Below, piece after piece: positions 1 to 64,000 of a stretch of DNA of 64,000 nucleotides. The notes under the pieces are model-generated. The model saw only the letters and a program-made list of their open reading frames with translations, was not told the DNA's origin and made no database searches. Source of the stretch: Erysipelotrichia bacterium (GTDB lineage: Bacteria; Bacillota_I; Bacilli_A; Erysipelotrichales; Erysipelotrichaceae); contig JAGXSD010000006.1 of assembly GCA_018333955.1 (NCBI GenBank), positions 1-64,000 on the forward strand, read 5' to 3'. The translations under genes were made by a program, and so were the position numbers. Position 1 is the stretch's first letter, and every line of letters begins with the position of its first letter.

Positions 1-188
1 TTGCCCCTTCGATCCATCACACTTCCATATACTTTCACTTGATTCACCCAACGTTTCAAGACCGATGGAGATCCAAGATCATACTTTCGGATTAAATCAT
101 TTCTACGACTCAATCCTCCTAAATACTCCTTTACAATTTCATTCTTTTCCTCAATACTATAGACTTTATGTTTCTTCGTTTTTCTCAT
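1..188 (-). CDS. IS3-family transposase OrfA-like protein (partial, cut by window edge)
   Basis: Reading leftward from an ATG at 188, behind an AGGAGG site at about 194-200, the frame is open to the window edge for 62 codons. It begins MRKTKKHKVYSIEEKNEIV and continues with a basic helix-turn-helix region (GLSRRNDLIRKYDLGSPSVL, then KRWV). This is the usual start of an IS3-family OrfA, the DNA-binding half of a transposase that recognises the element's ends. The rest of the element lies outside the window, so I cannot say whether it is intact or which IS3 subgroup it belongs to. An orphan HTH protein of the same type is the alternative. Confidence 0.6.
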   Translation of the reverse strand, partial: MRKTKKHKVYSIEEKNEIVKEYLGGLSRRNDLIRKYDLGSPSVLKRWVNQVKVYGSVMDRRG

Positions 189-209
189 TTCATTCCTCCT
201 AAAGAAAAA

Positions 210-233
210 CACTAATGTAATTTTACACTAGTG
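210..233. repeat. Imperfect inverted repeat upstream of the transposase gene
   Basis: CACTAATGTA and TACACTAGTG form a 10-bp stem with one mismatch around a 4-base loop, followed on the plus strand by CCTTTTTTT. It lies directly upstream of the minus-strand transposase start. It could be a terminator shielding the element from outside transcription or part of the element's end. No boundary or target duplication can be fixed from this side alone. Confidence 0.4.
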
Positions 234-319
234 CCTTTTTTTATTGTGTCCGTTTTGAAGATATATCTTCTAAGGCCTTTTTTTTATGTTTATAACTACT
301 CAATCTAAGCGTTTTCATA

Positions 320-325
320 TATAAT
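320..325 (+). promoter_or_regulatory. Probable -10 box for the nucleoside ABC operon
   Basis: TATAAT sits 24 bases before the ATG of the first importer gene. The -35 candidate 17 bases upstream (TACTCA, 297-302) is poor, so only the -10 element is supported. A GGAGTG ribosome binding site follows at 339-344. Confidence 0.4.
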
Positions 326-349
326 TGAAACAAGAAATGGAGTGATCAC

Positions 350-1882
350 ATGGAACATGTCATTGAGATGTTAAACATCACAAAAATCTTTCCTGGAGTT
401 GTAGCAAATGATCGCGTAACTCTGCAAGTCAAACACGGGGAAATTCATGCTCTATTAGGTGAGAATGGTGCTGGTAAATCGACGTTAATGTCGGTTTTAT
501 TTGGCTTATATCAACCTGAAGAAGGAGTCATTAAAATTCGGGGGAAGGAAGTAAAGATTTCTAATCCAAATGATGCGAACGCATTAGGTATTGGAATGGT
601 GCATCAACATTTTAAGTTGGTTCATACATTTACTGTATTACAAAATATTGTTTTAGGGATAGAAGATACCCATTATGGTGTACTTCAAATGAATGAAGCA
701 CGAAAACGTGTCGTAGCTTTATCAAATCAATATGGTCTTCGCATTGATCCAGATGTCCTTGTCGAGGATATTAGTGTAGGGATGCAACAACGTGTAGAAA
801 TTTTGAAAATGCTATATCGTAATAATGATATCTTGATCTTTGATGAACCTACCGCAGTGTTAACCCCACAAGAGATAGAAGAACTGATGAAAATTATGAA
901 GTTACTTATCTCTGAAGGAAAATCTATTGTCTTTATTACTCATAAACTGAATGAAATTAAAGCCGTTGCCGATCGTGTGAGTGTGTTGCGTCAAGGTAAA
1001 TATATCGGTACAGTCAATGTTTCAGAAACCACCAAAGAACAAATGTCAGAAATGATGGTGGGACGCCCAATATCATTTACACTTGATAAGGAAGATGCAA
1101 AACCAACCACCCCAGTTTTAGAAGTATCAAATCTTACTGTCGCTGGGCATCACCAAAAAGATTCGGTCAATAATGTTTCATTTACAGTTCGAGCAGGTGA
1201 AATCTTGTGTGTCGCAGGAATTGAAGGCAATGGTCAAAGTGAACTAGTCTATGCGATTACAGGATTGGTCAAACAAAAGGGTGGCACAATAAAACTTAAT
1301 GGTCATGATATATCCAATGTAACCATTCGCGAACGTAATGTTTCAGGGTTATCTCATATTCCTGAAGATCGTCATAAACATGGTTTAGTCCTTGAGTTCG
1401 ACTTAGCTGAGAACTTAGCACTACAAACCTATTTTGAGAAAGATATGCAAAACAAAGGATTCATTAAGTTTGATGCACGAACAAAACGAGCTAATCAACT
1501 GATTGATCAATATGACATTCGTGCAGGTCGTAGAGCTAAAACAAATGCTCGTTCAATGTCAGGGGGTAACCAACAAAAAGCGATTATCGCACGTGAGTTT
1601 GAACGTAATCCAAGTTGCATAGTCGCAGTACAACCTACTCGTGGGTTGGATGTTGGAGCGATTGAGTATATTCATAGACAACTCATTAAAGCTCGTGATG
1701 ATGGAAAAGCAGTCTTATTAATCTCATTAGAGTTAAATGAAGTATTAGAAGTTTCAGATCGCATCATTGTCATGTATGAGGGTGAAGTTGTTGGAGAACT
1801 TAATCCAAAACAAACCACTCAACAAGAATTAGGATTATACATGTCAGGTTCAAAGAAAGATAAGGAGGTTAAGCATGTTTAA
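350..1882 (+). CDS. BMP-family nucleoside ABC transporter, ATP-binding protein (NupO/YufO-like)
   Basis: Tandem ABC ATPase of 510 residues that would energise uptake of nucleosides at the cytoplasmic membrane. The first nucleotide-binding domain has Walker A GENGAGKST at 37-45, signature SVGMQQR at 142-148 and Walker B ILIFDEPTAV at 161-170. The second domain has the degenerate P-loop GIEGNGQSE, signature SGGNQQK and the AVQPTRGLD Walker B seen in the sugar/nucleoside (RbsA/NupO) class. The next two genes encode matching permeases and overlap it by 8 bp and then 4 bp, so the three are one operon. Specificity for nucleosides is inferred from family and order. Unusually, no BMP lipoprotein (binding protein) gene precedes it; the upstream side is an IS3-like gene. 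Confidence 0.9.
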   Translation: MEHVIEMLNITKIFPGVVANDRVTLQVKHGEIHALLGENGAGKSTLMSVLFGLYQPEEGVIKIRGKEVKISNPNDANALGIGMVHQHFKLVHTFTVLQNIVLGIEDTHYGVLQMNEARKRVVALSNQYGLRIDPDVLVEDISVGMQQRVEILKMLYRNNDILIFDEPTAVLTPQEIEELMKIMKLLISEGKSIVFITHKLNEIKAVADRVSVLRQGKYIGTVNVSETTKEQMSEMMVGRPISFTLDKEDAKPTTPVLEVSNLTVAGHHQKDSVNNVSFTVRAGEILCVAGIEGNGQSELVYAITGLVKQKGGTIKLNGHDISNVTIRERNVSGLSHIPEDRHKHGLVLEFDLAENLALQTYFEKDMQNKGFIKFDARTKRANQLIDQYDIRAGRRAKTNARSMSGGNQQKAIIAREFERNPSCIVAVQPTRGLDVGAIEYIHRQLIKARDDGKAVLLISLELNEVLEVSDRIIVMYEGEVVGELNPKQTTQQELGLYMSGSKKDKEVKHV

Positions 1883-2951
1883 AAATGTGAATCAAGAAGC
1901 ATTTAAAACAATATTTGCCTCTTTAGTTTCAATTTTGATTGGATTAATCATGGGATTGCTTATCTTATTAATTACAGATCCAAGTAACGCGTTTCTAGGA
2001 TTTCAAAGGGCGTTATTGGGAGGGTTCAATCGTTTACCACGTAGTTTTGGAGAAATGTTATACCAAGCTACTCCAATCTTACTGACAGGGTTATCCGTAG
2101 GATTTGCCTTTAAAACAGGATTATTCAATATCGGAGCTTCAGGTCAATTTATTGTTGGAGGATTCGCAGCAATCTTTATTGGCGTAAGATGGACGTTCTT
2201 ACCTTCTTCAATCGCATGGATGGTCGGTTTACTCGGTGCGATGATTGCGGGTGCTCTATGGGCGGGGATATCTGGAGCATTAAAAGCATATCGCAATGTG
2301 AATGAAGTCATTACTTCAATTATGCTTAATTATGTTGCGGTCTTTTTAGTGAACTACCTTGTGGTTGCGACAGTGTTTAATCAAACACGCAATGAATCAT
2401 TGTCTCCAACCAACGCCTTTATCCCACGTGGATTCTTCAATGATTTATTTCCACGCACAGGTGTCCATTTAGGATATGTTGTTGCGATTGTTGTTGCTAT
2501 CATTGTTTGGATTATCCTTGAGAAAACAACATTTGGCTTTGAATTAAGAGCTGTTGGTTTTAATCGCCATGCGGCTCGATATGCGGGTGTTAATGAAAAA
2601 AGAAATATTGTGTTATCCATGATGATTGCAGGGGCTCTTGCGGGACTTGGTGGTGCACTTCTTTATCTTTCCGCAACAGGAGTTCATATCGAAGTCGTTG
2701 ATGTTATTCCACTACAAGGATTTAATGGGATACCAGTGGCATTACTAGCTTCATCCAATCCATTAGGTATTATCTTTAGTAGTTTATTACTGGCTCATCT
2801 TAATACCGGTGGGTTCTATATGCAAACCTTATTCCCAACTGAAATCATCAATATTATGGTCTCAGTCATTATCTACTTCTCAGCCTTTGCCATGATTATG
2901 AAATCTGTATTAGACAAGTATCTTAAGAAGAAAGGAGGCAAAGACGCATGA
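1875..2951 (+). CDS. BMP-family nucleoside ABC transporter, permease (NupP/YufP-like)
   Basis: Integral membrane permease of 358 residues with about 8-10 hydrophobic segments. It carries the family stretch ELRAVGFNRHAARYAGVN, the cytoplasmic coupling loop of BPD_transp_2 permeases, followed by a membrane segment rich in glycine (GALAGLGGALLYL). The ATG lies inside the end of the ATPase gene (8-bp overlap) behind AAGGAGG at about 1862-1868. The next permease overlaps it by ATGA. It would form the heterodimeric channel with that permease. Assignment to nucleosides rests on family resemblance and on the gene trio. Confidence 0.88.
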   Translation: MFKNVNQEAFKTIFASLVSILIGLIMGLLILLITDPSNAFLGFQRALLGGFNRLPRSFGEMLYQATPILLTGLSVGFAFKTGLFNIGASGQFIVGGFAAIFIGVRWTFLPSSIAWMVGLLGAMIAGALWAGISGALKAYRNVNEVITSIMLNYVAVFLVNYLVVATVFNQTRNESLSPTNAFIPRGFFNDLFPRTGVHLGYVVAIVVAIIVWIILEKTTFGFELRAVGFNRHAARYAGVNEKRNIVLSMMIAGALAGLGGALLYLSATGVHIEVVDVIPLQGFNGIPVALLASSNPLGIIFSSLLLAHLNTGGFYMQTLFPTEIINIMVSVIIYFSAFAMIMKSVLDKYLKKKGGKDA

Positions 2952-3898
2952 ATATTCCTTTCTTAGTACAACAAACCATGTTCTTTGCGATTCCACTACT
3001 TGTGGTCGCATTAGGTGGTATGTTTTCAGAACAAAGTGGTGTCATCAATATCGGGTTAGAAGGGATTATGATCTTCTCAACCTACATGGGAATACTTGTC
3101 CTTAACATGTTTGTAGGCGTGATTCCTGCCCAATTCTTATTCCTTGTGGCATTGTTGGTGGCCGGTGTTTCAGGAATGATTTTCTCCTCCTTACATGCCT
3201 ATGCTTCGGTGTATCAAAAAGCGAACCAGGTTATATCAGGGACAGCCCTTAACATGTTTGCACCTGCGTTTTTTAACTTCACCATGCGCAATCAAACAGG
3301 TTCAAATCAGCTTTATTTCTTTAACCAATACCGTATTCCTAAAGTTCCATTATTAGGAGATATTCCAGTCTTAGGACCTCTATTCTTTACGAATACATAT
3401 ATCTCGACGTATATTGGATTACTCATTCTTGCGATATCCGTCTTCGTTTTTTACAAAACACGCTTTGGTCTACGTTTACGTGCATGTGGTGAACATCCAC
3501 AAGCGGCTGATGCAGCAGGGATTAATGTGTATCGTATGCGTACTTATGGCGTCTTGATTTCAGGTTTACTAGCCGGTATGGGTGGACTCATTCTTACTAT
3601 TCCAACCACCACAGCCTTTGGAGGTAGCGTAGCAGGTTATGGATTCTTAGCCTTAGCAGTCCTGATTTTTGGTCAATGGAAACCTTCACGAATTGTCTTT
3701 GCGGCATTCTTCTTTGGTTTCATGAAAACCATTGCGGCTACTTATACATCAATTCCACTCTTGGTTGGATTAGGAATTCCTGGATACTTATTTAAATCCA
3801 TACCATATCTCACAACCATATTTGTGTTAGCATTCACATCGAAGAAATCTGTCGCGCCTAAAGCACTTGGTGAGCCTTACGATAAAGGAAAACGATAA
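2948..3898 (+). CDS. BMP-family nucleoside ABC transporter, permease (NupQ/YufQ-like)
   Basis: Second permease, 316 residues. The N-terminus contains the typical ALGGMFSEQSGVINIGLEG, close to what the NupQ/YufQ branch carries. A coupling loop FGLRLRACGEHPQAADAAGI is followed by a glycine-rich membrane segment (LLAGMGGLILTI). The start overlaps the upstream permease by ATGA behind AAGGAGG at about 2933-2939. It completes the membrane pore of the importer. The operon ends here at a bidirectional hairpin shared with the opposing NAD-salvage operon. Confidence 0.88.
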   Translation: MNIPFLVQQTMFFAIPLLVVALGGMFSEQSGVINIGLEGIMIFSTYMGILVLNMFVGVIPAQFLFLVALLVAGVSGMIFSSLHAYASVYQKANQVISGTALNMFAPAFFNFTMRNQTGSNQLYFFNQYRIPKVPLLGDIPVLGPLFFTNTYISTYIGLLILAISVFVFYKTRFGLRLRACGEHPQAADAAGINVYRMRTYGVLISGLLAGMGGLILTIPTTTAFGGSVAGYGFLALAVLIFGQWKPSRIVFAAFFFGFMKTIAATYTSIPLLVGLGIPGYLFKSIPYLTTIFVLAFTSKKSVAPKALGEPYDKGKR

Positions 3899-3905
3899 AC
3901 AACTA

Positions 3906-3929
3906 AAAATAGTTCTCACGAACTATTTT
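3906..3929. terminator. Bidirectional terminator between convergent operons
   Basis: AAAATAGTTC and GAACTATTTT form a perfect 10-bp stem around TCAC, with a T tract on the plus side and an A tract on the other. It serves both the nucleoside importer and the convergent pncB gene, whose TAG stop (3923-3925) lies inside the right arm. Confidence 0.85.
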
Positions 3930-5356
3930 TTTGTGATGCTTTGTGTAATGAGTGTTTGTTTCAAATCATATAAGGCTTGACTTAAATCCACATAGTAGAT
4001 GGATGCATTGACTAAGCGCGTTACTTCAGGCCACACACTATCAAATTGCTTCTGAGCGTACGTTTTAACATCATCAAGGGATGGTAACTCATACACTAAT
4101 TTTCCTTGATCAAGGATTAATTCATGCATTTCTTTAATCGTATAGTTTTCAATCCATTTACGTTTCCATGGTGAAACCGGATCAAACAAATCAAACCCAT
4201 CCATGGGAACCACTTCATCTTTTAGAAATAACACATCTGCGATGGCCATACCTTGATGATCATAGAAGCGAACAACTTTTTTATGAGCTGGATTGGTTAC
4301 TTTTTCAATATTGTCAGAAAGTTTAATTTTTGGTATATGCTGTCCATCTTTAAAGATTTCAACGAGTTTATACACCCCAGAAATCACTGGTGATGACTTT
4401 GAGGTGATGAAAGCTTCCCCAATGCCATATGCATCAATTTTCGCTCCTTGCGCATCCATATTCATAATCAAATGTTCATCCAATGAATTTGAAGCAATGA
4501 TGAGTGTATCATTTAACCCTGCCTCATCAAGAAGCTTACGAGCTTTCTTAGAAAGATAGGCCAAGTCCCCAGAATCAAGTCGAATTGCATAGAGACGGTA
4601 ACCATGGGGAATCAGATATTCCTTGGCCACTTTAATCGCATTAGGAACCCCAGAATTAAGCGTATCATACGTATCCACAAGTAATACTGTCTTCGTAGGA
4701 TTGATGCGTGCGTAGCTTAGAAATGCCTCATATTCACTATCATGCATTTGAATATAACTATGGGCTAATGTTCCTGATAATGGTAAATCATGCGTAAAGG
4801 CCGCTAAGGTATTTGAAGTGGCTTTAAATCCACCAATAATCGCAGCTCTTGCTCCCGCAAGGGCAGCATCAAATCCATGAGCTCGACGTGCGCCAAATTC
4901 AACCACAGCCTTATCTTTTGCGGTCGTGGTAATGCGACGAGCTTTTGTTGCCACGAGTGTAGGGTAGTTTATACTAGCAAGGAGCAATGTTTCGATAAGT
5001 TGTGCTTGAATAAGTGGACCTGAAATAGTCACTAAAGGTTCATTCGCAAAAGCAATTGATCCTTCAGGCATCGCAGTCATGGTTAGCGTGAGTTTTAGGT
5101 TAGAAAGATAAGTTAAGAAATCTTCATCAAACATTTTGGTTTGACGCAAATATTCGATATGATCTACTTCAAACTTAAAGTTAAGTAAACGATCAACGAG
5201 ATCATGAAGACCATTGGTGACAATGTAACCCCCTTGATCTGGGATCTTTCTAACAAACATATCAAAGGTGGCTTCCACATCAAACATTTTTTCTTTGAAA
5301 TAGGTGTACGCCATAGTTATTTCATAAAAATCAATATATAAGGATTCGTGACTCAT
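3923..5356 (-). CDS. pncB: Nicotinate phosphoribosyltransferase
   Basis: Cytosolic enzyme of the Preiss-Handler pathway joining nicotinate to PRPP, with ATP hydrolysis, to give nicotinate mononucleotide. The 477-residue protein has the family features YIVTNGLHDLV, EFGARRAHGFDAAL, the conserved SGTLAHSYIQMHDSE segment, LVDTYDTL and the phosphate-binding RLDSGDLA. Length fits the long Gram-positive form (about 480-490). It overlaps the nicotinamidase gene by 4 bp, so nicotinamide deamidation and nicotinate capture are translated together. Its stop codon sits in the shared bidirectional terminator. Confidence 0.93.
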   Translation of the reverse strand: MSHESLYIDFYEITMAYTYFKEKMFDVEATFDMFVRKIPDQGGYIVTNGLHDLVDRLLNFKFEVDHIEYLRQTKMFDEDFLTYLSNLKLTLTMTAMPEGSIAFANEPLVTISGPLIQAQLIETLLLASINYPTLVATKARRITTTAKDKAVVEFGARRAHGFDAALAGARAAIIGGFKATSNTLAAFTHDLPLSGTLAHSYIQMHDSEYEAFLSYARINPTKTVLLVDTYDTLNSGVPNAIKVAKEYLIPHGYRLYAIRLDSGDLAYLSKKARKLLDEAGLNDTLIIASNSLDEHLIMNMDAQGAKIDAYGIGEAFITSKSSPVISGVYKLVEIFKDGQHIPKIKLSDNIEKVTNPAHKKVVRFYDHQGMAIADVLFLKDEVVPMDGFDLFDPVSPWKRKWIENYTIKEMHELILDQGKLVYELPSLDDVKTYAQKQFDSVWPEVTRLVNASIYYVDLSQALYDLKQTLITQSITKK

Positions 5357-5931
5357 AAGGACTCGCTTTCAAGGGTAAGTATGCCCACTTGGGACATCAG
5401 TTTAAGGGCTGTTTCATGATAGGTTTGGCGATCATGAGTATCATGATGAAATGTTTCAATCCCATCACTCATCACAATGACTTGAGTTTCGATATCATGT
5501 TCATGGAAATAAGAATTGAGAGACAATGCGAAATGAAGAATACATATATCACTGACGCAGCCACTGATGATGTAACGCTCATAAATGGGAGCATCTTTGA
5601 ACCAAGCTTGAAACATGGGTGACATAAATGCATTAACGCTGTTCTTGTTCATGACTTGAATATGCGGATGATGTAAATCGTTAAGCATCTTAGACTCACT
5701 GCTATGTGCTAGACAATGAGGTGGAAATGCAACAAATTCTCTAGAATGATCGTGATGAGCATCATTAATCGCAATGATAGGATACTCTAAGAGCACGAAT
5801 TTTTCAATCATTCGCCTTATATTAGGAACAATATGCGCAATAGTTGAATCTGATAGAGGACCTTCATTGACAAATCCTTCAATCATATCAATAATAAATA
5901 AGACTGATTGTGATGATCTTAATGGTTTCAT
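5353..5931 (-). CDS. pncA: Nicotinamidase (isochorismatase-like hydrolase)
   Basis: Converts nicotinamide to nicotinate and ammonia, feeding the overlapping pncB gene. The triad is visible as Asp in VLFIIDMIEGF, Lys in VMNKNS and Cys in IISGCVSDIC. The likely metal ligands are Asp and His in NDAHHDH plus His in FPPHC. I chose the ATG at 5931 over the in-frame ATG at 5937 because the GAGG ribosome binding site is one base from the 5937 start but seven from this one. That gives 192 residues, a normal length. It reads divergently from the M16 gene pair, with only about 45 bases between starts. Confidence 0.88.
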   Translation of the reverse strand: MKPLRSSQSVLFIIDMIEGFVNEGPLSDSTIAHIVPNIRRMIEKFVLLEYPIIAINDAHHDHSREFVAFPPHCLAHSSESKMLNDLHHPHIQVMNKNSVNAFMSPMFQAWFKDAPIYERYIISGCVSDICILHFALSLNSYFHEHDIETQVIVMSDGIETFHHDTHDRQTYHETALKLMSQVGILTLESESL

Positions 5932-5976
5932 AATCATACCTCAATGGTAGTATACCAAAATATAAGGGGCAACTAG

Positions 5977-7206
5977 ATGTTTCACAAGCAACAAATTCGA
6001 GAAAATTTCAATTTATATCACAAATCTTCCACTCAATTTAAGGATAACACCTTAGTTTTTCGCTTTCTTTTCCCCATGACACAAACTCATCTTGATTTAG
6101 CTCAAGTGTATAGCCAGTGTCTTGATGATCGCAGTGATTTTGCCCCAACCAAAGTAGATATGATTCGTTGGATGGATGATCTTTACGATGCATCATTTGG
6201 TTCATACATTACCACCTATGGTCAATCCTTTGCCTTAAGTGTCGTTTTTAAAGGTATCGAAGGTAAGTTTGTGAATGATTCACATCAAAATGATGCCTTT
6301 ATATCATGGGTTATGAAAATCCTAGATGGAGTATTGCTTAATGAAGAAACGCTGAAAGAAGCTAAACTCAATGTTTTACAAAGCATCAAGCGCGAACAAG
6401 AAAATCACGTTAAATATGCACTAGCACTTAGTGCACAACGATTTGAACATAGCCCTTATGCATTGAAAGTTGATGGAAGTGAAGATGTAGCCTTGATTAC
6501 GCTAGATGATATGAAGTCGTTTCATCATTCAATGATTTCAGCTCCGCTTGATGTATTTCAAGTTGGACAATTATCAATGACTAGTTGCATTCATGCATTA
6601 GAACACTCTCGTTTTGCGAACTCAAAAGTATCGATTCCGACCTATACCGCACTCATCACTCAACCACTTCCCAAAGCGAGTGTAACCAAACAAAGTCCAC
6701 AAACCATCTTTATTAAAACGTACGCCACTCATGTGGATTATGCCTCTGAGAAATACTTAGCCTATCGCTTAGGGACCATTGCGCTTGGGAACTTACCATC
6801 ATCTTTATTATTTTCAACACTGCGAGAAAAGCATAGTTTATGTTATTTTGTGCATGCATCACTCATTGCATTTGATGGCGTCATGAATATCGTTACCGGA
6901 ATAGAGAAAGAGAACATTGAACAAGTGTCAAAACTTATTGATGAACAATGGGAAGCCTTTAATACCGTGGATGAAAAACTCATTCATCAAGCTAAACTCA
7001 TGATGATAAATAGCTTAACAAGCAGTGATGATGATGTTATGTCATCCATTAACTTAGTATATTCCAGCGCTCTTAAAAATGAAGTGTTTGATTTAGAAAA
7101 AACTCAGAAGAAAATCATGGCCATTACAAAAGAAGAGATCATTGAGGCACTTCAAACGAGTCAACTCGTGTCTGAATTTGTCCTCATCGGAGAGCATCAT
7201 GTTTAA
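5977..7206 (+). CDS. M16-family peptidase-like protein lacking the zinc motif (YmfF-like)
   Basis: 409-residue protein related to insulinase-type (M16) peptidases. I find no HXXEH zinc motif, as in the inactive partner of paired M16 proteins. The C-terminal half keeps the family segment SSLLFSTLREKHSLCYFVHA, the structural R/Y element of M16 C-domains. The next gene, overlapping by 8 bp, encodes the partner with an intact zinc site. The pair corresponds to Bacillus ymfF-ymfH. A good AAGGGG site lies seven bases before the ATG. A role in peptide processing or degradation is family inference only. Confidence 0.8.
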   Translation: MFHKQQIRENFNLYHKSSTQFKDNTLVFRFLFPMTQTHLDLAQVYSQCLDDRSDFAPTKVDMIRWMDDLYDASFGSYITTYGQSFALSVVFKGIEGKFVNDSHQNDAFISWVMKILDGVLLNEETLKEAKLNVLQSIKREQENHVKYALALSAQRFEHSPYALKVDGSEDVALITLDDMKSFHHSMISAPLDVFQVGQLSMTSCIHALEHSRFANSKVSIPTYTALITQPLPKASVTKQSPQTIFIKTYATHVDYASEKYLAYRLGTIALGNLPSSLLFSTLREKHSLCYFVHASLIAFDGVMNIVTGIEKENIEQVSKLIDEQWEAFNTVDEKLIHQAKLMMINSLTSSDDDVMSSINLVYSSALKNEVFDLEKTQKKIMAITKEEIIEALQTSQLVSEFVLIGEHHV

Positions 7207-8455
7207 ACAACTCGAAACACTACACGAATTTAAAACTCCATCTGGAATGCATGTCACCATCTTGCATAAACCTGATTTTAAACAACAATCCATGATCATT
7301 GGGGTCCCTTTTGGAGGGATTCATAGTGATGTCTTTGATAATCATGGAAAACCTTATGCGCCAGGACTAGCGCACTTTCTTGAACATAAGCTTTTTGAAT
7401 CTGAAAGTGGAGATATTATGGCTCAGTTTTCATCATTAGGGGCCAGTGTCAACGCATTTACTTCCTATCAAGAAACGTGTTATTACTTTAACACGACGTC
7501 AAATTTTGAAGCATCAAGTCAATTACTTCTTGATTTGGTAAGTGAATGTACATTAAGTGAAGAAAGTGTTGAGAAAGAGAAGGGGATTATCATCTCTGAG
7601 TTATCCATGTATGAGGCCATGGTTGATCAAGCCTTAGTTAAACACATGTATCAAGCACTTTATCATCAGCATCCTATTCGTCACGATATTGGAGGTTCAA
7701 AAGAAAGTGTACGAGAAATTAGTGTTGAGAATCTAATGGATGCGTTTGAGCGCTTTTATCATCCTTCGAGTATGCGTTGTGTATGTGTCAGTCATGAACC
7801 GATTGAGAAGGTTGAGGCTATGATTTTAGCGCATCCACTTTCACATCAACAAACACAACCTGGTGTCATTAAAACCATAAGTGGTCATGAACCCATTGAG
7901 GTTGTGCAAAAACATGTCGAAGTTCGTATGGATATTGAGCAAGCAAAAGGCGTTTTAGCACTCAAGCTTCAAGCTCATCATGACAATGCGATGAAGACAG
8001 TCTTGCGTCAATTTGCACTGCGTTTTCTACTAGAGGCTACCTTTAGTGAACTTAATCCGATGTATCAACAATGGCTTGATGAAGAACTCATCAACGATTT
8101 CTTTGATATGGATGTGGATGTTTCAAAAACGTACAGTTATGTTGCGTTTATTATAGAACATGATCAGTTGGATGTTGTTTTTGATTGGTTACTCAATGCC
8201 TTAAAAAATGTTTCAATCGATGACGTGACACTCAATCAGCTCAAACGTCGATATTTAGGGATGAGTTTGAAAGCTTTAAATAAACCTTCATCCCTCTCGA
8301 AACAAATGATTCGATATGCTCTTAATGATTTAGATTTCTTTGATGTCTTAAACCTGTTTCAAAGTATGTCGATGAGTGATATTGAAGAAGCTCAACAAAT
8401 TTTACGTGAAGGGTTGTCTCATCATTCAAGAGTTAAAATTTTACCAATGCATTAA
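7199..8455 (+). CDS. M16-family zinc metallopeptidase (YmfH-like)
   Basis: 418-residue insulinase-family peptidase. The inverted zinc motif HFLEH is at 59-63 in GLAHFLEHKLFE, and the distal glutamate is probably in the GIIISELSMYE segment (E135 or E139). The conserved SVNAFTSYQETCYYF strand follows the zinc helix. I chose the ATG at 7199, with GGAGAG seven or so bases upstream, rather than an in-frame start at 7142 that would extend deep into the upstream gene. It overlaps the inactive partner by 8 bp. Substrate unknown. The family includes processing proteases for peptide signals and general oligopeptidases. Confidence 0.85.
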   Translation: MFKQLETLHEFKTPSGMHVTILHKPDFKQQSMIIGVPFGGIHSDVFDNHGKPYAPGLAHFLEHKLFESESGDIMAQFSSLGASVNAFTSYQETCYYFNTTSNFEASSQLLLDLVSECTLSEESVEKEKGIIISELSMYEAMVDQALVKHMYQALYHQHPIRHDIGGSKESVREISVENLMDAFERFYHPSSMRCVCVSHEPIEKVEAMILAHPLSHQQTQPGVIKTISGHEPIEVVQKHVEVRMDIEQAKGVLALKLQAHHDNAMKTVLRQFALRFLLEATFSELNPMYQQWLDEELINDFFDMDVDVSKTYSYVAFIIEHDQLDVVFDWLLNALKNVSIDDVTLNQLKRRYLGMSLKALNKPSSLSKQMIRYALNDLDFFDVLNLFQSMSMSDIEEAQQILREGLSHHSRVKILPMH

Positions 8456-8523
8456 TTTGCTTGAATCGTCCTTTAATCCAACATCATAATGTTTATACTT
8501 GCTTTGTGGACGAATTTGACGAT

Positions 8524-8552
8524 TTGAGATGATGAAATCAAGTGACTATAAT
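8524..8552 (+). promoter_or_regulatory. SigA-type promoter for the short ssb gene
   Basis: TTGAGA (8524-8529), a 17-base spacer and a perfect TATAAT (8547-8552). An AGGAGGACTT ribosome binding site follows at 8561. This is among the best promoters in the window. The 8456-8523 stretch before it holds nothing else I can name. Confidence 0.8.
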
Positions 8553-8575
8553 GCCTTTACAGGAGGACTTAGGTC

Positions 8576-8899
8576 ATGTTAAATCAGATTGTTTTAGTTG
8601 GAAAAGTAGTGGAATTACCCACCCTTAGGGAAACCAGTGGGGGAAGCAAAGTGGCAAACTTACTTCTTGAAGTGGATCGCAATTTCAAAAATGCTCAAGG
8701 TGAATATGAGAAAGATCTTATACTATGTACATTGTGGCGAGGAGTTGCTGAGTCTGCCATTTCAATGTGTGAAGTGGGATCATTAGTGGGGGTCAAAGGT
8801 CGTGTTCAAGCCAATATGATTATGACCAAAGAGAATAAACCATTTTACAGTTGTGAAGTGGTTGCCGAGAAGGTTTCATTTTTACAAGCATCCTCATAA
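8576..8899 (+). CDS. Short single-stranded DNA-binding protein (SsbB-like)
   Basis: 107-residue OB-fold SSB: MLNQIVLVGKVVELPTL start, then VANLLLEVDRNF and a VGVKGRVQ strand. It would coat single-stranded DNA as a tetramer. It ends at KVSFLQASS and has neither the glycine/glutamine-rich linker nor the acidic DDxPF tip of the main replication SSB. In that it resembles the competence-type SsbB of Bacillus. It stands alone between its own promoter and its own terminator. The replication SSB would normally sit beside rpsF and rpsR, which are not in this window. A competence role is suggested by shape and by the comG operon elsewhere in the window, but not shown. Confidence 0.85.
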   Translation: MLNQIVLVGKVVELPTLRETSGGSKVANLLLEVDRNFKNAQGEYEKDLILCTLWRGVAESAISMCEVGSLVGVKGRVQANMIMTKENKPFYSCEVVAEKVSFLQASS

Positions 8900-8916
8900 G
8901 CGCACCTGCGCTTTTT
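8898..8916 (+). terminator. Terminator after the short ssb gene
   Basis: AAGCGC and GCGCTT pair around ACCT, followed by T's. The stem begins within the TAA stop of the gene. Confidence 0.8.
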
Positions 8917-8972
8917 TAGTTTCATCCATCAGAAAGCGCTTTGTTTTTCATCTTAAAAACATTGTTTTAGTG

Positions 8973-8978
8973 TATAAT
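8973..8978 (+). promoter_or_regulatory. -10 box for thyA-folA
   Basis: TATAAT 23 bases before the thyA ATG at 9001, with TGAGGA at 8991 as ribosome binding site. An in-frame ATG at 8977 overlaps this -10 box, so it cannot be the start of an mRNA made from this promoter. The -35 region is weak (TCTTAA with a 16-base spacer). Confidence 0.55.
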
Positions 8979-9000
8979 GGTTTTAGATTGTGAGGACTAT

Positions 9001-9864
9001 ATGAAGCAATATCATGAACTAATTCAACATGTTTTAACTCATGGACAACCCCGTGATGATCGTACTCAAACGGGAGTGATTGGGACCTTTGGTTATCAAT
9101 CGCGTTATGATCTAACACAAGGGTTTCCTTTAATAACCACTAAGAAAATTCATTTTAAAAGTGTTTTAGTGGAACTTTTATGGTTCATCTCAGGAAACAC
9201 GAATATTCAACCCTTAGTCCAAAAGAATGTACGCATATGGAATGATTGGCCTTATGCTAAGTATCAAAAAAGTGAAGCTTATCAAGGCGAAACCATGGAA
9301 GAGTTTATTGCGAAGATTAAAGAAGATGATGATTTTGCCCTTAAGTATGGGGATTTAGGTCCTGTTTATGGACATCAATGGCGTAACTTTTTTGGAGTTG
9401 ATCAACTTCACAAAGTCATTGAAGACTTAAAACATAATCCACATTCTCGACGTCATATTATTAGCGCATGGAATCCTGCACAGCTTGAAGATATGGCCTT
9501 ACCTCCATGTCATGCATTCATGCAGTTTTATGTGCATCAAAACCAGTTAAGTTTACAGTTGTATCAGCGCTCCGCCGATGTCTTCTTAGGGGTTCCATTT
9601 AATATAGCATCCTATGCATTATTGTTGATGATGGTGGCGAAAGTATGTGGGTATGAAGCTAAGGAGTTTGTTCATACATTAGGTGATGTTCATATTTATA
9701 ATAATCATATTGATCAGGTTAAACTTCAACTCACACGTGACTTCCGTCCATTACCAGCTGTAAGAATTAAACACCGAGAAAGTATTCTTGATTTTGTGGA
9801 GGAAGATTTTGAACTGATTGGCTATGAGCCTCATCCACACATTGCAGGAAAGGTCAGTGTCTAA
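9001..9864 (+). CDS. thyA: Thymidylate synthase
   Basis: Cytosolic ThyA of 287 residues. It methylates dUMP to dTMP with methylene-tetrahydrofolate, producing dihydrofolate. Seen: the [11 protein letters not shown] phosphate loop near residue 21, the catalytic cysteine at 170 in [31 protein letters not shown] and [10 protein letters not shown]. The roughly 50-residue insertion around residues 80-125 is that of the long Lactobacillus-type enzyme. Translation starts at 9001 because the in-frame ATG at 8977 lies inside the promoter. The next gene, folA, starts one base inside the stop, so the dihydrofolate made here is recycled by its neighbour. Confidence 0.95.
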
Positions 9865-10328
9865 TGATTCATATGATTGTGGCGATGAATAACACTCGAA
9901 CGATTGGCCATCAAAACACGATTCCTTTTCATAATCCTGAAGATTTGGCTCATTTTAAAGCTAAAACACTTCATCATATTTGTGTCATGGGACGAGTGAC
10001 CTATGAGTCGATTCCTGTGAAATTAAATCAAAGAACTATATGGTGTTTAACATCATCGCTTGATTACAAACCTAAGCATGATAATGTGGTCGTGTTTCAT
10101 GATCAACAAAAACTATTAGAGGCTGTACTAAGTTGTACAGAGGATATATTCATTTGTGGTGGCTTACAAATCTATCGACTGTTTTTCCCTTATGTCAAGA
10201 CATTATGGTTATCACGAATTAATGATGAGTTTGATGGGGATGTTAAACTTGATCGATTTGAAGATCATATGACCCTAGTTAATACGGTTCAATACAACAC
10301 TTTTGTGTGCGAGGAGTATCAACGATGA
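9864..10328 (+). CDS. folA: Dihydrofolate reductase
   Basis: 154-residue NADPH-dependent enzyme restoring tetrahydrofolate after thymidylate synthesis. Seen: MIVAMNNTRTIGHQNTIPF at the start, NPEDLAHFK with the catalytic acid at position 27 in E. coli numbering, VMGRVTYESI for cofactor binding and the glycine pair ICGGLQIY. Position 22, nearly always tryptophan in bacterial enzymes, is phenylalanine (IPFHNP). The start overlaps the thyA stop (TAATG). The following gene begins at ATGA over the stop. The protein is at the short end of the family but keeps all core motifs. Confidence 0.92.
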   Translation: MIHMIVAMNNTRTIGHQNTIPFHNPEDLAHFKAKTLHHICVMGRVTYESIPVKLNQRTIWCLTSSLDYKPKHDNVVVFHDQQKLLEAVLSCTEDIFICGGLQIYRLFFPYVKTLWLSRINDEFDGDVKLDRFEDHMTLVNTVQYNTFVCEEYQR

Positions 10329-10876
10329 TTCGAATGTCTTTATGGCTTGCCCATGTTTTTCTGTGGTTGCCGATGACTTTAACACATAGAAAAATGAAGA
10401 AATCACCTCTTAGTGTGAATCATACTTTGGTAAGAATGTGGGCAGTTTTGTTTTTGAAAATTGCAAAGATTAAAGTAAAAGTCAAATATCGTAATCATAT
10501 ACCCTTATCATCCAAAACCCTTATTTGTGTTGATGATCGTCCTTTTATGTCAGAGTGTTTGCTTGTCGGTCTTCAAAGTGAATGTGTCTTTTATCAACCA
10601 AGACATACATCCTATGGGTTACCACAAAAATGGCTTAATGTCGTAAGCGTGAATACATTAGAAGAGATTCCGACCTATTGTATTATGTTTACAGACGATT
10701 TAACGCAACACGATCTTGATGTATTATCCACTCAAAATGTTCAAATTATGAAGATAAAAGCTCAAGAAGTTGATACGATACTCATCAAGCCGACTAAAAT
10801 CAATTTTGAATGTGGGATTCCTTTAAGTGTAGAGGAATCTTCATCAGCGTCATTGGAAGTTATACACCAACTTTAA
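10325..10876 (+). CDS. Hypothetical protein, weak resemblance to a degenerate lysophosphatidate acyltransferase
   Basis: 183 residues beginning MIRMSLWLAHVFLWL. I start it at the ATG overlapping the folA stop (ATGA, GAGGAG at 10311) rather than at an in-frame GTG at 10307. An N-terminal hydrophobic segment and a basic IKVKVKYRNHI strand are followed by LICVDDRPFMSECL. This layout recalls PlsC-type acyltransferases, where HxxxxD would follow that strand, but the histidine and aspartate motif is absent here. It is co-transcribed with thyA and folA. I do not recognise a function; it may be a decayed or repurposed acyltransferase. Later cysteines and the Ser-rich tail show no known motif. Confidence 0.5.
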   Translation: MIRMSLWLAHVFLWLPMTLTHRKMKKSPLSVNHTLVRMWAVLFLKIAKIKVKVKYRNHIPLSSKTLICVDDRPFMSECLLVGLQSECVFYQPRHTSYGLPQKWLNVVSVNTLEEIPTYCIMFTDDLTQHDLDVLSTQNVQIMKIKAQEVDTILIKPTKINFECGIPLSVEESSSASLEVIHQL

Positions 10877-10888
10877 AGGAGACATTGT

Positions 10889-12193
10889 ATGTCAAATATG
10901 CTCGAAATTATTATAAAGAAACGTGATAAGCAAAATCTGACTCATGAAGATATTGCCTTTTGGATTAAAGAACTTGTGGCTCAGAAAGTGCCTGATTATC
11001 AATCCTCTGCATTACTGATGGCCATTGTCTTAAATGGTCTTAACGAACAAGAAACCGCATGGCTGACTCATGAAATGATGCATAGTGGTGAAGTGGTTGA
11101 TTTATCATCCATTGAAGGACTAACCAATGATAAACACTCCACAGGTGGGGTTGGTGATAAAACGTCATTAGTTTTAGCACCCCTGGTTGCGGCATGTGGT
11201 GGTAAAGTGGCAAAAATGAGTGGACGTGGTTTAGGCCATACTGGGGGAACCATTGATAAATTGGAATCATTCCCAGGCTTTTCAACAGAAATATCTTCAC
11301 TAGAGTTTGCTCGATTAGTGAATGAAAATGGTCTCGCAATCATGGGTCAATCTAAAAATCTTGTCCCGGCCGATAAACTACTCTATGCACTCCGTGATGT
11401 GACGGGAACTGTTCCTGCAATCCCACTGATTGCCTCAAGCATTATGTCTAAAAAACTTGCGGCTGGATCAGATGCCATCTTACTTGATGTGAAGTTTGGG
11501 GATGGAGCGTTTATGAAGGATGTTGATCAAGCTCGAGAACTTGCTATGGCCATGATTAGTATTGGAAAACATGCGAATAAGAATACCAAGGCGATTTTAA
11601 GTGATATGAATCAACCTTTAGGATTTGCGATTGGAAATGCTCTTGAAGTGAAAGAAGCTATCGCCACCTTACAAGGGCATGGACCGGATGATTTAACTCA
11701 ACTATGTGTTGAGGCTGCAAGTCTTATGCTTGTACAGTCCAATCATTATGACAATGTTGAATTAGCTAAACAAGCTGTATTAGAAGCCATCTCATCAGGA
11801 GCAGCCCTTAAGAAATTTAAAACGTTTATTGAAGCTCAAGGTGGAGATGCTCACTTAGTTGATGATATTTCTTTACTTCCACAAGCGAAATTTATCACTC
11901 CATTTTATGCGTCATCCACAGGAACGATTCAAGCCATAAAAGCGATGCCTTTAGGTCTTGCAGCGTCACTCTTAGGAGCAGGTCGCTTAACCAAAGATGA
12001 TGTGATTAAGTTTGGCGTTGGTTTTGTGTTAAAAGCCAAAGTGGGGGACAACGTTAATCAAGGTGATGTCATTTGTGAGATACATCATGATGATGTGTTA
12101 AGCGATGATGTGATTCAAAAACTGAATGATGCGATTGTGATTGTACAACACGATGTCGAAACCCCAGTACTTATTCATGAAATTTGTGAATAA
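10889..12193 (+). CDS. pdp: Pyrimidine-nucleoside phosphorylase
   Basis: 434-residue enzyme splitting uridine, thymidine or deoxyuridine with phosphate into base and (deoxy)ribose-1-phosphate. The family signature SGRGLGHTGGTIDKLES spans 111-127, preceded by the phosphate-binding KHSTGGVGDKTS at 82-93. The glycosyl-transferase family helical domain is N-terminal and the biotinyl-like domain with KVGDNVNQGDVIC is near the end. Deoxyribose-1-phosphate made here can go through DeoB (51172-52356) and DeoC (17122-17778). AGGAG at 10877 precedes the ATG. Thymidine phosphorylase (DeoA) is the near alternative; length and motifs fit the Gram-positive Pdp. Confidence 0.92.
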   Translation: MSNMLEIIIKKRDKQNLTHEDIAFWIKELVAQKVPDYQSSALLMAIVLNGLNEQETAWLTHEMMHSGEVVDLSSIEGLTNDKHSTGGVGDKTSLVLAPLVAACGGKVAKMSGRGLGHTGGTIDKLESFPGFSTEISSLEFARLVNENGLAIMGQSKNLVPADKLLYALRDVTGTVPAIPLIASSIMSKKLAAGSDAILLDVKFGDGAFMKDVDQARELAMAMISIGKHANKNTKAILSDMNQPLGFAIGNALEVKEAIATLQGHGPDDLTQLCVEAASLMLVQSNHYDNVELAKQAVLEAISSGAALKKFKTFIEAQGGDAHLVDDISLLPQAKFITPFYASSTGTIQAIKAMPLGLAASLLGAGRLTKDDVIKFGVGFVLKAKVGDNVNQGDVICEIHHDDVLSDDVIQKLNDAIVIVQHDVETPVLIHEICE

Positions 12194-12211
12194 TAGTCAT
12201 GGGCAAGGACT

Positions 12212-12222
12212 TATGATATAAT
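12212..12222 (+). promoter_or_regulatory. Extended -10 promoter immediately before scpA
   Basis: TATGATATAAT, an extended -10 (TGnTATAAT). The ATG of scpA is only nine bases past the -10, so an mRNA from here would have almost no leader. No convincing ribosome binding site lies between. Confidence 0.6.
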
Positions 12223-12231
12223 AGGCAAGTT

Positions 12232-12942
12232 ATGAAATTTAACGTCAATATTGCATCATTTGAGGGGCCACTAGATTTAATGCTATTTCTGATCAAGGAG
12301 AAAAAACTTGATCTTTTTGACTTAAATATCTCACTTTTGATTGAACAATATGAAGCGTTTCTTCATCAAATGAAGGAACAACAATTTGAAATTGCCACCG
12401 AGTATATTGCAGAGCTTGCCGGGCTTATTGAATACAAGTCAAAACAACTCATTCCTCAAGAAAAAGGGGATTTTGAAACTGATGCCATTGAAGATCCTCA
12501 ATCGATTGTTGCACGCTTATTGGAATATAGCGCAGTGAAGGATGCATCCATGGTCTTAAAATCCATGTATGAAGCCCGTTCTCAACACTTTAGTACACTG
12601 CAAGTAACACCTCCCATTGAAATCAAAGCGAACTATAATCATCACTTGCATGATTTAGTTAAAGCTATGAATAAAGTGCTTGTTCGCTATAAATTAACAA
12701 CACCGTATGATATGACGACCACGCTTAAAGAGATGTCTGTTGAAGATCGAATGGAATTCATCATCAACTTTGCGAAATCAAGACACAAAGAGTTCACATT
12801 GGAAGAAATATTTAAAACGTGTGATTCACTTGAAAGCATGATAGTAAGTTTTCTTGCGATTTTAGATTGCATTCGTTTACATAGTCTTGATTATATTTTG
12901 ATGGATGACACGATTTATTTGAAATGGAGTGAAGTGACATGA
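12232..12942 (+). CDS. scpA: Segregation and condensation protein A
   Basis: 236-residue kleisin subunit that, with ScpB, bridges Smc dimers for chromosome compaction and segregation. The N-terminus has the diagnostic ASFEGPLDLMLFLIKEKKLD, the Smc-neck-binding helix. The C-terminus is a winged helix (LEEIFKTCDSLESMIVSFLAIL). It overlaps scpB by ATGA, so the two are translated together. The start is fixed by the family N-terminus. The promoter just upstream would leave a leader of about two or three bases unless transcription also runs through from the upstream phosphorylase gene. Confidence 0.93.
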   Translation: MKFNVNIASFEGPLDLMLFLIKEKKLDLFDLNISLLIEQYEAFLHQMKEQQFEIATEYIAELAGLIEYKSKQLIPQEKGDFETDAIEDPQSIVARLLEYSAVKDASMVLKSMYEARSQHFSTLQVTPPIEIKANYNHHLHDLVKAMNKVLVRYKLTTPYDMTTTLKEMSVEDRMEFIINFAKSRHKEFTLEEIFKTCDSLESMIVSFLAILDCIRLHSLDYILMDDTIYLKWSEVT

Positions 12943-13493
12943 ATTTAACCTTGATGAAACAATGTGAAGCCCTTATATACATGAGTGGAGATGAAGGCGT
13001 CGATGTGAATACATTGGCGATGCTTTGTTTGTGTTCAACTCAAGATGTTGAAGAAGCTATCTTATCCTTAAAAGATCGCTACCTTGAACATCACAGTGCA
13101 CTTACAATCATTTTTACTGCACAAAAATATAAAATGGTGACCGTCAGTGACGTTCATGACCTGATTACACAGCATCTTCACTTAAAAGCAAGTGCAACCT
13201 TATCAAATTCCGCGTTAGAAACACTTGCCATTATTGCGTATCGTCAACCATGCACTAAAGCCATTATTGAACAACTTCGTGGTGTCAATGTGGATATGAT
13301 TGTGCGTAAATTACTGGCTTTAGATTTAATTCAAGAAGTCGGACGGGAAAATACACCCGGACGTCCGATTCTATACGAAGTGACACCTCATTTTCTTGAT
13401 GTGTTCCACTTATCGTCATTAGATTCTTTACCAACGTTAAAACCCATTGAAAGTGAGGAAAAAGATCTTTATGTCAAATCAGAGACTGCATAA
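12939..13493 (+). CDS. scpB: Segregation and condensation protein B
   Basis: 184-residue ScpB, a double winged-helix protein that dimerises and binds ScpA in the Smc complex. Seen: the conserved SNSALETLAIIAYRQPCTKA and IEQLRGVNVDMIVRKLL in the second winged helix, then GRENTPGRPILYEVTPHFLD. The ATG overlaps scpA by 4 bp. The C-terminus overlaps the rluB start by 23 bp. The scpA-scpB-rluB order is standard in Firmicutes. Confidence 0.93.
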   Translation: MNLTLMKQCEALIYMSGDEGVDVNTLAMLCLCSTQDVEEAILSLKDRYLEHHSALTIIFTAQKYKMVTVSDVHDLITQHLHLKASATLSNSALETLAIIAYRQPCTKAIIEQLRGVNVDMIVRKLLALDLIQEVGRENTPGRPILYEVTPHFLDVFHLSSLDSLPTLKPIESEEKDLYVKSETA

Positions 13494-14193
13494 ACTCATT
13501 GCTCAAGCCGGTGTTGCATCACTTCGTAAAGCAGAAGTGATGATTAGTGAAGGACGAGTTAAAGTCAATGGACAAGTTATTACAGCCTTAGGGACCATGG
13601 TTGATCCAAGTGATGATATTAGTGTTGATGGTGTGAGTATTTATGGTCAAAAAACGTTTGTTTACTATCTTTTAAACAAGCCTAAAAATGTATTATCAAC
13701 CGCCAGCGATGATCGTGGCCGTCAAACTGTGTTGGACTTTGTTCCAAATGATGTTCGATTATTTCCAGTTGGTCGTTTAGATAAAGATACCCTAGGAGCC
13801 ATTATTTTAACTAATGATGGGCAATTTGCGAATCTTATGATGCATCCAAAATATGAAGTGGAGAAAACCTATGAAGCCATTATTGTTGGGACACTTACTA
13901 AATCAATGCATGAAAAGATTACTCAAGGGATAAAATTAGAAGATGGCATGACTCGTCCTGCAACGATTAATTTTACGCAATTTCAAAAAGATAAAGGCAC
14001 AACCATTGTTTCAATTACGATCCATGAAGGACGTAACCGCATTGTTCGTCGCATGTTTGAAGCTTTAAATGTTCAACTGCTTAAGTTAACACGAACTCAT
14101 ATTGGATTTTTAGGTCTTGATAATCTTCCTGTCGGTCATGCACGTGTTATTAAACCATTTGAAATTAAGAAATTAAAAGCTTTGGTGAAATAG
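13471..14193 (+). CDS. rluB: Ribosomal large subunit pseudouridine synthase B
   Basis: 240-residue RsuA/RluB-family enzyme that converts a 23S rRNA uridine to pseudouridine. The N-terminal S4 domain starts RLHKLIAQAGVAS. The catalytic region is VGRLDKDTLGAIILTNDG with the nucleophilic aspartate in GRLD, followed by KTYEAIIVG and EGRNRIVRRMFEAL. I start at ATG 13471. An upstream in-frame TTG at 13447 has no ribosome binding site of its own, while GAGG at about 13456 serves 13471, though at a long spacing. It lies inside the scpB end by 23 bp. Confidence 0.9.
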   Translation: MSNQRLHKLIAQAGVASLRKAEVMISEGRVKVNGQVITALGTMVDPSDDISVDGVSIYGQKTFVYYLLNKPKNVLSTASDDRGRQTVLDFVPNDVRLFPVGRLDKDTLGAIILTNDGQFANLMMHPKYEVEKTYEAIIVGTLTKSMHEKITQGIKLEDGMTRPATINFTQFQKDKGTTIVSITIHEGRNRIVRRMFEALNVQLLKLTRTHIGFLGLDNLPVGHARVIKPFEIKKLKALVK

Positions 14194-14194
14194 T

Positions 14195-14902
14195 ATGCAA
14201 CGCTATTTTATTGATCAAATAGTCACCTCAAACACCATTGAATTGGATGAAACAATCATGCATCATCTCAATCATGTGCTTCGTTTGCGCACACCATGTG
14301 AGATTGTGATCGTTGATGCAAGTTCAAATGTTTTTGAAGTGGTTGTAGAACCAAAAAATAAATATGCTAAGGTGCTTAAACAATGTGAACACGTTGATGA
14401 TGCTCCTATCAAAATTACCTTAGCAATGGCGCTTTTAAAGAAAGATAAATTTGAATGGGTCATTCAAAAGGCATGTGAACTTGGGGTTTCAAAGATAGTA
14501 CCTTTTTTGAGTGAGCGAACCATTGTGGATGTAAGTGAAGCAGAATTTGAAAAGAAACGTGTACGATATCAAATGATTGCGAAAGAAGCCTGTGAACAAA
14601 GTCATCGACAATCATTGTGCACCATAGAATCATTACATCAGTTTACGTCACTAGATCAACTTGAAGCTTCATTTAAAGGGCTATGTTATGAAAGAGTGGA
14701 AGGGGAGTCAATTACCTTAAAACACTGTGTTCATCAATCGACGCTTATTGTTGTAGGTCCTGAGGGTGGATTTAGTGAAAAGGAAGTCCAATGGGCTAAA
14801 ACACATGAATTTCATTTGATTACCTTAGGTCATAAGATACTTCGTGCAGAAACTGCAGCGATTGCTGCCTGTGCTATGATTGAGGCCTACCATGATCAAT
14901 AA
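14195..14902 (+). CDS. rsmE: 16S rRNA m3U1498 methyltransferase
   Basis: 235-residue SPOUT-type methyltransferase acting on U1498 of 16S rRNA. Seen: the N-terminal PUA-like part with HHLNHVLRLRTPCEI, ALLKKDKFEWVIQKACELGV, the SAM knot VVGPEGGFSEKEV and the closing LGHKILRAETAAIAACAMIE. Length is slightly short for the family (about 240-250). It follows rluB by one base and the next gene overlaps its end by 11 bp, so it lies in a run of rRNA-modification genes. Confidence 0.92.
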   Translation: MQRYFIDQIVTSNTIELDETIMHHLNHVLRLRTPCEIVIVDASSNVFEVVVEPKNKYAKVLKQCEHVDDAPIKITLAMALLKKDKFEWVIQKACELGVSKIVPFLSERTIVDVSEAEFEKKRVRYQMIAKEACEQSHRQSLCTIESLHQFTSLDQLEASFKGLCYERVEGESITLKHCVHQSTLIVVGPEGGFSEKEVQWAKTHEFHLITLGHKILRAETAAIAACAMIEAYHDQ

Positions 14903-15662
14903 CTTTGAAAAAACCCTTAAGAAATGGCATCGCTTTGCCCCTTATAAACAACACCAACGCTTGATTAAAACATGGCGAAATTCATGGCTACATAAGAATA
15001 CAATTGTCAGTAATAAACCAAATCATTTAGACATCGCCCATGCGAAGATGCTAGATTTGGCACTCAAACAAAAAGATGAATTTCAAAAAGCTTCAGAAGC
15101 GATACGATTTGATTTCTTTGACATTTGGCAAGATATGGAGTATTCACAACGTAATGCATTTTTACTTCAGTATTTAGATGAAAAGATGGCGTCATTTATT
15201 TCATTTGAATATCAAGATGAGAGAATTGTGATTCCATTTTTTGATGCGCTACTCAATGCTCTCATCATTAAACGTCCTGCAGTCTTTGATTTACCGCAAT
15301 ATTTTAAGTTATATAAAGAATTCAAAGACAATGTGGTTAATCCAATGAAGACGTATGGATTAGCTCTCCTTACCAGTGATTTTTACCCATTCCTACTTTG
15401 TGCAAGTCAAGATGAAGTTCATGTTTTTTATGATAAAGAACATCATGTATTATTTGTACTTTCAAACAATGTACTCACTCACAGTTATCCTTTATATGGA
15501 CCATGTGAAGATGAAGCGTTATGTCACAGATGTGCTCAACTCATCATCCAAAATCACATGATTGAGTTTATTGAAGTCGGTTGTGAACATCAACTTTTTC
15601 ATCCTAAACTCATTAAGAAACTAAGAAAAGCGTTGCCTAAACTTAAGAAAGGGAAATCATGA
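14892..15662 (+). CDS. Hypothetical protein of unknown function between rsmE and murE
   Basis: 256-residue soluble protein that I do not recognise. I start it at the ATG at 14892 with TGAGG six bases away, rather than at an in-frame TTG at 14880. It is rich in aromatic and basic residues (NNFEKTLKKWHRFAPYKQH), has no signal peptide or clear membrane segment and ends in a lysine-rich tail (LRKALPKLKKGKS). Cysteines occur in PCEDEALCHRC and VGCEHQ; the spacing is not a standard zinc finger. It overlaps rsmE by 11 bp and murE by ATGA, so it belongs to this operon. Its neighbours point to ribosome or cell-wall related work but do not decide between them. Confidence 0.55.
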   Translation: MINNFEKTLKKWHRFAPYKQHQRLIKTWRNSWLHKNTIVSNKPNHLDIAHAKMLDLALKQKDEFQKASEAIRFDFFDIWQDMEYSQRNAFLLQYLDEKMASFISFEYQDERIVIPFFDALLNALIIKRPAVFDLPQYFKLYKEFKDNVVNPMKTYGLALLTSDFYPFLLCASQDEVHVFYDKEHHVLFVLSNNVLTHSYPLYGPCEDEALCHRCAQLIIQNHMIEFIEVGCEHQLFHPKLIKKLRKALPKLKKGKS

Positions 15663-17125
15663 TGAAGCGTTTATCGAGTTTATTAGATGTACCATCCAAG
15701 ATTCATATTCATTCACTCATGATTGATTCACGCATTCCTAGTGTGAAATCAATATTTTTCGCCATGAAAGGCTTAAGTTATGATGGGCATAAATTTGTTG
15801 CGCAAGCGATAGAAAATGGGGCTGTATGTGTCGTTCATTCCAATCCTATTGAGCTTCCTGAGGGGATCATTGGGGTTATGGTGGAAGATGTCATGCAAAC
15901 ACTAAGTGTGGTTGTGAATCGATTTTTTGATGCGCCATCTCATAAACTCAGTATGTTTGGCGTCACGGGAACCAATGGCAAAAGCAGTATTAGTGCTCTC
16001 ATTAAACAACTCACATCAAGTTTTACCCCATGTGGGGTGATCGGAACGATTCATGCATCGTATAAAGATACGATTTTGCCAACTCAACTCACAACACCGG
16101 ACTTAGTAACTGTCAATCAATATTTATCAAGCATGGTTAAAGAAGGTGTACATGCCTGTGCCATGGAAGTGAGTTCAATTGGCTTAGATCAACGTCGTAC
16201 ACTTGGAATTGATTTTGATGTGGCCATTTTTACGAACTTAACGCATGATCATCTTGATTATCATGGAGATATGCGCCAATATTACATCGCAAAGTCTAAA
16301 CTTTTTTCACAAATGAAATCAGATGGATTATGTGTGATCAACATTGATGATCCCTATGGTTTAAAAATGCTTGATGAATCGAATGCGTTAAGTATTAGTG
16401 TGGGTGAACACTCTAAAGCCGATGTGCATCTCTCTAACATCATGATTCATAGTACCCATACAACCTTTGACTTAGAAGATCACATTAAAAAAGTCAAGGT
16501 GAATGTTCATACGAATTTGATTGCTCGCTTTAATGTCACTAACCTTGCCTTAGCACTTGTGAGTGTGGTCCATCATTTTAAAAAAGAATATGAAGATTTC
16601 TTGCATCTAACACCGCATTTATCACAAGTGTTAGGAAGAATGCATCGTATTGATGAAGGTCAGGATTATGATGTGATTGTGGACTTTGCCCATACCCCAG
16701 ATGGGTTTACTCATGTCTTTAATTATGCTCAGAAAATGACGCAGGGTCGCATCCTCACTGTATTTGGTAGCGCTGGTCAACGTGATACATTAAAACGTGT
16801 TATATTTGGTGAGTTAGCCGATAAAGTTTGTGACATGATTGTTTTAACTGAAGATGATCCTCGTGATGAGGATGTTGTGAGTATTTGCCATGATATTGCG
16901 AAGGGGATTAAAGACACTCCTTATGTCATCATCTCTGATCGTGTCCAAGCCATTCGCCAAGCCATCACATTATGTAAAAAAGGGGATTGCTTATTGATTT
17001 TAGGCAAAGGCTGTGAGACGATGATTGCGCGTGCCTATGAGAAAAGTGATTACATTGGGGATCACATTGTCGCATCCGCCGCGATTAAAGAGCGTTTGAA
17101 AATGAAAGATGAGGAAAAAATATGA
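15659..17125 (+). CDS. murE: UDP-N-acetylmuramoyl-tripeptide synthetase
   Basis: 488-residue cytosolic Mur ligase adding the third amino acid to UDP-MurNAc-L-Ala-D-Glu. Seen: P-loop GVTGTNGKSS at 101-110, TTPDLV, FTNLTHDHLDYHGDM, VIVDFAHTPDG and GKGCE. The motif that reports the added amino acid reads DDPR (399-402). DNPR is typical of diaminopimelate enzymes. L-lysine enzymes usually lose the arginine, so the motif leans to diaminopimelate but does not settle it. It sits between the unknown gene and deoC with 4-bp overlaps on both sides. Confidence 0.92.
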   Translation: MMKRLSSLLDVPSKIHIHSLMIDSRIPSVKSIFFAMKGLSYDGHKFVAQAIENGAVCVVHSNPIELPEGIIGVMVEDVMQTLSVVVNRFFDAPSHKLSMFGVTGTNGKSSISALIKQLTSSFTPCGVIGTIHASYKDTILPTQLTTPDLVTVNQYLSSMVKEGVHACAMEVSSIGLDQRRTLGIDFDVAIFTNLTHDHLDYHGDMRQYYIAKSKLFSQMKSDGLCVINIDDPYGLKMLDESNALSISVGEHSKADVHLSNIMIHSTHTTFDLEDHIKKVKVNVHTNLIARFNVTNLALALVSVVHHFKKEYEDFLHLTPHLSQVLGRMHRIDEGQDYDVIVDFAHTPDGFTHVFNYAQKMTQGRILTVFGSAGQRDTLKRVIFGELADKVCDMIVLTEDDPRDEDVVSICHDIAKGIKDTPYVIISDRVQAIRQAITLCKKGDCLLILGKGCETMIARAYEKSDYIGDHIVASAAIKERLKMKDEEKI

Positions 17126-17778
17126 ATCATTTAATCGACCATACATTACTAAAGCAAAATGCGGTAAAAGCAGATTTTATTAAGCTTTGTGAAGAAGCAC
17201 GACAATACCAGTTTAAAACTGTATGTGTTAATGGATCACGTGTTTCATTGGTTGCTGAGCTTTTAAAAGATTCAGGAGTGGGTGTTTGTGCTACGATTGG
17301 TTTTCCATTAGGAGCCATGTCAACCCCAGCGAAAGCATTTGAAGCAGCTCAATGCATTAAAGATGGTGCAACTGAGATTGATATGGTGCTAAATGTGGGC
17401 AAACTCATTGATGGAGAGTATGATTTCGTTGTTCAAGATATTGCGGCTGTTAAACAAGCCATCGGACATCATACACTCAAGGTAATCATTGAAGCATGTT
17501 TACTTACTGATGAACAAAAGGTTTTAGCCACTCAAGCAGTGATTGATGCGAAAGCAGATTTTGTGAAAACAAGCACTGGTTTCTCAACTCATGGAGCGAC
17601 TAAAGAAGATGTTGCTTTATTAAAATCAGTGGCTAAAGATATCATTGAAGTTAAAGCAGCTGGTGGAGTACGTTCTTACGAAGATGTTATGGCGATGCTT
17701 GAAGCCGGTGCAACCCGAATTGGCACCTCCAGTGGGGTTGCTTTAATGCAAGGCAAGAAGGTTGAAGGAAGTTATTAA
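17122..17778 (+). CDS. deoC: Deoxyribose-phosphate aldolase
   Basis: 218-residue class I aldolase cleaving deoxyribose-5-phosphate to glyceraldehyde-3-phosphate and acetaldehyde. The Schiff-base lysine is K149 in DFVKTSTGFSTHGAT and the second essential lysine is K178 in VKAAGGVRS. The N-terminus IDHTLL is typical. Co-transcription with murE through an ATGA overlap is odd functionally. The other deo-type genes (pdp, deoB) are elsewhere in the window, so the pathway is scattered. A terminator follows directly. Confidence 0.94.
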   Translation: MNHLIDHTLLKQNAVKADFIKLCEEARQYQFKTVCVNGSRVSLVAELLKDSGVGVCATIGFPLGAMSTPAKAFEAAQCIKDGATEIDMVLNVGKLIDGEYDFVVQDIAAVKQAIGHHTLKVIIEACLLTDEQKVLATQAVIDAKADFVKTSTGFSTHGATKEDVALLKSVAKDIIEVKAAGGVRSYEDVMAMLEAGATRIGTSSGVALMQGKKVEGSY

Positions 17779-17784
17779 TTCATT

Positions 17785-17814
17785 AAAAGCACTCATCAAA
17801 AGATAAGTGCTTTT
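17785..17814 (+). terminator. Terminator after deoC
   Basis: AAAAGCACT and AGTGCTTTT form a 9-bp stem followed by a T tract. It ends the long run that began near scpA. Confidence 0.85.
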
Positions 17815-17834
17815 TTGTTTCGAGACGTGTCAAT

Positions 17835-17863
17835 TTGAAGCCATGTTTAAAGTTTGATATAAT
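17835..17863 (+). promoter_or_regulatory. Promoter for the baeRF-like gene
   Basis: TTGAAG (17835-17840), 17 bases, then TTTGATATAAT with an extended TGn and TATAAT (17858-17863). A second bare TATAAT occurs at 17886-17891 close to the AGGAGGATC ribosome binding site. Confidence 0.65.
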
Positions 17864-17905
17864 CAACTTACAACCAAGTAGACAATATAATCAAGGAGGA
17901 TCTTT

Positions 17906-19048
17906 ATGTTTGAAATCACAAACCGTTTTCCTCATCCAATTTTTTCCTCATCTAAAATCCCTGTCGTGTCGATTTACTGTCCTACTCATATGACATCGCC
18001 TGATAATAAACAAGATGTTTTAGTGTATAAGAATTTACTTAAAGAAGTTGAAGATAAACTTAATCTTATCCTCACAAAAAAAGAAGTGAATCAATTCATG
18101 ATAGGCTTGGATGAATTAAGACAAGATAAGGATTTCTGGATGAATGCACTTCGTGGACTATGTGTTTTTTGTGATGGATCAAAAGTGGTCGTATATAAGA
18201 CACACCTGAATGTACCATCTTTAGCTATTGTATCGGATAGTTTTCATACGAAGCCACTTCGACGTGTGCTTCAACAATCCGAGCAGTATCTTATACTTGG
18301 ATTAACACGAACTCATTTTGATATCTTTTTGGCAAATCAAACTCACATTGAACCATTAAGTGAAGAAACCATTACAAGAAAAAACTTGAAAGAAGTATTG
18401 GGCGATCAAATAAGTTCGGGTTCACTCACATTTGGCAGTTATGGAGGTGCATCAAAAGGTGGGATGTATCATGGTCATGGGGATAAAAGTGCTGAGATAG
18501 ATTTAGATACGCAAAAATACTTCAAATACGTTGATGAAACGATCATCAATCAAGTCCATAAGTATTGGCCTTTTCCTCTTGTTTTATGTGCACTAGATGA
18601 GTATCAACCACTATTTCGCACATTAAGCAAGAATTCATATCTTCATGAAATAGGTGTTCATAAGTCCTTTGAATCAATCAGTCTAAAATCACTGCATCAA
18701 GAATCATGGAAGATATTTGAGACTCAGTATGCTCACACCATTCAGGCTTTGATTGAACAATCACATAGTTTATTAAATCAAGGTCTTTCAAGTCATAACT
18801 TAAAAGATATTGTGAAAGCTGCGGTGGAAGGTCGAGTCAAAGAAATTTGTATCAGTGCCTCAGCGATGGTATATGGTGAGATTGATGTTGAAAGTAAGCA
18901 AATTATCTTTCGTGAACAAGAAGGACTATTTGATGACGTATATGATGATTTAATTGATCTTGTCGAGAATTTTCAAGGAAAAGTTTGGATTGTGGATTCA
19001 CACCGACTCCCAGAAGGGATTGATGTAGTTGCACTGTATCGATACTAG
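17906..19048 (+). CDS. Bacterial archaeo-eukaryotic release factor-like (baeRF) protein
   Basis: 380-residue soluble protein with the layout I associate with baeRF3/baeRF7 proteins, bacterial relatives of aRF1/eRF1. Seen: VSIYCPTHMTSP near the start, YKNLLKEVEDKL, DGSKVVVYKTHLNVPSLAIVSDSF, TKPLRRVLQQSEQYLILGLTRTHF, a glycine/histidine-rich turn (YHGHGDKSAEIDLDTQKYF) and a C-terminal L7Ae-like alpha/beta half with LKDIVKAAVEGRVKEICISA. It has its own promoter and terminator just before rpsU. Some family members are thought to act on stalled ribosomes or in hibernation, but no biochemical role is assured. The assignment comes from pattern memory, not a profile search. Confidence 0.6.
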   Translation: MFEITNRFPHPIFSSSKIPVVSIYCPTHMTSPDNKQDVLVYKNLLKEVEDKLNLILTKKEVNQFMIGLDELRQDKDFWMNALRGLCVFCDGSKVVVYKTHLNVPSLAIVSDSFHTKPLRRVLQQSEQYLILGLTRTHFDIFLANQTHIEPLSEETITRKNLKEVLGDQISSGSLTFGSYGGASKGGMYHGHGDKSAEIDLDTQKYFKYVDETIINQVHKYWPFPLVLCALDEYQPLFRTLSKNSYLHEIGVHKSFESISLKSLHQESWKIFETQYAHTIQALIEQSHSLLNQGLSSHNLKDIVKAAVEGRVKEICISASAMVYGEIDVESKQIIFREQEGLFDDVYDDLIDLVENFQGKVWIVDSHRLPEGIDVVALYRY

Positions 19049-19072
19049 CACGATATTTTAACTAAGTCTAAC

Positions 19073-19097
19073 AAGGGATAATTATGTTATCCCTTTT
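19073..19097 (+). terminator. Terminator after the baeRF-like gene
   Basis: AAGGGATAA and TTATCCCTT pair around TTATG, followed by a short TTATT tail. The T tract is weak. Confidence 0.65.
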
Positions 19098-19154
19098 ATT
19101 GAACTTAAAATCATAAAGAAGTTTTGGACAATTTGTGGATTTTTGAGTAGGTGG

Positions 19155-19183
19155 TTGTAATTTAAATCAAGATTATGTATAAT
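19155..19183 (+). promoter_or_regulatory. Promoter for rpsU
   Basis: TTGTAA (19155-19160), a 17-base spacer and TATAAT (19178-19183). The AGGGGAG ribosome binding site lies just before the ATG at 19218. Confidence 0.75.
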
Positions 19184-19217
19184 ACTAATGCTGCTAAAAA
19201 AGAGGGGAGTGATCAAA

Positions 19218-19397
19218 ATGCCAAGAGTCGTTGTTAAAGAAAACGAAGGCCTCGAAGAAGCGTTACGTCGTTTTAAACGTTCAGTTTCTCGCGCTGGAAC
19301 CCTCGCTGATATTCGTAAGCGCGAATATTATGTAAAACCTGGTCAAAAGCGTAAACTTAAATCAGAAGCTGCACGCAAAGCTAAAAAACGTAAATAA
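19218..19397 (+). CDS. rpsU: 30S ribosomal protein S21
   Basis: 59-residue basic protein of the small subunit, placed on the platform near the anti-Shine-Dalgarno region of 16S rRNA. The sequence [19 protein letters not shown] and the basic tail [16 protein letters not shown] are diagnostic. I start at 19218 with AGGGGAG before it, rather than at an in-frame ATG at 19188 that has no ribosome binding site and adds ten residues foreign to the family. It is monocistronic here, with its own promoter and terminator. Confidence 0.95.
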
Positions 19398-19400
19398 TCA

Positions 19401-19424
19401 AGTACACCTCGGTGTACTTTTTTC
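19401..19424 (+). terminator. Terminator after rpsU
   Basis: AGTACACC and GGTGTACT pair around two bases, giving a real loop of about six if the inner pairs open, followed by TTTTT. Confidence 0.8.
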
Positions 19425-19439
19425 ATTTTCCTACCTTGC

Positions 19440-19450
19440 TATGATATACT
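19440..19450 (+). promoter_or_regulatory. Extended -10 promoter for phoH
   Basis: TATGATATACT, with TGn before TATACT. The -35 is indistinct. AAGGAG at 19457 is the ribosome binding site. Confidence 0.6.
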
Positions 19451-19470
19451 TTATTTAAGGAGAAATAGGC

Positions 19471-20418
19471 ATGATTTCAAACTTAACTAGTTTAGATGTA
19501 TCGTATCTTAATGATCAACAGTTAATGCAACTGGTTGGCTCAATGGATGAACATTTGCGTCTGCTTGAAGAGCACTTTCATTTAAAGGTCTATTTGTCAT
19601 CTCAACAACTTCATTTTGATCCTGATCAAGGCTCAGATACTCGTAGTGCCCATAAGGTTATTGAAGCAGCGATTGAACTGATTCAAACATTTCAAACATG
19701 CGATCCTAGTACTTTTCTAATGTTAATCGAACATGTCAAACAAGGCTTACCTCCACTTTCTCATTTAAAACGTGTCATTGCTACGAATGCTCAAGGTAAG
19801 CCCATTGTCGCAAAAACGTATGGACAAGCTGTTTTAGTTGATGCATTAACTAAAAAAGATATGGTGTTTGCATTAGGACCTGCTGGAACTGGAAAAACCT
19901 ACATTAGTGTTGTCTATGCAGTCAATGCGTTAAAACTGAATCATGTTAAAAAGATTATCTTAACTCGTCCTGCGGTAGAAGCAGGAGAAAATCTAGGCTT
20001 TCTACCTGGAGATTTAAAAGAAAAGGTCGACCCTTACTTAAGACCTCTATATGACGCATTATATGACATGCTAGGCATGGAAACGACCAATCGATATATT
20101 GAGAAGGGGACGATTGAAATCGCTCCTTTAGCCTACATGAGAGGGCGTACACTAGATAATGCATTTGTGATACTCGATGAGGCTCAAAATACCACCGTCA
20201 TGCAAATGAAGATGTTTCTAACCCGGATGGGTAATGGAGCTCATATGGTGATTAATGGCGACTTAACTCAAATAGATTTGAAGAAAGATCAAAAATCGGG
20301 TTTAAAAGATGCGGCTGAGCGTTTTCAAGATATTCATGAAATTGCCTTTGTGACATTAACTGATGTGGATGTTGTGCGACATCCTATTGTCAAGAAAATA
20401 TTAAAACGTTATGAGTGA
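19471..20418 (+). CDS. phoH: PhoH-family ATPase
   Basis: 315-residue P-loop protein of the PhoH/PhoL family, linked in many bacteria to RNA metabolism with YbeY. Walker A GPAGTGKT is at 136-143, Walker B-like AFVILDEAQNTT follows, then MVINGDLTQIDL. The N-terminal 100 residues form the usual PhoL domain. In most Firmicutes ybeY is directly downstream. Here ybeY lies about 4.4 kb on, with phoP/phoR-like genes, phoU and the minus-strand nptA between. The end overlaps an upstream in-frame ATG of the response-regulator gene. Confidence 0.9.
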   Translation: MISNLTSLDVSYLNDQQLMQLVGSMDEHLRLLEEHFHLKVYLSSQQLHFDPDQGSDTRSAHKVIEAAIELIQTFQTCDPSTFLMLIEHVKQGLPPLSHLKRVIATNAQGKPIVAKTYGQAVLVDALTKKDMVFALGPAGTGKTYISVVYAVNALKLNHVKKIILTRPAVEAGENLGFLPGDLKEKVDPYLRPLYDALYDMLGMETTNRYIEKGTIEIAPLAYMRGRTLDNAFVILDEAQNTTVMQMKMFLTRMGNGAHMVINGDLTQIDLKKDQKSGLKDAAERFQDIHEIAFVTLTDVDVVRHPIVKKILKRYE

Positions 20419-20425
20419 GGGGAAA

Positions 20426-21094
20426 ATGAACATTTGTCTAGTCGAAGATGAAATTAGTATTGCAAAGTTGCTCATTTATGATTTAAAAAATGCCGGATAT
20501 AACGTTGTTCACTATGCGAATGGTATGGATGCCAAGTTTGGGATTAATACCCAAGCTTTTGATGTGTTTATTGTGGATTGGATGATTCCACAACTGAGTG
20601 GTTTAGAATTAGTTAAAATCATTCGACATTTTAAGAGTGATGCGATTATTATGATGTTAACGGCGAAAGATGATGAAAGTGATGTATTAGAAGCGTTTGA
20701 AGCTGGAGTGGATGATTATATTCGTAAACCTTTTTCACCACGAGAACTGCTTGCGCGAGTCAATGCCCATCTTCGAAAACATCAAAACAATGATTTAAAA
20801 ACAATCTCATACATGGATGTGGAATGTAATCTATTGACTCGTGAAATGTTTGTTAAGCATGTTGCAGTGAGTTGCACAAAAAAAGAATTCGATTTAATGG
20901 CCTACTTGCTTTCAAATGTGAATATTGTTTTAACTCGTGATGACATTCTTAATGAACTTTGGAACTTTGATTATGATGGGGATACTCGTATTGTAGACGT
21001 ACATATTTTTAAATTAAGAAATAAACTTGAGTTTTCTTCACTCTCGATTGAATCTAAACGTGGTGTAGGTTATGTTCTTCAAGCCAAAAAGTAA
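20426..21094 (+). CDS. OmpR/PhoB-family response regulator (PhoP-like)
   Basis: 222-residue regulator with receiver and winged-helix domains. The phosphoacceptor is D51 in FIVDWMIPQLSG, with the acidic VEDE pocket at the start and the LTAKDDESD and RKPFSPREL switch residues. The DNA-binding part ends RIVDVHIFKLRNKLEF and RGVGYVL. I start at ATG 20426 with GAGGGG before it, rather than at ATG 20411, which is in frame but lacks a site. The kinase gene overlaps by 23 bp. The neighbouring phoU and nptA genes and the TTAACA repeats before phoU make phosphate control the likely role. The PhoP/PhoB name is inference. Confidence 0.8.
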   Translation: MNICLVEDEISIAKLLIYDLKNAGYNVVHYANGMDAKFGINTQAFDVFIVDWMIPQLSGLELVKIIRHFKSDAIIMMLTAKDDESDVLEAFEAGVDDYIRKPFSPRELLARVNAHLRKHQNNDLKTISYMDVECNLLTREMFVKHVAVSCTKKEFDLMAYLLSNVNIVLTRDDILNELWNFDYDGDTRIVDVHIFKLRNKLEFSSLSIESKRGVGYVLQAKK

Positions 21095-22304
21095 TCATTA
21101 CATCAAAGCGTGGTTTTTTTGTTTGATACTAGCAGTCATTGTTTTTCCTTTTTCATGGCTTGCGAGTCTTTTAATCATGTTAGTAAGCACTGTTTTAGTG
21201 CTTTTTTTCAAATCTATTCACGAATTAGAACTTAAAAAAAGCATTGAAACATCACAGTTAACAAAGTTTCAACATGATCAACGGCTAAATTTACTACAAG
21301 AACAATTAGATATCTTAATGACATACTATCCACATCCCATGGTCCTATTTAATCAAAGAGGGCAACAAGTGCTTTCTAATGCGTCATTTTATGAACTCAT
21401 TCATCTTCAAGATCGAGAACTCATGTATGATGATAAACGTCTTCCAAGGGCCATCCTTAAAATCTTTAAACAAGCGTATTATCAAGAAACTCCGATGATT
21501 CAAGATATTTCTTTAAATAATCAGTTTTATTCAGCCCATTGTTTGCCAATTTACGTTCAGGGTCGATATCAAGGCTTTTTATGTGTTCTTCAAGATGTGA
21601 CTCGTCTTGTCCAACAAGATAAACTTCAAAAACGTTTTGTGGCTGATGCCTCGCATGAACTCAAAACGCCCATTACGGCCATTAAAGGGATTTCTGAACT
21701 ATTACTTCGCACTCCACACATGAATGCTGAGGATCGATTAGACTTCACCCAACAAGTGTATGATCAATCTCATCGTTTAGAGCAAATTGTAAAGGATATG
21801 TTGACATTATCTAAACTTAGTGAAGACAAAATGATGATTGTAAAACAACCTAATAATGCGAAAGCACTCATTGAAGAGATACTAAATACGTTTAGTGTAG
21901 CCTTTACACAGCATCATTTAAACGTCTCTTTAAATGTGAATGAGAAGACAGTGCTCTATGTTGATAAAAAGGCTTTTGAGAGTATTATGAGTAATCTAAT
22001 TTCTAATGTGATGATTCATGCGAATGCTAGTGAGTTACATATCAATGTCTTAGAAACACTAGAGTTTGTAAAGATAACAGTGATTGATAATGGTAAAGGC
22101 ATTGAAGCAGAACATTTACCTCATATTTTTGAGCGTTTTTATCGCGCTTCTTCATCACGTCAACGTTCTAGTGGCGGCAGTGGATTAGGTTTAAACATAT
22201 CACGCAGTTTTGTATTGGCTCATCAGGGAACCTTAGAAGTTGAAAGTGAACCTCATCAAGGATGTAAATTTACATTAAGTTTCCCAAAATTAACATTGTC
22301 TTAA
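21072..22304 (+). CDS. Sensor histidine kinase (PhoR-like)
   Basis: 410-residue membrane kinase. Two hydrophobic segments near 14-46 have almost no extracellular loop between them, followed by a PAS-like region (about 80-180). HisKA has the phosphorylated H195 in ADASHELKTPITAIKG. The ATPase domain shows NLISNVMIHA (N box), VIDNGKGIEAEHLPHIFERF (G1 and F boxes) and GGSGLGLNIS (G2). It is cotranscribed with the response regulator through a 23-bp overlap. The lack of a sensing loop fits kinases that read signals from inside or from transporters. The last codons of this gene carry one TTAACA element of the phoU upstream repeats. Confidence 0.85.
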   Translation: MFFKPKSNHYIKAWFFCLILAVIVFPFSWLASLLIMLVSTVLVLFFKSIHELELKKSIETSQLTKFQHDQRLNLLQEQLDILMTYYPHPMVLFNQRGQQVLSNASFYELIHLQDRELMYDDKRLPRAILKIFKQAYYQETPMIQDISLNNQFYSAHCLPIYVQGRYQGFLCVLQDVTRLVQQDKLQKRFVADASHELKTPITAIKGISELLLRTPHMNAEDRLDFTQQVYDQSHRLEQIVKDMLTLSKLSEDKMMIVKQPNNAKALIEEILNTFSVAFTQHHLNVSLNVNEKTVLYVDKKAFESIMSNLISNVMIHANASELHINVLETLEFVKITVIDNGKGIEAEHLPHIFERFYRASSSRQRSSGGSGLGLNISRSFVLAHQGTLEVESEPHQGCKFTLSFPKLTLS

Positions 22305-22306
22305 CA
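22269..22306 (+). promoter_or_regulatory. Pho-box-like direct repeats upstream of phoU
   Basis: TTTACA (22269), TTTCCC (22280), TTAACA (22290) and TTAACA (22301) lie 11, 10 and 11 bases apart. PhoP of Bacillus binds TT(A/T/C)ACA-type hexamers spaced about 11 bases apart. The last element sits 20 bases before the phoU -10 box. Most of the array lies within the end of the kinase gene. Confidence 0.6.
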
Positions 22307-22326
22307 TTTGAAATGAATTGAATTTG

Positions 22327-22332
22327 TATAAT
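22327..22332 (+). promoter_or_regulatory. -10 box for phoU
   Basis: TATAAT with no proper -35 at 16-18 bases, as expected of an activator-dependent promoter. The Pho-box-like repeats end 20 bases upstream. Confidence 0.55.
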
Positions 22333-22353
22333 GGGAATGATAAGGAGAACTTT

Positions 22354-22983
22354 ATGAAATTAGATGATCAAATTACCCAATTAAATGAATTAATTCTTTT
22401 AATGGCGTATCAAGTTAGAATGATGATGACTACCGCGGTCCAAGCACTAGTGAAAACAGATCATGATAAAGCTTTATATGTTGTGGAACAAGATGCTGTG
22501 TTAAATCATTATGAAGTCGAAGTGAATGAAATTGCAATCCAAGCACTTTCTTTACTTCAACCTGTTGCGAAAGATTTAAGAACCCTCATTAGTGCCATTA
22601 AGATTGCGAATGAATTAGAGCGTATCGGTGATTATGCTAAGAATATTGCCCGCTATGTGATTAAAAAGCAAGTTTTTCCAAGCAGTATCGAAGCAGATGC
22701 ATTGGATCTGATTAATATATTCTTAGCACAGTTTGAAGAAACAATCGAAGTATTAAAGCAACCTGATGCGAATTTTGCTTATCAAACTGGATTAAAAGAT
22801 GAAATCTTAGATAAACGATTTATAGAACTTGTGGATAAGATTGAGTTACTTCCTGCAAGTGAGCGGATTTCTGTCGCGACCATTGGGATTTTAAGAAATG
22901 TAGAGCGAGCAGGAGACCACTCCAAAAATGTATGTGAACACATCATTTATCGAACAAAATCTCAGTTTATTGACTTAGGCTAA
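22354..22983 (+). CDS. phoU: Phosphate transport regulator PhoU
   Basis: 209-residue helical protein with two PhoU repeats that restrains phosphate uptake and kinase signalling. Seen: the pattern LRTLISAIKIANELERIGDYAKNIAR in the first repeat and VATIGILRNVERAGDHSKNVCE in the second; the ERxGD/ERxGDH residues bind metal clusters. The start is ATG 22354 with AAGGAG before it. The in-frame ATG at 22318 is upstream of the -10 box. A Pst transporter is not in this window; the convergent nptA may be its local client. The terminator is shared with nptA. Confidence 0.9.
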   Translation: MKLDDQITQLNELILLMAYQVRMMMTTAVQALVKTDHDKALYVVEQDAVLNHYEVEVNEIAIQALSLLQPVAKDLRTLISAIKIANELERIGDYAKNIARYVIKKQVFPSSIEADALDLINIFLAQFEETIEVLKQPDANFAYQTGLKDEILDKRFIELVDKIELLPASERISVATIGILRNVERAGDHSKNVCEHIIYRTKSQFIDLG

Positions 22984-22991
22984 AATACAGT

Positions 22992-23019
22992 AAAGGCGTT
23001 TCATATGTGAAACGCCTTT
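22992..23019. terminator. Bidirectional terminator between phoU and nptA
   Basis: AAAGGCGTTTCA and TGAAACGCCTTT make a perfect 12-bp stem around TATG, with T's on the plus side and A's on the other. It serves both convergent genes. Confidence 0.88.
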
Positions 23020-23022
23020 TAT

Positions 23023-24714
23023 TTATTGAAGACTTGTTTTATTTTCTACTTCATGTTCGACTGAAATACTGAATGTTGTTTTGGAAATATTGCATGCATG
23101 GTCGCCCATACGTTCAATTGTCGCTAAAATATCCACAAATAGAGATCCACCCACATTAGCTAAGCAGCGATCAGTAGCCATACGCTCAAAGTGACGTTGT
23201 TTCGCTTTAAATTCAAGTAAATCGAGATAGTTTTCGTCTTCAAGAATACTTTGATGCATCAGTTTATCATTACTCATGAATACTCTTAATGAGCGAGCAA
23301 TCATATGATGAACTAGATCACACATTTGAACGATATCATCAAGAGCTTCTTGAGAGAAACTTTCATCGGCTTCATAAATACTGTCATAGTATTCTACTAA
23401 GTTTGTGGCAAGATCTCCAATGCGCTCAATGTTCTTAAGGACTGCAATATTGGCTTGATACGTTTCAACATCACTTTCTCCAAGATTCTCTTTGACAATG
23501 ACTAGTAAGTAATCAGTAATCTTAGAGTCCATGTTATTGATGATTGATTCTAAATTTAAAACATGCTCGATATGGGATTTACTCTTAGTAAGTAGAAATT
23601 GTTTTGTTTCATCAATGGCTTCAAGGGAGAGTTCACCCATTTTAATAATCGTGTTTTTAGAGACTTGAAGTGCGGCTGAAGGAAGAGAGCGTGCAAGTTC
23701 TAAATCAAGTGCATTTAGATCAATCTCACGATACTCAATTTCATCTCCTTTAATCAAAATTCGAATTAGTTTCACTAAATAGGAAACAAATGGGAACATT
23801 AATAGTGTTGCGACTACGTTAAAGGCAATATGAGCTACCGATACTTGTAATGCAGCGTTAAGGTTGAATATTTGTGTTAAGTATTTATCAATCGCAAGGA
23901 ATTGATTTAAGAATATCATCGCAAAGATGGTTCCTAAAACGTTAAATAACGTGTGAATCCCAGCTGCTCGTTTGGATGCTAAAGAACCTCCTAACGCAGC
24001 CATGATTGCTGTAATCGTAGTTCCTATGTTTGATCCAAATACAAATGGTAATGCCGCATCAATGGTCATTCCCCCAGATTCGTAAATCTTTTGGACAATT
24101 CCAATCATCGCTGATGAGGATTGAACTAGTCCTGTAAAGACAATCCCTCCTCCTAAGGCTAAGAAAGGATTTGAAGACATCTCTTGCGTTAGGTCAATAA
24201 AAGCCTCAACATCTTTTAGTGTTTTTAATGCATCTCCCATGGTTTTTAAACCAAAGAACATAATTCCAAAACCTAATATGGAAGTTCCAATGTAATTAGT
24301 TCGCTTTTTCTTTGCGAATAAAACTAACATTGCCCCTATAAAGATAATGGCCATTGCAAAGTTTTCAATTTTTAAGCCGATAAGAAATGATGTTACAGTT
24401 GTGCCAATATTGGCGCCCATAATGATTCCTGTGGCTTGTTCAAGTCGCATTAAACCAGCACGCACAAAACCAATAGTAATGGCAGTGGTGGCTGATGAAG
24501 ATTGAACTGCTACTGTAATGAAGGCCCCGATTCCAATGGCCATCCATACTTTTGAGGTATATCGGTCAATGTATGTTCGGATTTTATCTCCGGCTACAGC
24601 TTTAAGACCATCCCCCATAAATTTAATCCCAAAGAGGAAAAGACCAAATCCCCCCAAGACTAAATCCCATTTTACAATACCAAATGATGCTAATGCATTG
24701 ATTAAATTGTCCAT
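23023..24714 (-). CDS. Na/phosphate cotransporter with C-terminal PhoU domain (NptA-like)
   Basis: 563-residue membrane protein. The N-terminal half holds two inverted cotransporter repeats, seen as VAVQSSSATTAITIGFV and TGLVQSSSAMIGIVQKI (the QSSSA motifs bind substrate) and MGANIGTTVTSF / FGSNIGTTITAI. The C-terminal 200 residues form a PhoU-like helical bundle (LKNIERIGDLATNLVEYY, IERMGDHACNISK). I start at M 24714 with GAGG six bases before, not at an in-frame ATG at 24741. It converges on phoU, which supports phosphate import as the role. The dedicated promoter faces left from 24732-24760. Confidence 0.88.
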   Translation of the reverse strand: MDNLINALASFGIVKWDLVLGGFGLFLFGIKFMGDGLKAVAGDKIRTYIDRYTSKVWMAIGIGAFITVAVQSSSATTAITIGFVRAGLMRLEQATGIIMGANIGTTVTSFLIGLKIENFAMAIIFIGAMLVLFAKKKRTNYIGTSILGFGIMFFGLKTMGDALKTLKDVEAFIDLTQEMSSNPFLALGGGIVFTGLVQSSSAMIGIVQKIYESGGMTIDAALPFVFGSNIGTTITAIMAALGGSLASKRAAGIHTLFNVLGTIFAMIFLNQFLAIDKYLTQIFNLNAALQVSVAHIAFNVVATLLMFPFVSYLVKLIRILIKGDEIEYREIDLNALDLELARSLPSAALQVSKNTIIKMGELSLEAIDETKQFLLTKSKSHIEHVLNLESIINNMDSKITDYLLVIVKENLGESDVETYQANIAVLKNIERIGDLATNLVEYYDSIYEADESFSQEALDDIVQMCDLVHHMIARSLRVFMSNDKLMHQSILEDENYLDLLEFKAKQRHFERMATDRCLANVGGSLFVDILATIERMGDHACNISKTTFSISVEHEVENKTSLQ

Positions 24715-24731
24715 AGTTAACCTCACACGAT

Positions 24732-24760
24732 ATAATACCATTATTGTAGGGTCATGTGAA
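24732..24760 (-). promoter_or_regulatory. Promoter for nptA
   Basis: On the minus strand TTCACA (24760-24755), 17 bases and TATTAT (24737-24732). No clear array of TTAACA repeats is seen here, unlike upstream of phoU. Confidence 0.55.
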
Positions 24761-24796
24761 GTTAAAATAAAGGGAGTCTATGATAAAAAAGGGGAG

Positions 24797-24807
24797 TATG
24801 TTATAAT
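24797..24807 (+). promoter_or_regulatory. Extended -10 promoter for the ybeY operon
   Basis: TATGTTATAAT with TG one base before TATAAT (24802-24807). The -35 is weak. GGAGGAT at 24813 is the ribosome binding site. Confidence 0.55.
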
Positions 24808-24822
24808 ATTCACGGAGGATTT

Positions 24823-25251
24823 ATGCCTTTTTCACTAATAAATCAAACTCAAAATAAAACATGGACTCAGTATCGTAACATCATTAAAAACATTATGAAG
24901 GTTGCTTTAGAATCACATTTATTGAATGAAAAACATCATTTAAATGTCATTTTGATTCTTGATCATGCGATGCATGAACTTAATCTTATGTACAAAGGCA
25001 AAGACTATCCTACTGATGTGTTAACTTTTGTCAGTGATGATGAGGATACACTCGCCGATATTTTTATTAATGTGGAAGCTTGTGCTCGTCAAGCACAGGA
25101 ATATCAACATTCCCTCAAGCGTGAATTTGCCTTTTTATTTGCGCATGCACTTCTACATGCTTGTGGTTATGATCATGAAAATGAAACGGATGAAGCGATG
25201 ATGATCGCACGACAAAAGGAGTTATTACGTGAATATCCAAGAGAACTTTAA
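24823..25251 (+). CDS. ybeY: Endoribonuclease YbeY
   Basis: 142-residue single-strand-specific endoribonuclease for 16S rRNA 3' maturation and ribosome quality control. The zinc motif is H108, H112 and H118 in AHALLHACGYDHE. Upstream sits the family stretch YPTDVLTFV. It starts an operon with dgkA, cdd, era and recO, overlapping dgkA by 23 bp, in the usual Firmicutes order. Confidence 0.93.
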   Translation: MPFSLINQTQNKTWTQYRNIIKNIMKVALESHLLNEKHHLNVILILDHAMHELNLMYKGKDYPTDVLTFVSDDEDTLADIFINVEACARQAQEYQHSLKREFAFLFAHALLHACGYDHENETDEAMMIARQKELLREYPREL

Positions 25252-25606
25252 ACAACTTGTGAATAAGTTTAAAGTAGCCTTCGAAGGGCTCTTTTTTGGC
25301 TTGTTCAATGATTCGAGCATCCAACTTCAATTTGGTTTAGCCTTTGTCGTTATACTATTAATACTTTGGTTACCTCTTTCAATCATTGAAGTGGTCATTT
25401 TGCTTCTTCTTATAGGACTCATACTAGCATTGGAGTATATTAATACAAGTATAGAATGGATTTGTGACGCTTTAATTCCTCAAGAAAATGCAGATGTGAA
25501 GCGAATTAAAGATTTAGCATCAGCAGCTGTGCTATGGATGTCAATTTTTGCGGCTGTGATTGCGATATTGATTTTATACCAACCCATAAAGGAGATATTC
25601 TTATGA
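25229..25606 (+). CDS. dgkA: Diacylglycerol/undecaprenol kinase
   Basis: 125-residue membrane kinase with three transmembrane segments (about 38-54, 56-74 and 99-119). In Gram-positives this family phosphorylates undecaprenol. The active-site helix is LALEYINTSIEWICDAL, matching the family ExxNTAIE pattern, followed by IKDLASAAVLW. It starts with GTG behind AGGAG at 25217, inside the ybeY end. The membrane topology and gene order (ybeY-dgkA-cdd-era) support the call. Confidence 0.9.
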   Translation: MNIQENFKQLVNKFKVAFEGLFFGLFNDSSIQLQFGLAFVVILLILWLPLSIIEVVILLLLIGLILALEYINTSIEWICDALIPQENADVKRIKDLASAAVLWMSIFAAVIAILILYQPIKEIFL

Positions 25607-26004
25607 AAAAACAACTTATCGATCAAGCATTTAAAGCAATGAACAATGCTTATGCGATTTATTCTAATTATCATGTTGGTTCATGTGTACTTTTAAAAGA
25701 TGGTACTACATTTTTAGGAGCTAACATTGAAAATGCATCCTTTGGGGCAACCAATTGTGCTGAGCGAAGTGCGCTATATGCGGCTTATTCAAATGGTTAT
25801 CGTAAAGATGATATTGTAGCGTTAGCCATTGTGAGTGATGGATTCAGAATTGCTGCTCCGTGTGGTATCTGCAGACAAGTTTTAAGTGAACTCATTCCTC
25901 AAGATACTCCCATCTTCTTATCCAATGGGAAAGATGAAATTGAAACGACCATTTCACAATTACTTCCGATGCAATTTAATGTTGAGGATGTAAAGCATGA
26001 CTAA
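25603..26004 (+). CDS. cdd: Cytidine deaminase
   Basis: 133-residue zinc enzyme converting cytidine and deoxycytidine to uridine forms. Zinc ligands C52, C87 and C90 and catalytic E54 are in NCAERSALYA and APCGICRQVLSE. The ATG at 25603 has AAAGGAG eight bases upstream and overlaps the dgkA stop by ATGA; a longer in-frame extension from 25534 overlaps dgkA coding and is rejected. Uridine made here can feed the pyrimidine phosphorylase. Confidence 0.95.
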   Translation: MKKQLIDQAFKAMNNAYAIYSNYHVGSCVLLKDGTTFLGANIENASFGATNCAERSALYAAYSNGYRKDDIVALAIVSDGFRIAAPCGICRQVLSELIPQDTPIFLSNGKDEIETTISQLLPMQFNVEDVKHD

Positions 26005-26896
26005 AGCTGGGACTGTAGCTTTAGTGGGTCGTCCTAATGCGGGAAAATCAACCTTACTTAATGCTTTACTTCAAACAAAACTTGCGATTACTTCACCTAA
26101 AGCTCAAACAACTCGTAATGTGATTTTAGGGGTCTACAATGATGAACAAGGCCAAATTGTATTTCTAGATACCCCAGGATTTCATCAACCTAAAGATGCC
26201 CTGAGTTCAATGATGGTGAAATCAACCGTTGCAACACTTAAAGAAGTTGATCTTATTCTCTTTATGCTTGATATCACAAAAAAAGAAAAAGCAGTGGATA
26301 AGTCACTGTATGAGCTTGTCAAACAAGCCAAAGTACCTACTTTTGCGATTGTAAACAAGATTGATATGATGAATCGCAATCATATTATTCCACTATTAGA
26401 ATATTATCATTCTCACTATGCGTTTGATGAGATTATTCCATTGTCGGCTTTAAATCAAGACAATCTTGATCGACTTATTAGTGTTGTCATGCAAAGACTC
26501 CCTGAGCAACCATTACTTTATCCTGAAGATCAATTGTCACAACTTACGTATCAATTTTACATTTCCGAAGTCATTCGTGAAAAACTACTAAATCTCACAA
26601 ATCAAGAAATTCCTCATTCAAGTGCTGTTGTGATCGATACTTTAAGTTTTACCGACACTGCATGTAATATTGAAGCAAGTATTGTTGTCGAAAAAGACTC
26701 ACAAAAGGGGATTGTGATTGGGGCAAAAGGAGCGTTAAAAAACGAAATCATCAAACAAGTGAGTATGGAATTAAGACGTCAGTATGGACTCAAAATTAAT
26801 CTTTCTTTACATGTTAAGGTGGATAAGGATTGGCGTTTAAAAACCAGTAAGATTAATGCTTACTTAAATCCAAATTCCAGTGAATATGAACAATAA
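25997..26896 (+). CDS. era: GTPase Era
   Basis: 299-residue GTPase that binds the 16S rRNA 3' end and assists 30S assembly and cell-cycle control. G1 GRPNAGKS is at 11-18, then DTPGFH, NKIDM and the C-terminal KH domain with GIVIGAKGALKNEI. It overlaps cdd by 8 bp and recO by up to 17 bp. Its partner YbeY is in the same operon. Confidence 0.95.
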   Translation: MTKAGTVALVGRPNAGKSTLLNALLQTKLAITSPKAQTTRNVILGVYNDEQGQIVFLDTPGFHQPKDALSSMMVKSTVATLKEVDLILFMLDITKKEKAVDKSLYELVKQAKVPTFAIVNKIDMMNRNHIIPLLEYYHSHYAFDEIIPLSALNQDNLDRLISVVMQRLPEQPLLYPEDQLSQLTYQFYISEVIREKLLNLTNQEIPHSSAVVIDTLSFTDTACNIEASIVVEKDSQKGIVIGAKGALKNEIIKQVSMELRRQYGLKINLSLHVKVDKDWRLKTSKINAYLNPNSSEYEQ

Positions 26897-27596
26897 AATT
26901 ACAGCCATTATCGTTTCAAATCAATCTTATAAGGAAAAAGATGCGCTGATACGAATGATAAGTGAGGAAGGCGAAGTGTTATCTATGATTGCGAAAGGAG
27001 CCAATGCCCCTACAAGCAAATATAGTGCTTACTTACAACCTTTCAATGTTTGTGAAATTGATTACCATCATAAAGATCCACTGAGTGTGTTCATTAGTGC
27101 GTCTTTAAGACAAAGATGCGAGTTTCAAGACTTTCATACATTAGCTGCAGCTTCCTTTCTTTTACAATCCATGGAAGCCATTAATCGTATGGAGCCTCAA
27201 ACATTTCCATTATGGACATGTGTTCAGTATTTACATATCTTAGAAAAATCCATGGTAAGTGGGTTATTAAAGTTTTGCTTTGATTTATTTGAGAAAGATG
27301 GCCGACAACTTGTTGTGGATGAATGTGTTAATTGTGGATCACTTCAAGTGAGTGGGTTTAGTTTAAGTGCTGGTGGTTTTTGTTGCAAGTCATGTTCTGT
27401 TCATGAGCGGGTCGATATCACCGATATTGATGTATTAAGAGCACTTCGTTGCGTAAGTAAAGCTCCTTTAGAGCTTACATACAAATGCACGACAAGTGCA
27501 CTTTCCATAAGTGTTGTGAAGCTTTTTGTCTATGAGTTAAAAGATTCCTATCCTTTAGCCATGAAAAGTTGGAAATTCATGGATGAACTAGTATAA
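26886..27596 (+). CDS. recO: DNA repair protein RecO
   Basis: 236-residue recombination mediator that helps load RecA onto SSB-coated DNA with RecR. N-terminal OB fold: ITAIIVSNQSYKEKDALIRM. The C-terminal zinc finger shows CVNCGS and FCCKSC. Start choice is uncertain: GTG at 26880 and ATG at 26886 are both in frame and neither has a clear ribosome binding site, so it is probably translated by coupling to era. The last codons carry a promoter for glyS. Confidence 0.85.
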   Translation: MNNKITAIIVSNQSYKEKDALIRMISEEGEVLSMIAKGANAPTSKYSAYLQPFNVCEIDYHHKDPLSVFISASLRQRCEFQDFHTLAAASFLLQSMEAINRMEPQTFPLWTCVQYLHILEKSMVSGLLKFCFDLFEKDGRQLVVDECVNCGSLQVSGFSLSAGGFCCKSCSVHERVDITDIDVLRALRCVSKAPLELTYKCTTSALSISVVKLFVYELKDSYPLAMKSWKFMDELV

Positions 27597-27597
27597 T
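27569..27597 (+). promoter_or_regulatory. Promoter for glyS-dnaG-rpoD inside the recO end
   Basis: TTGGAA (27569-27574), a 17-base spacer and TATAAT (27592-27597). The -10 overlaps the last recO codons. No T-box leader fits before glyS; the gap to its ATG is only 25 bases. Confidence 0.7.
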
Positions 27598-27621
27598 AAT
27601 TGAGAAAAGTGAGAAAAAAGT

Positions 27622-28998
27622 ATGAAAAAATTAACCGTTGAACAATTGATTGCCCATCTAAAAGCGACTGGCTTTGTTTTTCAAGGTTCTGCCATTTATG
27701 GTGGACTTGCGAATACATGGGATTATGGCCCATTAGGAGTAGAACTTAAGGATAATATTAAAGCTGCATGGTGGCAGAAATTTATTCGTGAAAATCCACA
27801 TAATGTTGGGATTCAATCCTCAATTTTAATGAATCCAAAAGTTTGGGAAGCCAGTGGTCACTTAAAGACATTTAGTGATCCTTTGATGGACTGTAAACAA
27901 TGTAAGACTCGTCATCGTGCCGATAAACTCATTGATGAAGCATTGTCTCATCAAATGAATGCGGCCACATTAAGTTTTGAGCAAATGGAAGAAGTTATTA
28001 AAACCAATAATATCGCATGTCCAAATTGCGGATCGAAAGATTTCACATCCATTCGTCAATTTAATCTTATGTTTAAGACATTTCAAGGTGTTGTGGAAGA
28101 TAGTTCTGCCATCATTTATTTACGTCCTGAAACAGCCCAAGGGATGTTTGTGAACTTTCAACATGTTGTTCGTGCAAATCGAAAGAAAATTCCATTTGGT
28201 TTAGGTCAAATTGGAAAAAGCTTTAGAAATGAAATTACGCCTGGTAACTTCATCTTCAGAACTCGTGAATTTGAACAAATGGAGTTAGAATTCTTTACTC
28301 ATCCTGATGAAGCGATGCGTTGGTATGACTTCTGGCAAAACATGTGTTATCAGTGGCTCATTGATTTAGGTCTTAAACCTGAGCATGTTCGTATACGTGA
28401 TCATGATGCTGAAGAATTATCACACTATTCAGTCGCAACTTCAGATATTGAGTACATGTATCCATGGGGTTGGGATGAGCTGTGGGGTATCGCAAACCGT
28501 ACTGATTTTGACTTAACGCAACATCAAGAGCATTCTAAGCAATCGATGGAATACTTTGATCAAAACACTAATTCTAAATATATCCCTTATGTCATTGAAC
28601 CAGCCGTTGGGGTTGAGCGGTTATTCTTAGCCTTTATGGCTGAAGCGTGTGTTGAAGAATCTCTTGGTGAAGACGATTCACGTTTAGTGGCAAAACTTCA
28701 TCCAGCACTAGCTCCAGTTAAAGTTGCCATTTTACCACTTTCAAAACAACTTAATGAAAAAGCACAAAGTGTATATGCCCAATGTGCCAAACACTTTAAT
28801 ACTGAATATGATGAATCAGGAAGTATTGGCAAAAGATACCGACGTCAAGATGCTATTGGGACCCCATTTTGTGTCACGGTTGACTTTGATACATTAGAGG
28901 ATAATCAAGTCACCATTCGTGATCGTGATTCAATGACTCAAGTTCGCTTACCATTAGATCAACTTGTAAGTTATGTTAAAGAAAGAATTGAATTTTAA
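27622..28998 (+). CDS. glyS: Glycyl-tRNA synthetase (dimeric type)
   Basis: 458-residue class II synthetase charging tRNA-Gly. Seen: GSAIYGGLANTWDYGPLG, motif 2 region FRNEITPGNFIFRTREFEQME, YVIEPAVGVERLFLAF as motif 3 and a C-terminal anticodon-binding domain (KVAILPLSKQLNEKAQ). It is the alpha2 form found in many Gram-positives, not the glyQ/glyS alpha2beta2 enzyme. CxxC pairs in DCKQCKTRH and ACPNCGS suggest a zinc insertion. The start precedes a TAATG overlap with dnaG at the far end. Confidence 0.93.
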   Translation: MKKLTVEQLIAHLKATGFVFQGSAIYGGLANTWDYGPLGVELKDNIKAAWWQKFIRENPHNVGIQSSILMNPKVWEASGHLKTFSDPLMDCKQCKTRHRADKLIDEALSHQMNAATLSFEQMEEVIKTNNIACPNCGSKDFTSIRQFNLMFKTFQGVVEDSSAIIYLRPETAQGMFVNFQHVVRANRKKIPFGLGQIGKSFRNEITPGNFIFRTREFEQMELEFFTHPDEAMRWYDFWQNMCYQWLIDLGLKPEHVRIRDHDAEELSHYSVATSDIEYMYPWGWDELWGIANRTDFDLTQHQEHSKQSMEYFDQNTNSKYIPYVIEPAVGVERLFLAFMAEACVEESLGEDDSRLVAKLHPALAPVKVAILPLSKQLNEKAQSVYAQCAKHFNTEYDESGSIGKRYRRQDAIGTPFCVTVDFDTLEDNQVTIRDRDSMTQVRLPLDQLVSYVKERIEF

Positions 28999-30746
28999 TG
29001 ACTCAATCTCGTATCGATGACAATACAATCGAAACGATTCGCAAAAATGCAGACATAGTGTCCATTATTGGAACGTATATCCCCTTAACCAAAAAAGGGA
29101 AAAATCATGTAGCACTTTGTCCTTTTCATGATGACCATAATCCTTCTATGTCAATTAATGCCACAAAGCAAATCTACAAGTGTTTTGTATGTGGGGCAGG
29201 GGGGAATGTATTTAACTTTGTTGCTAATTTTGAAAAAATTGGGTTTTTAAATGCGGTTGCGAAAGTAGCTTCACTTTCACATCAAAGTTTTGACTATATC
29301 GAAAGAAAAAAGGAAGTTGATCCAAACAAAGTTGAAGGATACAAGATACTTAATGAATCAAGTGCATTCTTTAAGTATCAATTGTTTTCTGTCGATGGAA
29401 CACATGCTTTAGAGTATGCTCATAAGCGTGGACTAACTGATGATATCATTCATATGTTTGATATAGGATATGCACCAAAACAACATGCATTAACTCATTT
29501 TCTGCAAGCTAAAAAGTTCTCACTTTATAAGGCTAAAGAAGTCAATGTCATCAATGAATATGAAGGGCAATTTTATGATGTCTTCGAAAATCGCTTAACG
29601 TTTGCTATTTCAAATGATGATGGGCAAGTTGTTGGATATAGTGCTAGAGCGTTAGATGCACAGGCCACTAGCAAATATATCAATACCAACACGAATGATT
29701 ATTATGTCAAATCAGATTTGGTATATAACTTTCATCGTGCGAAAGATGCAGCACGAAAAGCTGGTCATATTATTGTGGTTGAAGGAGTCATGGACGTCAT
29801 TGCTTTTGCACGTGCCAATATCTTTAACGTTGTAGCTACTCTTGGTACTGCACTTACTGCAACACAAATTGAAAAAATAAAACGTTTGAGTTATAATATC
29901 GTCCTTGCCTATGATAATGATGATGCTGGGCAAGCGGCGAACTATAAAGCGTTGAGTTTGCTACTCAAAGCAAAAGCAAATGTAAGTGTGTTACAATATC
30001 CTATAAGTGGGGATCCAGATGATATTATTGCGAAAGAAGGCACTAAAGCTTTAACACAAGCCTGTGAGCAACCTTTTCACGCCATTGAATTTGCCTTTAA
30101 ATATGCCGCAAGTTTATATAATCTGGGCGTCTATCAACAAAAAAAGACTTACATGTTAGCTATGGTTGATTTGATTAAGTTATTATCTGATTCAGTAGAC
30201 CGTAAGCATTTTTCAGATTTACTATCCAAGATAATTGACATTGATGTCAGTGAAATCTATAAGGCCGTATCCAATGCGAAGCCTCAACCCTCAACTATCG
30301 CAATAGCTAAACGACAACCATTCATATTACCATCTTATGAAATTGAGATTCTCACTCAAATGCTTCTATCTAAAGAAGCAGCGTATTATTTTAGAGATCA
30401 ATGTGGATTTCTTAATGATCCCATGGCCAATCAATTAGCATTACGTATCTTATCGTACTATCGTGAGCATGATGTCCTTGAGATTGCTGATATGTTAAGT
30501 CGAATTAACGATGAGGAACAACAACGATTCTTCTTCTGGGTACTCGATTGGCCTTTATTTCCAAAATCATATAATCCTGTTTCATTAGATGAGTCTATTA
30601 TTAGAGTTAAAACAAAGATGCTTGATGATAAGATCAAACAACTTCGCCAAAAAAGTATGCTTATTCAAGATCAAGATGAGAAGTTATCAGTCGTTGCAGA
30701 GATGATTGTTGCACAAAAAGAGAAAGACCGTTTAAACGGTAAGTAG
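28998..30746 (+). CDS. dnaG: DNA primase
   Basis: 582-residue primase that makes RNA primers for replication. Zinc finger C41, H44, C62 and C65 ([21 protein letters not shown]), then the TOPRIM core with [12 protein letters not shown] and AYDNDDAGQ, and a helicase-binding C-terminus. It overlaps glyS by one base and precedes rpoD by seven, the classic dnaG-rpoD macromolecular-synthesis pair. Confidence 0.95.
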
Positions 30747-30753
30747 GGATCCT

Positions 30754-32097
30754 ATGGCCAAAGAAATTAAAACATTAGATCAAATCAAACTTGAGTTTAT
30801 TGAGAAATCTAAGAAGAAAAAAGCATTGTTTCAATCTGATTTAGATGAACTTTTCTCGTTATATGATTTTTCCGATGATGATGCAGAAGCCTTTTTAACA
30901 TGGATGAAGGAAGAGAATATTGCCATTAGTGATGATGAAAATGATATTCAAGTTCCTGATACCATTACAGAAAGTGATTCTGGTGATGATATTGCAGAGT
31001 TTTTAGGTGATGGTGATGGTGAAGAGATTGAAGATGAAGAAATCAACATCGTTGACTTACAAACCTATGATGCGCAATTTTCAAGTGGACCGGCTGTTAA
31101 AATTAATGATCCAGTGAAAATGTATCTCAAGGAAATAGGTCGTGTTTCACTCATTTCACCTGCAGATGAGCCAGAAATTGCTCGTCGTATCCAACAAGGA
31201 AGTGATGCTTCACTTGAAATGAAGGCGATGTTAGAAACTTATTTCCCTAATCAGGTTGAAAAGTTAAAGGGCATGGATAATATTGAAAATTTCTTGTTTG
31301 ATCAAATCCATGACGAAACTTTACTTGAGAAACTACGTGGACTCGCGAATCTTCGCTATGATGGCGATGAATCAAAGCGAGTACTTATCTCTGCGAACTT
31401 ACGTCTTGTGGTCTCCATTGCAAAGAAATATGTTGGACGTGGGATGTTATTCCTTGATTTAATTCAAGAAGGTAATATGGGACTAGTGAAAGCCGTTGAA
31501 AAATTTGATCATACAAAAGGCTTTAAATTTTCAACATATGCGACTTGGTGGATTCGTCAAGCCATTACACGAGCTATTGCGGATCAAGCTAGAACCATTC
31601 GTATTCCAGTTCATATGGTTGAAACGATCAATAAACTTGTTCGTATTCAACGTCAATTAGTTCAAGACTTAGGACGCGATCCAACAGCGGATGAGATTGC
31701 GGAAAAGATGGAAAACATCACAGCTGAAAAAGTACGTGAAATTCAACGAATTGCGCTTGATCCTGTATCATTAGAGACTCCTATTGGAGAAGAAGATGAT
31801 TCACATCTTGGGGACTTCATTGAAGATAAAGATGCTCTATCCCCTGATGAATATGCAAATAATCAAATGTTAAAGGATGAAATAAACTTAGTACTTCAAG
31901 GATTAACCGAGCGTGAAGAAAAAGTACTTCGTTTACGATTTGGATTATATGATGGTCGTACACGCACACTTGAAGAAGTGGGTAAAGAATTTAATGTTAC
32001 TCGTGAGCGTATTCGACAAATTGAAGCTAAAGCTCTTCGTAAACTTAAACACCCTACGCGTTCTAAGAGGTTGAAAGACTTTGTCGACAAGACCTAA
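30754..32097 (+). CDS. rpoD: Primary RNA polymerase sigma factor SigA (RpoD)
   Basis: 447-residue housekeeping sigma factor. A region 1.1-like acidic N-terminus (about 30-105) is followed by region 1.2 ([13 protein letters not shown], 119-131) and regions 2.1-2.4 at about 211-285 with [17 protein letters not shown]. Region 3 contains [16 protein letters not shown] and region 4.2 ends in [14 protein letters not shown]. It directs the -35/-10 promoters seen throughout the window; the frequent TGnTATAAT elements would be read by region 3.0. The end overlaps trmK by 17 bp. Confidence 0.97.
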
Positions 32098-32740
32098 GTT
32101 ATCCAAGCGACTTCAAGCTTTAGTTGATTTTGTACCATATGCTAATGTCATCGCCGATATTGGTTGTGATCATGCGTATGTTGCTATTTCGCTCATCCTA
32201 AATCAAAAAGCCAATTTCGCATATGGAATAGACAATAAAGAAGAACCGTTAAAAGTTGCTCAATACAATGTTTTGTCCTATCACCTAGGTTCATCAATTT
32301 CACTTCTTAAAAATCCTTTGAATCAACCTATTCATCCATGTGATGGATGTATTATTGCAGGAGTAGGGAAGGATGTGGCAGTTTCAATTATAGATGAGTT
32401 TGAACCTCATCTACAAAAAGATGCGTATGTGTGTCTTCAAGTCAATGCCCAAATCATTGAGATGAGAATCCATATGAAAGCACGTGGATATCGCTTAATC
32501 AATGAAGTCGTGGTGTATGATAAGAAATATTATGTCATCTTACTTTACCAAAAAGGTGATGAAGTCTATGATGGTGTACAACTTTGGATTGGTCCAATTT
32601 TATTATCCAAACTAGCTCAAAATAAAGATTATTTCATTGAATTAAAGCAAACAGCAAGTCATTTTAGAGCGATTGCACAAGATCAAGTTAAGCAATCACT
32701 GTATGCAAGCATTGATGATTATTTACAAGGCATCCTATGA
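32081..32740 (+). CDS. trmK: tRNA (adenine-22 N1) methyltransferase
   Basis: 219-residue Rossmann methyltransferase modifying A22 of tRNA. Seen: [29 protein letters not shown] with the SAM loop DIGCDHAY. The start is a TTG inside the rpoD end with AGAGG about ten bases before. No later ATG keeps the family N-terminus, so I accept the TTG. trmK downstream of rpoD is a common Firmicutes order. The Nif3-like gene usually next is absent. Confidence 0.88.
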
Positions 32741-32747
32741 TGCCTTG
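32726..32747 (+). terminator. Possible terminator overlapping the trmK stop
   Basis: CAAGGCATC and GATGCCTTG form a perfect 9-bp stem around CTAT, but only a mixed TGTTGTGTT follows, so termination would be partial. Confidence 0.4.
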
Positions 32748-32795
32748 TGTTGTGTTACAATATAGGGTGATTAAACCCAAAAGGATGGTTTTACT

Positions 32796-34115
32796 ATGCA
32801 AGATTCACTATTAAAAAAGATGATGGAGATTAATGGATTTCATTCATTAAGCAAAGTCCAAGAAAAAATGATTCCATGGATTGTGAAGAAACATAGCTTA
32901 ATTGTGACTTCACCGACAGGAACCGGAAAAACTCATGCCTATTTATTTGGGTTATTATTGCGTGTTGTGTTTAGACCTGAAGAAGTAGGAGCTGTTATTC
33001 TTGCGCCAACACGTGAGCTTGCATTTCAAATCTATCAGTTCATGAAAATCATGCAACCTTTATTTCCTTCTTTAAAGGTAAGTCTACTTGTTGGGGGATC
33101 GACTCGCAAAGAGATGCCTATTAAACCTCAACTTGTGATTGCGACACCTGGAAGACTTCTTGATATGATTCAGTCGCAAAGAATGAGCATTCATCAGGCG
33201 CAAATGATTGTGATTGATGAAGCAGACATGATGGTTGATGAAGGATTTTTACCTGAACTTGATCAATGTTTAAGTTCAACATCCGCAAATACTCAAATTG
33301 TTGTCTTTTCCGCAACGATTCCACAATCTCTAGAACCTTTCTTAAAGAAATATATTAAGACCGCAAAAATTCATCAAAGCATTGATGATGAAGTGTTTAA
33401 TCCCAAATTAACACATCATTTAATCGCATTAAAACATCACAGCTATGAGACAATGGTTCAAAGTCTTTTAAATCATATTAATCCTAATCAAATTTTGATT
33501 TTCTCAAACTCAAAAGATGAATGTGTAACCTTATCCTCTCACTTAAGATCACTCAACCTAAGAGTGGTGGAATTGCATAAAGGCTTGACATCAACCCAGC
33601 GTAAAAATGCGATTGTGAGTATCCAATCCCTTAAAGCAAGTATTATTGTGGCGACCGATATCGCTGCTCGTGGACTTGATTTTAAACATGTGACTCATGT
33701 TATCTCATGTGGTTTCCCTAAAGATTTATCATATTACAAGCATCGAGCGGGTCGTACAGGTCGTGCAGGTTTATCCGGTGAAGTGTATGCCTTATACGGA
33801 GTTAAAGATGATGAAGTTATTCGTAAACTCATTTCACAAAACATCAACTTTGTGCATCAAACGCTGAGTGATAAAGGTTTAAAAACCCTCACTCCTTATG
33901 GACAAAAACGTGTATTTAAAACGGAACAAGACAAGAAAATTGTCGCGATGATTAAGGGGAAAACTAAAAAAGTAAAACCTAATTATAAGAAGAAAATGCA
34001 ACAAGAAATTGATGCTTATGAACGTAAGAAACGTCGTGCCATGATTGATGCGAACATTAAGGCCTTACGAAAACAAAAATACAAAGCTGCCGCGAATAAG
34101 GAGAACAAAAAATGA
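32796..34115 (+). CDS. DEAD-box RNA helicase (CshB-like)
   Basis: 439-residue RNA helicase. Q motif near residue 22, Walker A SPTGTGKT at 39-46, [12 protein letters not shown], the SAT motif in VFSATIP and motif [13 protein letters not shown] lysine-rich C-terminus ([17 protein letters not shown]) may bind RNA. CshB is the closest match by context (next to rpoD/trmK and nfo), a neighbour order also seen in Bacillus. The nfo start overlaps the stop by ATGA. A role in mRNA decay or cold adaptation is inferred from the family. Confidence 0.88.
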
Positions 34116-34978
34116 TAATTGGATCTCATGTGAGTCTAAAGGCTGATGACTATTTCTTAGGTTCGGTTAACGAAGCACTAAGTTATGGAGCTAATGCTTT
34201 AATGATCTATACTGGGGCACCTCAAAATACTATTCGTAAAAGTGTCAACACCTTAATGATTAAAGAAGGTCGAAAAGCACTAATTGATGCGAACATACCG
34301 ATTGAACATGTGATTGTGCATGCCCCATACATTATTAATCTTGGCAATACGAAAAGTGCTGATACATTTGAACTCGCCACAAGTTTCTTAAGTAAAGAAA
34401 TTGAGCGCGTTAAAGCATTTGGCGCAAAAGTGATTGTACTTCATCCCGGGGCCCATGTAGGGGCGGGTAGTGAAGCCGGGATTGCTTCCATTATTTCAGG
34501 CCTTAATATGGTTTTAAAAGGAGTTGAAGGGGTAAGCATTGCCCTAGAAACTATGGCCGGTAAAGGGAGTGAATGTGGGCGCACCTTTGAAGAAATCAAG
34601 GCCATTATCGATGGGGTTGAGAATAAAGCATGCATCTCAGTGTGTTTAGACACATGTCATGTTCATGATGCGGGTTATGATGTTTTTGATGTGGATGGTT
34701 TACTCAATCATTTTGACAAAGTGATTGGACTAAACTACTTATCTGTCGTACACATCAATGATTCAAAAAATCCTGTCGGTGCGGGCAAAGACCGCCATGA
34801 AAACCTTGGTTATGGTTACATTGGGTTTAAAACATTACATGAATATGTCACTCATCCAAAACTTGCGCATTTACCTAAAATATTAGAAACACCTTATGTA
34901 CAAGATTTACCACCTTATCAACATGAGATTATGATGTTGAAACAAGGATATTTCAATGCATGGAGAGATGAAGAATAA
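34112..34978 (+). CDS. nfo: Endonuclease IV (AP endonuclease)
   Basis: 288-residue metal-dependent endonuclease cutting abasic sites in base-excision repair. Seen: [55 protein letters not shown] and [22 protein letters not shown] with the clustered zinc ligands. It overlaps the helicase gene by four bases. The PBP start follows directly on its stop. Confidence 0.95.
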
Positions 34979-37018
34979 ATGAAGTTAACACGCCAAAGTT
35001 ATCAACGATATGAAAGTGGCTCATTAGAGACCCGAGTCAATCATCATAAAAACCTCACAATTCGCTTGTGGGCGTTTGCCGCTATTATGTTAGTGGGTAT
35101 GTTGATCGTTTTTGCGCGTTTCTATTATATTCAAGTGATTCGTAGTGATTACTATGCTCAACGTCTTGAAATATATTCCCGCCGTATCTTAAGACTATCT
35201 GCGCCGCGAGGTGAGATGGTCGATCGAAATGGTTCGACGATAGTTTCAAATATTGAGCAATTAGAAATCACGTATATGCCTCCTTCACGACTTGATGAAG
35301 CAGCAAAACTAGAAATTTCACAACGTTTTGCATCAACTTTCGATTTGAATATTGGACAACTTCGTGAACGAGACCTTAAAGATTTATATTTGCATCTTAA
35401 TCCTAGCGCATTACAGACTTTACTGACCTCTCAAGAACGTGAAGACTTTACAAACAGAATCATTACTAATGCCCAACGACTTGAAATCGTTTTGAGTCGA
35501 ATTAATGAAACGATGTTAAGCTCATTATCATATCAAGACCAAGCTATGTGGCTTGTGAAGTTACTGATAGAGCAACCTACCGGTGGACGACCTAAAGTCA
35601 TTAAGTCCAATGTCAGTAAAGAAGAAGTTGCTTATTTGATTGAACACAATCATCTATTTCCAGGATTTGATGTTCGTATCTCTTGGGCACGCTCTTTTCC
35701 TTATGAAACAACGCTAAGACCAGTACTAGGTTTTATTTCAACTTCTACTCAAGGTGTCCCTCAAGAAAGTGTTTTATACTATCTTGCGAATGATTATTTG
35801 CGCAATGATATGGTTGGACGTGCAGGCATTGAACTTCAGTATGAAAGCATCTTACGTGGTATTAGTTCAACTTACAATTTGAGTTATCGCAGCAATGGTG
35901 AAGCAGTATTAGATGAACTTACCGTGGGTAAACAAGGGGATACCTTAAAACTTAGTTTTGATATGGAATGGCAACAATTTGCGGAAGAAACTATTATTCG
36001 AATCTTTGATGAGAACAGCAAAGTTCGAGAACGACGTTTTATGGATGTCATCGATTTTGTGATGATGGATGTGAATACTGGAGATGTTCTTGTGATGGCT
36101 TCTGTATCTAAAGGAACCAATGGGTATGTACTCAATCCAATGAACACGATTCTAAGTGCTTATGAAGTAGGAAGTGCTGTGAAAGGGGCAACGCTTTATA
36201 TGGGACTTGATCAAGGTGTTGTTCGCTATGGGGAAGTCATTCTAGATCAACCCATTAAGATACTTGACACTCCTTTAAAGCGTTCTTTTCGTGATTTAGG
36301 TCTTGTGAGTGATTTAAAAGCACTCTCACGCTCATCCAATATTTACATGTTTCACATCGCCATGCGATTAGGTGGTGCTAACTATGTGTTTGATGGCCCG
36401 CTTGCGATTAATCCTCAAGCATTCATTACAATGAGAAATTATTATTCACAGTTTGGATTAGGAACACAAACCCAAATTGATTTACCCAACGAGCAAACTG
36501 GTTTCAGTGGTACTGCGACCAATCCTGGCCTACTTCTTGACTTTGCGATTGGACAATATGATACTTATACCCCAATACAACTTGTTCAATACGCCGCTAC
36601 CGTGGCCAATGGAGGAAAACGATTAGCGCCAAGAGTTCTTATTGAAAGCTATGATTCCCAAACAGGACAGGTTAATTATGTTAATCCTGTACGAGTACTT
36701 AATATTATCGATAATATGACTGCGCTGAAACGAGTTCAAGATGGATTTAGAGATTGTGTTGTGAATGAATTATGTCGAACTCACTTTAATACCATGAGAA
36801 CTCCATTTGCGGCTAAAACAGGAACGGCTGAAACGAGTACATTTGATGAGAATAATCAATGGCTACGTTCTCATAATTCAACGATTGTATCGTTTGGACC
36901 ATTCAATCAACCTGAAGTGGCGACATCATGTGTTGCCCGTAATGCATGGGTTGAGCGCTCTCAAGCCAATATCTGTCAACTAATTACAGCCGAAATATTA
37001 AAATTTAGATATCCTTAA
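34979..37018 (+). CDS. Class B penicillin-binding protein (transpeptidase)
   Basis: 679-residue membrane-anchored D,D-transpeptidase for peptidoglycan cross-linking. One membrane segment near 30-50 (LWAFAAIMLVGMLIVFARF) precedes the PBP dimerisation domain and the catalytic domain with SAVK (S399-K402), S452-S453-N454 and KTGTAE (613-618). The layout resembles PBP2/SpoVD-type enzymes such as PbpA; elongation versus division cannot be decided from here. The start codon abuts the nfo stop. The following 105 bases before rpmG hold only an AT-rich stretch and the rpmG promoter. Confidence 0.9.
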   Translation: MKLTRQSYQRYESGSLETRVNHHKNLTIRLWAFAAIMLVGMLIVFARFYYIQVIRSDYYAQRLEIYSRRILRLSAPRGEMVDRNGSTIVSNIEQLEITYMPPSRLDEAAKLEISQRFASTFDLNIGQLRERDLKDLYLHLNPSALQTLLTSQEREDFTNRIITNAQRLEIVLSRINETMLSSLSYQDQAMWLVKLLIEQPTGGRPKVIKSNVSKEEVAYLIEHNHLFPGFDVRISWARSFPYETTLRPVLGFISTSTQGVPQESVLYYLANDYLRNDMVGRAGIELQYESILRGISSTYNLSYRSNGEAVLDELTVGKQGDTLKLSFDMEWQQFAEETIIRIFDENSKVRERRFMDVIDFVMMDVNTGDVLVMASVSKGTNGYVLNPMNTILSAYEVGSAVKGATLYMGLDQGVVRYGEVILDQPIKILDTPLKRSFRDLGLVSDLKALSRSSNIYMFHIAMRLGGANYVFDGPLAINPQAFITMRNYYSQFGLGTQTQIDLPNEQTGFSGTATNPGLLLDFAIGQYDTYTPIQLVQYAATVANGGKRLAPRVLIESYDSQTGQVNYVNPVRVLNIIDNMTALKRVQDGFRDCVVNELCRTHFNTMRTPFAAKTGTAETSTFDENNQWLRSHNSTIVSFGPFNQPEVATSCVARNAWVERSQANICQLITAEILKFRYP

Positions 37019-37084
37019 AATTTAAGATATTATCGTGTCTAAATATGGGTTTAATGAATAAAATTGTAGTATTTGAAATTTACT

Positions 37085-37095
37085 TATGATATACT
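37085..37095 (+). promoter_or_regulatory. Extended -10 promoter for rpmG
   Basis: TATGATATACT, identical to the element before phoH. GGAGGT at about 37112 precedes the GTG start. Confidence 0.6.
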
Positions 37096-37123
37096 TTACA
37101 CGCGTTAGATCGGAGGTCAGTTC

Positions 37124-37273
37124 GTGAGAGATCAAATCATATTCAAATGTAGCGAGTGCTCTATGGAAAACTACATATCAACTCGTAATAAGAAAAAACA
37201 TCCTGAAAAGATGATAGTTCAAAAATATTGCCCTAAGTGCAATAAGAAGACAGCACACAAAGAAAAGAAATAA
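37124..37273 (+). CDS. rpmG: 50S ribosomal protein L33, zinc-binding form
   Basis: 49 residues from a GTG start: a basic protein with zinc pairs C9/C12 in FKCSECSMENY and C36/C39 in YCPKCNKKTAHKEKK. That is the C+ form of L33, which sits near the E site of the large subunit. GGAGGT precedes the start and a strong terminator follows. secE and nusG, which often follow rpmG, are absent here. Confidence 0.93.
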   Translation: MRDQIIFKCSECSMENYISTRNKKKHPEKMIVQKYCPKCNKKTAHKEKK

Positions 37274-37298
37274 TCATGCATTGCATGATTTTTTTTTA
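37272..37298 (+). terminator. Terminator after rpmG
   Basis: AATCATGC and GCATGATT pair around ATT and are followed by about eight T's. The stem begins on the stop codon. Confidence 0.88.
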
Positions 37299-37320
37299 GG
37301 AATTTTTAACATTTCATCTT

Positions 37321-38154
37321 ATGTTAGGTATGAGCGAACTTGATGAACAATTAACTGCATTAATCGTATGGGGAATCCATCACCAAGTTTCAGATATCTT
37401 GATTGAAGAAGGATTAAACAACCACATTCAAGGATTAACTATGCATCAACGGTTGGTCTATGAACATCAGAATTCACTTAGAAAACTTATTGATTTTATT
37501 TTGCATAAAGCAAAACTATCATTAGGGAGTGAAGTTGCTCAAAGCGAATGGTGTGAGGTATGGACTCCTCAAGGGTTTATTAATCTTCGGGTATCTTATC
37601 TAAAAACAATGGTCTGTCGCTTCTTAACGTTAAGATTAGTACGACATAGCTTTTTAAATCTTGAATCAATACTTACACCACATCAACATCCTTTACTTGA
37701 CCTCGTTGTGTCAATAAAACATGGGTTAATCTGCTTTATTGGACAAGCAGGATCTGGAAAAAGTACTACTTTAAGATCATTTCTTCATAGTATTCAACAT
37801 CGAAGGATTATTAGTATCGAGCATCCCATTGAACATCATTGTGCATTTATGATGCAAATTGAGCAACATCATCATGATATTGAAACCTTAGTGTACCATG
37901 CATTAAGGCATCATCCTCACGTTTTAGTGATTGAAGAAGTTCGCAACTCACATGAACTTCAAGTTGCCTGTGAGGCTGCTTTAAGTGGGCATTTAGTATG
38001 CATGACATTTCATGCGCATAATCGTGAATTAGCACTTCAAAGAATGAACTCTATGATCCCTGATTTAGATGTTTCAATCATCAAAGCCTGGTTTGTCCAG
38101 AGTAGAAATGAGGAAGATGATGAAAAAATTCATGTTTCAATTCACATTTCATAA
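37321..38154 (+). CDS. comGA: Competence pilus assembly ATPase ComGA-like
   Basis: 277-residue GspE/PilB-type ATPase powering pseudopilus assembly for DNA uptake. Walker A GQAGSGKST is at 141-149, followed by the Asp-box region SIEHPIEHH and the Walker B region HVLVIEEVRNSHELQVACEAALSGHLVCMTFHAHN. It is shorter than Bacillus ComGA (about 350); the N-terminal domain is trimmed and I see no CxxC zinc loop. The ATG has no good ribosome binding site and lies only about 22 bases after the rpmG terminator. An in-frame ATG at 37330 is an alternative. It starts a tightly overlapping comG operon. Confidence 0.85.
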   Translation: MLGMSELDEQLTALIVWGIHHQVSDILIEEGLNNHIQGLTMHQRLVYEHQNSLRKLIDFILHKAKLSLGSEVAQSEWCEVWTPQGFINLRVSYLKTMVCRFLTLRLVRHSFLNLESILTPHQHPLLDLVVSIKHGLICFIGQAGSGKSTTLRSFLHSIQHRRIISIEHPIEHHCAFMMQIEQHHHDIETLVYHALRHHPHVLVIEEVRNSHELQVACEAALSGHLVCMTFHAHNRELALQRMNSMIPDLDVSIIKAWFVQSRNEEDDEKIHVSIHIS

Positions 38155-39028
38155 AAAAAAGAGCATATCACCACAATTATTACATCATATTGCCTCAACA
38201 ACTTCTTCAATGACTTCTTATTCACTCATTCAAACGATGTATCAGTTGCCTTTTAATTCATCTCAAGAATTTCTTTCATCATTTGGTGTACGCGATCATC
38301 ACAATTTTATCGAGCACTTAACGATTTTAAAATCAAACTATTGGTTTAAAGAACAAGTTATGAAGCAAGTAATCAGTTTGATTTATCCACTCATGATGCT
38401 TGTCACAAGTACATTTCTTTTCCATGTTTTTAGACTTCAACTTACTCCCATGTTGAACAAGTTTGAACCATCATCCTTATTTCAAAATTCCTTACTTTCA
38501 ATGATTCATATCGTGATGGTAAGCATGATAATCATATTTATAGCATTGCTTTATTGGATAAATAAAGCTTTATATCGAAAGATCTTAATCATACAATTTT
38601 TCAAACATACTTCCTTTATCAAGACTCTACTTGAGTGGCAATTTATGAGTGTTGTGAACAGTTCTAAAGCGTCATACTTTTCATTTCAAAACATTATTGA
38701 TCTATTAAAAGCTCATGAAACTAATCCTTTAAATTGCGTATTAGCTTATGAGTTAAAAGAACATATTGAACATGGTGAAGATTTTCAATCATGGATTAAA
38801 AAAATAAGTATTAATCATCATCTCTCTCATTGGCTTGAACATCAGATTATGAATCATCACACAAATCAATGTGAACTTTGGCAACAACAACTCCAATTTT
38901 TAATGATTCATCATTTAACACGTTTTAAGACGATGGGTTTAACTTGCGCATATGGTTTAATTGCTTTCAATATCATGGGTATGATGTCGCTATTAACATA
39001 TCCTTATGAATGGATGGTTCAATTATGA
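38120..39028 (+). CDS. comGB: Competence pilus membrane platform protein ComGB-like
   Basis: 302-residue GspF/PilC-type inner-membrane protein with hydrophobic segments near 90-115, 125-150 and 275-295. It has the overall pattern of two cytoplasmic helical repeats, each before membrane helices. I start at ATG 38120 with GAGG six bases before; in-frame ATGs at 38069, 38108 and 38117 are less well placed. It overlaps comGA by 35 bp and comGC by ATGA. Sequence conservation in this family is low, so the call rests on topology and on position between an ATPase and prepilins. Confidence 0.78.
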   Translation: MKKFMFQFTFHKKKSISPQLLHHIASTTSSMTSYSLIQTMYQLPFNSSQEFLSSFGVRDHHNFIEHLTILKSNYWFKEQVMKQVISLIYPLMMLVTSTFLFHVFRLQLTPMLNKFEPSSLFQNSLLSMIHIVMVSMIIIFIALLYWINKALYRKILIIQFFKHTSFIKTLLEWQFMSVVNSSKASYFSFQNIIDLLKAHETNPLNCVLAYELKEHIEHGEDFQSWIKKISINHHLSHWLEHQIMNHHTNQCELWQQQLQFLMIHHLTRFKTMGLTCAYGLIAFNIMGMMSLLTYPYEWMVQL

Positions 39029-39321
39029 AACAAAAACAAGCCTTTACGTTGATCGAAATGATCATTGTAATTATTATTATGTCCTATTTTTTATTAACTT
39101 CAATTCCTAACTTGACTCATATCCTTAATCTTGCCGCGTCAAAAACATGTGAGGGACAGGTTAACGTTATTAATGCTGCAATATTACAATACAAAATGGA
39201 ATACCTAAGTTACCCAAGTACTTTGCATGAATTAGTAACTCATGAAAGCTTAGAAGAAGCACAACTTTATTGTGACGGAAAACCGATTCGATATGAAAAC
39301 AATCAAGCTAAAACCCCGTAG
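39025..39321 (+). CDS. comGC: Major pseudopilin ComGC-like
   Basis: 98-residue type IV prepilin-like protein. The leader MKQKQA ends before the class III cleavage motif, giving mature FTLIEMIIVIIIM with the key glutamate at mature position 5. The hydrophobic helix spans about 7-30. Two cysteines (SKTCEGQ and LYCDGKP) could form a disulphide. ATG 39025 overlaps comGB by ATGA. In Bacillus, ComGC is the main pseudopilus subunit. Confidence 0.87.
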   Translation: MKQKQAFTLIEMIIVIIIMSYFLLTSIPNLTHILNLAASKTCEGQVNVINAAILQYKMEYLSYPSTLHELVTHESLEEAQLYCDGKPIRYENNQAKTP

Positions 39322-39616
39322 TGGAACAACCATGATTGAAATAATGATTGTTCTTATCATATCTTTGTCTTCAATCACATTCATTCAACCATTATCGCTT
39401 CACACTCATGAATTCATCATTGATGCTCATATCTTTCACAGTATGATGAAATCCATCTCAATTCATGAACCCATCCCCATAGTGTTTCAAGGTCAATATC
39501 TTAATACCTATCATCCAACTCATGCTTTTTCACATTCTTACACTAAGCACATTGACGGTAGTGACATCATTTTCTATATCGGAAGGGGATATTATGCGAT
39601 TAAAAAAAGGCCATAG
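39293..39616 (+). CDS. comGD: Minor pseudopilin ComGD-like
   Basis: 107-residue prepilin-like protein. The leader MKTIKLKPRSG precedes TTMIEIMIVLIISL with Glu at mature position 5. The start at 39293 avoids an N-terminal extension from 39272 that lies inside comGC. It overlaps comGC by 29 bp and the tiny comGE by 23 bp. No cysteine is present. Identification is by cleavage motif and by operon position. Confidence 0.8.
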   Translation: MKTIKLKPRSGTTMIEIMIVLIISLSSITFIQPLSLHTHEFIIDAHIFHSMMKSISIHEPIPIVFQGQYLNTYHPTHAFSHSYTKHIDGSDIIFYIGRGYYAIKKRP

Positions 39617-39686
39617 TATTTTAGAAGGAATAGTTTTACTTGTTTTATTGAGTCTTATGATTCATCTTATTTCAAAGTTGGTATGA
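39594..39686 (+). CDS. Minimal pseudopilin ComGE-like, 30 residues
   Basis: A 30-codon frame with AAGGGGAT five bases before its ATG. The product MRLKKGHSILEGIVLLVLLS goes on for ten more residues. It has a class III leader (MRLKKG) followed by HSILE, so glutamate is at mature position 5, then a single hydrophobic helix and nothing more. It overlaps comGD by 23 bp and comGF by ATGA, exactly at the ComGE position. Normal ComGE proteins are about 100 residues, so this is a helix-only pseudopilin or a severely shortened one. No in-frame continuation exists past the TGA at 39684. Confidence 0.7.
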   Translation: MRLKKGHSILEGIVLLVLLSLMIHLISKLV

Positions 39687-40048
39687 ATATGTTGTTACAA
39701 ACATTATTCAATATCATAATTTTCGCTTTTTTTATGAGTTTTTCATTTCAAGCCATGAGAGTAGTTACACAACCCATTTCATTAGATCCTTTGAAACATG
39801 ATTACCTTCAACTTCAATTTGACACATTAAGTACTTATTATCGTGGTGCGCACATCCATGATCATGAAGTATGTTTTACCTCATCGATATGTATTGTCTA
39901 TCATCAACATCGACTTATCTTAACCCCAGGTTATCAAATTCTACTTGAGAATCTTCAAGACTTAAATCTTTCACAAAACGAAGATTTGATTATGATTCAC
40001 TTTAAAATAAATGAACAATGGTACAGTTTTTATGTTCAGAAAGAGTAA
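39683..40048 (+). CDS. comGF: Minor pseudopilin ComGF-like
   Basis: 121 residues: a hydrophobic N-terminus (LLQTLFNIIIFAFFMSF) without a clear prepilin cleavage motif, then a beta-rich domain with two cysteines (EVCFTSSICIVYHQ) and LMIHFKINEQWYSFYVQ-like strands. Bacillus ComGF has the same layout. The ATG at 39683 overlaps the comGE stop; ATG 39689 is an alternative. It overlaps comGG by 17 bp. The call is from position and shape. Confidence 0.65.
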   Translation: MNMLLQTLFNIIIFAFFMSFSFQAMRVVTQPISLDPLKHDYLQLQFDTLSTYYRGAHIHDHEVCFTSSICIVYHQHRLILTPGYQILLENLQDLNLSQNEDLIMIHFKINEQWYSFYVQKE

Positions 40049-40346
40049 AGAGGGGAGTGTAATAATCCAAGGTTGGTTTGTGTTCCTTGTTTTTTGTGTT
40101 CTAGTTAATCGAGCTCAACTGAATCGATTTTACTATCTTCAGGCTCAACAGGAGTTAAAAAGAGCACAAGAAATTATCGAAGAACATAATAAAATCATAG
40201 AAATGATGCGACAAAAAACTTATCGATGTGAACTTAGTGATGAAACGTGCTTTACACAATCATATTCATCTTCACGATTCCTCTATCAAATAAAGTTTGA
40301 TCAGCAAACGCGTCATGTGATTGAAATACTGATCACAAAGCATTAA
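40032..40346 (+). CDS. comGG: Minor pseudopilin ComGG-like
   Basis: 104 residues. MFRKSKEG resembles a prepilin leader, and the mature start would be SVIIQGWFVFL with glutamine instead of glutamate at position 5. A hydrophobic helix is followed by a helical EAxxEL-type region (QQELKRAQEIIEEHNKIIEMM) and two cysteines (YRCELSDETCFT). It is last in the comG operon and overlaps comGF. ComGG proteins are poorly conserved, so the assignment is positional. Confidence 0.65.
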   Translation: MFRKSKEGSVIIQGWFVFLVFCVLVNRAQLNRFYYLQAQQELKRAQEIIEEHNKIIEMMRQKTYRCELSDETCFTQSYSSSRFLYQIKFDQQTRHVIEILITKH

Positions 40347-40369
40347 AATAAACAAAAGAGAGAAAAATT

Positions 40370-41410
40370 ATGAAATTAAAACACTTTATAAAAGCATTAG
40401 AAACCCATCAAGCAGATTTCTTTTTGATTAATACACAACCAATGTTGCGTTATGTTAGCTCATTCTCAGGAACTGAAGGAGTTGTAGTGATATTTAATGA
40501 TAAACTCGTTGGTTTTTTTGATACTCGTTATGCTCTTCAAGTTCAACAAGAATGTAAGTTTGATGAGCTCTATTTATTCGAAGATAAGACCATTGTACTC
40601 AGTGAAGTTGCGAAATATACAGATTGTTTACGAGGATGTTTTGATGCGAATACAACCTCGATGCTTCAAAGCAATCTTTATTCCAGTTTGTTTAAAGATG
40701 TAGTGTATGTCGACACCACTGATTTTAGAGCGCAAAAAACTGATGATGAGATTAAAATCATGAAAGAGGGCATAGCTCTTGCGGATAAAATTCTTGATGA
40801 AACAATTCCACTCATTCAAGTAGGAATGAAGGAGAATGAAGTGGTTGGCTTACTCTATCAGACGATGATTCGCCATGACATCAAACACTTCTCATTCAAT
40901 ACTATTGTGGCTAGTGGAAAACGAAGTGCATTTCCTCATGGGGTAGCATCATCAAAGATCATTGAAACCAATGATATTATCACAATCGATTATGGAATCA
41001 TCTATCAAGGTTATTGCACGGATATGACTCGTACCTTCTTTATCGGCGAAAAAGATAAAAAACTGGTTGACATATATCATGTCGTTTTACAAGCTAATGA
41101 GTTAGCCATCAAAGCCTGCAAGCCAGGGGTAAGTGGAGAAACCATTGATCGCGTTGCTCGTGATTATATTGCATCACAAGGATATGGAGCTTACTTCATT
41201 CATGGCACTGGACATGGATTAGGGTTAGATATTCATGAAGCACCTTATGTGCGACCAGGAGCGAAAAAACTCCTTGAAGTCGGCAATGTAGTGACAATAG
41301 AACCAGGGATCTATATTGAAGGATTAGGTGGTGTACGCATCGAAGATGTCGTTTTAATTACACACAACGGCGCTGAAGTCTTGACAAAAAGCCCTAAAAC
41401 CTTAAAATAG
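40370..41410 (+). CDS. pepP: Xaa-Pro aminopeptidase/dipeptidase (M24)
   Basis: 346-residue metallopeptidase removing N-terminal residues before proline. The creatinase-like N-domain (to about 120) precedes the pita-bread fold with metal ligands in TIDYGIIYQGYCTDMTRTFF, HGTGHGLGLDIHEAP, VTIEPGIYIEG and GVRIEDVVLI. It sits between comGG and efp with efp 20 bases behind; pepP-efp pairs are common in Bacilli. Xaa-Pro dipeptidase (PepQ) is the alternative; gene pairing favours the YqhT-type enzyme. Confidence 0.9.
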   Translation: MKLKHFIKALETHQADFFLINTQPMLRYVSSFSGTEGVVVIFNDKLVGFFDTRYALQVQQECKFDELYLFEDKTIVLSEVAKYTDCLRGCFDANTTSMLQSNLYSSLFKDVVYVDTTDFRAQKTDDEIKIMKEGIALADKILDETIPLIQVGMKENEVVGLLYQTMIRHDIKHFSFNTIVASGKRSAFPHGVASSKIIETNDIITIDYGIIYQGYCTDMTRTFFIGEKDKKLVDIYHVVLQANELAIKACKPGVSGETIDRVARDYIASQGYGAYFIHGTGHGLGLDIHEAPYVRPGAKKLLEVGNVVTIEPGIYIEGLGGVRIEDVVLITHNGAEVLTKSPKTLK

Positions 41411-41430
41411 TAAGGTGGAAGGTGACCATT

Positions 41431-41988
41431 ATGATAACATCAAATGATTTAAGACCAGGTATCACGTTTTCATATGAAAACAATATTTATGTATGTTTAG
41501 ATGCATCTCACAATAAGACTGCGATGCGCCAAATGATTGTGAAGGCAAAAGCTAAAAACTTACGCTCAGGCGCAATCATTGAAATCTCTTTTACTGGGGG
41601 CGATAAGATTGAACCCGCCCACATTGATAAAAATGAAATGCAGTATTTATATGATGATGGCGAAAATGTCATTTTCATGGATACTTCAACATTTGATCAA
41701 ATTGAAATTCCAAGAACTCGTCTAGAGTGGGAACTCAATTTCTTACGTCCTCAAGACAATGTGATGATTTCAATGTACGAGGGAGAGATCTTAGGAGTTA
41801 TTCTACCTGATAAAGTCGTATTACAGATTATTGAAACAGAACCTGCAGTAAAAGGCGATACGACAACAAACGCATCGAAGCGTGCTGTCTGTGAAACAGG
41901 ATTAGAAATTAAAGTGCCTTTATTTATTTCTCAAGATGAAAAAGTCCTTGTAAGCACAGTGGATGGTAAGTATAGTTCAAGAGCTTAA
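41431..41988 (+). CDS. efp: Elongation factor P with a substituted loop tip
   Basis: 185-residue EF-P that helps the ribosome form peptide bonds at polyproline stretches. The three-domain layout and the C-terminal OB fold (GLEIKVPLFISQDEKVLVST) are normal. The functional loop reads SHNKTAMRQM, where the usual is HVKPGKG. Aligned without gaps to Bacillus EF-P, residue 32 (the modified lysine) is Met and residue 33 is Arg. I start at ATG 41431 with AAGGTG six bases before, not at GTG 41422. The gene follows pepP and is closed by a strong terminator. Confidence 0.9.
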   Translation: MITSNDLRPGITFSYENNIYVCLDASHNKTAMRQMIVKAKAKNLRSGAIIEISFTGGDKIEPAHIDKNEMQYLYDDGENVIFMDTSTFDQIEIPRTRLEWELNFLRPQDNVMISMYEGEILGVILPDKVVLQIIETEPAVKGDTTTNASKRAVCETGLEIKVPLFISQDEKVLVSTVDGKYSSRA

Positions 41989-41991
41989 ACC

Positions 41992-42020
41992 AAGTTTCGC
42001 AAAGTCTGCGAAACTTTTTC
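41992..42020 (+). terminator. Terminator after efp
   Basis: AAGTTTCGCA and TGCGAAACTT form a perfect 10-bp stem around AAGTC, followed by TTTC and TTTT. Confidence 0.88.
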
Positions 42021-42042
42021 TTTTATTCACAAGAAAATGAGT

Positions 42043-42048
42043 TATAAT
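42043..42048 (+). promoter_or_regulatory. -10 box for the metal-resistance operon
   Basis: TATAAT just ahead of an operator-like palindrome. The -35 region is T-rich and weak. Confidence 0.5.
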
Positions 42049-42054
42049 ATCTAT

Positions 42055-42074
42055 ATATGAGCATATACTCATAT
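42055..42074 (+). promoter_or_regulatory. Operator-like palindrome for the ArsR/SmtB-type repressor
   Basis: ATATGAG, six bases and CTCATAT form a perfect 7-6-7 inverted repeat. It covers the expected transcription start, just before the repressor gene, where ArsR/SmtB proteins bind. It resembles the ATATGAA-type half sites of that family. Confidence 0.65.
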
Positions 42075-42084
42075 GAGGTAAATG

Positions 42085-42435
42085 ATGGAACATTGTGAAA
42101 TAATTGAAACACATACGACCCAAATCGATGACATAAAAGCAAAGCAACTTAATGAAAGTGTTTATGCAAAGATGTCACTACTACTCAAAATGATGTCAGA
42201 TCCAACTAGACTTAAGCTTTTGCATGCGCTTTTTATCCATGAATGCTGTGTTTGTGATCTTCAAGAAATTCTCGATATGTCACAATCCGCATTATCTCAC
42301 CAATTAAACACATTAAAACTCGCTCGATTAGTCACATCAAGACGAAGTGGAAAAAATGTATTCTATTCACTGAATGATGAACATGTTAAGTTACTTTTTG
42401 ATATTTCATATCAACATGTTATGGAGCAAGTATGA
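42085..42435 (+). CDS. ArsR/SmtB-family metal-responsive repressor (CadC-like)
   Basis: 116-residue winged-helix repressor expected to shut off the downstream ATPase until Cd, Pb or Zn binds. Seen: LKMMSDPTRLKLLHALF, ECCVCDLQEILDMSQSALSHQLNTLK with the CxC-type alpha-3 metal ligands, and RRSGKNVFYSL as the wing. An N-terminal cysteine (EHCEIIETH) could complete an alpha-3N site as in CadC. I start at the second of two adjacent ATGs (42085), six bases from GAGG. It overlaps the ATPase gene by ATGA. The exact metal is not decided by sequence. Confidence 0.85.
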   Translation: MEHCEIIETHTTQIDDIKAKQLNESVYAKMSLLLKMMSDPTRLKLLHALFIHECCVCDLQEILDMSQSALSHQLNTLKLARLVTSRRSGKNVFYSLNDEHVKLLFDISYQHVMEQV

Positions 42436-44522
42436 AGCAAATAGAAATTATCATTGATGGACTGAGTTGTGCAAATTGTGCTGCGAAAATTGAGAAGAAA
42501 TTGAATGATCGCAACGATATATCTTTAGCAATCCTTGATTTCAACACAAAGAGATTAATTCTTGAAGTTGAAGATGACTTTTCATCCTCAAGTTATCCAC
42601 TCATTGAAAAAGACATTCAAAGTGTTGAAGATGTTCAAGTTCACTTTGAATCAGATCATTCTCAAATTACTGAAAAGAACCCACATGATGTGAATTTGTG
42701 GATTCCCAAAATAATTGTTGGTACTAGTGCACTAATCATCTCACTCCTCTTTAACTCATGGATTGCACAGTTATATATCTTTTCAGCTTATGTTTTTATA
42801 GGATATCCAGTACTAAGAAAAGCCTATTTAAGATTAAAAGCTCGCCAATGGTTTGACGAGAATTTCTTAATGAGCATTGCCACCTTGGGTGCAATGTTGA
42901 TTAATGAATGGCCTGAAGCTATTGGCGTAATGCTGTTTTATACAATCGGTGAATATTTTCAAGATAAAGCCATTCAACGATCACAAAATCACATTAGTAC
43001 CTTACTTGATATTCAGGTTCATGAAGCGCTTGTATTGAGAAATGGAGAGTTTATCAAAACTCTACCTGAGCATGTAAAGGTAAATGAACTCATTTACGTT
43101 CCTTTAGGTGCAAAAATTGCAAGTGATGGGATCATTTTACAAGGATCATCCTCTCTGGATGTAAGTTCACTTACAGGAGAATCACTTCCTCGTGATGTGA
43201 ACACAGGGGATAGTGTGTTAGCAGGTAGCATTAATCTGCAACAGCCACTTACAATTCAAGTCACGACAACATATCAGAACTCCTCACTTGCAAAACTTGT
43301 GAAGTATATGAAAGAAGCATCGCTTAAAAAAGCAAAATTTGAAACGACGATGACTAAATTTGCGAGTATTTATACGCCAATGGTAGTCTTATTAGCATTA
43401 TCATTATTTCTTGTATTAGTTACACTCGGTTATAGCCCTCAAGCATCCTTATATAGAAGTCTTGTTTTTCTTGTGATCAGTTGCCCTTGTGCACTTGTCA
43501 TATCCGTGCCATTGAGTTATTTTGCCTCAATGGGATATGCAAGCAAACATGGGATATTATTTAAAGGTGGTTTAGCATTAGAAGCTGCACGAAAAATAGA
43601 TATGATGGTGTTTGATAAAACAGGAACCATTACCACTGGTGAATTATCGATAGAAACCGCTCATTTCTTCCATCAATCGAAAGAAACCTCCTTAAGTATG
43701 GCTAAATCATTAGAAATTCAATCGACTCATCCTATAGCTAAGGCTATCGTAAAGTATGCGCACGAGGCACCATTAGTCACAGTGTCGCACATACAAGAAC
43801 ATGTGGGGTTAGGTATGAGTGGTGAGATTGAAGGCAACTTCGTAAGTATCAGAAAATTATCACAAGAAGATGAAAAACATCCCCTAATCGCTCCTTTAAT
43901 AATGCTTCATCCTCACTTAACATGGATCATCATGACACATCAAGAGTCACCTTTAATGCTTTTAGGCATCCAAGATATGATTAAACCTTCGGCTTATACA
44001 TTAATTACCAAGCTAAAGAAACAACATTTTAAATTAGCATTACTCAGTGGTGATCGTCCTGAAGTAATTCAACATATCCAAAAAGAGCTTCAACTTGATG
44101 AAGCTTATGGATCATTACTCCCAAGTGATAAAGTCACTTATACTCAAGCATACATGAGCAAACAAAAAGTTGCTTTTATTGGGGATGGAGTCAATGATTC
44201 TGCGGTATTATCATTAAGTCACTTAGGAATTGCCATGGGTCTAAAGGGGAGTGATTTAGCCATTGAGTCTGCCGATATTGTGTTACTTCATGATGATTTA
44301 AATCAAGTCACTTCAATCTTTGACATTGCGAAAAAATCTCACACAAGTATTATTCAAAATCTAGTTATGGTTTTTATGGTCAAGGGAATCGTCTTGCTTT
44401 TTGGAAGTCTTGGTCTCATGGGGATGTGGGAAGCTGTTTTTGCGGATGTAGGCGTGGCCTTACTTGCGATTATGAATGCGATGAGAATACTCTATTTTAC
44501 TTATCGAGAAAAATCTTTGTGA
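42432..44522 (+). CDS. P1B-type metal-exporting ATPase (CadA/ZntA-like)
   Basis: 696-residue membrane pump expelling Cd, Zn or Pb. A single N-terminal HMA domain has the CxxC pair C13/C16 (GLSCANCAAKI). The transport helix CPC is at 351-353 (VISCPCALVISVPLS), the phosphorylated aspartate D395 is in FDKTGTI, then THPIAKAI, and GDGVNDSAVL in the hinge. CPC without a second cysteine-rich N-domain and the CadC-like partner support a divalent-cation pump over a copper pump. It overlaps the repressor by four bases. Confidence 0.9.
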   Translation: MKQIEIIIDGLSCANCAAKIEKKLNDRNDISLAILDFNTKRLILEVEDDFSSSSYPLIEKDIQSVEDVQVHFESDHSQITEKNPHDVNLWIPKIIVGTSALIISLLFNSWIAQLYIFSAYVFIGYPVLRKAYLRLKARQWFDENFLMSIATLGAMLINEWPEAIGVMLFYTIGEYFQDKAIQRSQNHISTLLDIQVHEALVLRNGEFIKTLPEHVKVNELIYVPLGAKIASDGIILQGSSSLDVSSLTGESLPRDVNTGDSVLAGSINLQQPLTIQVTTTYQNSSLAKLVKYMKEASLKKAKFETTMTKFASIYTPMVVLLALSLFLVLVTLGYSPQASLYRSLVFLVISCPCALVISVPLSYFASMGYASKHGILFKGGLALEAARKIDMMVFDKTGTITTGELSIETAHFFHQSKETSLSMAKSLEIQSTHPIAKAIVKYAHEAPLVTVSHIQEHVGLGMSGEIEGNFVSIRKLSQEDEKHPLIAPLIMLHPHLTWIIMTHQESPLMLLGIQDMIKPSAYTLITKLKKQHFKLALLSGDRPEVIQHIQKELQLDEAYGSLLPSDKVTYTQAYMSKQKVAFIGDGVNDSAVLSLSHLGIAMGLKGSDLAIESADIVLLHDDLNQVTSIFDIAKKSHTSIIQNLVMVFMVKGIVLLFGSLGLMGMWEAVFADVGVALLAIMNAMRILYFTYREKSL

Positions 44523-44527
44523 ATGTA

Positions 44528-44555
44528 TTGACAAACCTTGTTTTTTAGATATAAT
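44528..44555 (+). promoter_or_regulatory. Consensus promoter for the FMN riboswitch-ribU transcript
   Basis: Perfect TTGACA (44528-44533), a 16-base spacer and perfect TATAAT (44550-44555). It is the best -35 in the window and begins six bases after the ATPase stop. Confidence 0.88.
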
Positions 44556-44565
44556 ATTAACGTAT

Positions 44566-44668
44566 ACTTCAGGGCAGGGTGAAATTCCCGATCGGCGGTA
44601 AACTCCGCGAGCGAAAGCAGGAACTGGTGTGATTCCAGTAGCGACAGTAAAGTCTGGATAGAAGAAGT
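44566..44668 (+). ncRNA. FMN riboswitch (RFN element) aptamer
   Basis: The RFN signature is intact: AGGGCAGGGTGAAATTCCC, GATCGGCGGTA, CTCCGCGAGC, TGGTGTGATTCCAGTAG, CGACAGTAAAGTCTGGAT and GAAGAAG. Closing stem P1 is ACTTC (44566-44570) with GAAGT (44664-44668). It senses FMN and controls the riboflavin transporter gene downstream through the terminator that follows. Confidence 0.95.
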
Positions 44669-44688
44669 GTTAAACTTTCTTTTTCGCG

Positions 44689-44711
44689 CCCGAGTATTCT
44701 TGGGTTTTTTT
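44689..44711 (+). terminator. Riboswitch terminator before ribU
   Basis: CCCGAG and CTTGGG pair around TATT, with one G-U, and are followed by seven T's. This is the expected expression platform of the FMN riboswitch. Confidence 0.8.
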
Positions 44712-44731
44712 CGTTAAAGGAGGATAAAATA

Positions 44732-45298
44732 ATGAAAAAATCAAGTACTCGCCTAGTGACCATCATCGGTATGATGTCAGCTCTATCTTTTGGACTCTAT
44801 GCTTTAGAGATTCCAGCTACGTTCTTTCTTCCATTTATGCCACCGTATTTGAAGATTGATTTCTCTGATATTCCCGCAATTATTACAGGAATCGTAGGTG
44901 GACCAATCCCGGCCATCTTTGTATTATTTATTAAGAATTTACTTCATTTACTACTTATCACTAAAGAAAGTGGTGGAGTAGGTGAGATTGCTAATTTCTT
45001 TGCGGGTTTAGGCTATGTTTTACCATTAGTTGTTTTATTCAAAACATTTCAATGGAAACATAATTTTGTCAATATGCTTATCGCAACCTTTGTTGCCACA
45101 CTCAGTGTTACCGCAACCATGTTCTTAGTGAACTACTTCATTGTATTCCCAATCTATGGAATCCCACGTGAAGGATCAATTGAAATGCTTATTACCATCT
45201 TCACACCATTTAATTTACTTCGTGGAGCGCTACTATCGACTGCAGTGATCTTATTATTCCCAAGAGTGAAGTCACTACTGCAAAAATCATTCGCATAA
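44732..45298 (+). CDS. ribU: Riboflavin ECF transporter S component RibU
   Basis: 188-residue membrane protein with about six helices that binds riboflavin and works with the shared ECF EcfA-EcfT module encoded elsewhere. Seen: MSALSFGLYALEIPATFFLPFMPPYLKIDFSDIPAIITGIVGGP, which is the RibU-type L1 region, and VEELINIFTPFN-like segments near the end. The FMN riboswitch directly upstream gives the strongest support. No riboflavin-synthesis genes are in the window, and ribF (62339-63259) can turn the vitamin into FMN and FAD. Confidence 0.9.
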   Translation: MKKSSTRLVTIIGMMSALSFGLYALEIPATFFLPFMPPYLKIDFSDIPAIITGIVGGPIPAIFVLFIKNLLHLLLITKESGGVGEIANFFAGLGYVLPLVVLFKTFQWKHNFVNMLIATFVATLSVTATMFLVNYFIVFPIYGIPREGSIEMLITIFTPFNLLRGALLSTAVILLFPRVKSLLQKSFA

Positions 45299-45305
45299 TG
45301 TCGTT

Positions 45306-45333
45306 AAACCAATCCTAACCGATTGGTTTTTTT
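45306..45333 (+). terminator. Terminator after ribU
   Basis: AAACCAATC and GATTGGTTT form a perfect 9-bp stem around CTAACC, followed by TTTT. Confidence 0.85.
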
Positions 45334-45344
45334 ATACAATCAAC

Positions 45345-45355
45345 TATGATATAAT
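45345..45355 (+). promoter_or_regulatory. Extended -10 promoter for the 45379-48968 operon
   Basis: TATGATATAAT, with TGn before TATAAT. No clear -35. GAGG at 45368 lies before the first ATG. Confidence 0.6.
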
Positions 45356-45378
45356 GTGTTAGAATTTGAGGAAAAACT

Positions 45379-46005
45379 ATGGAAACAAGAGTCAAAAAAT
45401 ACGCTGAATTAAGAGATTCCATTGCGAAAGATGAAGAGGGCATCGTCTATCACAAGACCCTTGCACCTTACGCGTCTCGATTATCTAATGTGGATGAAAA
45501 ATTTAACATTGAAACTCAAGATGACAGTCATGTTCCTTTGCATTCAAAAACTTTAATCTCAAAAGGGGATTATAAATCGTTAGAGACTGATATGGATGTC
45601 GATTTAATTGATAAGTTCATCAATGAAGTCAAAGCCTATAACATTAAATCGGGTCAAGCCAATGATTTTGACACTGGCAAAAATATAATTTCTTCACTTC
45701 AAAAACCATCTGAAAAACTTATTAATCCCACATCAGTTGAAGAAATTAAGGAAATCTTGCTTCATGATGATGAAGATTCACCGCAAGAACACGTTGGAGA
45801 ATTAAGAGATATACTACTTGAGAAAACGCAAGAAATTAATACATCATTGTTAACATTTGAAAAATCAATTCATGATGTTAACACACAATTAAATTCGACA
45901 AACAAAATTGTGAATGCATTATTAACTCTTTTCTTATTAGGACTTGTTGGGATTATTTTTGGTGCTTTATATTGGTTAATTAACTCTCGAGGATTTTTAC
46001 AATGA
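45379..46005 (+). CDS. Hypothetical tail-anchored membrane protein upstream of cmk
   Basis: 208 residues, mostly hydrophilic and acidic (EIKEILLHDDEDSPQEHVG), with one hydrophobic segment near the C-terminus (LLTLFLLGLVGIIFGALYWLI, about 182-202). A helical stretch before it (LLEKTQEINTSLLTFEKSI) may form a coiled coil. No signal peptide is seen, so the protein would stay in the cytoplasm tethered by its tail. I do not recognise the family. It overlaps cmk by ATGA and heads the cmk-der-gpsA operon, so a part in growth or division is plausible but unproven. Confidence 0.55.
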   Translation: METRVKKYAELRDSIAKDEEGIVYHKTLAPYASRLSNVDEKFNIETQDDSHVPLHSKTLISKGDYKSLETDMDVDLIDKFINEVKAYNIKSGQANDFDTGKNIISSLQKPSEKLINPTSVEEIKEILLHDDEDSPQEHVGELRDILLEKTQEINTSLLTFEKSIHDVNTQLNSTNKIVNALLTLFLLGLVGIIFGALYWLINSRGFLQ

Positions 46006-46664
46006 AAATAAATATTGGTATTGATGGTCCTGTTGCTTCAGGCAAAAGTACAATCGCAAAAAAAGTAGCTCAACAACTAGGATACATTCACATCGATACA
46101 GGAGCTATGTATCGCTGTGTTGCGTATATGGCCATGCAAGCAAAGGTTGATATTCATAATGAAGCACAGGTTTCAGCTTTACTTCCTTCATTGCATATCA
46201 AACTTCATTCGAATGGATCTATTGAATGCAATGGACGTGATATCACTTCACAAATTCGTAGTCATGAAGTATCAAATGCCGCGTCAGTAGTTGCGGCATT
46301 TTCATCGGTTCGCAAAAACCTAGTCATCCAACAACAAAAAATGGCACAAGAAAAAGGCTATGTCATGGATGGACGCGACATTAATACGGTCGTACTTCCT
46401 GATTCTGAATGCCAAATATATCTGACTGCATCTATTGAATCACGTGCGGCTCGTCGTTATCTAGATTTACAAGCACGTGGCCAGGATGTTAATCTAGATA
46501 TTATCAAACACGATATTCAAACCCGAGACTATAACGATATGAATCGTTTAGATAGTCCACTTAAAGTCTCACAAAATGCTCATGTGATCGATACATCACA
46601 TATGAGCATCGAAGAAGTGGTCACTCAAATTGTGACCTTAGCCAAGGAGGTACACAATGATTGA
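46002..46664 (+). CDS. cmk: Cytidylate kinase
   Basis: 220-residue kinase making CDP and dCDP from CMP and dCMP. P-loop GPVASGKST is at 9-17, then the substrate-binding IDTGAMYRCVAY, MDGRDINTVVLP and AARRYLDLQARG. The family usually reads GPxGSGKST; the P-loop here carries Ala in place of Gly at the fourth position. It overlaps the upstream unknown gene by ATGA and der by 8 bp. Confidence 0.94.
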   Translation: MKINIGIDGPVASGKSTIAKKVAQQLGYIHIDTGAMYRCVAYMAMQAKVDIHNEAQVSALLPSLHIKLHSNGSIECNGRDITSQIRSHEVSNAASVVAAFSSVRKNLVIQQQKMAQEKGYVMDGRDINTVVLPDSECQIYLTASIESRAARRYLDLQARGQDVNLDIIKHDIQTRDYNDMNRLDSPLKVSQNAHVIDTSHMSIEEVVTQIVTLAKEVHND

Positions 46665-47967
46665 TGCTGTTGTAGCCATTGTAGGACAACCTAATGTAGG
46701 TAAATCCACATTATTTAATCGTCTTATCGGTGAGCGATTATCGATAGTCTTAGATGAACCAGGAGTCACTCGTGATCGTCTTTATGGTACATGTGATTGG
46801 TTATTAAAAAAACTTCGTGTGATTGACACAGGAGGCATCGTTCTAAAAGACTTACCATTTCAAAAAGAAATTATGATGCAAGTTGATATTGCATTAGATG
46901 AAGCTGATATTATCATTTATGTTGTTGATGCAACCATCGGACTTGATCAAACTGATCGTGTGATCGCAAAGAAGTTGCATGCTTCTGGAAAACCGATTAT
47001 TTTAGCTGCAAACAAAATCGATGATGGTTCAAAACAAGAACTCATGTATGATTACTATGCTTTAGGTTTTGATCGTGTTATTGCAACTTCATCTGCTCAT
47101 GGGATTGGTATTGGAGATTTATTAGATACATGCATTGAATATTTACCACCAAAGCGAAAAAAATCTAATGAAGATGCTTTAAAATTCTCGATTATTGGTC
47201 GCCCCAATGTTGGAAAGTCATCATTGGTGAATGCCATATTGAATCAAGAGCGCGTGATTGTATCTGAAATCGAAGGAACCACTCGTGATGCCATTGATAC
47301 TGATTTTGTCGTCAATGAACAACCTTATACGATCATTGATACGGCAGGAATTCGTAAACGTGGCAAAATCTATGAAAAGATTGAGAAGTATGCTTTACTG
47401 CGCTCTATGAGCGCAATAGAACGCAGTGACGTGGTTTTATTTGTTTTAGATGCATCAATTGAGATCACTGATTTAGATAAGCATGTGGCTGGATATGCGC
47501 ATGATATGAATAAACCGATGATTATTGTTTTAAATAAATGGGATGATGTTGATAAAGATGAACATACATTTCATGTGATGCAAGAAAAGGTAAGGGAAGA
47601 ATTCCTATATTTATCATATGCCCCTATCATTACCGTTTCCGCACTCACAAAACAAAGAGTCCATACGATTATCCCCCTTGTCAATCAAGTTTTTGAATCC
47701 GCATCACTTCGTATTAGTACATCAGTCCTTAATGAAGTGATTATGGATGCACTGACTCTAACTCCACCTCCAACTCATCAAGGAAAGCGACTAAAAGTCA
47801 ATTATATGACCCAAGTTGCTGTGAATCCTCCCACATTCTTATTGTTTGTGAATGATCCTGAACTATTCCATTTCTCATATAAACGATATTTAGAAAATAA
47901 AATAAGAGAAGCCTTTGGATTCATAGGAACTCCTATTGTGATCAAGGCAAGAGGTAAAGAAGAATGA
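46657..47967 (+). CDS. der: Tandem GTPase Der (EngA)
   Basis: 436-residue GTPase for 50S ribosome assembly. Domain 1 has GQPNVGKST at about 10-18 and DTGGIVL; domain 2 has GRPNVGKSS near residue 182-190, DTAGIRKRG and NKWDDVD; a KH-like C-terminal domain follows (LKVNYMTQVAVNPPTF). It overlaps cmk by 8 bp and gpsA by ATGA. The order cmk-der-gpsA-hup fits other Firmicutes. Confidence 0.95.
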   Translation: MIDAVVAIVGQPNVGKSTLFNRLIGERLSIVLDEPGVTRDRLYGTCDWLLKKLRVIDTGGIVLKDLPFQKEIMMQVDIALDEADIIIYVVDATIGLDQTDRVIAKKLHASGKPIILAANKIDDGSKQELMYDYYALGFDRVIATSSAHGIGIGDLLDTCIEYLPPKRKKSNEDALKFSIIGRPNVGKSSLVNAILNQERVIVSEIEGTTRDAIDTDFVVNEQPYTIIDTAGIRKRGKIYEKIEKYALLRSMSAIERSDVVLFVLDASIEITDLDKHVAGYAHDMNKPMIIVLNKWDDVDKDEHTFHVMQEKVREEFLYLSYAPIITVSALTKQRVHTIIPLVNQVFESASLRISTSVLNEVIMDALTLTPPPTHQGKRLKVNYMTQVAVNPPTFLLFVNDPELFHFSYKRYLENKIREAFGFIGTPIVIKARGKEE

Positions 47968-48968
47968 GCCGTATTGGAATTATCGGTGCAGGAAGTTGGG
48001 GCTTAGCCTTAGCCAATGTACTAAGCGATAATCAACATGATGTCATTGTCTATACACGTGAAGTTGCGGATCGTGATATCATTACCCATACCCACAATCA
48101 TCCAATGTTCTTTAATGAACATGTGACTTTAAATCATTCAATTCAAGTGACATGCAACCTTAAGGATCTTGATGATTGCACTACCATTGTATTAAGTGTT
48201 CCATCAGTGGCCATTGAAGATGTATGTATTCATATTAATGATGTCTTCACAACTCCAAAGGTGTTTGTGAACACCGCAAAAGGATTCAATCCTCGCAATT
48301 ATCAACTTCTTACTGACACGATATTATCGACGCTACTACCAACCCTCATGATTGATTTAGTGTCTCTTATTGGACCTTCTCATGCGGAAGAGGTGGTTGT
48401 ACGTCTACTAACAAGTGTCAATGTTGTTGGAGAAAATGATGAAACATTAATTGAAGTTCAAAGATTATTCTCCAACACCTATTTTAGAGTCTATCGTAAT
48501 CATGATGTGATAGGGGCTCAATTAGGGGTTGCCACCAAAAACGTTATTGCCTTAGCAAGTGGGATGTTAAGTGGTTTTGGCTTAGCTGATAATGCACGAG
48601 CAGCACTCATTACTCGTGGTTTAGCTGAGATGTCTCGTCTAGGTTTAGCGATGGGAGGTCAGCTAGAAACCTTCTTAGGGTTATGTGGAGTAGGAGACCT
48701 TGTGGTGACTGCAACGTCAACGCATTCTCGTAACTTTCAAGCTGGTTATCGTATCGGAAAAGATAATGAAGCTGCGACTTTCTTAGCAACTAATCAAAAA
48801 ACCGTGGAAGGAGTTTATGCGCTATCAGGCGTATTACACTATGCCCAGTTGCATCAGGTTGAAATGCCCATCTGTGAAGCTGTTAACCGCATTGTTCACC
48901 ATCAAGAAAAAGTTTCTGATGTCATCCAATCATTAACTGAGCGTGATTTGAAGCGAGAATTTGAGTAA
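47964..48968 (+). CDS. gpsA: NAD(P)-dependent glycerol-3-phosphate dehydrogenase
   Basis: 334-residue enzyme making sn-glycerol-3-phosphate for membrane lipids. The N-terminal Rossmann start is IGIIGAGSWGLALANVL. Catalytic segments: VNTAKGFN, SLIGPSHAEEVVVR, GAQLGVATKNVIALASG and RAALITRGLAEM. The order is der-gpsA-hup. No clear terminator follows. The 48969-49062 gap holds the hup promoter. Confidence 0.92.
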   Translation: MSRIGIIGAGSWGLALANVLSDNQHDVIVYTREVADRDIITHTHNHPMFFNEHVTLNHSIQVTCNLKDLDDCTTIVLSVPSVAIEDVCIHINDVFTTPKVFVNTAKGFNPRNYQLLTDTILSTLLPTLMIDLVSLIGPSHAEEVVVRLLTSVNVVGENDETLIEVQRLFSNTYFRVYRNHDVIGAQLGVATKNVIALASGMLSGFGLADNARAALITRGLAEMSRLGLAMGGQLETFLGLCGVGDLVVTATSTHSRNFQAGYRIGKDNEAATFLATNQKTVEGVYALSGVLHYAQLHQVEMPICEAVNRIVHHQEKVSDVIQSLTERDLKREFE

Positions 48969-49009
48969 ATTGGGTGAGTTTGTTAAAAGATTAACTACTT
49001 CATACTATG

Positions 49010-49038
49010 TTGCATGGGGGTGCTAATTGGGGTATGAT
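49010..49038 (+). promoter_or_regulatory. Promoter for hup
   Basis: TTGCAT (49010-49015), a 17-base spacer and TATGAT (49033-49038). The hup ribosome binding site GGAGG lies at about 49052. Confidence 0.6.
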
Positions 49039-49062
49039 AGTAAATGTAGATGGAGGTACACT

Positions 49063-49347
49063 ATGTCAGAATCTATGAATAAAAAGGTACTTGCTGATTT
49101 GGTTTCAGAAAAATTGTCGATGACTAAAAAACAATCTGCTGAACTCATTGATGTTGTACTAGAAGAGATTGCGAATGCTTTAGCGGAAGGAAAGAAAGTT
49201 GATTTAGCTGGCTTTGGAAGCTTCAATGTTAAAGAGCGTTCAGCACGAACAGGATTTAATCCACTTACGAAAGAATCTATCCAAATTGAAGCATCTCGTG
49301 GAGTTGGTTTCAAACCAGCTAAAGCTTTAAAAGATCTTGTAAAATAA
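49063..49347 (+). CDS. hup: DNA-binding protein HU
   Basis: 94-residue nucleoid protein that bends DNA as a dimer. Seen: MNKKVLADLVSEKLSMTKKQSAELIDVVLEEIANAL, VDLAGFGSFNVKERSARTGFNPLTKESIQI and GFKPAKALKDLV, the textbook HU pattern. I start at ATG 49063 with GGAGG seven bases before; the in-frame ATG at 49027 has no site and lies near the -10 box. Terminator directly after. Confidence 0.96.
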   Translation: MSESMNKKVLADLVSEKLSMTKKQSAELIDVVLEEIANALAEGKKVDLAGFGSFNVKERSARTGFNPLTKESIQIEASRGVGFKPAKALKDLVK

Positions 49348-49375
49348 TAAGAAGCAATCTTGCTTCTTATTTTTT
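49346..49375 (+). terminator. Terminator after hup
   Basis: AATAAGAAGCAA and TTGCTTCTTATT form a perfect 12-bp stem around TC, followed by TTTT. Confidence 0.88.
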
Positions 49376-49379
49376 AAAT

Positions 49380-49390
49380 TATGGTATAAT
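49380..49390 (+). promoter_or_regulatory. Extended -10 promoter for the zinc peptidase gene
   Basis: TATGGTATAAT with TGn before TATAAT. AAGGAGG at 49407 is the ribosome binding site. Confidence 0.6.
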
Positions 49391-49418
49391 ATATGTAAGA
49401 AAAATAAGGAGGTTCACA

Positions 49419-50084
49419 ATGGACTTAATTCTTTACTTTGCTGCTATTGCGATTGCATTGTGGGCACAAGCTTCAGTTAAAAACGTCTATAATCGCTTTT
49501 CCCGAGTTGCCGCAAATACTCGATTAACAGGTTTTGATGTCGCCCAACTGATCATGAGACGCCAAGGAGTGAGCGATGTCAGTGTTGAAATGACACAATC
49601 TTTATTAGGTGATCATTATGATCCACGTAGTAAAACAGTTCGTTTATCACCTAATGTATATAACTCAAATTCAATTGCCTCGGTTGCCATTGCTGCTCAT
49701 GAAGTGGGTCATGTTTTGCAAGATCATGAAGGATATGCCTTCTTAAAACTTAGAAATTCCATGTTACCTCTAGCTATCGTTTCAGGTAATTTAGCATGGT
49801 TTGTGATCATTATTGGTTTCTTTGCGAGCTCTTTAAACATTATTTATGTCGGATTACTCATGTTAGGAGTCATTGCAGCCTTTCAGCTTGTAACACTTCC
49901 ACTTGAATATGATGCATCAGCTCGTGCAAACCGATTGCTCGTTGAAGAAGGCATTGTCGGTTATGAAGATATGCCTTATGTGAAGAAAATGCTTAATGCA
50001 GCTGCATTAACTTATGTGGCCGCTTTAGCAACCACACTCCTTCAAATTGCGCGTATCTTACTCTTAACGCAACGTCGTCGCTAA
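49419..50084 (+). CDS. Membrane zinc metallopeptidase, YugP family
   Basis: 221-residue YugP-like (Zn_peptidase_2) protein. A hydrophobic N-terminus, then GFDVAQLIMRRQGV and the zinc motif HEVGH at 94-98 in AIAAHEVGHVLQDHEG. Two further membrane segments (about 118-155) follow and then PLEYDASARANRLL, the conserved third-ligand region. It probably acts in or at the membrane. The substrate is unknown. It has its own promoter and a downstream hairpin that also holds the ribosome binding site of the next gene. Confidence 0.85.
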   Translation: MDLILYFAAIAIALWAQASVKNVYNRFSRVAANTRLTGFDVAQLIMRRQGVSDVSVEMTQSLLGDHYDPRSKTVRLSPNVYNSNSIASVAIAAHEVGHVLQDHEGYAFLKLRNSMLPLAIVSGNLAWFVIIIGFFASSLNIIYVGLLMLGVIAAFQLVTLPLEYDASARANRLLVEEGIVGYEDMPYVKKMLNAAALTYVAALATTLLQIARILLLTQRRR

Positions 50085-50098
50085 TAATTAAAGGAATT

Positions 50099-50138
50099 GA
50101 CCTCTTACCCTCAAATGATAGGGTAGGAGGTCTTTTTT
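50099..50138 (+). promoter_or_regulatory. Hairpin with T tract enclosing the ribosome binding site of the next gene
   Basis: GACCTCTTACCCT pairs with AGGGTAGGAGGTC (13 pairs with one G-T) around an 8-base loop, followed by six T's that run straight into the ATG at 50139. AGGAGG, the only ribosome binding site for that ATG at the normal 8-base spacing, lies in the 3' arm. As an intrinsic terminator it would also end the peptidase transcript. Confidence 0.7.
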
Positions 50139-51125
50139 ATGAAGATTTTAAAATCTGTTATCTCAATTTTGAGCATTATCTTACTGAGAAGCATACTATT
50201 TCAACAAATTCATGGATTAAATTCGACCATTATCGGACTTGATCAAAATGCATTTAAGCATGAACTATTTGATATTTCCTTTACTGATGATATGGTTCAA
50301 TTTAAAGGCTATGCATTTGTGATCGAACAACAACATCATCGAACACACAACACTCATACAACTTACCTAGAAGTTGTCGATTCAAAAGGGGAGAGTACCC
50401 TCTTTTTAGCCACGCTACACCCTTCTAACTACACTCAACACATGCAGTATCGTGGGACTTCCATATGTTCAAACACCACATTCTATGCGAAAAATACAAC
50501 ATGTTATTATGATTATGAATTGACACAGTTTAGCGTAAAGATTCCATTAGATTACTTTAATCATGAAGAAACCTATTACTTTAATATTGTAATGCATTTA
50601 CACCAAGTCAAGCAGTCTTATAAGACACAAGTTTATGCCTTAATGAATCAAAAGCTCTTTGAAACAAATCTTCATGCATTTGCTTTTAACCATCACCAGC
50701 AACCTAATCAATTAAGAATCATTCATAGTGAAGTTGTGGTTAGAAATGCTCCATCCATTCAAGGATCCACTTACTTTGTAGGAACAAACTGCAGTACTAC
50801 GTATCGAAATCAGTTGTTTTATCAAAAAGATTCTATCTACAGTCATGTCAAGTCGGTATTCTTTAATCATGATGTTGGTCTTTCATATTATGAGATTGAA
50901 GGTCAGCTATCAACATGTATTAACTCTCGAAGAACTGTAGTAGAAGGAAGCAATGTAAAACCTATGTTTATCAATCGTTTTATGGTGAATCTAGTTGGTG
51001 AGCGATTATCTTTAAATATTCAAAAGAAGATTGTAGTACAACCTAAAATAAAGATAAGATTTTATCATCCACAGTTTACATTAAAGAGTAATCATATTTA
51101 TCAACAGTATATGATTAAAAAATAA
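50139..51125 (+). CDS. Hypothetical secreted or membrane-anchored protein
   Basis: 328 residues with an N-terminal signal or anchor segment (ILKSVISILSIILLRSILF, about 3-21) and no further membrane helix. The rest is beta-rich in feel, with many Tyr, His and Asn, three Cys near SICSNTTFYAKNTTCYYDY and GTNCSTT, and another in LSTCINSRR. I do not recognise a domain. The C-terminus has no LPXTG or lipid-anchor motif, so it is exported or membrane-tethered. Its translation start is controlled by, or at least buried in, the hairpin at 50099-50138. No good separate promoter is visible, so its transcript would have to read through that hairpin. Confidence 0.55.
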   Translation: MKILKSVISILSIILLRSILFQQIHGLNSTIIGLDQNAFKHELFDISFTDDMVQFKGYAFVIEQQHHRTHNTHTTYLEVVDSKGESTLFLATLHPSNYTQHMQYRGTSICSNTTFYAKNTTCYYDYELTQFSVKIPLDYFNHEETYYFNIVMHLHQVKQSYKTQVYALMNQKLFETNLHAFAFNHHQQPNQLRIIHSEVVVRNAPSIQGSTYFVGTNCSTTYRNQLFYQKDSIYSHVKSVFFNHDVGLSYYEIEGQLSTCINSRRTVVEGSNVKPMFINRFMVNLVGERLSLNIQKKIVVQPKIKIRFYHPQFTLKSNHIYQQYMIKK

Positions 51126-51126
51126 A

Positions 51127-51149
51127 AAGTAGTGATGAATTCACTACTT
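51127..51149 (-). terminator. Terminator for the deoB operon (minus strand)
   Basis: AAGTAGTGA and TCACTACTT pair around TGAAT. On the minus strand the stem is followed by TTTTATTTTTT. The plus side has no T tract, so it mainly ends the leftward operon. Confidence 0.75.
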
Positions 51150-51171
51150 CGTATAATGTATATTATGTAAA

Positions 51172-52356
51172 TCACTGATAATCTTTAAGATATGAACGAC
51201 CGTGACGTGGGAGTGAAACCTTAAAGTTGTCTGCGATGGTAGCCCCTATGCTAGCAAAAGTCTCAGCCACTTCTAATTCTTTGTTTCCTTGTAATGATGG
51301 TGAATAAACTAACTGGAAAATATACTCACGAGTATGATCAGTTCCATGATGAGTAGGATCATTACCATGATCACTTGTTAAAATGAGTAGATCATCGTTG
51401 TTAAGAAGTGGTAGTAACTCCCCTAGTTGTTTATCAAAGATTTCTAGCTCTTGGGCATACCCTTGAGGATTACGACGATGACCCCATAATGCATCAAAAT
51501 CAACAAGATTCACAAAACATAGTCCTGTAAAGTCCTTATTCTTCACGATTTCGATAGTTTTTTCCATACCATCAACGTTTGATTTAGTCTTTTGATATTC
51601 ACTGATGCCTTCACCATCAAAAATATCAACAATCTTACCAATCGAAATCACATCAAACCCGGCATCTTTTAGTGTATTTAAAACAGTGGGTTCAAAAGGC
51701 TTTAATGCATAGTCTTTTCGATTTGAAGTACGTTTGAACTCCCCTACTTTAGCCCCTACAAATGGCCGGGCAATAACTCGTCCAAGCTTCCATTCAGGTT
51801 TCATTGTGATTTCACGCGCTATTTCACACACTCTGATAAGATTATCTAATCCAAACGTTTCTTCATGACCTGCGATTTGAAGAACAGAGTCTGCAGAAGT
51901 ATACACAATCATGTCATTTGTTGCCATATGGTGTTCACCATACTCATCAATGATCTCAGTACCACTTGCAGATTTGTTGCCAACGATGTTATATCCAGTC
52001 TTAGCCTTTAACTCTTCAATAAGTTCTTCAGGAAACCCAGTTTCAGTAAAAGTTATGAAAGGTTCACTGATATGAAGTCCCATCATTTCCCAATGGCCTG
52101 TCATGGTATCTTTTCCCAAACTTGCTTCTTTTAGTTTACCAAAGTTTCCTTTTGGCCAACTCACAGGTTCTACACCTAATACCGGATGCAAATTACCTAA
52201 ACCTAAAGATGCTAAATTTGGTAAGTGTAAACCATTGACGGCCTTGGCAATGTGACCTAACGTGTCCGCCCCCTCATCATTGTAATCCTTCGCATCAGGC
52301 AGTTCCCCTACTCCTACTGAATCTAATACGATGGTAAATATACGTTTGAATTTCAT
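51172..52356 (-). CDS. deoB: Phosphopentomutase
   Basis: 394-residue alkaline-phosphatase-type mutase converting (deoxy)ribose-1-phosphate to the 5-phosphate. Seen: [38 protein letters not shown] with the catalytic Thr region, [20 protein letters not shown] and [20 protein letters not shown]. It is last in a minus-strand operon after xerD (4-bp overlap). Together with Pdp and DeoC it completes ribose catabolism from nucleosides. Confidence 0.94.
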
Positions 52357-53234
52357 TTTTTCTCCTTCTTTATCTGCGCTCCTGGGTGGAAGGCATGATA
52401 TTTTTCATGTAATGATTGATCAGATATGTGCGTATAAATCTGTGTCGTCTTAATATCACTATGACCTAATAATGTTTGGACACTTCTTAAATCTGCTCCT
52501 TGAGAAAGTAATGTGGAAGCGAAACCATGTCTAAGCCGGTGAGGATGCATCATTGGGAGGCCCACTCGCTGACCACAAGCTTTCACTAACTCATGAATCT
52601 TTTGTCGAGTATAGTTTTTTCCATTGGGTTGAATTAGAACACGCATAGACTTACTTGTAAGTCGCTTAGGTCGAATGTCATTTAAATACTTTGTAAGAAC
52701 ATCATAACATTGATCATGGACAAGTACGATTCGCTCTTTATCCCCTTTACCCACTATTTTTATGGTCTTATCTTTCATTGAAATTGAGTTTATCATGAGT
52801 TCAACACATTCACTCACTCGAAGTCCTGTTGTAAATAACAACATCATAATTAAGTATTCATCCTCATGGGCATCACTGGATTGCGCACTTTCTAGGAGCA
52901 CATCAAACTCATTGAAAGAAATTGATTTGGGAAGTCGCCTTGATTTGAATTCATAGGTCAATAGATCCGTGAAATCAAATTGATTAGTATTAAGACTCGT
53001 AAAATGAATGTACGCCTTAATCGCGCTTAAATAGCGTGAAAGCGTGCTTTTTTGAAGTCCATGACATCCACTAAGAAAGTATTGTTCAACCACATCTGCA
53101 TTTAGTTCTTTAAATTCATTGGATTCCACAAAATCTAAAAATCGAGTGACATCACTCACATAAGAGGATGTTGAGCTCTCTTTAATCCCTAGGGTATAGC
53201 TACAATAATGTTCAAACGGTTTTAGATCTCTCAT
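52353..53234 (-). CDS. xerD: Tyrosine recombinase XerD-like
   Basis: 293-residue tyrosine recombinase of the Xer type, expected to resolve chromosome dimers at dif with XerC. Catalytic residues seen: R139 in [13 protein letters not shown]163 in VGKGDKER, H232 and R235 in [12 protein letters not shown]258 in LLGHSD and Y267 in TTQIYTH. The N-terminal core-binding domain is seen as [14 protein letters not shown]. XerD is a best guess from length and order (recN, dinB, xerD, deoB); in several Firmicutes xerD is near deoB. Confidence 0.87.
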
Positions 53235-54292
53235 AGTTCAAATAAGGTCAGTTGTGCATAATGTTCCTTCTCATCTATCATTTTAGAACAACTCACACTA
53301 ATATGTCTAACGCTGTTCTCAAATAATTGATCGAATAAAACATTCACATGTTCATAAATAATTCCAAAATCTGAGGTTGGTGTATCAAATACTATGGATT
53401 TAGAGCGACTCTCAAACGAATCATCTTTTATCCCCACTATAATGTTCTTAAATAGAATCTGCTCTTCTTTAGCTCGTAAAATTAGTTCACTGACACATTC
53501 ATTCAATACTAAAGTTAGGGTTTTCTCATCATCACAATCATAACCTAAACTTCGACTTTGTCCCATTGATTTATGTTCTTTACTTTGATTCACAATACTG
53601 TCATCATGACCATGACATTTATCAATAAGGGGTCTTAAATTTAACGGGATTTGTGCAAGGGAATCATCACTGATATGAACTAAATCATACACGGTATGTA
53701 TCCCAAATGAGGATAAAACTTCATTCATCTTCTTCCCTACCCCCACAATCGCTGGTAAAGGTAAAGGCCAAAGTTTTGATTTGAGTTCGTTATCTCTGAT
53801 GATTGAAATCCCATTTGGTTTCTTTAAGTCACTTGCAACTTTTGCTAAAAACTTATTTGACGCAATTCCTATACTAACATTAAGATGAAGTTGATCACGG
53901 ATGCGCATTTGAAGGTCCATCGCTGCATCGAGAGGACGTTTATATCTTAATATGGATTGAGTCATATCAAGATAACATTCATCAACCGAAGCCACTTCCA
54001 CCACATCACAAAAAGACTCACACAAACTAATAAACGCATCTGATACTTCTTGATAACGATCAAAATGTAAGCCTGTCACAACAAGCTGTGGACATAACTT
54101 TTTTGCTTCTAATACACTCATCGCACTTTTTACACCATACGATCTCGCCACATAATTACATGTGGTAATGATGGCTTGATTGCGAAGAGGTGCGACCGCA
54201 ATAGGTTGACCTTGATAATGTGGATGATCGATTTCTTCGACCGTCGCATAAAATGCATTGATATCCACATGGAAAATAATTCTTTTATTCAT
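53231..54292 (-). CDS. dinB: DNA polymerase IV (Y family)
   Basis: 353-residue translesion polymerase. Metal-binding FHVDINAFYATVE and EVASVDECYLDMT are present, along with GIASNKFLAKVASDLKKPNG. The C-terminus ends YAQLTLFEL, a QLTLF beta-clamp binding motif. I start at ATG 54292, overlapping the recN stop by 8 bp, rather than at GTG 54298 two codons earlier. It overlaps xerD by ATGA. It is not under a separate promoter, so it would be made with RecN and XerD. Confidence 0.92.
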   Translation of the reverse strand: MNKRIIFHVDINAFYATVEEIDHPHYQGQPIAVAPLRNQAIITTCNYVARSYGVKSAMSVLEAKKLCPQLVVTGLHFDRYQEVSDAFISLCESFCDVVEVASVDECYLDMTQSILRYKRPLDAAMDLQMRIRDQLHLNVSIGIASNKFLAKVASDLKKPNGISIIRDNELKSKLWPLPLPAIVGVGKKMNEVLSSFGIHTVYDLVHISDDSLAQIPLNLRPLIDKCHGHDDSIVNQSKEHKSMGQSRSLGYDCDDEKTLTLVLNECVSELILRAKEEQILFKNIIVGIKDDSFESRSKSIVFDTPTSDFGIIYEHVNVLFDQLFENSVRHISVSCSKMIDEKEHYAQLTLFEL

Positions 54293-55931
54293 GTACACTT
54301 TCTAATAATTCTTTGGCCGCTTGAATGGAACGTTCACTTAGGCTACCTGAAGCAATGAGTGCTAATTCTTCAATTCGTTCTTTGAATGAGAGCTCAAGTA
54401 CATCCACATGAGTCACATCATTTTGCACATGTTTACTTACTCTAAAGTGACGATCGCCTACTGCTGCAACCATCGCTAAATGAGTGATACTAAAAACTTG
54501 GATTGTTTGTGATAATTGACGCATTTTAAGCCCAATTTGTTTCGCAATAGGACCTGATATACCGACATCAATTTCATCAAATATGAGGACTTGTATGTCC
54601 GCTAATGGTGTAAAGACAGTTTTTAAACCAAGCATAAGTCGAGACAATTCACCGCCTGAGGCAATCTTAGAAAGGGGTCCCATTGGTGATCCTGGATTAG
54701 TTTTGATATGAAACACAACTTTATCAATGCCTAAACTTGAAGGTTTTTCTTCTGAAAAGAAAATCTTAAACTCAGCATGAGGAAGTGATAAATCCGAAAG
54801 TTGTTGATTAATACCTAACTCAAGTTGATTTGCACGTTGTTTTCGTAAAGTGGATAATTCATACGCTTTACTCTCAAAGAGTTTATAGGCTTGTTCCACT
54901 TCTTTCGCAAGTTTAATCGCATGAAATTCATGGTCATCAACCATGAGAATTTGATGAGATAATTCTTCTTTAATTCGAAGTAGACTTTCAAGTGATCCTC
55001 CGTGTTTGCGTTTTAATTTCTCATAACCTAAAACTCGATGATTAAGATCATCAAAAACGTCTTGATCAAAAGACATTGAGTTAAGGCGGTGATAAAGCGT
55101 TGTTCTAATATCCTCACTGAGTGCAACCACTTCATTCATAGAGTGTCCAGCTTGGAGTATGACGTCATCTTCATGACAGGATTGAAGAAGCTTCATCGAT
55201 TGATACAACATGGACAAAACACCCTGGTCTTGATCAAATAAATCAATGACTTGACTTGTTTTACTCACAAGTTTTTCATAAGCACTCATCCGTTTAATAT
55301 CTTGTTCGCACGCTTCATAATCCTCAATGGAAGGATTAAACGTTTCAATTTCCGCAAGCTGAAATCGTGCGAAATCCAAATCTTTTTCACTTAGAACTGA
55401 TTTTTGAAATGCTTCGAGTTGTTCCTTAGCATGCTTATAGTGTTGATAAGCTTTTCTAACATCATCTTTTATCGATCCATCGATGCCTTGATCCACTAGA
55501 TGAAGATGCTGTTTTTCATTAAGTAAGTAAGTTGTGTCATGTTGAGAATGAATATCTATCTCAAATGCCATCAAATCCTTGAGTAAAGACAAGGGGACAA
55601 TTTTTCCATTAATACGGCAAACATTTCGGCCATCTTTTGAGATTTCACGCGAACATACCACCACATCGCTACAATCAATGCCCATTTCTTGAGCATACGA
55701 TTCACTAAAAGATCCAGACTTAATGAGAAGGACTCCTTCAACCTTTGCACTCTCATGATTTGTTTTAATGAGTGATGATGACGCTTTTGCACCACAAAGA
55801 AGTGAAATTGCATCCACCAATAAACTCTTCCCTGCCCCCGTCTCACCAGTAAAGACATTGAAACCTTGTTTGAAATCTAAACTGATTGAATCTATGAGCA
55901 CGAAATTCTCAACATATAGCGAAATGATCAT
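54285..55931 (-). CDS. recN: DNA repair protein RecN
   Basis: 548-residue SMC-like ATPase for double-strand break repair. Walker A GETGAGKS is at 29-36 in FTGETGAGKSLLVDA, followed by a long helical coiled-coil middle, then the signature region KIASGGELSRLMLGLK and Walker B VLIFDEIDVGISG. It overlaps tlyA by 4 bp and dinB by 8 bp. The ahrC/argR gene found between tlyA and recN in Bacillus is missing. Confidence 0.94.
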   Translation of the reverse strand: MIISLYVENFVLIDSISLDFKQGFNVFTGETGAGKSLLVDAISLLCGAKASSSLIKTNHESAKVEGVLLIKSGSFSESYAQEMGIDCSDVVVCSREISKDGRNVCRINGKIVPLSLLKDLMAFEIDIHSQHDTTYLLNEKQHLHLVDQGIDGSIKDDVRKAYQHYKHAKEQLEAFQKSVLSEKDLDFARFQLAEIETFNPSIEDYEACEQDIKRMSAYEKLVSKTSQVIDLFDQDQGVLSMLYQSMKLLQSCHEDDVILQAGHSMNEVVALSEDIRTTLYHRLNSMSFDQDVFDDLNHRVLGYEKLKRKHGGSLESLLRIKEELSHQILMVDDHEFHAIKLAKEVEQAYKLFESKAYELSTLRKQRANQLELGINQQLSDLSLPHAEFKIFFSEEKPSSLGIDKVVFHIKTNPGSPMGPLSKIASGGELSRLMLGLKTVFTPLADIQVLIFDEIDVGISGPIAKQIGLKMRQLSQTIQVFSITHLAMVAAVGDRHFRVSKHVQNDVTHVDVLELSFKERIEELALIASGSLSERSIQAAKELLESVHE

Positions 55932-56653
55932 ACACCCTCCACTTTTTGAAACACAAGGAATGTTTCTTGATTACCATCTTTTCCTTTAATCATTGAATCC
56001 TTGGCTAAGACAAAGCGAAATCCTTTAGTTTTTATGACTTCAATAATATGATCTTGAACTTGCTTACCTTGTCGAGGATTTTTGACGATACCAGATTTAT
56101 TTAAAAACTTTGCTCCCACCTCAAATTGAGGCTTATAAAGGAGTATTAACCAAGCTTGATGATGCACGAAACGATCTAAAGCATCAAACACATGCAAGAT
56201 TGATGTAAATGAGACATCCATGACGAGTAAATCAAATGTTTTATCAACGAATTGATGTAAATCAAGGATAGATACACCTTCATATAATGTTATCTTAGGA
56301 TGATCCCTTAAACTTTCATGAAGTTGATGGACACCGACATCTACACATACTAAGGATTCTACCCCAAAATCAAGTAAGCATTCGCTAAAACCACCAGTGG
56401 ATGAGCCCACATCAATCGCATGAAGACCAACCACAGAGAATGGACAAAACGGAAGCAATGAGGCTAGTTTTTCACCACCTCGAGAAACGTAGGTTTTTTC
56501 AAGGGTTAGTGTGATATCATCGTCCTCAATAACCTCATAGGCTGGTTTAATATTAATTTTTCCATTCACTAGCACTAATCCACGTTTAATAAAATCAGCA
56601 CTTGCTGAGCGCGATTTATGAAACTGTTGAGCTACTCTTAAATCTAAGCGCAT
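55928..56653 (-). CDS. tlyA: TlyA-family rRNA 2'-O-methyltransferase
   Basis: 241 residues: an N-terminal S4 RNA-binding domain (LDLRVAQQFHKSRSASADFIKRGLV) and an FtsJ-like methyltransferase with GLHAIDVGSSTGGFSECLLDFG. The family modifies 16S and 23S rRNA cytidines in some bacteria; hemolysin annotations for it are historical. It follows ispA by three bases. In Bacillus dxs lies between these two; it is absent here. Confidence 0.9.
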   Translation of the reverse strand: MRLDLRVAQQFHKSRSASADFIKRGLVLVNGKINIKPAYEVIEDDDITLTLEKTYVSRGGEKLASLLPFCPFSVVGLHAIDVGSSTGGFSECLLDFGVESLVCVDVGVHQLHESLRDHPKITLYEGVSILDLHQFVDKTFDLLVMDVSFTSILHVFDALDRFVHHQAWLILLYKPQFEVGAKFLNKSGIVKNPRQGKQVQDHIIEVIKTKGFRFVLAKDSMIKGKDGNQETFLVFQKVEGV

Positions 56654-56656
56654 AAA

Positions 56657-57484
56657 CTATTTTTTTCGAGCCTTTAATGATTCAATAAGTTGATGAGTCT
56701 TTGAACCTACAAGTCCTAAATATGAAAATTGTTGCTCAATATCATCAAATAAGTCATTTAAATAAGCTATTGAAGCTTCAACCCCAATTATAGTAACACA
56801 TGTTTTCTTATTATTATTCGCATCAGAAAGTGATTTTCCTATACTTTGGGCATCGGATGTCACTTCAAGTAAATCATCTTGAATTTGAAAAGCAACACCA
56901 AAGTTCTCACCTAAAACTTGATAATGAGATAATCGAGTTTCATCATTTGAAATAATGGCAGCACCCATGAGGGCAGCCGCAAAAAGCTGTCCTGTTTTAA
57001 GAGCAGACATCTTTACATAATCATCCATCGTAATGTCTTGTTTTTCAAATTCCATATCAAGTTGTTGACCTAAAATCATGCCCGATAAACCTGCTTTTCT
57101 TGATAACAACTTTATAAGTTCAACTTTCACATGATCGTTATATCCTGAATGTGCAATCAAATCAAAAGCTTTTGTTAGAAGACCATCACCTGCTAATAAT
57201 GCGGTTGCTTCACCATAGACTAAATGATTTGTGGGTTGATTTCGTCTGATCGTATCATTATCCATACTTGGTAAATCATCATGAATTAATGAATAAGCAT
57301 GAACACATTCTAATGCTAAACCAAATAGGTTCGCATGAGTTTCACAAAGACCTAAATCTTCACAAAGTGTATGCACGAGTTGGTATCGAATAAGTTTACT
57401 AGGAGCATTAAGAGTATATAAAGCACTTTCAAGCACTGAAGAAGGATGTTCATGTTTAAAGGTTAAATCTACCAAGTGTTTCAT
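56657..57484 (-). CDS. ispA: Polyprenyl (farnesyl/geranylgeranyl) diphosphate synthase
   Basis: 275-residue short-chain prenyl synthase making isoprenoid diphosphates for undecaprenol. The first aspartate-rich motif is at 69-75 (LIHDDLPSMDND) and the second is QIQDDLLEVTSD. SLIHDDLPSM with a two-residue insert is the bacterial FPP-synthase pattern. I start at M 57484 with GGAGAA before it; a 48-residue N-terminal extension in frame overlaps xseB and is rejected. The enzyme needs IPP and DMAPP; no dxs gene is beside it. Confidence 0.9.
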   Translation of the reverse strand: MKHLVDLTFKHEHPSSVLESALYTLNAPSKLIRYQLVHTLCEDLGLCETHANLFGLALECVHAYSLIHDDLPSMDNDTIRRNQPTNHLVYGEATALLAGDGLLTKAFDLIAHSGYNDHVKVELIKLLSRKAGLSGMILGQQLDMEFEKQDITMDDYVKMSALKTGQLFAAALMGAAIISNDETRLSHYQVLGENFGVAFQIQDDLLEVTSDAQSIGKSLSDANNNKKTCVTIIGVEASIAYLNDLFDDIEQQFSYLGLVGSKTHQLIESLKARKK

Positions 57485-57485
57485 C

Positions 57486-57668
57486 TTATTCTCCTTTAGG
57501 TTCAATGAGTGATTCAAATTGTGTAAGTTGGGTTTGGGCAAACTTAAGTAAATCTTGCCCTTCTTGATATAAGGTTGCAGCTTGAGATAATGACACTTCG
57601 TTTTTTTCAAGTAAAGCAATAATTTCATTTAATCGAGCTAATGCAGATTCAAATGTATGTTCATTCAT
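57486..57668 (-). CDS. xseB: Exodeoxyribonuclease VII small subunit
   Basis: 60-residue helical protein (TFESALARLNEIIALLEKNEVSLSQAATLYQEG) that binds XseA. It overlaps xseA by 8 bp and ends one base before the ispA ATG. Small but with the family pattern intact. Confidence 0.93.
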   Translation of the reverse strand: MNEHTFESALARLNEIIALLEKNEVSLSQAATLYQEGQDLLKFAQTQLTQFESLIEPKGE

Positions 57669-58932
57669 GAGAATTCTCCTTTATTGATTGAATATCCGCT
57701 TGCAAGCTACCATCTTGAAGCGTAATGTTTATTGATTGTGACACTTGGACATGCTTTACACTAGTTATTAATCGATCATCACTGTGAAGAAGTGCAAAGC
57801 CTCGTTTTAAGGGTTGCATCATATCAAGGGAGGATAACTGATGTGTTAAGTGAGTGAGCTGATTAGATCGATTTTGAATGAGTCGCTCCATTGATAAATC
57901 AAATGCTCTTTGTTTCTGCTCAAGCTTGATTCTTAGATTGGGTCTAGCAATCACTTGATTTAATCTTAATGATGCATTTTCGACAAGATATCGTCTTCTT
58001 TCAACAAGTTTTTGTGGACTTAAGCGCTGTAACGTAGCTATTTGATGTGAAAGATTTGTTGATGCTTGAGACAATTGATTGTTAATCAGATATTGTAGTC
58101 GTAATCCAACTTGATCAAAAAGATGAATGACTTCACCCATTAAGGGAGTACACAGTGTTGCAGCCCCGGTTGGGGTTGGGCCACGAACATCAACAACATA
58201 ATCAATTAATGTTGTATCACTTTCATGTCCCACGCCAGAAATAATTGGAGTTTTGAGGGTACAAATGTGACGAACTAATGATTCATGATTAAAGCTCCAT
58301 AAGTCTTCAATCGAACCTCCACCACGCGCAATGATAAGAACATCATGGTGAGCATGATCCGCTTTATTCAATGCCTGAATTAATTCTAAGACACTCCCCT
58401 CACCTTGCACAAGACTTCCATGTGAAGTAATCTTTGCGACTGGCCAACGACTAGAAATCGTCTTAAGAATGTCTGCGTGGGCGGCTGAACCGAGTGAAGT
58501 GATGACACCAATGCTTTTAGGAAAACGAGGGAGAGGTTTCTTACGACTTTGATCAAATAAACCTTCTTTCTGAAGTTTCATTCTGAGTTGTTCTAATTGT
58601 GCAAACAGTGACCCAACTCCAAATAATTGCATGCTTGATACATTAAGTTGAAGTGTACCTCCTGGTTCATAAAAAGTCACACGAGCAACCACTTCAACTT
58701 GATCACCTTCTTTAAAAGGATGATTGAGATGACGAACGGCAGAAGAAAACATCACGCAAGTAAGCCGTGATGTTGCATCTTTCAGGGTAAAATACCAATG
58801 ACCAGAACTAGCTTTGGTAAGATTAGACAATTCCCCATGAACACTGACACGTTCAAAAAACGGTGTTGCTTCCAACGTAGATTTAATGATTCTATTTAAG
58901 TCAGAGACAGTCCATGGTGTTTGCATACTCAT
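57661..58932 (-). CDS. xseA: Exodeoxyribonuclease VII large subunit
   Basis: 423-residue nuclease subunit digesting single-stranded DNA. The N-terminal OB fold has WTVSDLNRIIKSTLEATPFF and LTCVMFSS. The catalytic region has PKSIGVITSLGSAAHADIL, IIARGGGSIEDLWSFNHE and GVGHESDTTLIDYVVDVRGPTPTGAA. A coiled-coil C-terminal stretch follows. It overlaps nusB by 4 bp and xseB by 8 bp. It is slightly shorter than the 440-460 typical of Bacilli. Confidence 0.93.
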   Translation of the reverse strand: MSMQTPWTVSDLNRIIKSTLEATPFFERVSVHGELSNLTKASSGHWYFTLKDATSRLTCVMFSSAVRHLNHPFKEGDQVEVVARVTFYEPGGTLQLNVSSMQLFGVGSLFAQLEQLRMKLQKEGLFDQSRKKPLPRFPKSIGVITSLGSAAHADILKTISSRWPVAKITSHGSLVQGEGSVLELIQALNKADHAHHDVLIIARGGGSIEDLWSFNHESLVRHICTLKTPIISGVGHESDTTLIDYVVDVRGPTPTGAATLCTPLMGEVIHLFDQVGLRLQYLINNQLSQASTNLSHQIATLQRLSPQKLVERRRYLVENASLRLNQVIARPNLRIKLEQKQRAFDLSMERLIQNRSNQLTHLTHQLSSLDMMQPLKRGFALLHSDDRLITSVKHVQVSQSINITLQDGSLQADIQSIKENSHE

Positions 58933-59333
58933 AGTCGATCAAGGATTCCGTTGATATATTTATATTGATCCTCTTCACAGAATAGTTTTGAGATTTCAAT
59001 GGCTTCATTAATAATAATGGCTTTATCATCGAATTCTAACGTAATTTCTGAAATAGCCATAAACAAGATAGCACGATCAATAAGAGGCAAGCGATCAAAT
59101 GTCCATCCTTGAGGAATAAGATTATTTATAGTATTAATAATTAGTTGTTCTTGAGCTACAGCCGCAATAAGTAGTTCTTTAAAATCATCTTTAAAGAGCA
59201 CGAAATACTCACTATAGTTCTCAGGAACAATATCTTTTTCAAATGTTTCAATAATCATTTCCATATCTTGCTTGTATGAGAAATATTGAAAGAAACACAT
59301 GATGGCACTGATTCGTTTATTACGTCTTGTCAT
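58929..59333 (-). CDS. nusB: Transcription antitermination factor NusB
   Basis: 134-residue helical RNA-binding protein for rRNA antitermination with NusE. Seen: AIMCFFQYFSYK near the start and the family core DRAILFMAISEITLEFDDKAIIINEAIEISKLF, then FINGILDRL-like end (KYINGILDRL). AGGTTCT with GGAGG lies before the ATG. A CATGATACAAT promoter element precedes it. It begins the nusB-xseA-xseB-ispA-tlyA-recN-dinB-xerD-deoB operon. folD, usually between nusB and xseA in Bacillus, is missing. Confidence 0.92.
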   Translation of the reverse strand: MTRRNKRISAIMCFFQYFSYKQDMEMIIETFEKDIVPENYSEYFVLFKDDFKELLIAAVAQEQLIINTINNLIPQGWTFDRLPLIDRAILFMAISEITLEFDDKAIIINEAIEISKLFCEEDQYKYINGILDRL

Positions 59334-59348
59334 AGAACCTCCGAAATT

Positions 59349-59359
59349 ATTGTATCATG
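59349..59359 (-). promoter_or_regulatory. Extended -10 promoter for the nusB operon (minus strand)
   Basis: On the minus strand CATGATACAAT: TGn before TACAAT, 16 bases from the nusB ATG. The -35 (TTTGTG) is weak. Confidence 0.5.
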
Positions 59360-59380
59360 AATCAATCAAAGCACAAAGAA

Positions 59381-59397
59381 AAACCCCTAAGGGGTTT
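59381..59397 (-). terminator. Terminator after asp23 (minus strand)
   Basis: AAACCCC and GGGGTTT pair around TAA; on the minus strand TTCTTT follows. The stop codon of the gene is inside the stem. Confidence 0.7.
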
Positions 59398-59719
59398 AGA
59401 ACACAAATCCAACAACTTTAATATCGACTGATGAAGGTTTGACTTCCGTCATCATGAGGATATTATTGAATATTCGCTCTTGTAAGGCAGTTAGTGTTTT
59501 ACTCACATTCTTGCCATGTTTTACTTGAACATCACATGCGATGCTCAGTTGATTATTAACGATTTTAACAATCACAGGTTTTACTAACAATTGATGAGGA
59601 ACGACAACGGCTTTCTCTTCTTCAATTGAATGTAAAGCAATTAACTCAAACGCCGTTTTTGTTAATGTGATTTCACCTAAGTTTTCTTTGCTTTGTAATT
59701 TGATAAATTCAGCTGACAT
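59396..59719 (-). CDS. Asp23/Gls24-family envelope stress protein (YqhY-like)
   Basis: 107-residue alpha/beta protein of the Asp23 family. Seen: LGEITLTKTAFELIALHSIEE at the N-terminus, VVPHQLLVKPVIVKIVNNQLSI and the C-terminal core VKHGKNVSKTLTALQERIFNNILMMTEVKPSSVDIKVVG. It is upstream of nusB as YqhY is in Bacillus, where YqhY affects lipid biosynthesis. No promoter is shared: a TATGATATAAT element precedes it and a terminator lies at its end. The exact role is not known. Confidence 0.87.
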   Translation of the reverse strand: MSAEFIKLQSKENLGEITLTKTAFELIALHSIEEEKAVVVPHQLLVKPVIVKIVNNQLSIACDVQVKHGKNVSKTLTALQERIFNNILMMTEVKPSSVDIKVVGFVF

Positions 59720-59739
59720 AAGTTCACCTCGTTGTTGAT

Positions 59740-59750
59740 ATTATATCATA
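59740..59750 (-). promoter_or_regulatory. Extended -10 promoter for the Asp23-like gene (minus strand)
   Basis: On the minus strand TATGATATAAT, 21 bases before the ATG. A possible -35 is TTAACT with a 16-base spacer. Confidence 0.6.
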
Positions 59751-59828
59751 AATTTCTAATGAGTTAAGATAGAAACCTTAGGAATCAATGAAGAGTTTCA
59801 ATCTTTTCAGTCAATACATTAGAAATAA

Positions 59829-59856
59829 AAGCATATAGACGTTAATCTATATGCTT
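59829..59856 (-). terminator. Terminator after the amino acid ABC transporter (minus strand)
   Basis: AAGCATATAGA and TCTATATGCTT pair around CGTTAA; on the minus strand TTTTATTTC follows. It lies ten bases past the substrate-binding protein stop. Confidence 0.78.
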
Positions 59857-59865
59857 CTTTAAATG

Positions 59866-60630
59866 TTACTCTGTGAACCATTTCTTAATGAGGGCATCAA
59901 GTGTACCATCATCAATGAGTTCTTGAATCGCTGCGTTAACACGAGCAGTCCATTCGGAATTACGTGGTAATGCGACAGAGACCCCTGCAACTTCTTCGAT
60001 ATATTTAGTGACTTCAGGATGTGATAATTCGAAGGTAGTTAATGTTGGGAACTCAAGCACATATTCACGCGCGGTAGGTCCTTCAATTAGAACAAAATCT
60101 AAACGTCCTGTAAGGACTTCTTGAACGAGTTGTGAGACATTTTGCTTAGGATCAGCAACTAAACTAAATTCAGAGATAATCTTATTTAATAATGATTCTT
60201 GAATTGTTCCAATTTGCGCACCAACTTTTTTACCTGTTAAGTCATTTGAATCAACAACCCCGCCACTTGCTAAGGTTAAAATAAAGAATGGACTTTCTTC
60301 TGCGCCAACATAATATGGAATTGAGAAATCAACATCACGCTCTGGATCTGGTGACATCGCTGCAATCGCCATCGTTCCACGATTTGAATTTAAAGCACCA
60401 ATAATGCCATCAAAATCCATATCTTCCCATTTAACTTGAACACCTAGTTTTTCTCCTAAAGCATTACCAAAATCAATATCAAATCCAATAAGATTCCCAT
60501 CTTCATCAATCATTTCGTAGGGAGGATATCCAGAAGAAGTAAGGATGGTAATAGTATCTTGTGTGTTTTGTTGGACACATCCACTAAGGATGAAGACGAG
60601 GGTTAAAACTGCTAAGATTGCTTTTTTCAT
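59866..60630 (-). CDS. Amino acid ABC transporter substrate-binding lipoprotein
   Basis: 254 residues. Signal peptide MKKAILAVLTLVFILSGC with lipobox LSGC, Cys18 being the mature N-terminus. Family features: TILTSSGYPPYEMIDEDGNLIGFDIDFGNALGEKLGV, IGALNSNRGTMAIAAMSPDPERDVDFSIPY and ALIKKWF at the end, as in polar amino acid binding proteins (SBP_bac_3). It overlaps the ATPase gene by 4 bp. The ligand cannot be read from sequence; the T-box upstream would say which amino acid is sensed. Confidence 0.9.
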   Translation of the reverse strand: MKKAILAVLTLVFILSGCVQQNTQDTITILTSSGYPPYEMIDEDGNLIGFDIDFGNALGEKLGVQVKWEDMDFDGIIGALNSNRGTMAIAAMSPDPERDVDFSIPYYVGAEESPFFILTLASGGVVDSNDLTGKKVGAQIGTIQESLLNKIISEFSLVADPKQNVSQLVQEVLTGRLDFVLIEGPTAREYVLEFPTLTTFELSHPEVTKYIEEVAGVSVALPRNSEWTARVNAAIQELIDDGTLDALIKKWFTE

Positions 60631-61367
60631 TGTGTTTCTCCTTTAAATTGTGTATGACTTAAGAACTGAACTGCTCTTGGGGTTGTAGGTTGTGTGAAGA
60701 AAGTTTCACTAGGGGTGACTTCTAGTATTTTGCCTTGATCCATATAAACAATCATATCGGCCACTTCTTTCGCAAAACTCATTTCATGAGTCACTAAGAT
60801 GCATTTTAAACCATCTTTGACTAATGCTTTAATGACTTTAAGTACTTCAATCGTCATTTCAGGATCAAGGGCACTTGTTGGTTCATCAAATAAAACAAGT
60901 TGAGGGCTCATGGCTAAGGTTCGTGCAATACTGACACGTTGTTTTTCACCACCAGAGAGTTGATGTGGATAATTGTTATAGCGATGAGATAATCCCACTT
61001 TATCTAAAGCGACTGAAGCAACGCTAAAGGCTTCTTCTTTACTCATCTTCTTGACTTTGATTAGCGCAAACATCACATTTTCAATGGCTGTTTTGTGTTC
61101 AAAGAGATTGAAGTTTTGAAACACCATCCCCATATTACTTCGTGCTTTACTTAAGTTTTCTTTACTTGCAAAGATATCCACATCATCAATTTTGACATGT
61201 CCTGATGTAGGCGTTTCTAAACCATTTAAACATCGAAGTAAGGTTGATTTGCCACTTCCACTCGAGCCAATAATGGCATACGTTAAATGTGGATCAAATG
61301 TCATAGAGACATCTTGCAAAACATGAGAGTCTTGGAAATACTTATTGAGTTGATTAACGTAAATCAT
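60627..61367 (-). CDS. Amino acid ABC transporter ATP-binding protein (GlnQ-like)
   Basis: 246-residue ATPase. Walker A GSSGSGKS is at 34-41, signature LSGGEKQRVSIARTLA and Walker B LVLFDEPTSALDPEMTIEVL, with the VTHEMSFAKEVAD switch. It belongs to the polar amino acid family (PAAT). It overlaps the permease by 14 bp and the lipoprotein by 4 bp. Confidence 0.93.
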   Translation of the reverse strand: MIYVNQLNKYFQDSHVLQDVSMTFDPHLTYAIIGSSGSGKSTLLRCLNGLETPTSGHVKIDDVDIFASKENLSKARSNMGMVFQNFNLFEHKTAIENVMFALIKVKKMSKEEAFSVASVALDKVGLSHRYNNYPHQLSGGEKQRVSIARTLAMSPQLVLFDEPTSALDPEMTIEVLKVIKALVKDGLKCILVTHEMSFAKEVADMIVYMDQGKILEVTPSETFFTQPTTPRAVQFLSHTQFKGETQ

Positions 61368-62016
61368 AGCGTAACTTCCTTTCGACTACTTTACCAGCAA
61401 TTGATAGTGTTTTTGTTAAGGTATAATATATTAACCCGACAATAATTAAACTTTCAAACGCTCTGAAGGTCGTCCCCGCCACGATCGTATGACGCCTCAT
61501 AATTTCATTCACTGAGATTACCGCAGCTACAGAGGTCTCCTTAATCAATGTGATAAACTCATTGATGATGGCAGGAAGAACATTCTTCGCACCAATGGGA
61601 ATAATGATTCCCACGACGATATCCCATGTGGAGATATTTAATGCTCGTGCAGCTTCAATTTGACCTTTATCAATGGATTGAATTCCAGCTCTGAATATCT
61701 CTGATAAATAGGCTGCGGAATTGATTGAAAAGATGACGAAGGCACTGTGGTAAGCTGTAGGTAGAAATCCTGGAATTACCTGTGGTAGTCCATAATGATA
61801 GAAGAAGAGTTGGAAATAAAGTGGGGTTCCACGAAAGAAATCCACAAATAGAAACAATACTTTTCCAAAAAAACCTTTTTTGCTTGTAATTAATGAAATG
61901 GTAAATCCAAGAATAGAACCAATAAGCGCTGCCACAAGAGCAATCGTTAATGTAACTTGGACTCCTTCAAGAATGTAAGGAATTCGTGGAATAATCCTCG
62001 TAAAATCAATGTTCAT
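61354..62016 (-). CDS. Amino acid ABC transporter permease
   Basis: 220-residue PAAT permease with about five membrane helices. Seen: LEGVQVTLTIALVAALIGSI, DFFRGTPLYFQLFFYHYGLPQ and YLSEIFRAGIQSIDKGQIEAARALNIS, the EAA coupling motif. It is the first gene after the T-box leader, with CGGAGGTGATGTC before the ATG. Confidence 0.92.
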   Translation of the reverse strand: MNIDFTRIIPRIPYILEGVQVTLTIALVAALIGSILGFTISLITSKKGFFGKVLFLFVDFFRGTPLYFQLFFYHYGLPQVIPGFLPTAYHSAFVIFSINSAAYLSEIFRAGIQSIDKGQIEAARALNISTWDIVVGIIIPIGAKNVLPAIINEFITLIKETSVAAVISVNEIMRRHTIVAGTTFRAFESLIIVGLIYYTLTKTLSIAGKVVERKLRYDLR

Positions 62017-62040
62017 GACATCACCTCCGTAAAAAATAAA

Positions 62041-62068
62041 AAATCATCCTTAAACGAAAGGACGATTT
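62041..62068 (-). terminator. T-box terminator hairpin (minus strand)
   Basis: On the minus strand AAATCGTCCTT and AAGGATGATTT pair around TCGTTT with one G-U, followed by TTTTTATTTTTT. It overlaps the 3' side of the antiterminator, as in T-box leaders. Confidence 0.85.
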
Positions 62069-62265
62069 GAATCGTGGTACCACCTTAATTTTGATTAATC
62101 ATAAATATTAATCAACACTTCTTCATAACGCCGAAGTCCGCGAGAGAAGATTTGCCCTTCCCTTACTCCAAAGCACGTTCATGAGTGATATCATCTTGTC
62201 TTTCACCAAATCACAAGTCGCTAGAATGAATCTTGCTCATTACTACTCTTTTTCAATGTAATGAA
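62041..62265 (-). ncRNA. T-box leader of the amino acid ABC transporter operon
   Basis: Leader of about 225 bases read leftward. The conserved T-box AAGGTGGTACCACG is at 62086-62073, followed by the competing terminator. A stem III-type hairpin TTGATTAAT/ATTAATCAA precedes it. Within Stem I a small hairpin CTTGT (62217-62213)/ACAAG (62199-62195) with GATTTGGTGAAAG is visible. The specifier triplet probably lies in the bases after it: ATG (62194-62192, Met) and ATC (62189-62187, Ile) both fit the rule of a following A. It binds uncharged tRNA and stabilises the antiterminator, raising expression of the transporter. Confidence 0.9.
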
Positions 62266-62268
62266 GTT

Positions 62269-62296
62269 ATTATACCCAAGAAAAACAAAGATGCAA
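62269..62296 (-). promoter_or_regulatory. Promoter for the T-box leader (minus strand)
   Basis: On the minus strand TTGCAT (62296-62291), a 16-base spacer and TATAAT (62274-62269). The -35 lies inside the arm of the ribF terminator hairpin. Confidence 0.75.
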
Positions 62297-62312
62297 GTGT
62301 TTTTGCATCTTT
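62287..62312 (-). terminator. Terminator after ribF (minus strand)
   Basis: AAAGATGCAA and TTGCATCTTT pair around six bases; on the minus strand GTTTTTCTT follows. The plus strand side has a stronger T tract but no gene upstream that would use it. Confidence 0.8.
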
Positions 62313-62338
62313 TTTTCATTTTTTGACGTTGTAAACAC

Positions 62339-63259
62339 TTACATTTTAAAATAATCAATCGTTCTTTGCTTATCTTGATGGAGTTGATTAATGAGTTCTT
62401 GAATTGAATTGAATTTCTTTTCATCACGAATGCGATCTAAGAAATGAACGACTAGAGTTTGACCATAGATAGTTTCATTAAATTCCAGGATATATGCTTC
62501 AATGGATACATCATGTTTAGCATTAAAAGTTGGATTGTGGCCAATATTAACCATGGCAGGATATGTCTTGTGATTATGCGTAACTTGCGCAATATATACT
62601 CCAGGAGCAGGAATTAATACATCATCATAGACATCCACATTGGCAGTAGGATATCCAATTGTTCTACCACGTTGATTACCTTGAACAACCTGACCACGCA
62701 CTTGATGAGGTCGAGATAAATATTCATGAGCTAATGCGACATTGCCTTCACTGATTAAGCTTTTTATAAGTGTACTGGAGATTTTATTGTGCTGATCACT
62801 AATTTGATCGATGACACTGACTTCAAAGCAAGATTGTGATTGGGTAAGAAGATGAACATCCCCTTTTCCTTGAAAACCAAATCTAAAATCAAAGCCAACC
62901 ACAAGATGTTTCAAAGGTAATCGACACAGAATGTTTTCGATAAATGAAGCCCCACTTTGTTTAGAAAAATCGAGGGTAAAATTCACAATAAGAAGATAAT
63001 TGAACCCATAAGATTCTAGGAGTTGTTGTTTCAGATAATGAGGAGTCAAATACATGACCTGTTTATGTTGTAATACCGAGGATGGATGAGGAAAGAATGT
63101 AATCATGGCAGTCTTTATCCCCTGCTCCTTGGCAATCAATTTTGTCTTTTCAATAAGTGCTTGATGGCCAATGTGAAGTCCATCAAAAAAACCAATGCAT
63201 GCCACAAAGGATTCACATTCTTGTGGGACTTGATGATCATTAATCACCCATGTTTTCAT
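62339..63259 (-). CDS. ribF: Bifunctional riboflavin kinase / FAD synthetase
   Basis: 306-residue enzyme making FMN and FAD. The N-terminal FAD synthetase has IGFFDGLHIGHQALI (the GxFDGxHxGH nucleotidyl site). The C-terminal riboflavin kinase has GRTIGYPTANV and PAMVNIGHNPTF. It overlaps truB by 20 bp, a usual pair in Firmicutes. It completes the imported-riboflavin route with RibU under the FMN riboswitch at 44566. Confidence 0.95.
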   Translation of the reverse strand: MKTWVINDHQVPQECESFVACIGFFDGLHIGHQALIEKTKLIAKEQGIKTAMITFFPHPSSVLQHKQVMYLTPHYLKQQLLESYGFNYLLIVNFTLDFSKQSGASFIENILCRLPLKHLVVGFDFRFGFQGKGDVHLLTQSQSCFEVSVIDQISDQHNKISSTLIKSLISEGNVALAHEYLSRPHQVRGQVVQGNQRGRTIGYPTANVDVYDDVLIPAPGVYIAQVTHNHKTYPAMVNIGHNPTFNAKHDVSIEAYILEFNETIYGQTLVVHFLDRIRDEKKFNSIQELINQLHQDKQRTIDYFKM

Positions 63260-64000
63260 ACCATAAACCTCTTTTCACTCGATAACCTGTTTCAACTTTT
63301 TCTAATATCGCAAAGGGTTGGTCATCCACTAACACACACACCATTGGTTCACTTGAATCAAGTGATACTATTTTACCATGTAAAATAGGTGTAATGTCAT
63401 CTAAAATCACATAAGGAAAAACAGAAAATAAATCTTTAGGATTTAAGAAATTCAACTCTTCAAGACTTTGTGGGATGTCTTGCGTTTGATCAAGTAATAT
63501 CGATCCATTTCTAATGCGAATAATGTCTGATGTTGTGCCTAGATTATGCGATCGTTTAGCCAATTCAACATTAAGTGAGCGAATATAGCTTCCACTACTC
63601 ACATGCATTTGAAGTGTAATTGAACTTGGTGTCACTTCTATCAACTTTGCATCATAGACGTGCATTGCTTTAACTGGTATATCATTGGGATCAATATTGG
63701 GTTGTTTATATAAGCGTTCACCATCAACTTTAATCGCTGAAACCTGAGGAACACTTAAATGATGAGTTGTGATCATACCCATTATAAGTTGATTCCATTC
63801 ATCAAAAGATAATGATGTAATGGGTTGAGTGTCTAAGATCGTTCCACTTGTATCAAGTGAATGCGTGTGCGTTCCTAAATGAAGCGTAGATTGATACACT
63901 TTAGATTGTCCCATTAAAAAAGGAACGTACTTCGTGGTCGCACCAACACACACGATAAGTACGCCTGTCGCATCAGGATCAAGCGTTCCAGTATGTCCAA
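63240..64000 (-). CDS. truB: tRNA pseudouridine-55 synthase TruB (5' end cut by window edge)
   Basis: Frame open leftward from the window edge: the last codons before position 64000 read GHTGTLDPDATGVLIVCVGATTK, the catalytic TruB core with the nucleophilic aspartate in GTLDPDATG. The later internal start gives only a fragment. Visible: TSLSFDEWNQLI, VSAIKVDGERLYK and SSGSYIRSLNVELAK. The end overlaps ribF by 20 bp. About 40 N-terminal residues lie beyond the edge. Confidence 0.93.
   Translation of the reverse strand, partial: GHTGTLDPDATGVLIVCVGATTKYVPFLMGQSKVYQSTLHLGTHTHSLDTSGTILDTQPITSLSFDEWNQLIMGMITTHHLSVPQVSAIKVDGERLYKQPNIDPNDIPVKAMHVYDAKLIEVTPSSITLQMHVSSGSYIRSLNVELAKRSHNLGTTSDIIRIRNGSILLDQTQDIPQSLEELNFLNPKDLFSVFPYVILDDITPILHGKIVSLDSSEPMVCVLVDDQPFAILEKVETGYRVKRGLWYENMGD

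Follow-up and report, generated by a model that had tools for sequence, protein, structure and literature searches.

Assembly of type IV filaments is thought to begin with the minor pilins of the tip complex, and it is unsettled which part of each of them does the work. In the competence (Com) pili of Streptococcus sanguinis, the tip is ordered ComGD-ComGF-ComGE-ComGG, and ComGG alone lacks Glu5, the residue thought to neutralise the N-terminus of the neighbouring subunit placed ahead (PMC10790768). In pneumococcus, the E5A mutation of ComGE nearly abolishes pili, whereas that of ComGF has little effect, and the authors concluded that ComGE is especially reliant on its N-terminal helix (PMC8727766). 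Mutants of the ComGE surface charges transform normally (PMC12153270). Streptococcal ComGE is lollipop-shaped and has a globular head (PMC10790768, PMC12153270), and its slot is equivalent to that of the minor (pseudo)pilins GspI, PulI and PilI in the H-J-I-K tip complex (PMC10790768; PMC10191384 Table 1). Even the genome of S. pneumoniae R6 carries no annotation for its comGE (PMC8727766).

Headless pilins are already known, namely Geobacter PilA-N and the Flp pilins of Tad systems, with prepilins of 66 aa in Geobacter and 44 aa in Caulobacter, and the N-terminal helical segment α1N has been proposed by reviewers as a possible minimal type IV pilin fold (PMC4471445). These natural pilins without a globular head are major pilins, unlike the shorter protein described here, which would be a minor pilin of the tip complex of a Com system. 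The literature that we searched, a scope outside which most subscription journals lie, returned Geobacter PilA-N and Flp among short pilins and no short ComGE, and it held no report of a headless or equally short pilin of the tip complex.

A 30-codon frame between comGD and comGF

The window analysed here is a stretch of 64,000 nucleotides from the metagenome-assembled genome of an uncultured Erysipelotrichaceae-type bacterium. It contains a complete comG operon from comGA through comGG (Table 1), followed on the 3' side by an aminopeptidase gene and efp, both named from their translations. Judged by sequence, the Com system of the window is divergent, because most of the comG genes match ComG family models only below the curated cut-offs; the comGG product matched no family model in the profile search.

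Table 1. Features of the comG operon in the window (a slash marks the predicted prepilin cleavage site)
Feature	Position	Strand	Basis
comGA, competence pilus extension ATPase, 277 aa	37321..38154	+	NCBIfam ATPase_ComGA is the best model, E 5e-36, under the 300-bit cut-off; Pfam T2SSE E 9e-29
comGB, platform protein, start 38069 or 38114	38069..39028	+	NCBIfam T4P_ComGB E 4e-7, under cut-off; position
comGC, major pilin, 98 aa, MKQKQA/FTLIEM...	39025..39321	+	NCBIfam pilin_ComGC E 8e-17, 61 bits vs cut-off of 75
comGD, minor pilin, 107 aa, ...PRSG/TTMIEIM...	39293..39616	+	Position and prepilin motif; ComGD model matches weakly, E 0.17
Purine-rich stretch GGAAGGGGAT ahead of the mini-comGE start	39581..39590	+	Sequence, start-region comparison; AAGGGGAT within it at 39583-39590, right before the ATG
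mini-comGE, 30-codon predicted helix-only minor prepilin MRLKKGHSILEGIVLLVLLSLMIHLISKLV	39594..39686	+	Short frame kept in 21 genomes; purifying selection; one clade
Predicted prepilin leader MRLKKG, overlapping the comGD 3' end	39594..39611	+	Sequence; 17 of the 21 short forms have Gly(-1)
Predicted mature mini-ComGE, 24 residues, Glu at mature position 5	39612..39683	+	Sequence; Glu5 in 19 of 21
comGF, minor pilin of 121 aa that has neither leader nor cleavage site	39683..40048	+	Pfam ComGF E 6e-4 and NCBIfam pilin_ComGF E 4e-4, both under cut-off; comparison
comGG, putative tip-cap minor pilin, MFRKSKEG/SVIIQGW..., Gln at position 5	40032..40346	+	Position, motif

The initial annotation had placed a 30-codon frame at the ComGE position, and re-reading the sequence confirmed its coordinates, sequence, start, stop and both overlaps. 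The frame reads MRLKKG/HSILEGIVLLVLLSLMIHLISKLV and ends with the TGA at 39684-39686. It overlaps comGD by 23 nt (comGD stop at 39614-39616) and the start of comGF by 4 nt (ATGA). A longer version, a 54-aa ORF from the ATG at 39522, was rejected: the genus-mates conserve the internal ATG as the start, and upstream of it the ORF merely reads comGD out of frame.

The claim that the frame has its own ribosome binding site held only in part. AAGGGG does lie just before the ATG, but the same bases are the comGD codons GGA-AGG-GGA (Gly-Arg-Gly, 39581-39589), which encode a Gly-x-Gly motif of ComGD kept across the family. The MRLKKG leader shares its coding bases with the YYAIKKR of ComGD, which is conserved in the genus-mates. 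Both the RBS-like stretch and the leader are therefore weak independent evidence of a gene, as they overlap conserved comGD codons. A chance reading frame held open by overlap constraints alone would account for both, since the first eight codons share comGD DNA, and a lone 22-codon open stretch past comGD would by itself be unremarkable. What speaks against chance is the part beyond the comGD stop: codons 9-30 share no bases with comGD, their amino acids are preserved among deeply diverged genomes, and we regard a chance frame as very improbable.

Conservation, selection and spread of the short form

Our survey covered about 120 comG loci within the order, and comGE was readable in 105 genomes; a script set some of the starts, and seven frames were chosen manually. 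The precursor lengths fall into two classes, 21 genomes having 29-39 aa and the other 84 having 48-101 aa, with none in between. The short frame stands at the same slot in six genera: that of the window, with all four of its readable genomes, and g8, g9, g10, g49 and g59. The frame that the initial annotation suggested looking for in related genomes is thus present in five more genera and in all three genus-mates with a readable operon there (G001, G005 and the deeply diverged G002; the genus-mates include 'Erysipelothrix sp.' CROMO_A_142, UBA6182 and 'clean450'). Their operon is open from comGA to comGG as far as the contigs reach. Absence or random decay of the frame in close relatives was looked for as well, and neither was found within the genus.

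To place the short forms, we used a tree of concatenated ComGC, ComGD and ComGF (337 columns, 104 rows), from which comGE itself was left out, computed in a quick run with SH-aLRT support and no bootstrap. All 20 short-form rows fall into one clade, the branch of which has an SH-aLRT value of 96 (99 in the group table). The short/long state requires one change on the tree, and none of 500 label shuffles required as few; an unrooted FastTree gave the same split. The simplest reading of these sequences is one shortening event, after which the short form was kept while six genera diverged. Among the other tip pilins, ComGD and ComGF showed no compensating growth when mature lengths were compared between the clade and the rest: both are slightly shorter in the clade (medians of 91.5 vs 105 for ComGD, 119 vs 124 for ComGF).

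Four independent within-genus pairs of short forms differ by 41, 17 and 48 substitutions at codon positions 1, 2 and 3, respectively (chi-square p=0.0006). For the comparison of synonymous with nonsynonymous change, also proposed at the outset, the same four pairs gave a pooled Sd/S of 0.63 against an Nd/N of 0.28 for the codons outside the comGD overlap (Fisher p=6e-7). For single pairs, dN/dS outside the overlap is 0.46 (window/G005), which is only moderately low, and 0.17 (g9 pair), 0.29 (g8 pair) and 0.14 (L113/L115), dS being near saturation in these last three; further pairs are saturated at synonymous sites, and L106/L115, the closest pair, has too few changes to be informative. A hydrophobic helix is found in all 21 short forms and Glu at mature position 5 in 19 (the exceptions are L114 and L118). 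Position 5 is acidic, Glu or Asp, in 82 of the 84 longer forms. Asp replaces Glu there in 37 of these 84 (about half) and in none of the short forms. The window ComGE has a class III signal peptide, that is, a basic leader ending in Gly or Ala and then about 21 hydrophobic residues; four of the 21 short forms, all from other species, lack one. The exact retention of leader, Glu5, spacing and overlaps, on which the initial annotation had relied, is present in the window and stands for Glu5 in most of the clade; in part, however, it reflects the coding constraint of comGD, and the leader has decayed in one sub-clade. Taken at the sequence level, the 30-codon frame is a real conserved gene, the helix codons of which are under purifying selection.

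These data bear on the possibility that the short frame is a translational bridge that couples comGD to comGF and encodes a functionless peptide. The 23-nt and ATGA overlaps are typical of coupling, and the start region is largely dictated by comGD. A bridge, however, would not explain why the amino acids are selected, with few changes at position 2 and Nd/N well below Sd/S, why Glu5 and the hydrophobic helix persist, or why longer homologs with the same motif occupy the same slot. We consider this explanation improbable.

Signs of decay do occur in the clade. In the g59 genomes L106, L113, L114 and L115, the ComGE leader has neither basic residues nor the cleavage Gly (MINC/FTYIEV and similar, with a GTG start assumed), and ComGF of L106 is broken. 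ComGD of this sub-clade also appears to have lost the cleavage-site Gly and the basic leader, both of which ComGC keeps. The window ComGF starts with MNMLLQT, as compared with MSHKQG/SILIQT and MGNQSG/SILIQA in genus-mates, and is without Glu5; it begins at the would-be position -1, apparently after a five-codon in-frame deletion relative to G001. It thereby resembles a 'born mature' pilin. In parts of the clade the system may be disappearing, or the tip pilins may function without cleavage. The eroded cleavage sites, the loss of Glu5 in L114 and L118, the broken ComGF of L106 and the leaderless ComGF of the window would fit a decaying comGE pseudogene in a Com system that is being lost. Against a pseudogene stand the single origin of the short form and its maintenance in six genera under purifying selection, the open comGA-comGG of the genus-mates within the reach of their contigs, and the helix of the eroded sub-clade itself, with dN/dS of 0.14-0.18 in two of three pairs (the third is the closest pair and uninformative). 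The window's ComGE shows erosion of neither the leader, the cleavage site nor Glu5. A pseudogene is unlikely in our view, if slightly less so than a mere bridge.

The leaderless ComGF and the overlap of the two frames might also suggest that a frameshift joins them, such that the short frame supplies the leader and ComGF the body. Yet in G001, G005, G002 and most relatives, ComGF comes with a leader and a helix itself, so that a fusion would there contain two membrane helices. Moreover, no slippery heptamer was found by eye at the overlap, which itself varies from ATGA in the window and G001 to 8 nt in G005. Such a fusion seems highly improbable. The reading that we favour is of a gene in its own right: the frame is probably a functional comGE, the product of which would be a prepilin of about 30 residues.

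Orthology and fold of ComGE in the order

The window gene lies in the ComGE slot of a comGA-comGG operon, between comGD and comGF, and not in a tad locus with tadA/B/C and TadV, as would a major pilin of the Flp type. The NCBIfam model T4P_ComGE (NF041013) matches 16 of the 21 short forms (best E 8.9e-6) and all 15 ComGEs of the sister family (26 bits in one example); in both sets the matches are below cut-off, but no other family gives E-values as low. The ComGF model matches as many members more weakly, as expected from the shared N-terminal motif. Among the sister-family ComGEs, 11 of 15 also match the gspI model TIGR01707, weakly. GspI proteins have a globular domain, unlike mini-ComGE. 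The window protein matches no family model and so falls below the curated cut-off of NF041013 (49 bits), likely an effect of its length. Its ComGE membership rests on operon position and relatives for this reason, and on these grounds of sequence the frame is a headless ortholog of ComGE rather than a canonical ComGE. With the ComGE of Streptococcus and Bacillus Com pili it shares the comGD-comGF slot, the prepilin leader, Glu5 and the hydrophobic N-terminal helix. Whereas the family model spans 83 positions, the predicted mature protein of the window has 24 residues, without the outer half of helix 1 and without a globular head on it. The longer ComGEs of the Erysipelotrichaceae and the sister family (39-86 mature residues surveyed), direct orthologs by position and motif, are predicted to be helical and without strands; they differ in keeping the outer half of the helix, usually with an acidic or Cys-containing tail. 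Many of these tails are acidic with one or two Cys, in a Cys-x-x-Cys-like cluster (e.g. L040, L041, L045, L067 and L077).

The initial annotation had assumed that a globular domain was lost in this lineage. On the predicted folds, this part of the proposal has to be revised. AlphaFold models of two ordinary-length ComGEs, L040 from the family (30-row alignment) and L132 from the sister family (15 rows), have a single helix of 53-54 residues (residues 3-55 and 3-56, respectively) and no strands, with pLDDT near 97 in the hydrophobic half and about 60-65 in a weak tail. Because these two folded representatives are headless and the remaining proteins have similar lengths, ComGE appears, on modelling, to be headless throughout the order. 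The step specific to the short-form clade would then be the loss of the outer helix half and the tail. ComGE in other orders of the class is mostly longer. The head was probably lost at or before the base of the order and the outer helix half later, in the short-form clade. The proposal of a functional mini-subunit thus keeps its core, an ortholog of ComGE by position and relatives that is under selection, and loses its account of when the head disappeared.

A possible role at the pilus tip

By analogy with the family, the prepilin peptidase would remove the leader to leave a 24-residue hydrophobic helix, corresponding to α1N, with Glu at position 5, and mini-ComGE would take its place at the tip of the pilus, flanked by ComGF and ComGG. 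Its Glu5 would neutralise the N-terminal amine of ComGG and so seat the ComGG cap, the helix packing between those of ComGF and ComGG without head contacts. Mini-ComGE would probably be carried into the filament by its partners, because it offers no outer helix or head for the assembly motor to grip. We infer expression, cleavage, assembly and the contact of Glu5 with ComGG, and thereby a helical spacer that would seat the cap. In the close genus-mates of the window, Glu5 is kept in ComGE and position 5 of ComGF is Gln, an asymmetry that matches the pneumococcal mutants. On the other hand, the soluble domains of the pneumococcal minor pilins bind one another (PMC8727766), so heads matter in that species, which counts against a helix-only reading.

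A role in DNA uptake is still plausible because the genome encodes a comEA-comEC pair and A24 peptidases. An apparent absence of ComEC, suggested by the lack of a match to the Pfam Competence model, was dismissed once the ComEC_Rec2 model and inspection of ORFs had revealed the comEA-comEC pair. The assembly holds two divergent such pairs (L177:8-2280 and L182:213-2491, on G000 contigs C37 and C43); the copy on a 3-kb contig may be contamination, which is put at 4.13% for the assembly. The A24 peptidases are a PilD-type enzyme of 261 aa (L184) and one of 127 aa (L183). The latter (L183:700-1083, G000 contig C23) has a GNGD motif and no N-terminal methylase domain and falls below the Pfam cut-off; by sequence it is a candidate for a reduced ComC. 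The full-length pilD belongs to a type IVa pilus cluster (L184, G000 contig C1:55000-68572) with pilB, pilT, pilC, pilM/N/O-like genes and pilins. As this cluster is separate from comG, the genome encodes two type IV filaments.

It is evenly balanced, in our judgement, whether a natural functional tip pilin can consist of the α1N helix alone (23-34 mature residues in the clade, 24 in the window) and be the smallest type IV pilin, so that the ComGE/GspI position would need only a charged helical spacer and a pilin with neither head nor outer helix could enter the filament. If true, this would be difficult for assembly models, as proposed in PMC10191384, in which the motor takes hold of the pilin immediately beneath the head. 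At about 30 residues, mini-ComGE would rank among the smallest pilins described. Where comG operons are said to have no comGE, the gene may merely have been overlooked. From the streptococcal lollipop through the bare long helix of the order to the membrane half in one clade, with Glu5 kept, ComGE apparently forms a natural deletion series. The shortening in the clade suggests that the membrane helix is the part of ComGE that matters, and the series as a whole would single out the helix, together with its charge, as the indispensable core of ComGE, in agreement with the independent point mutants of pneumococcus.
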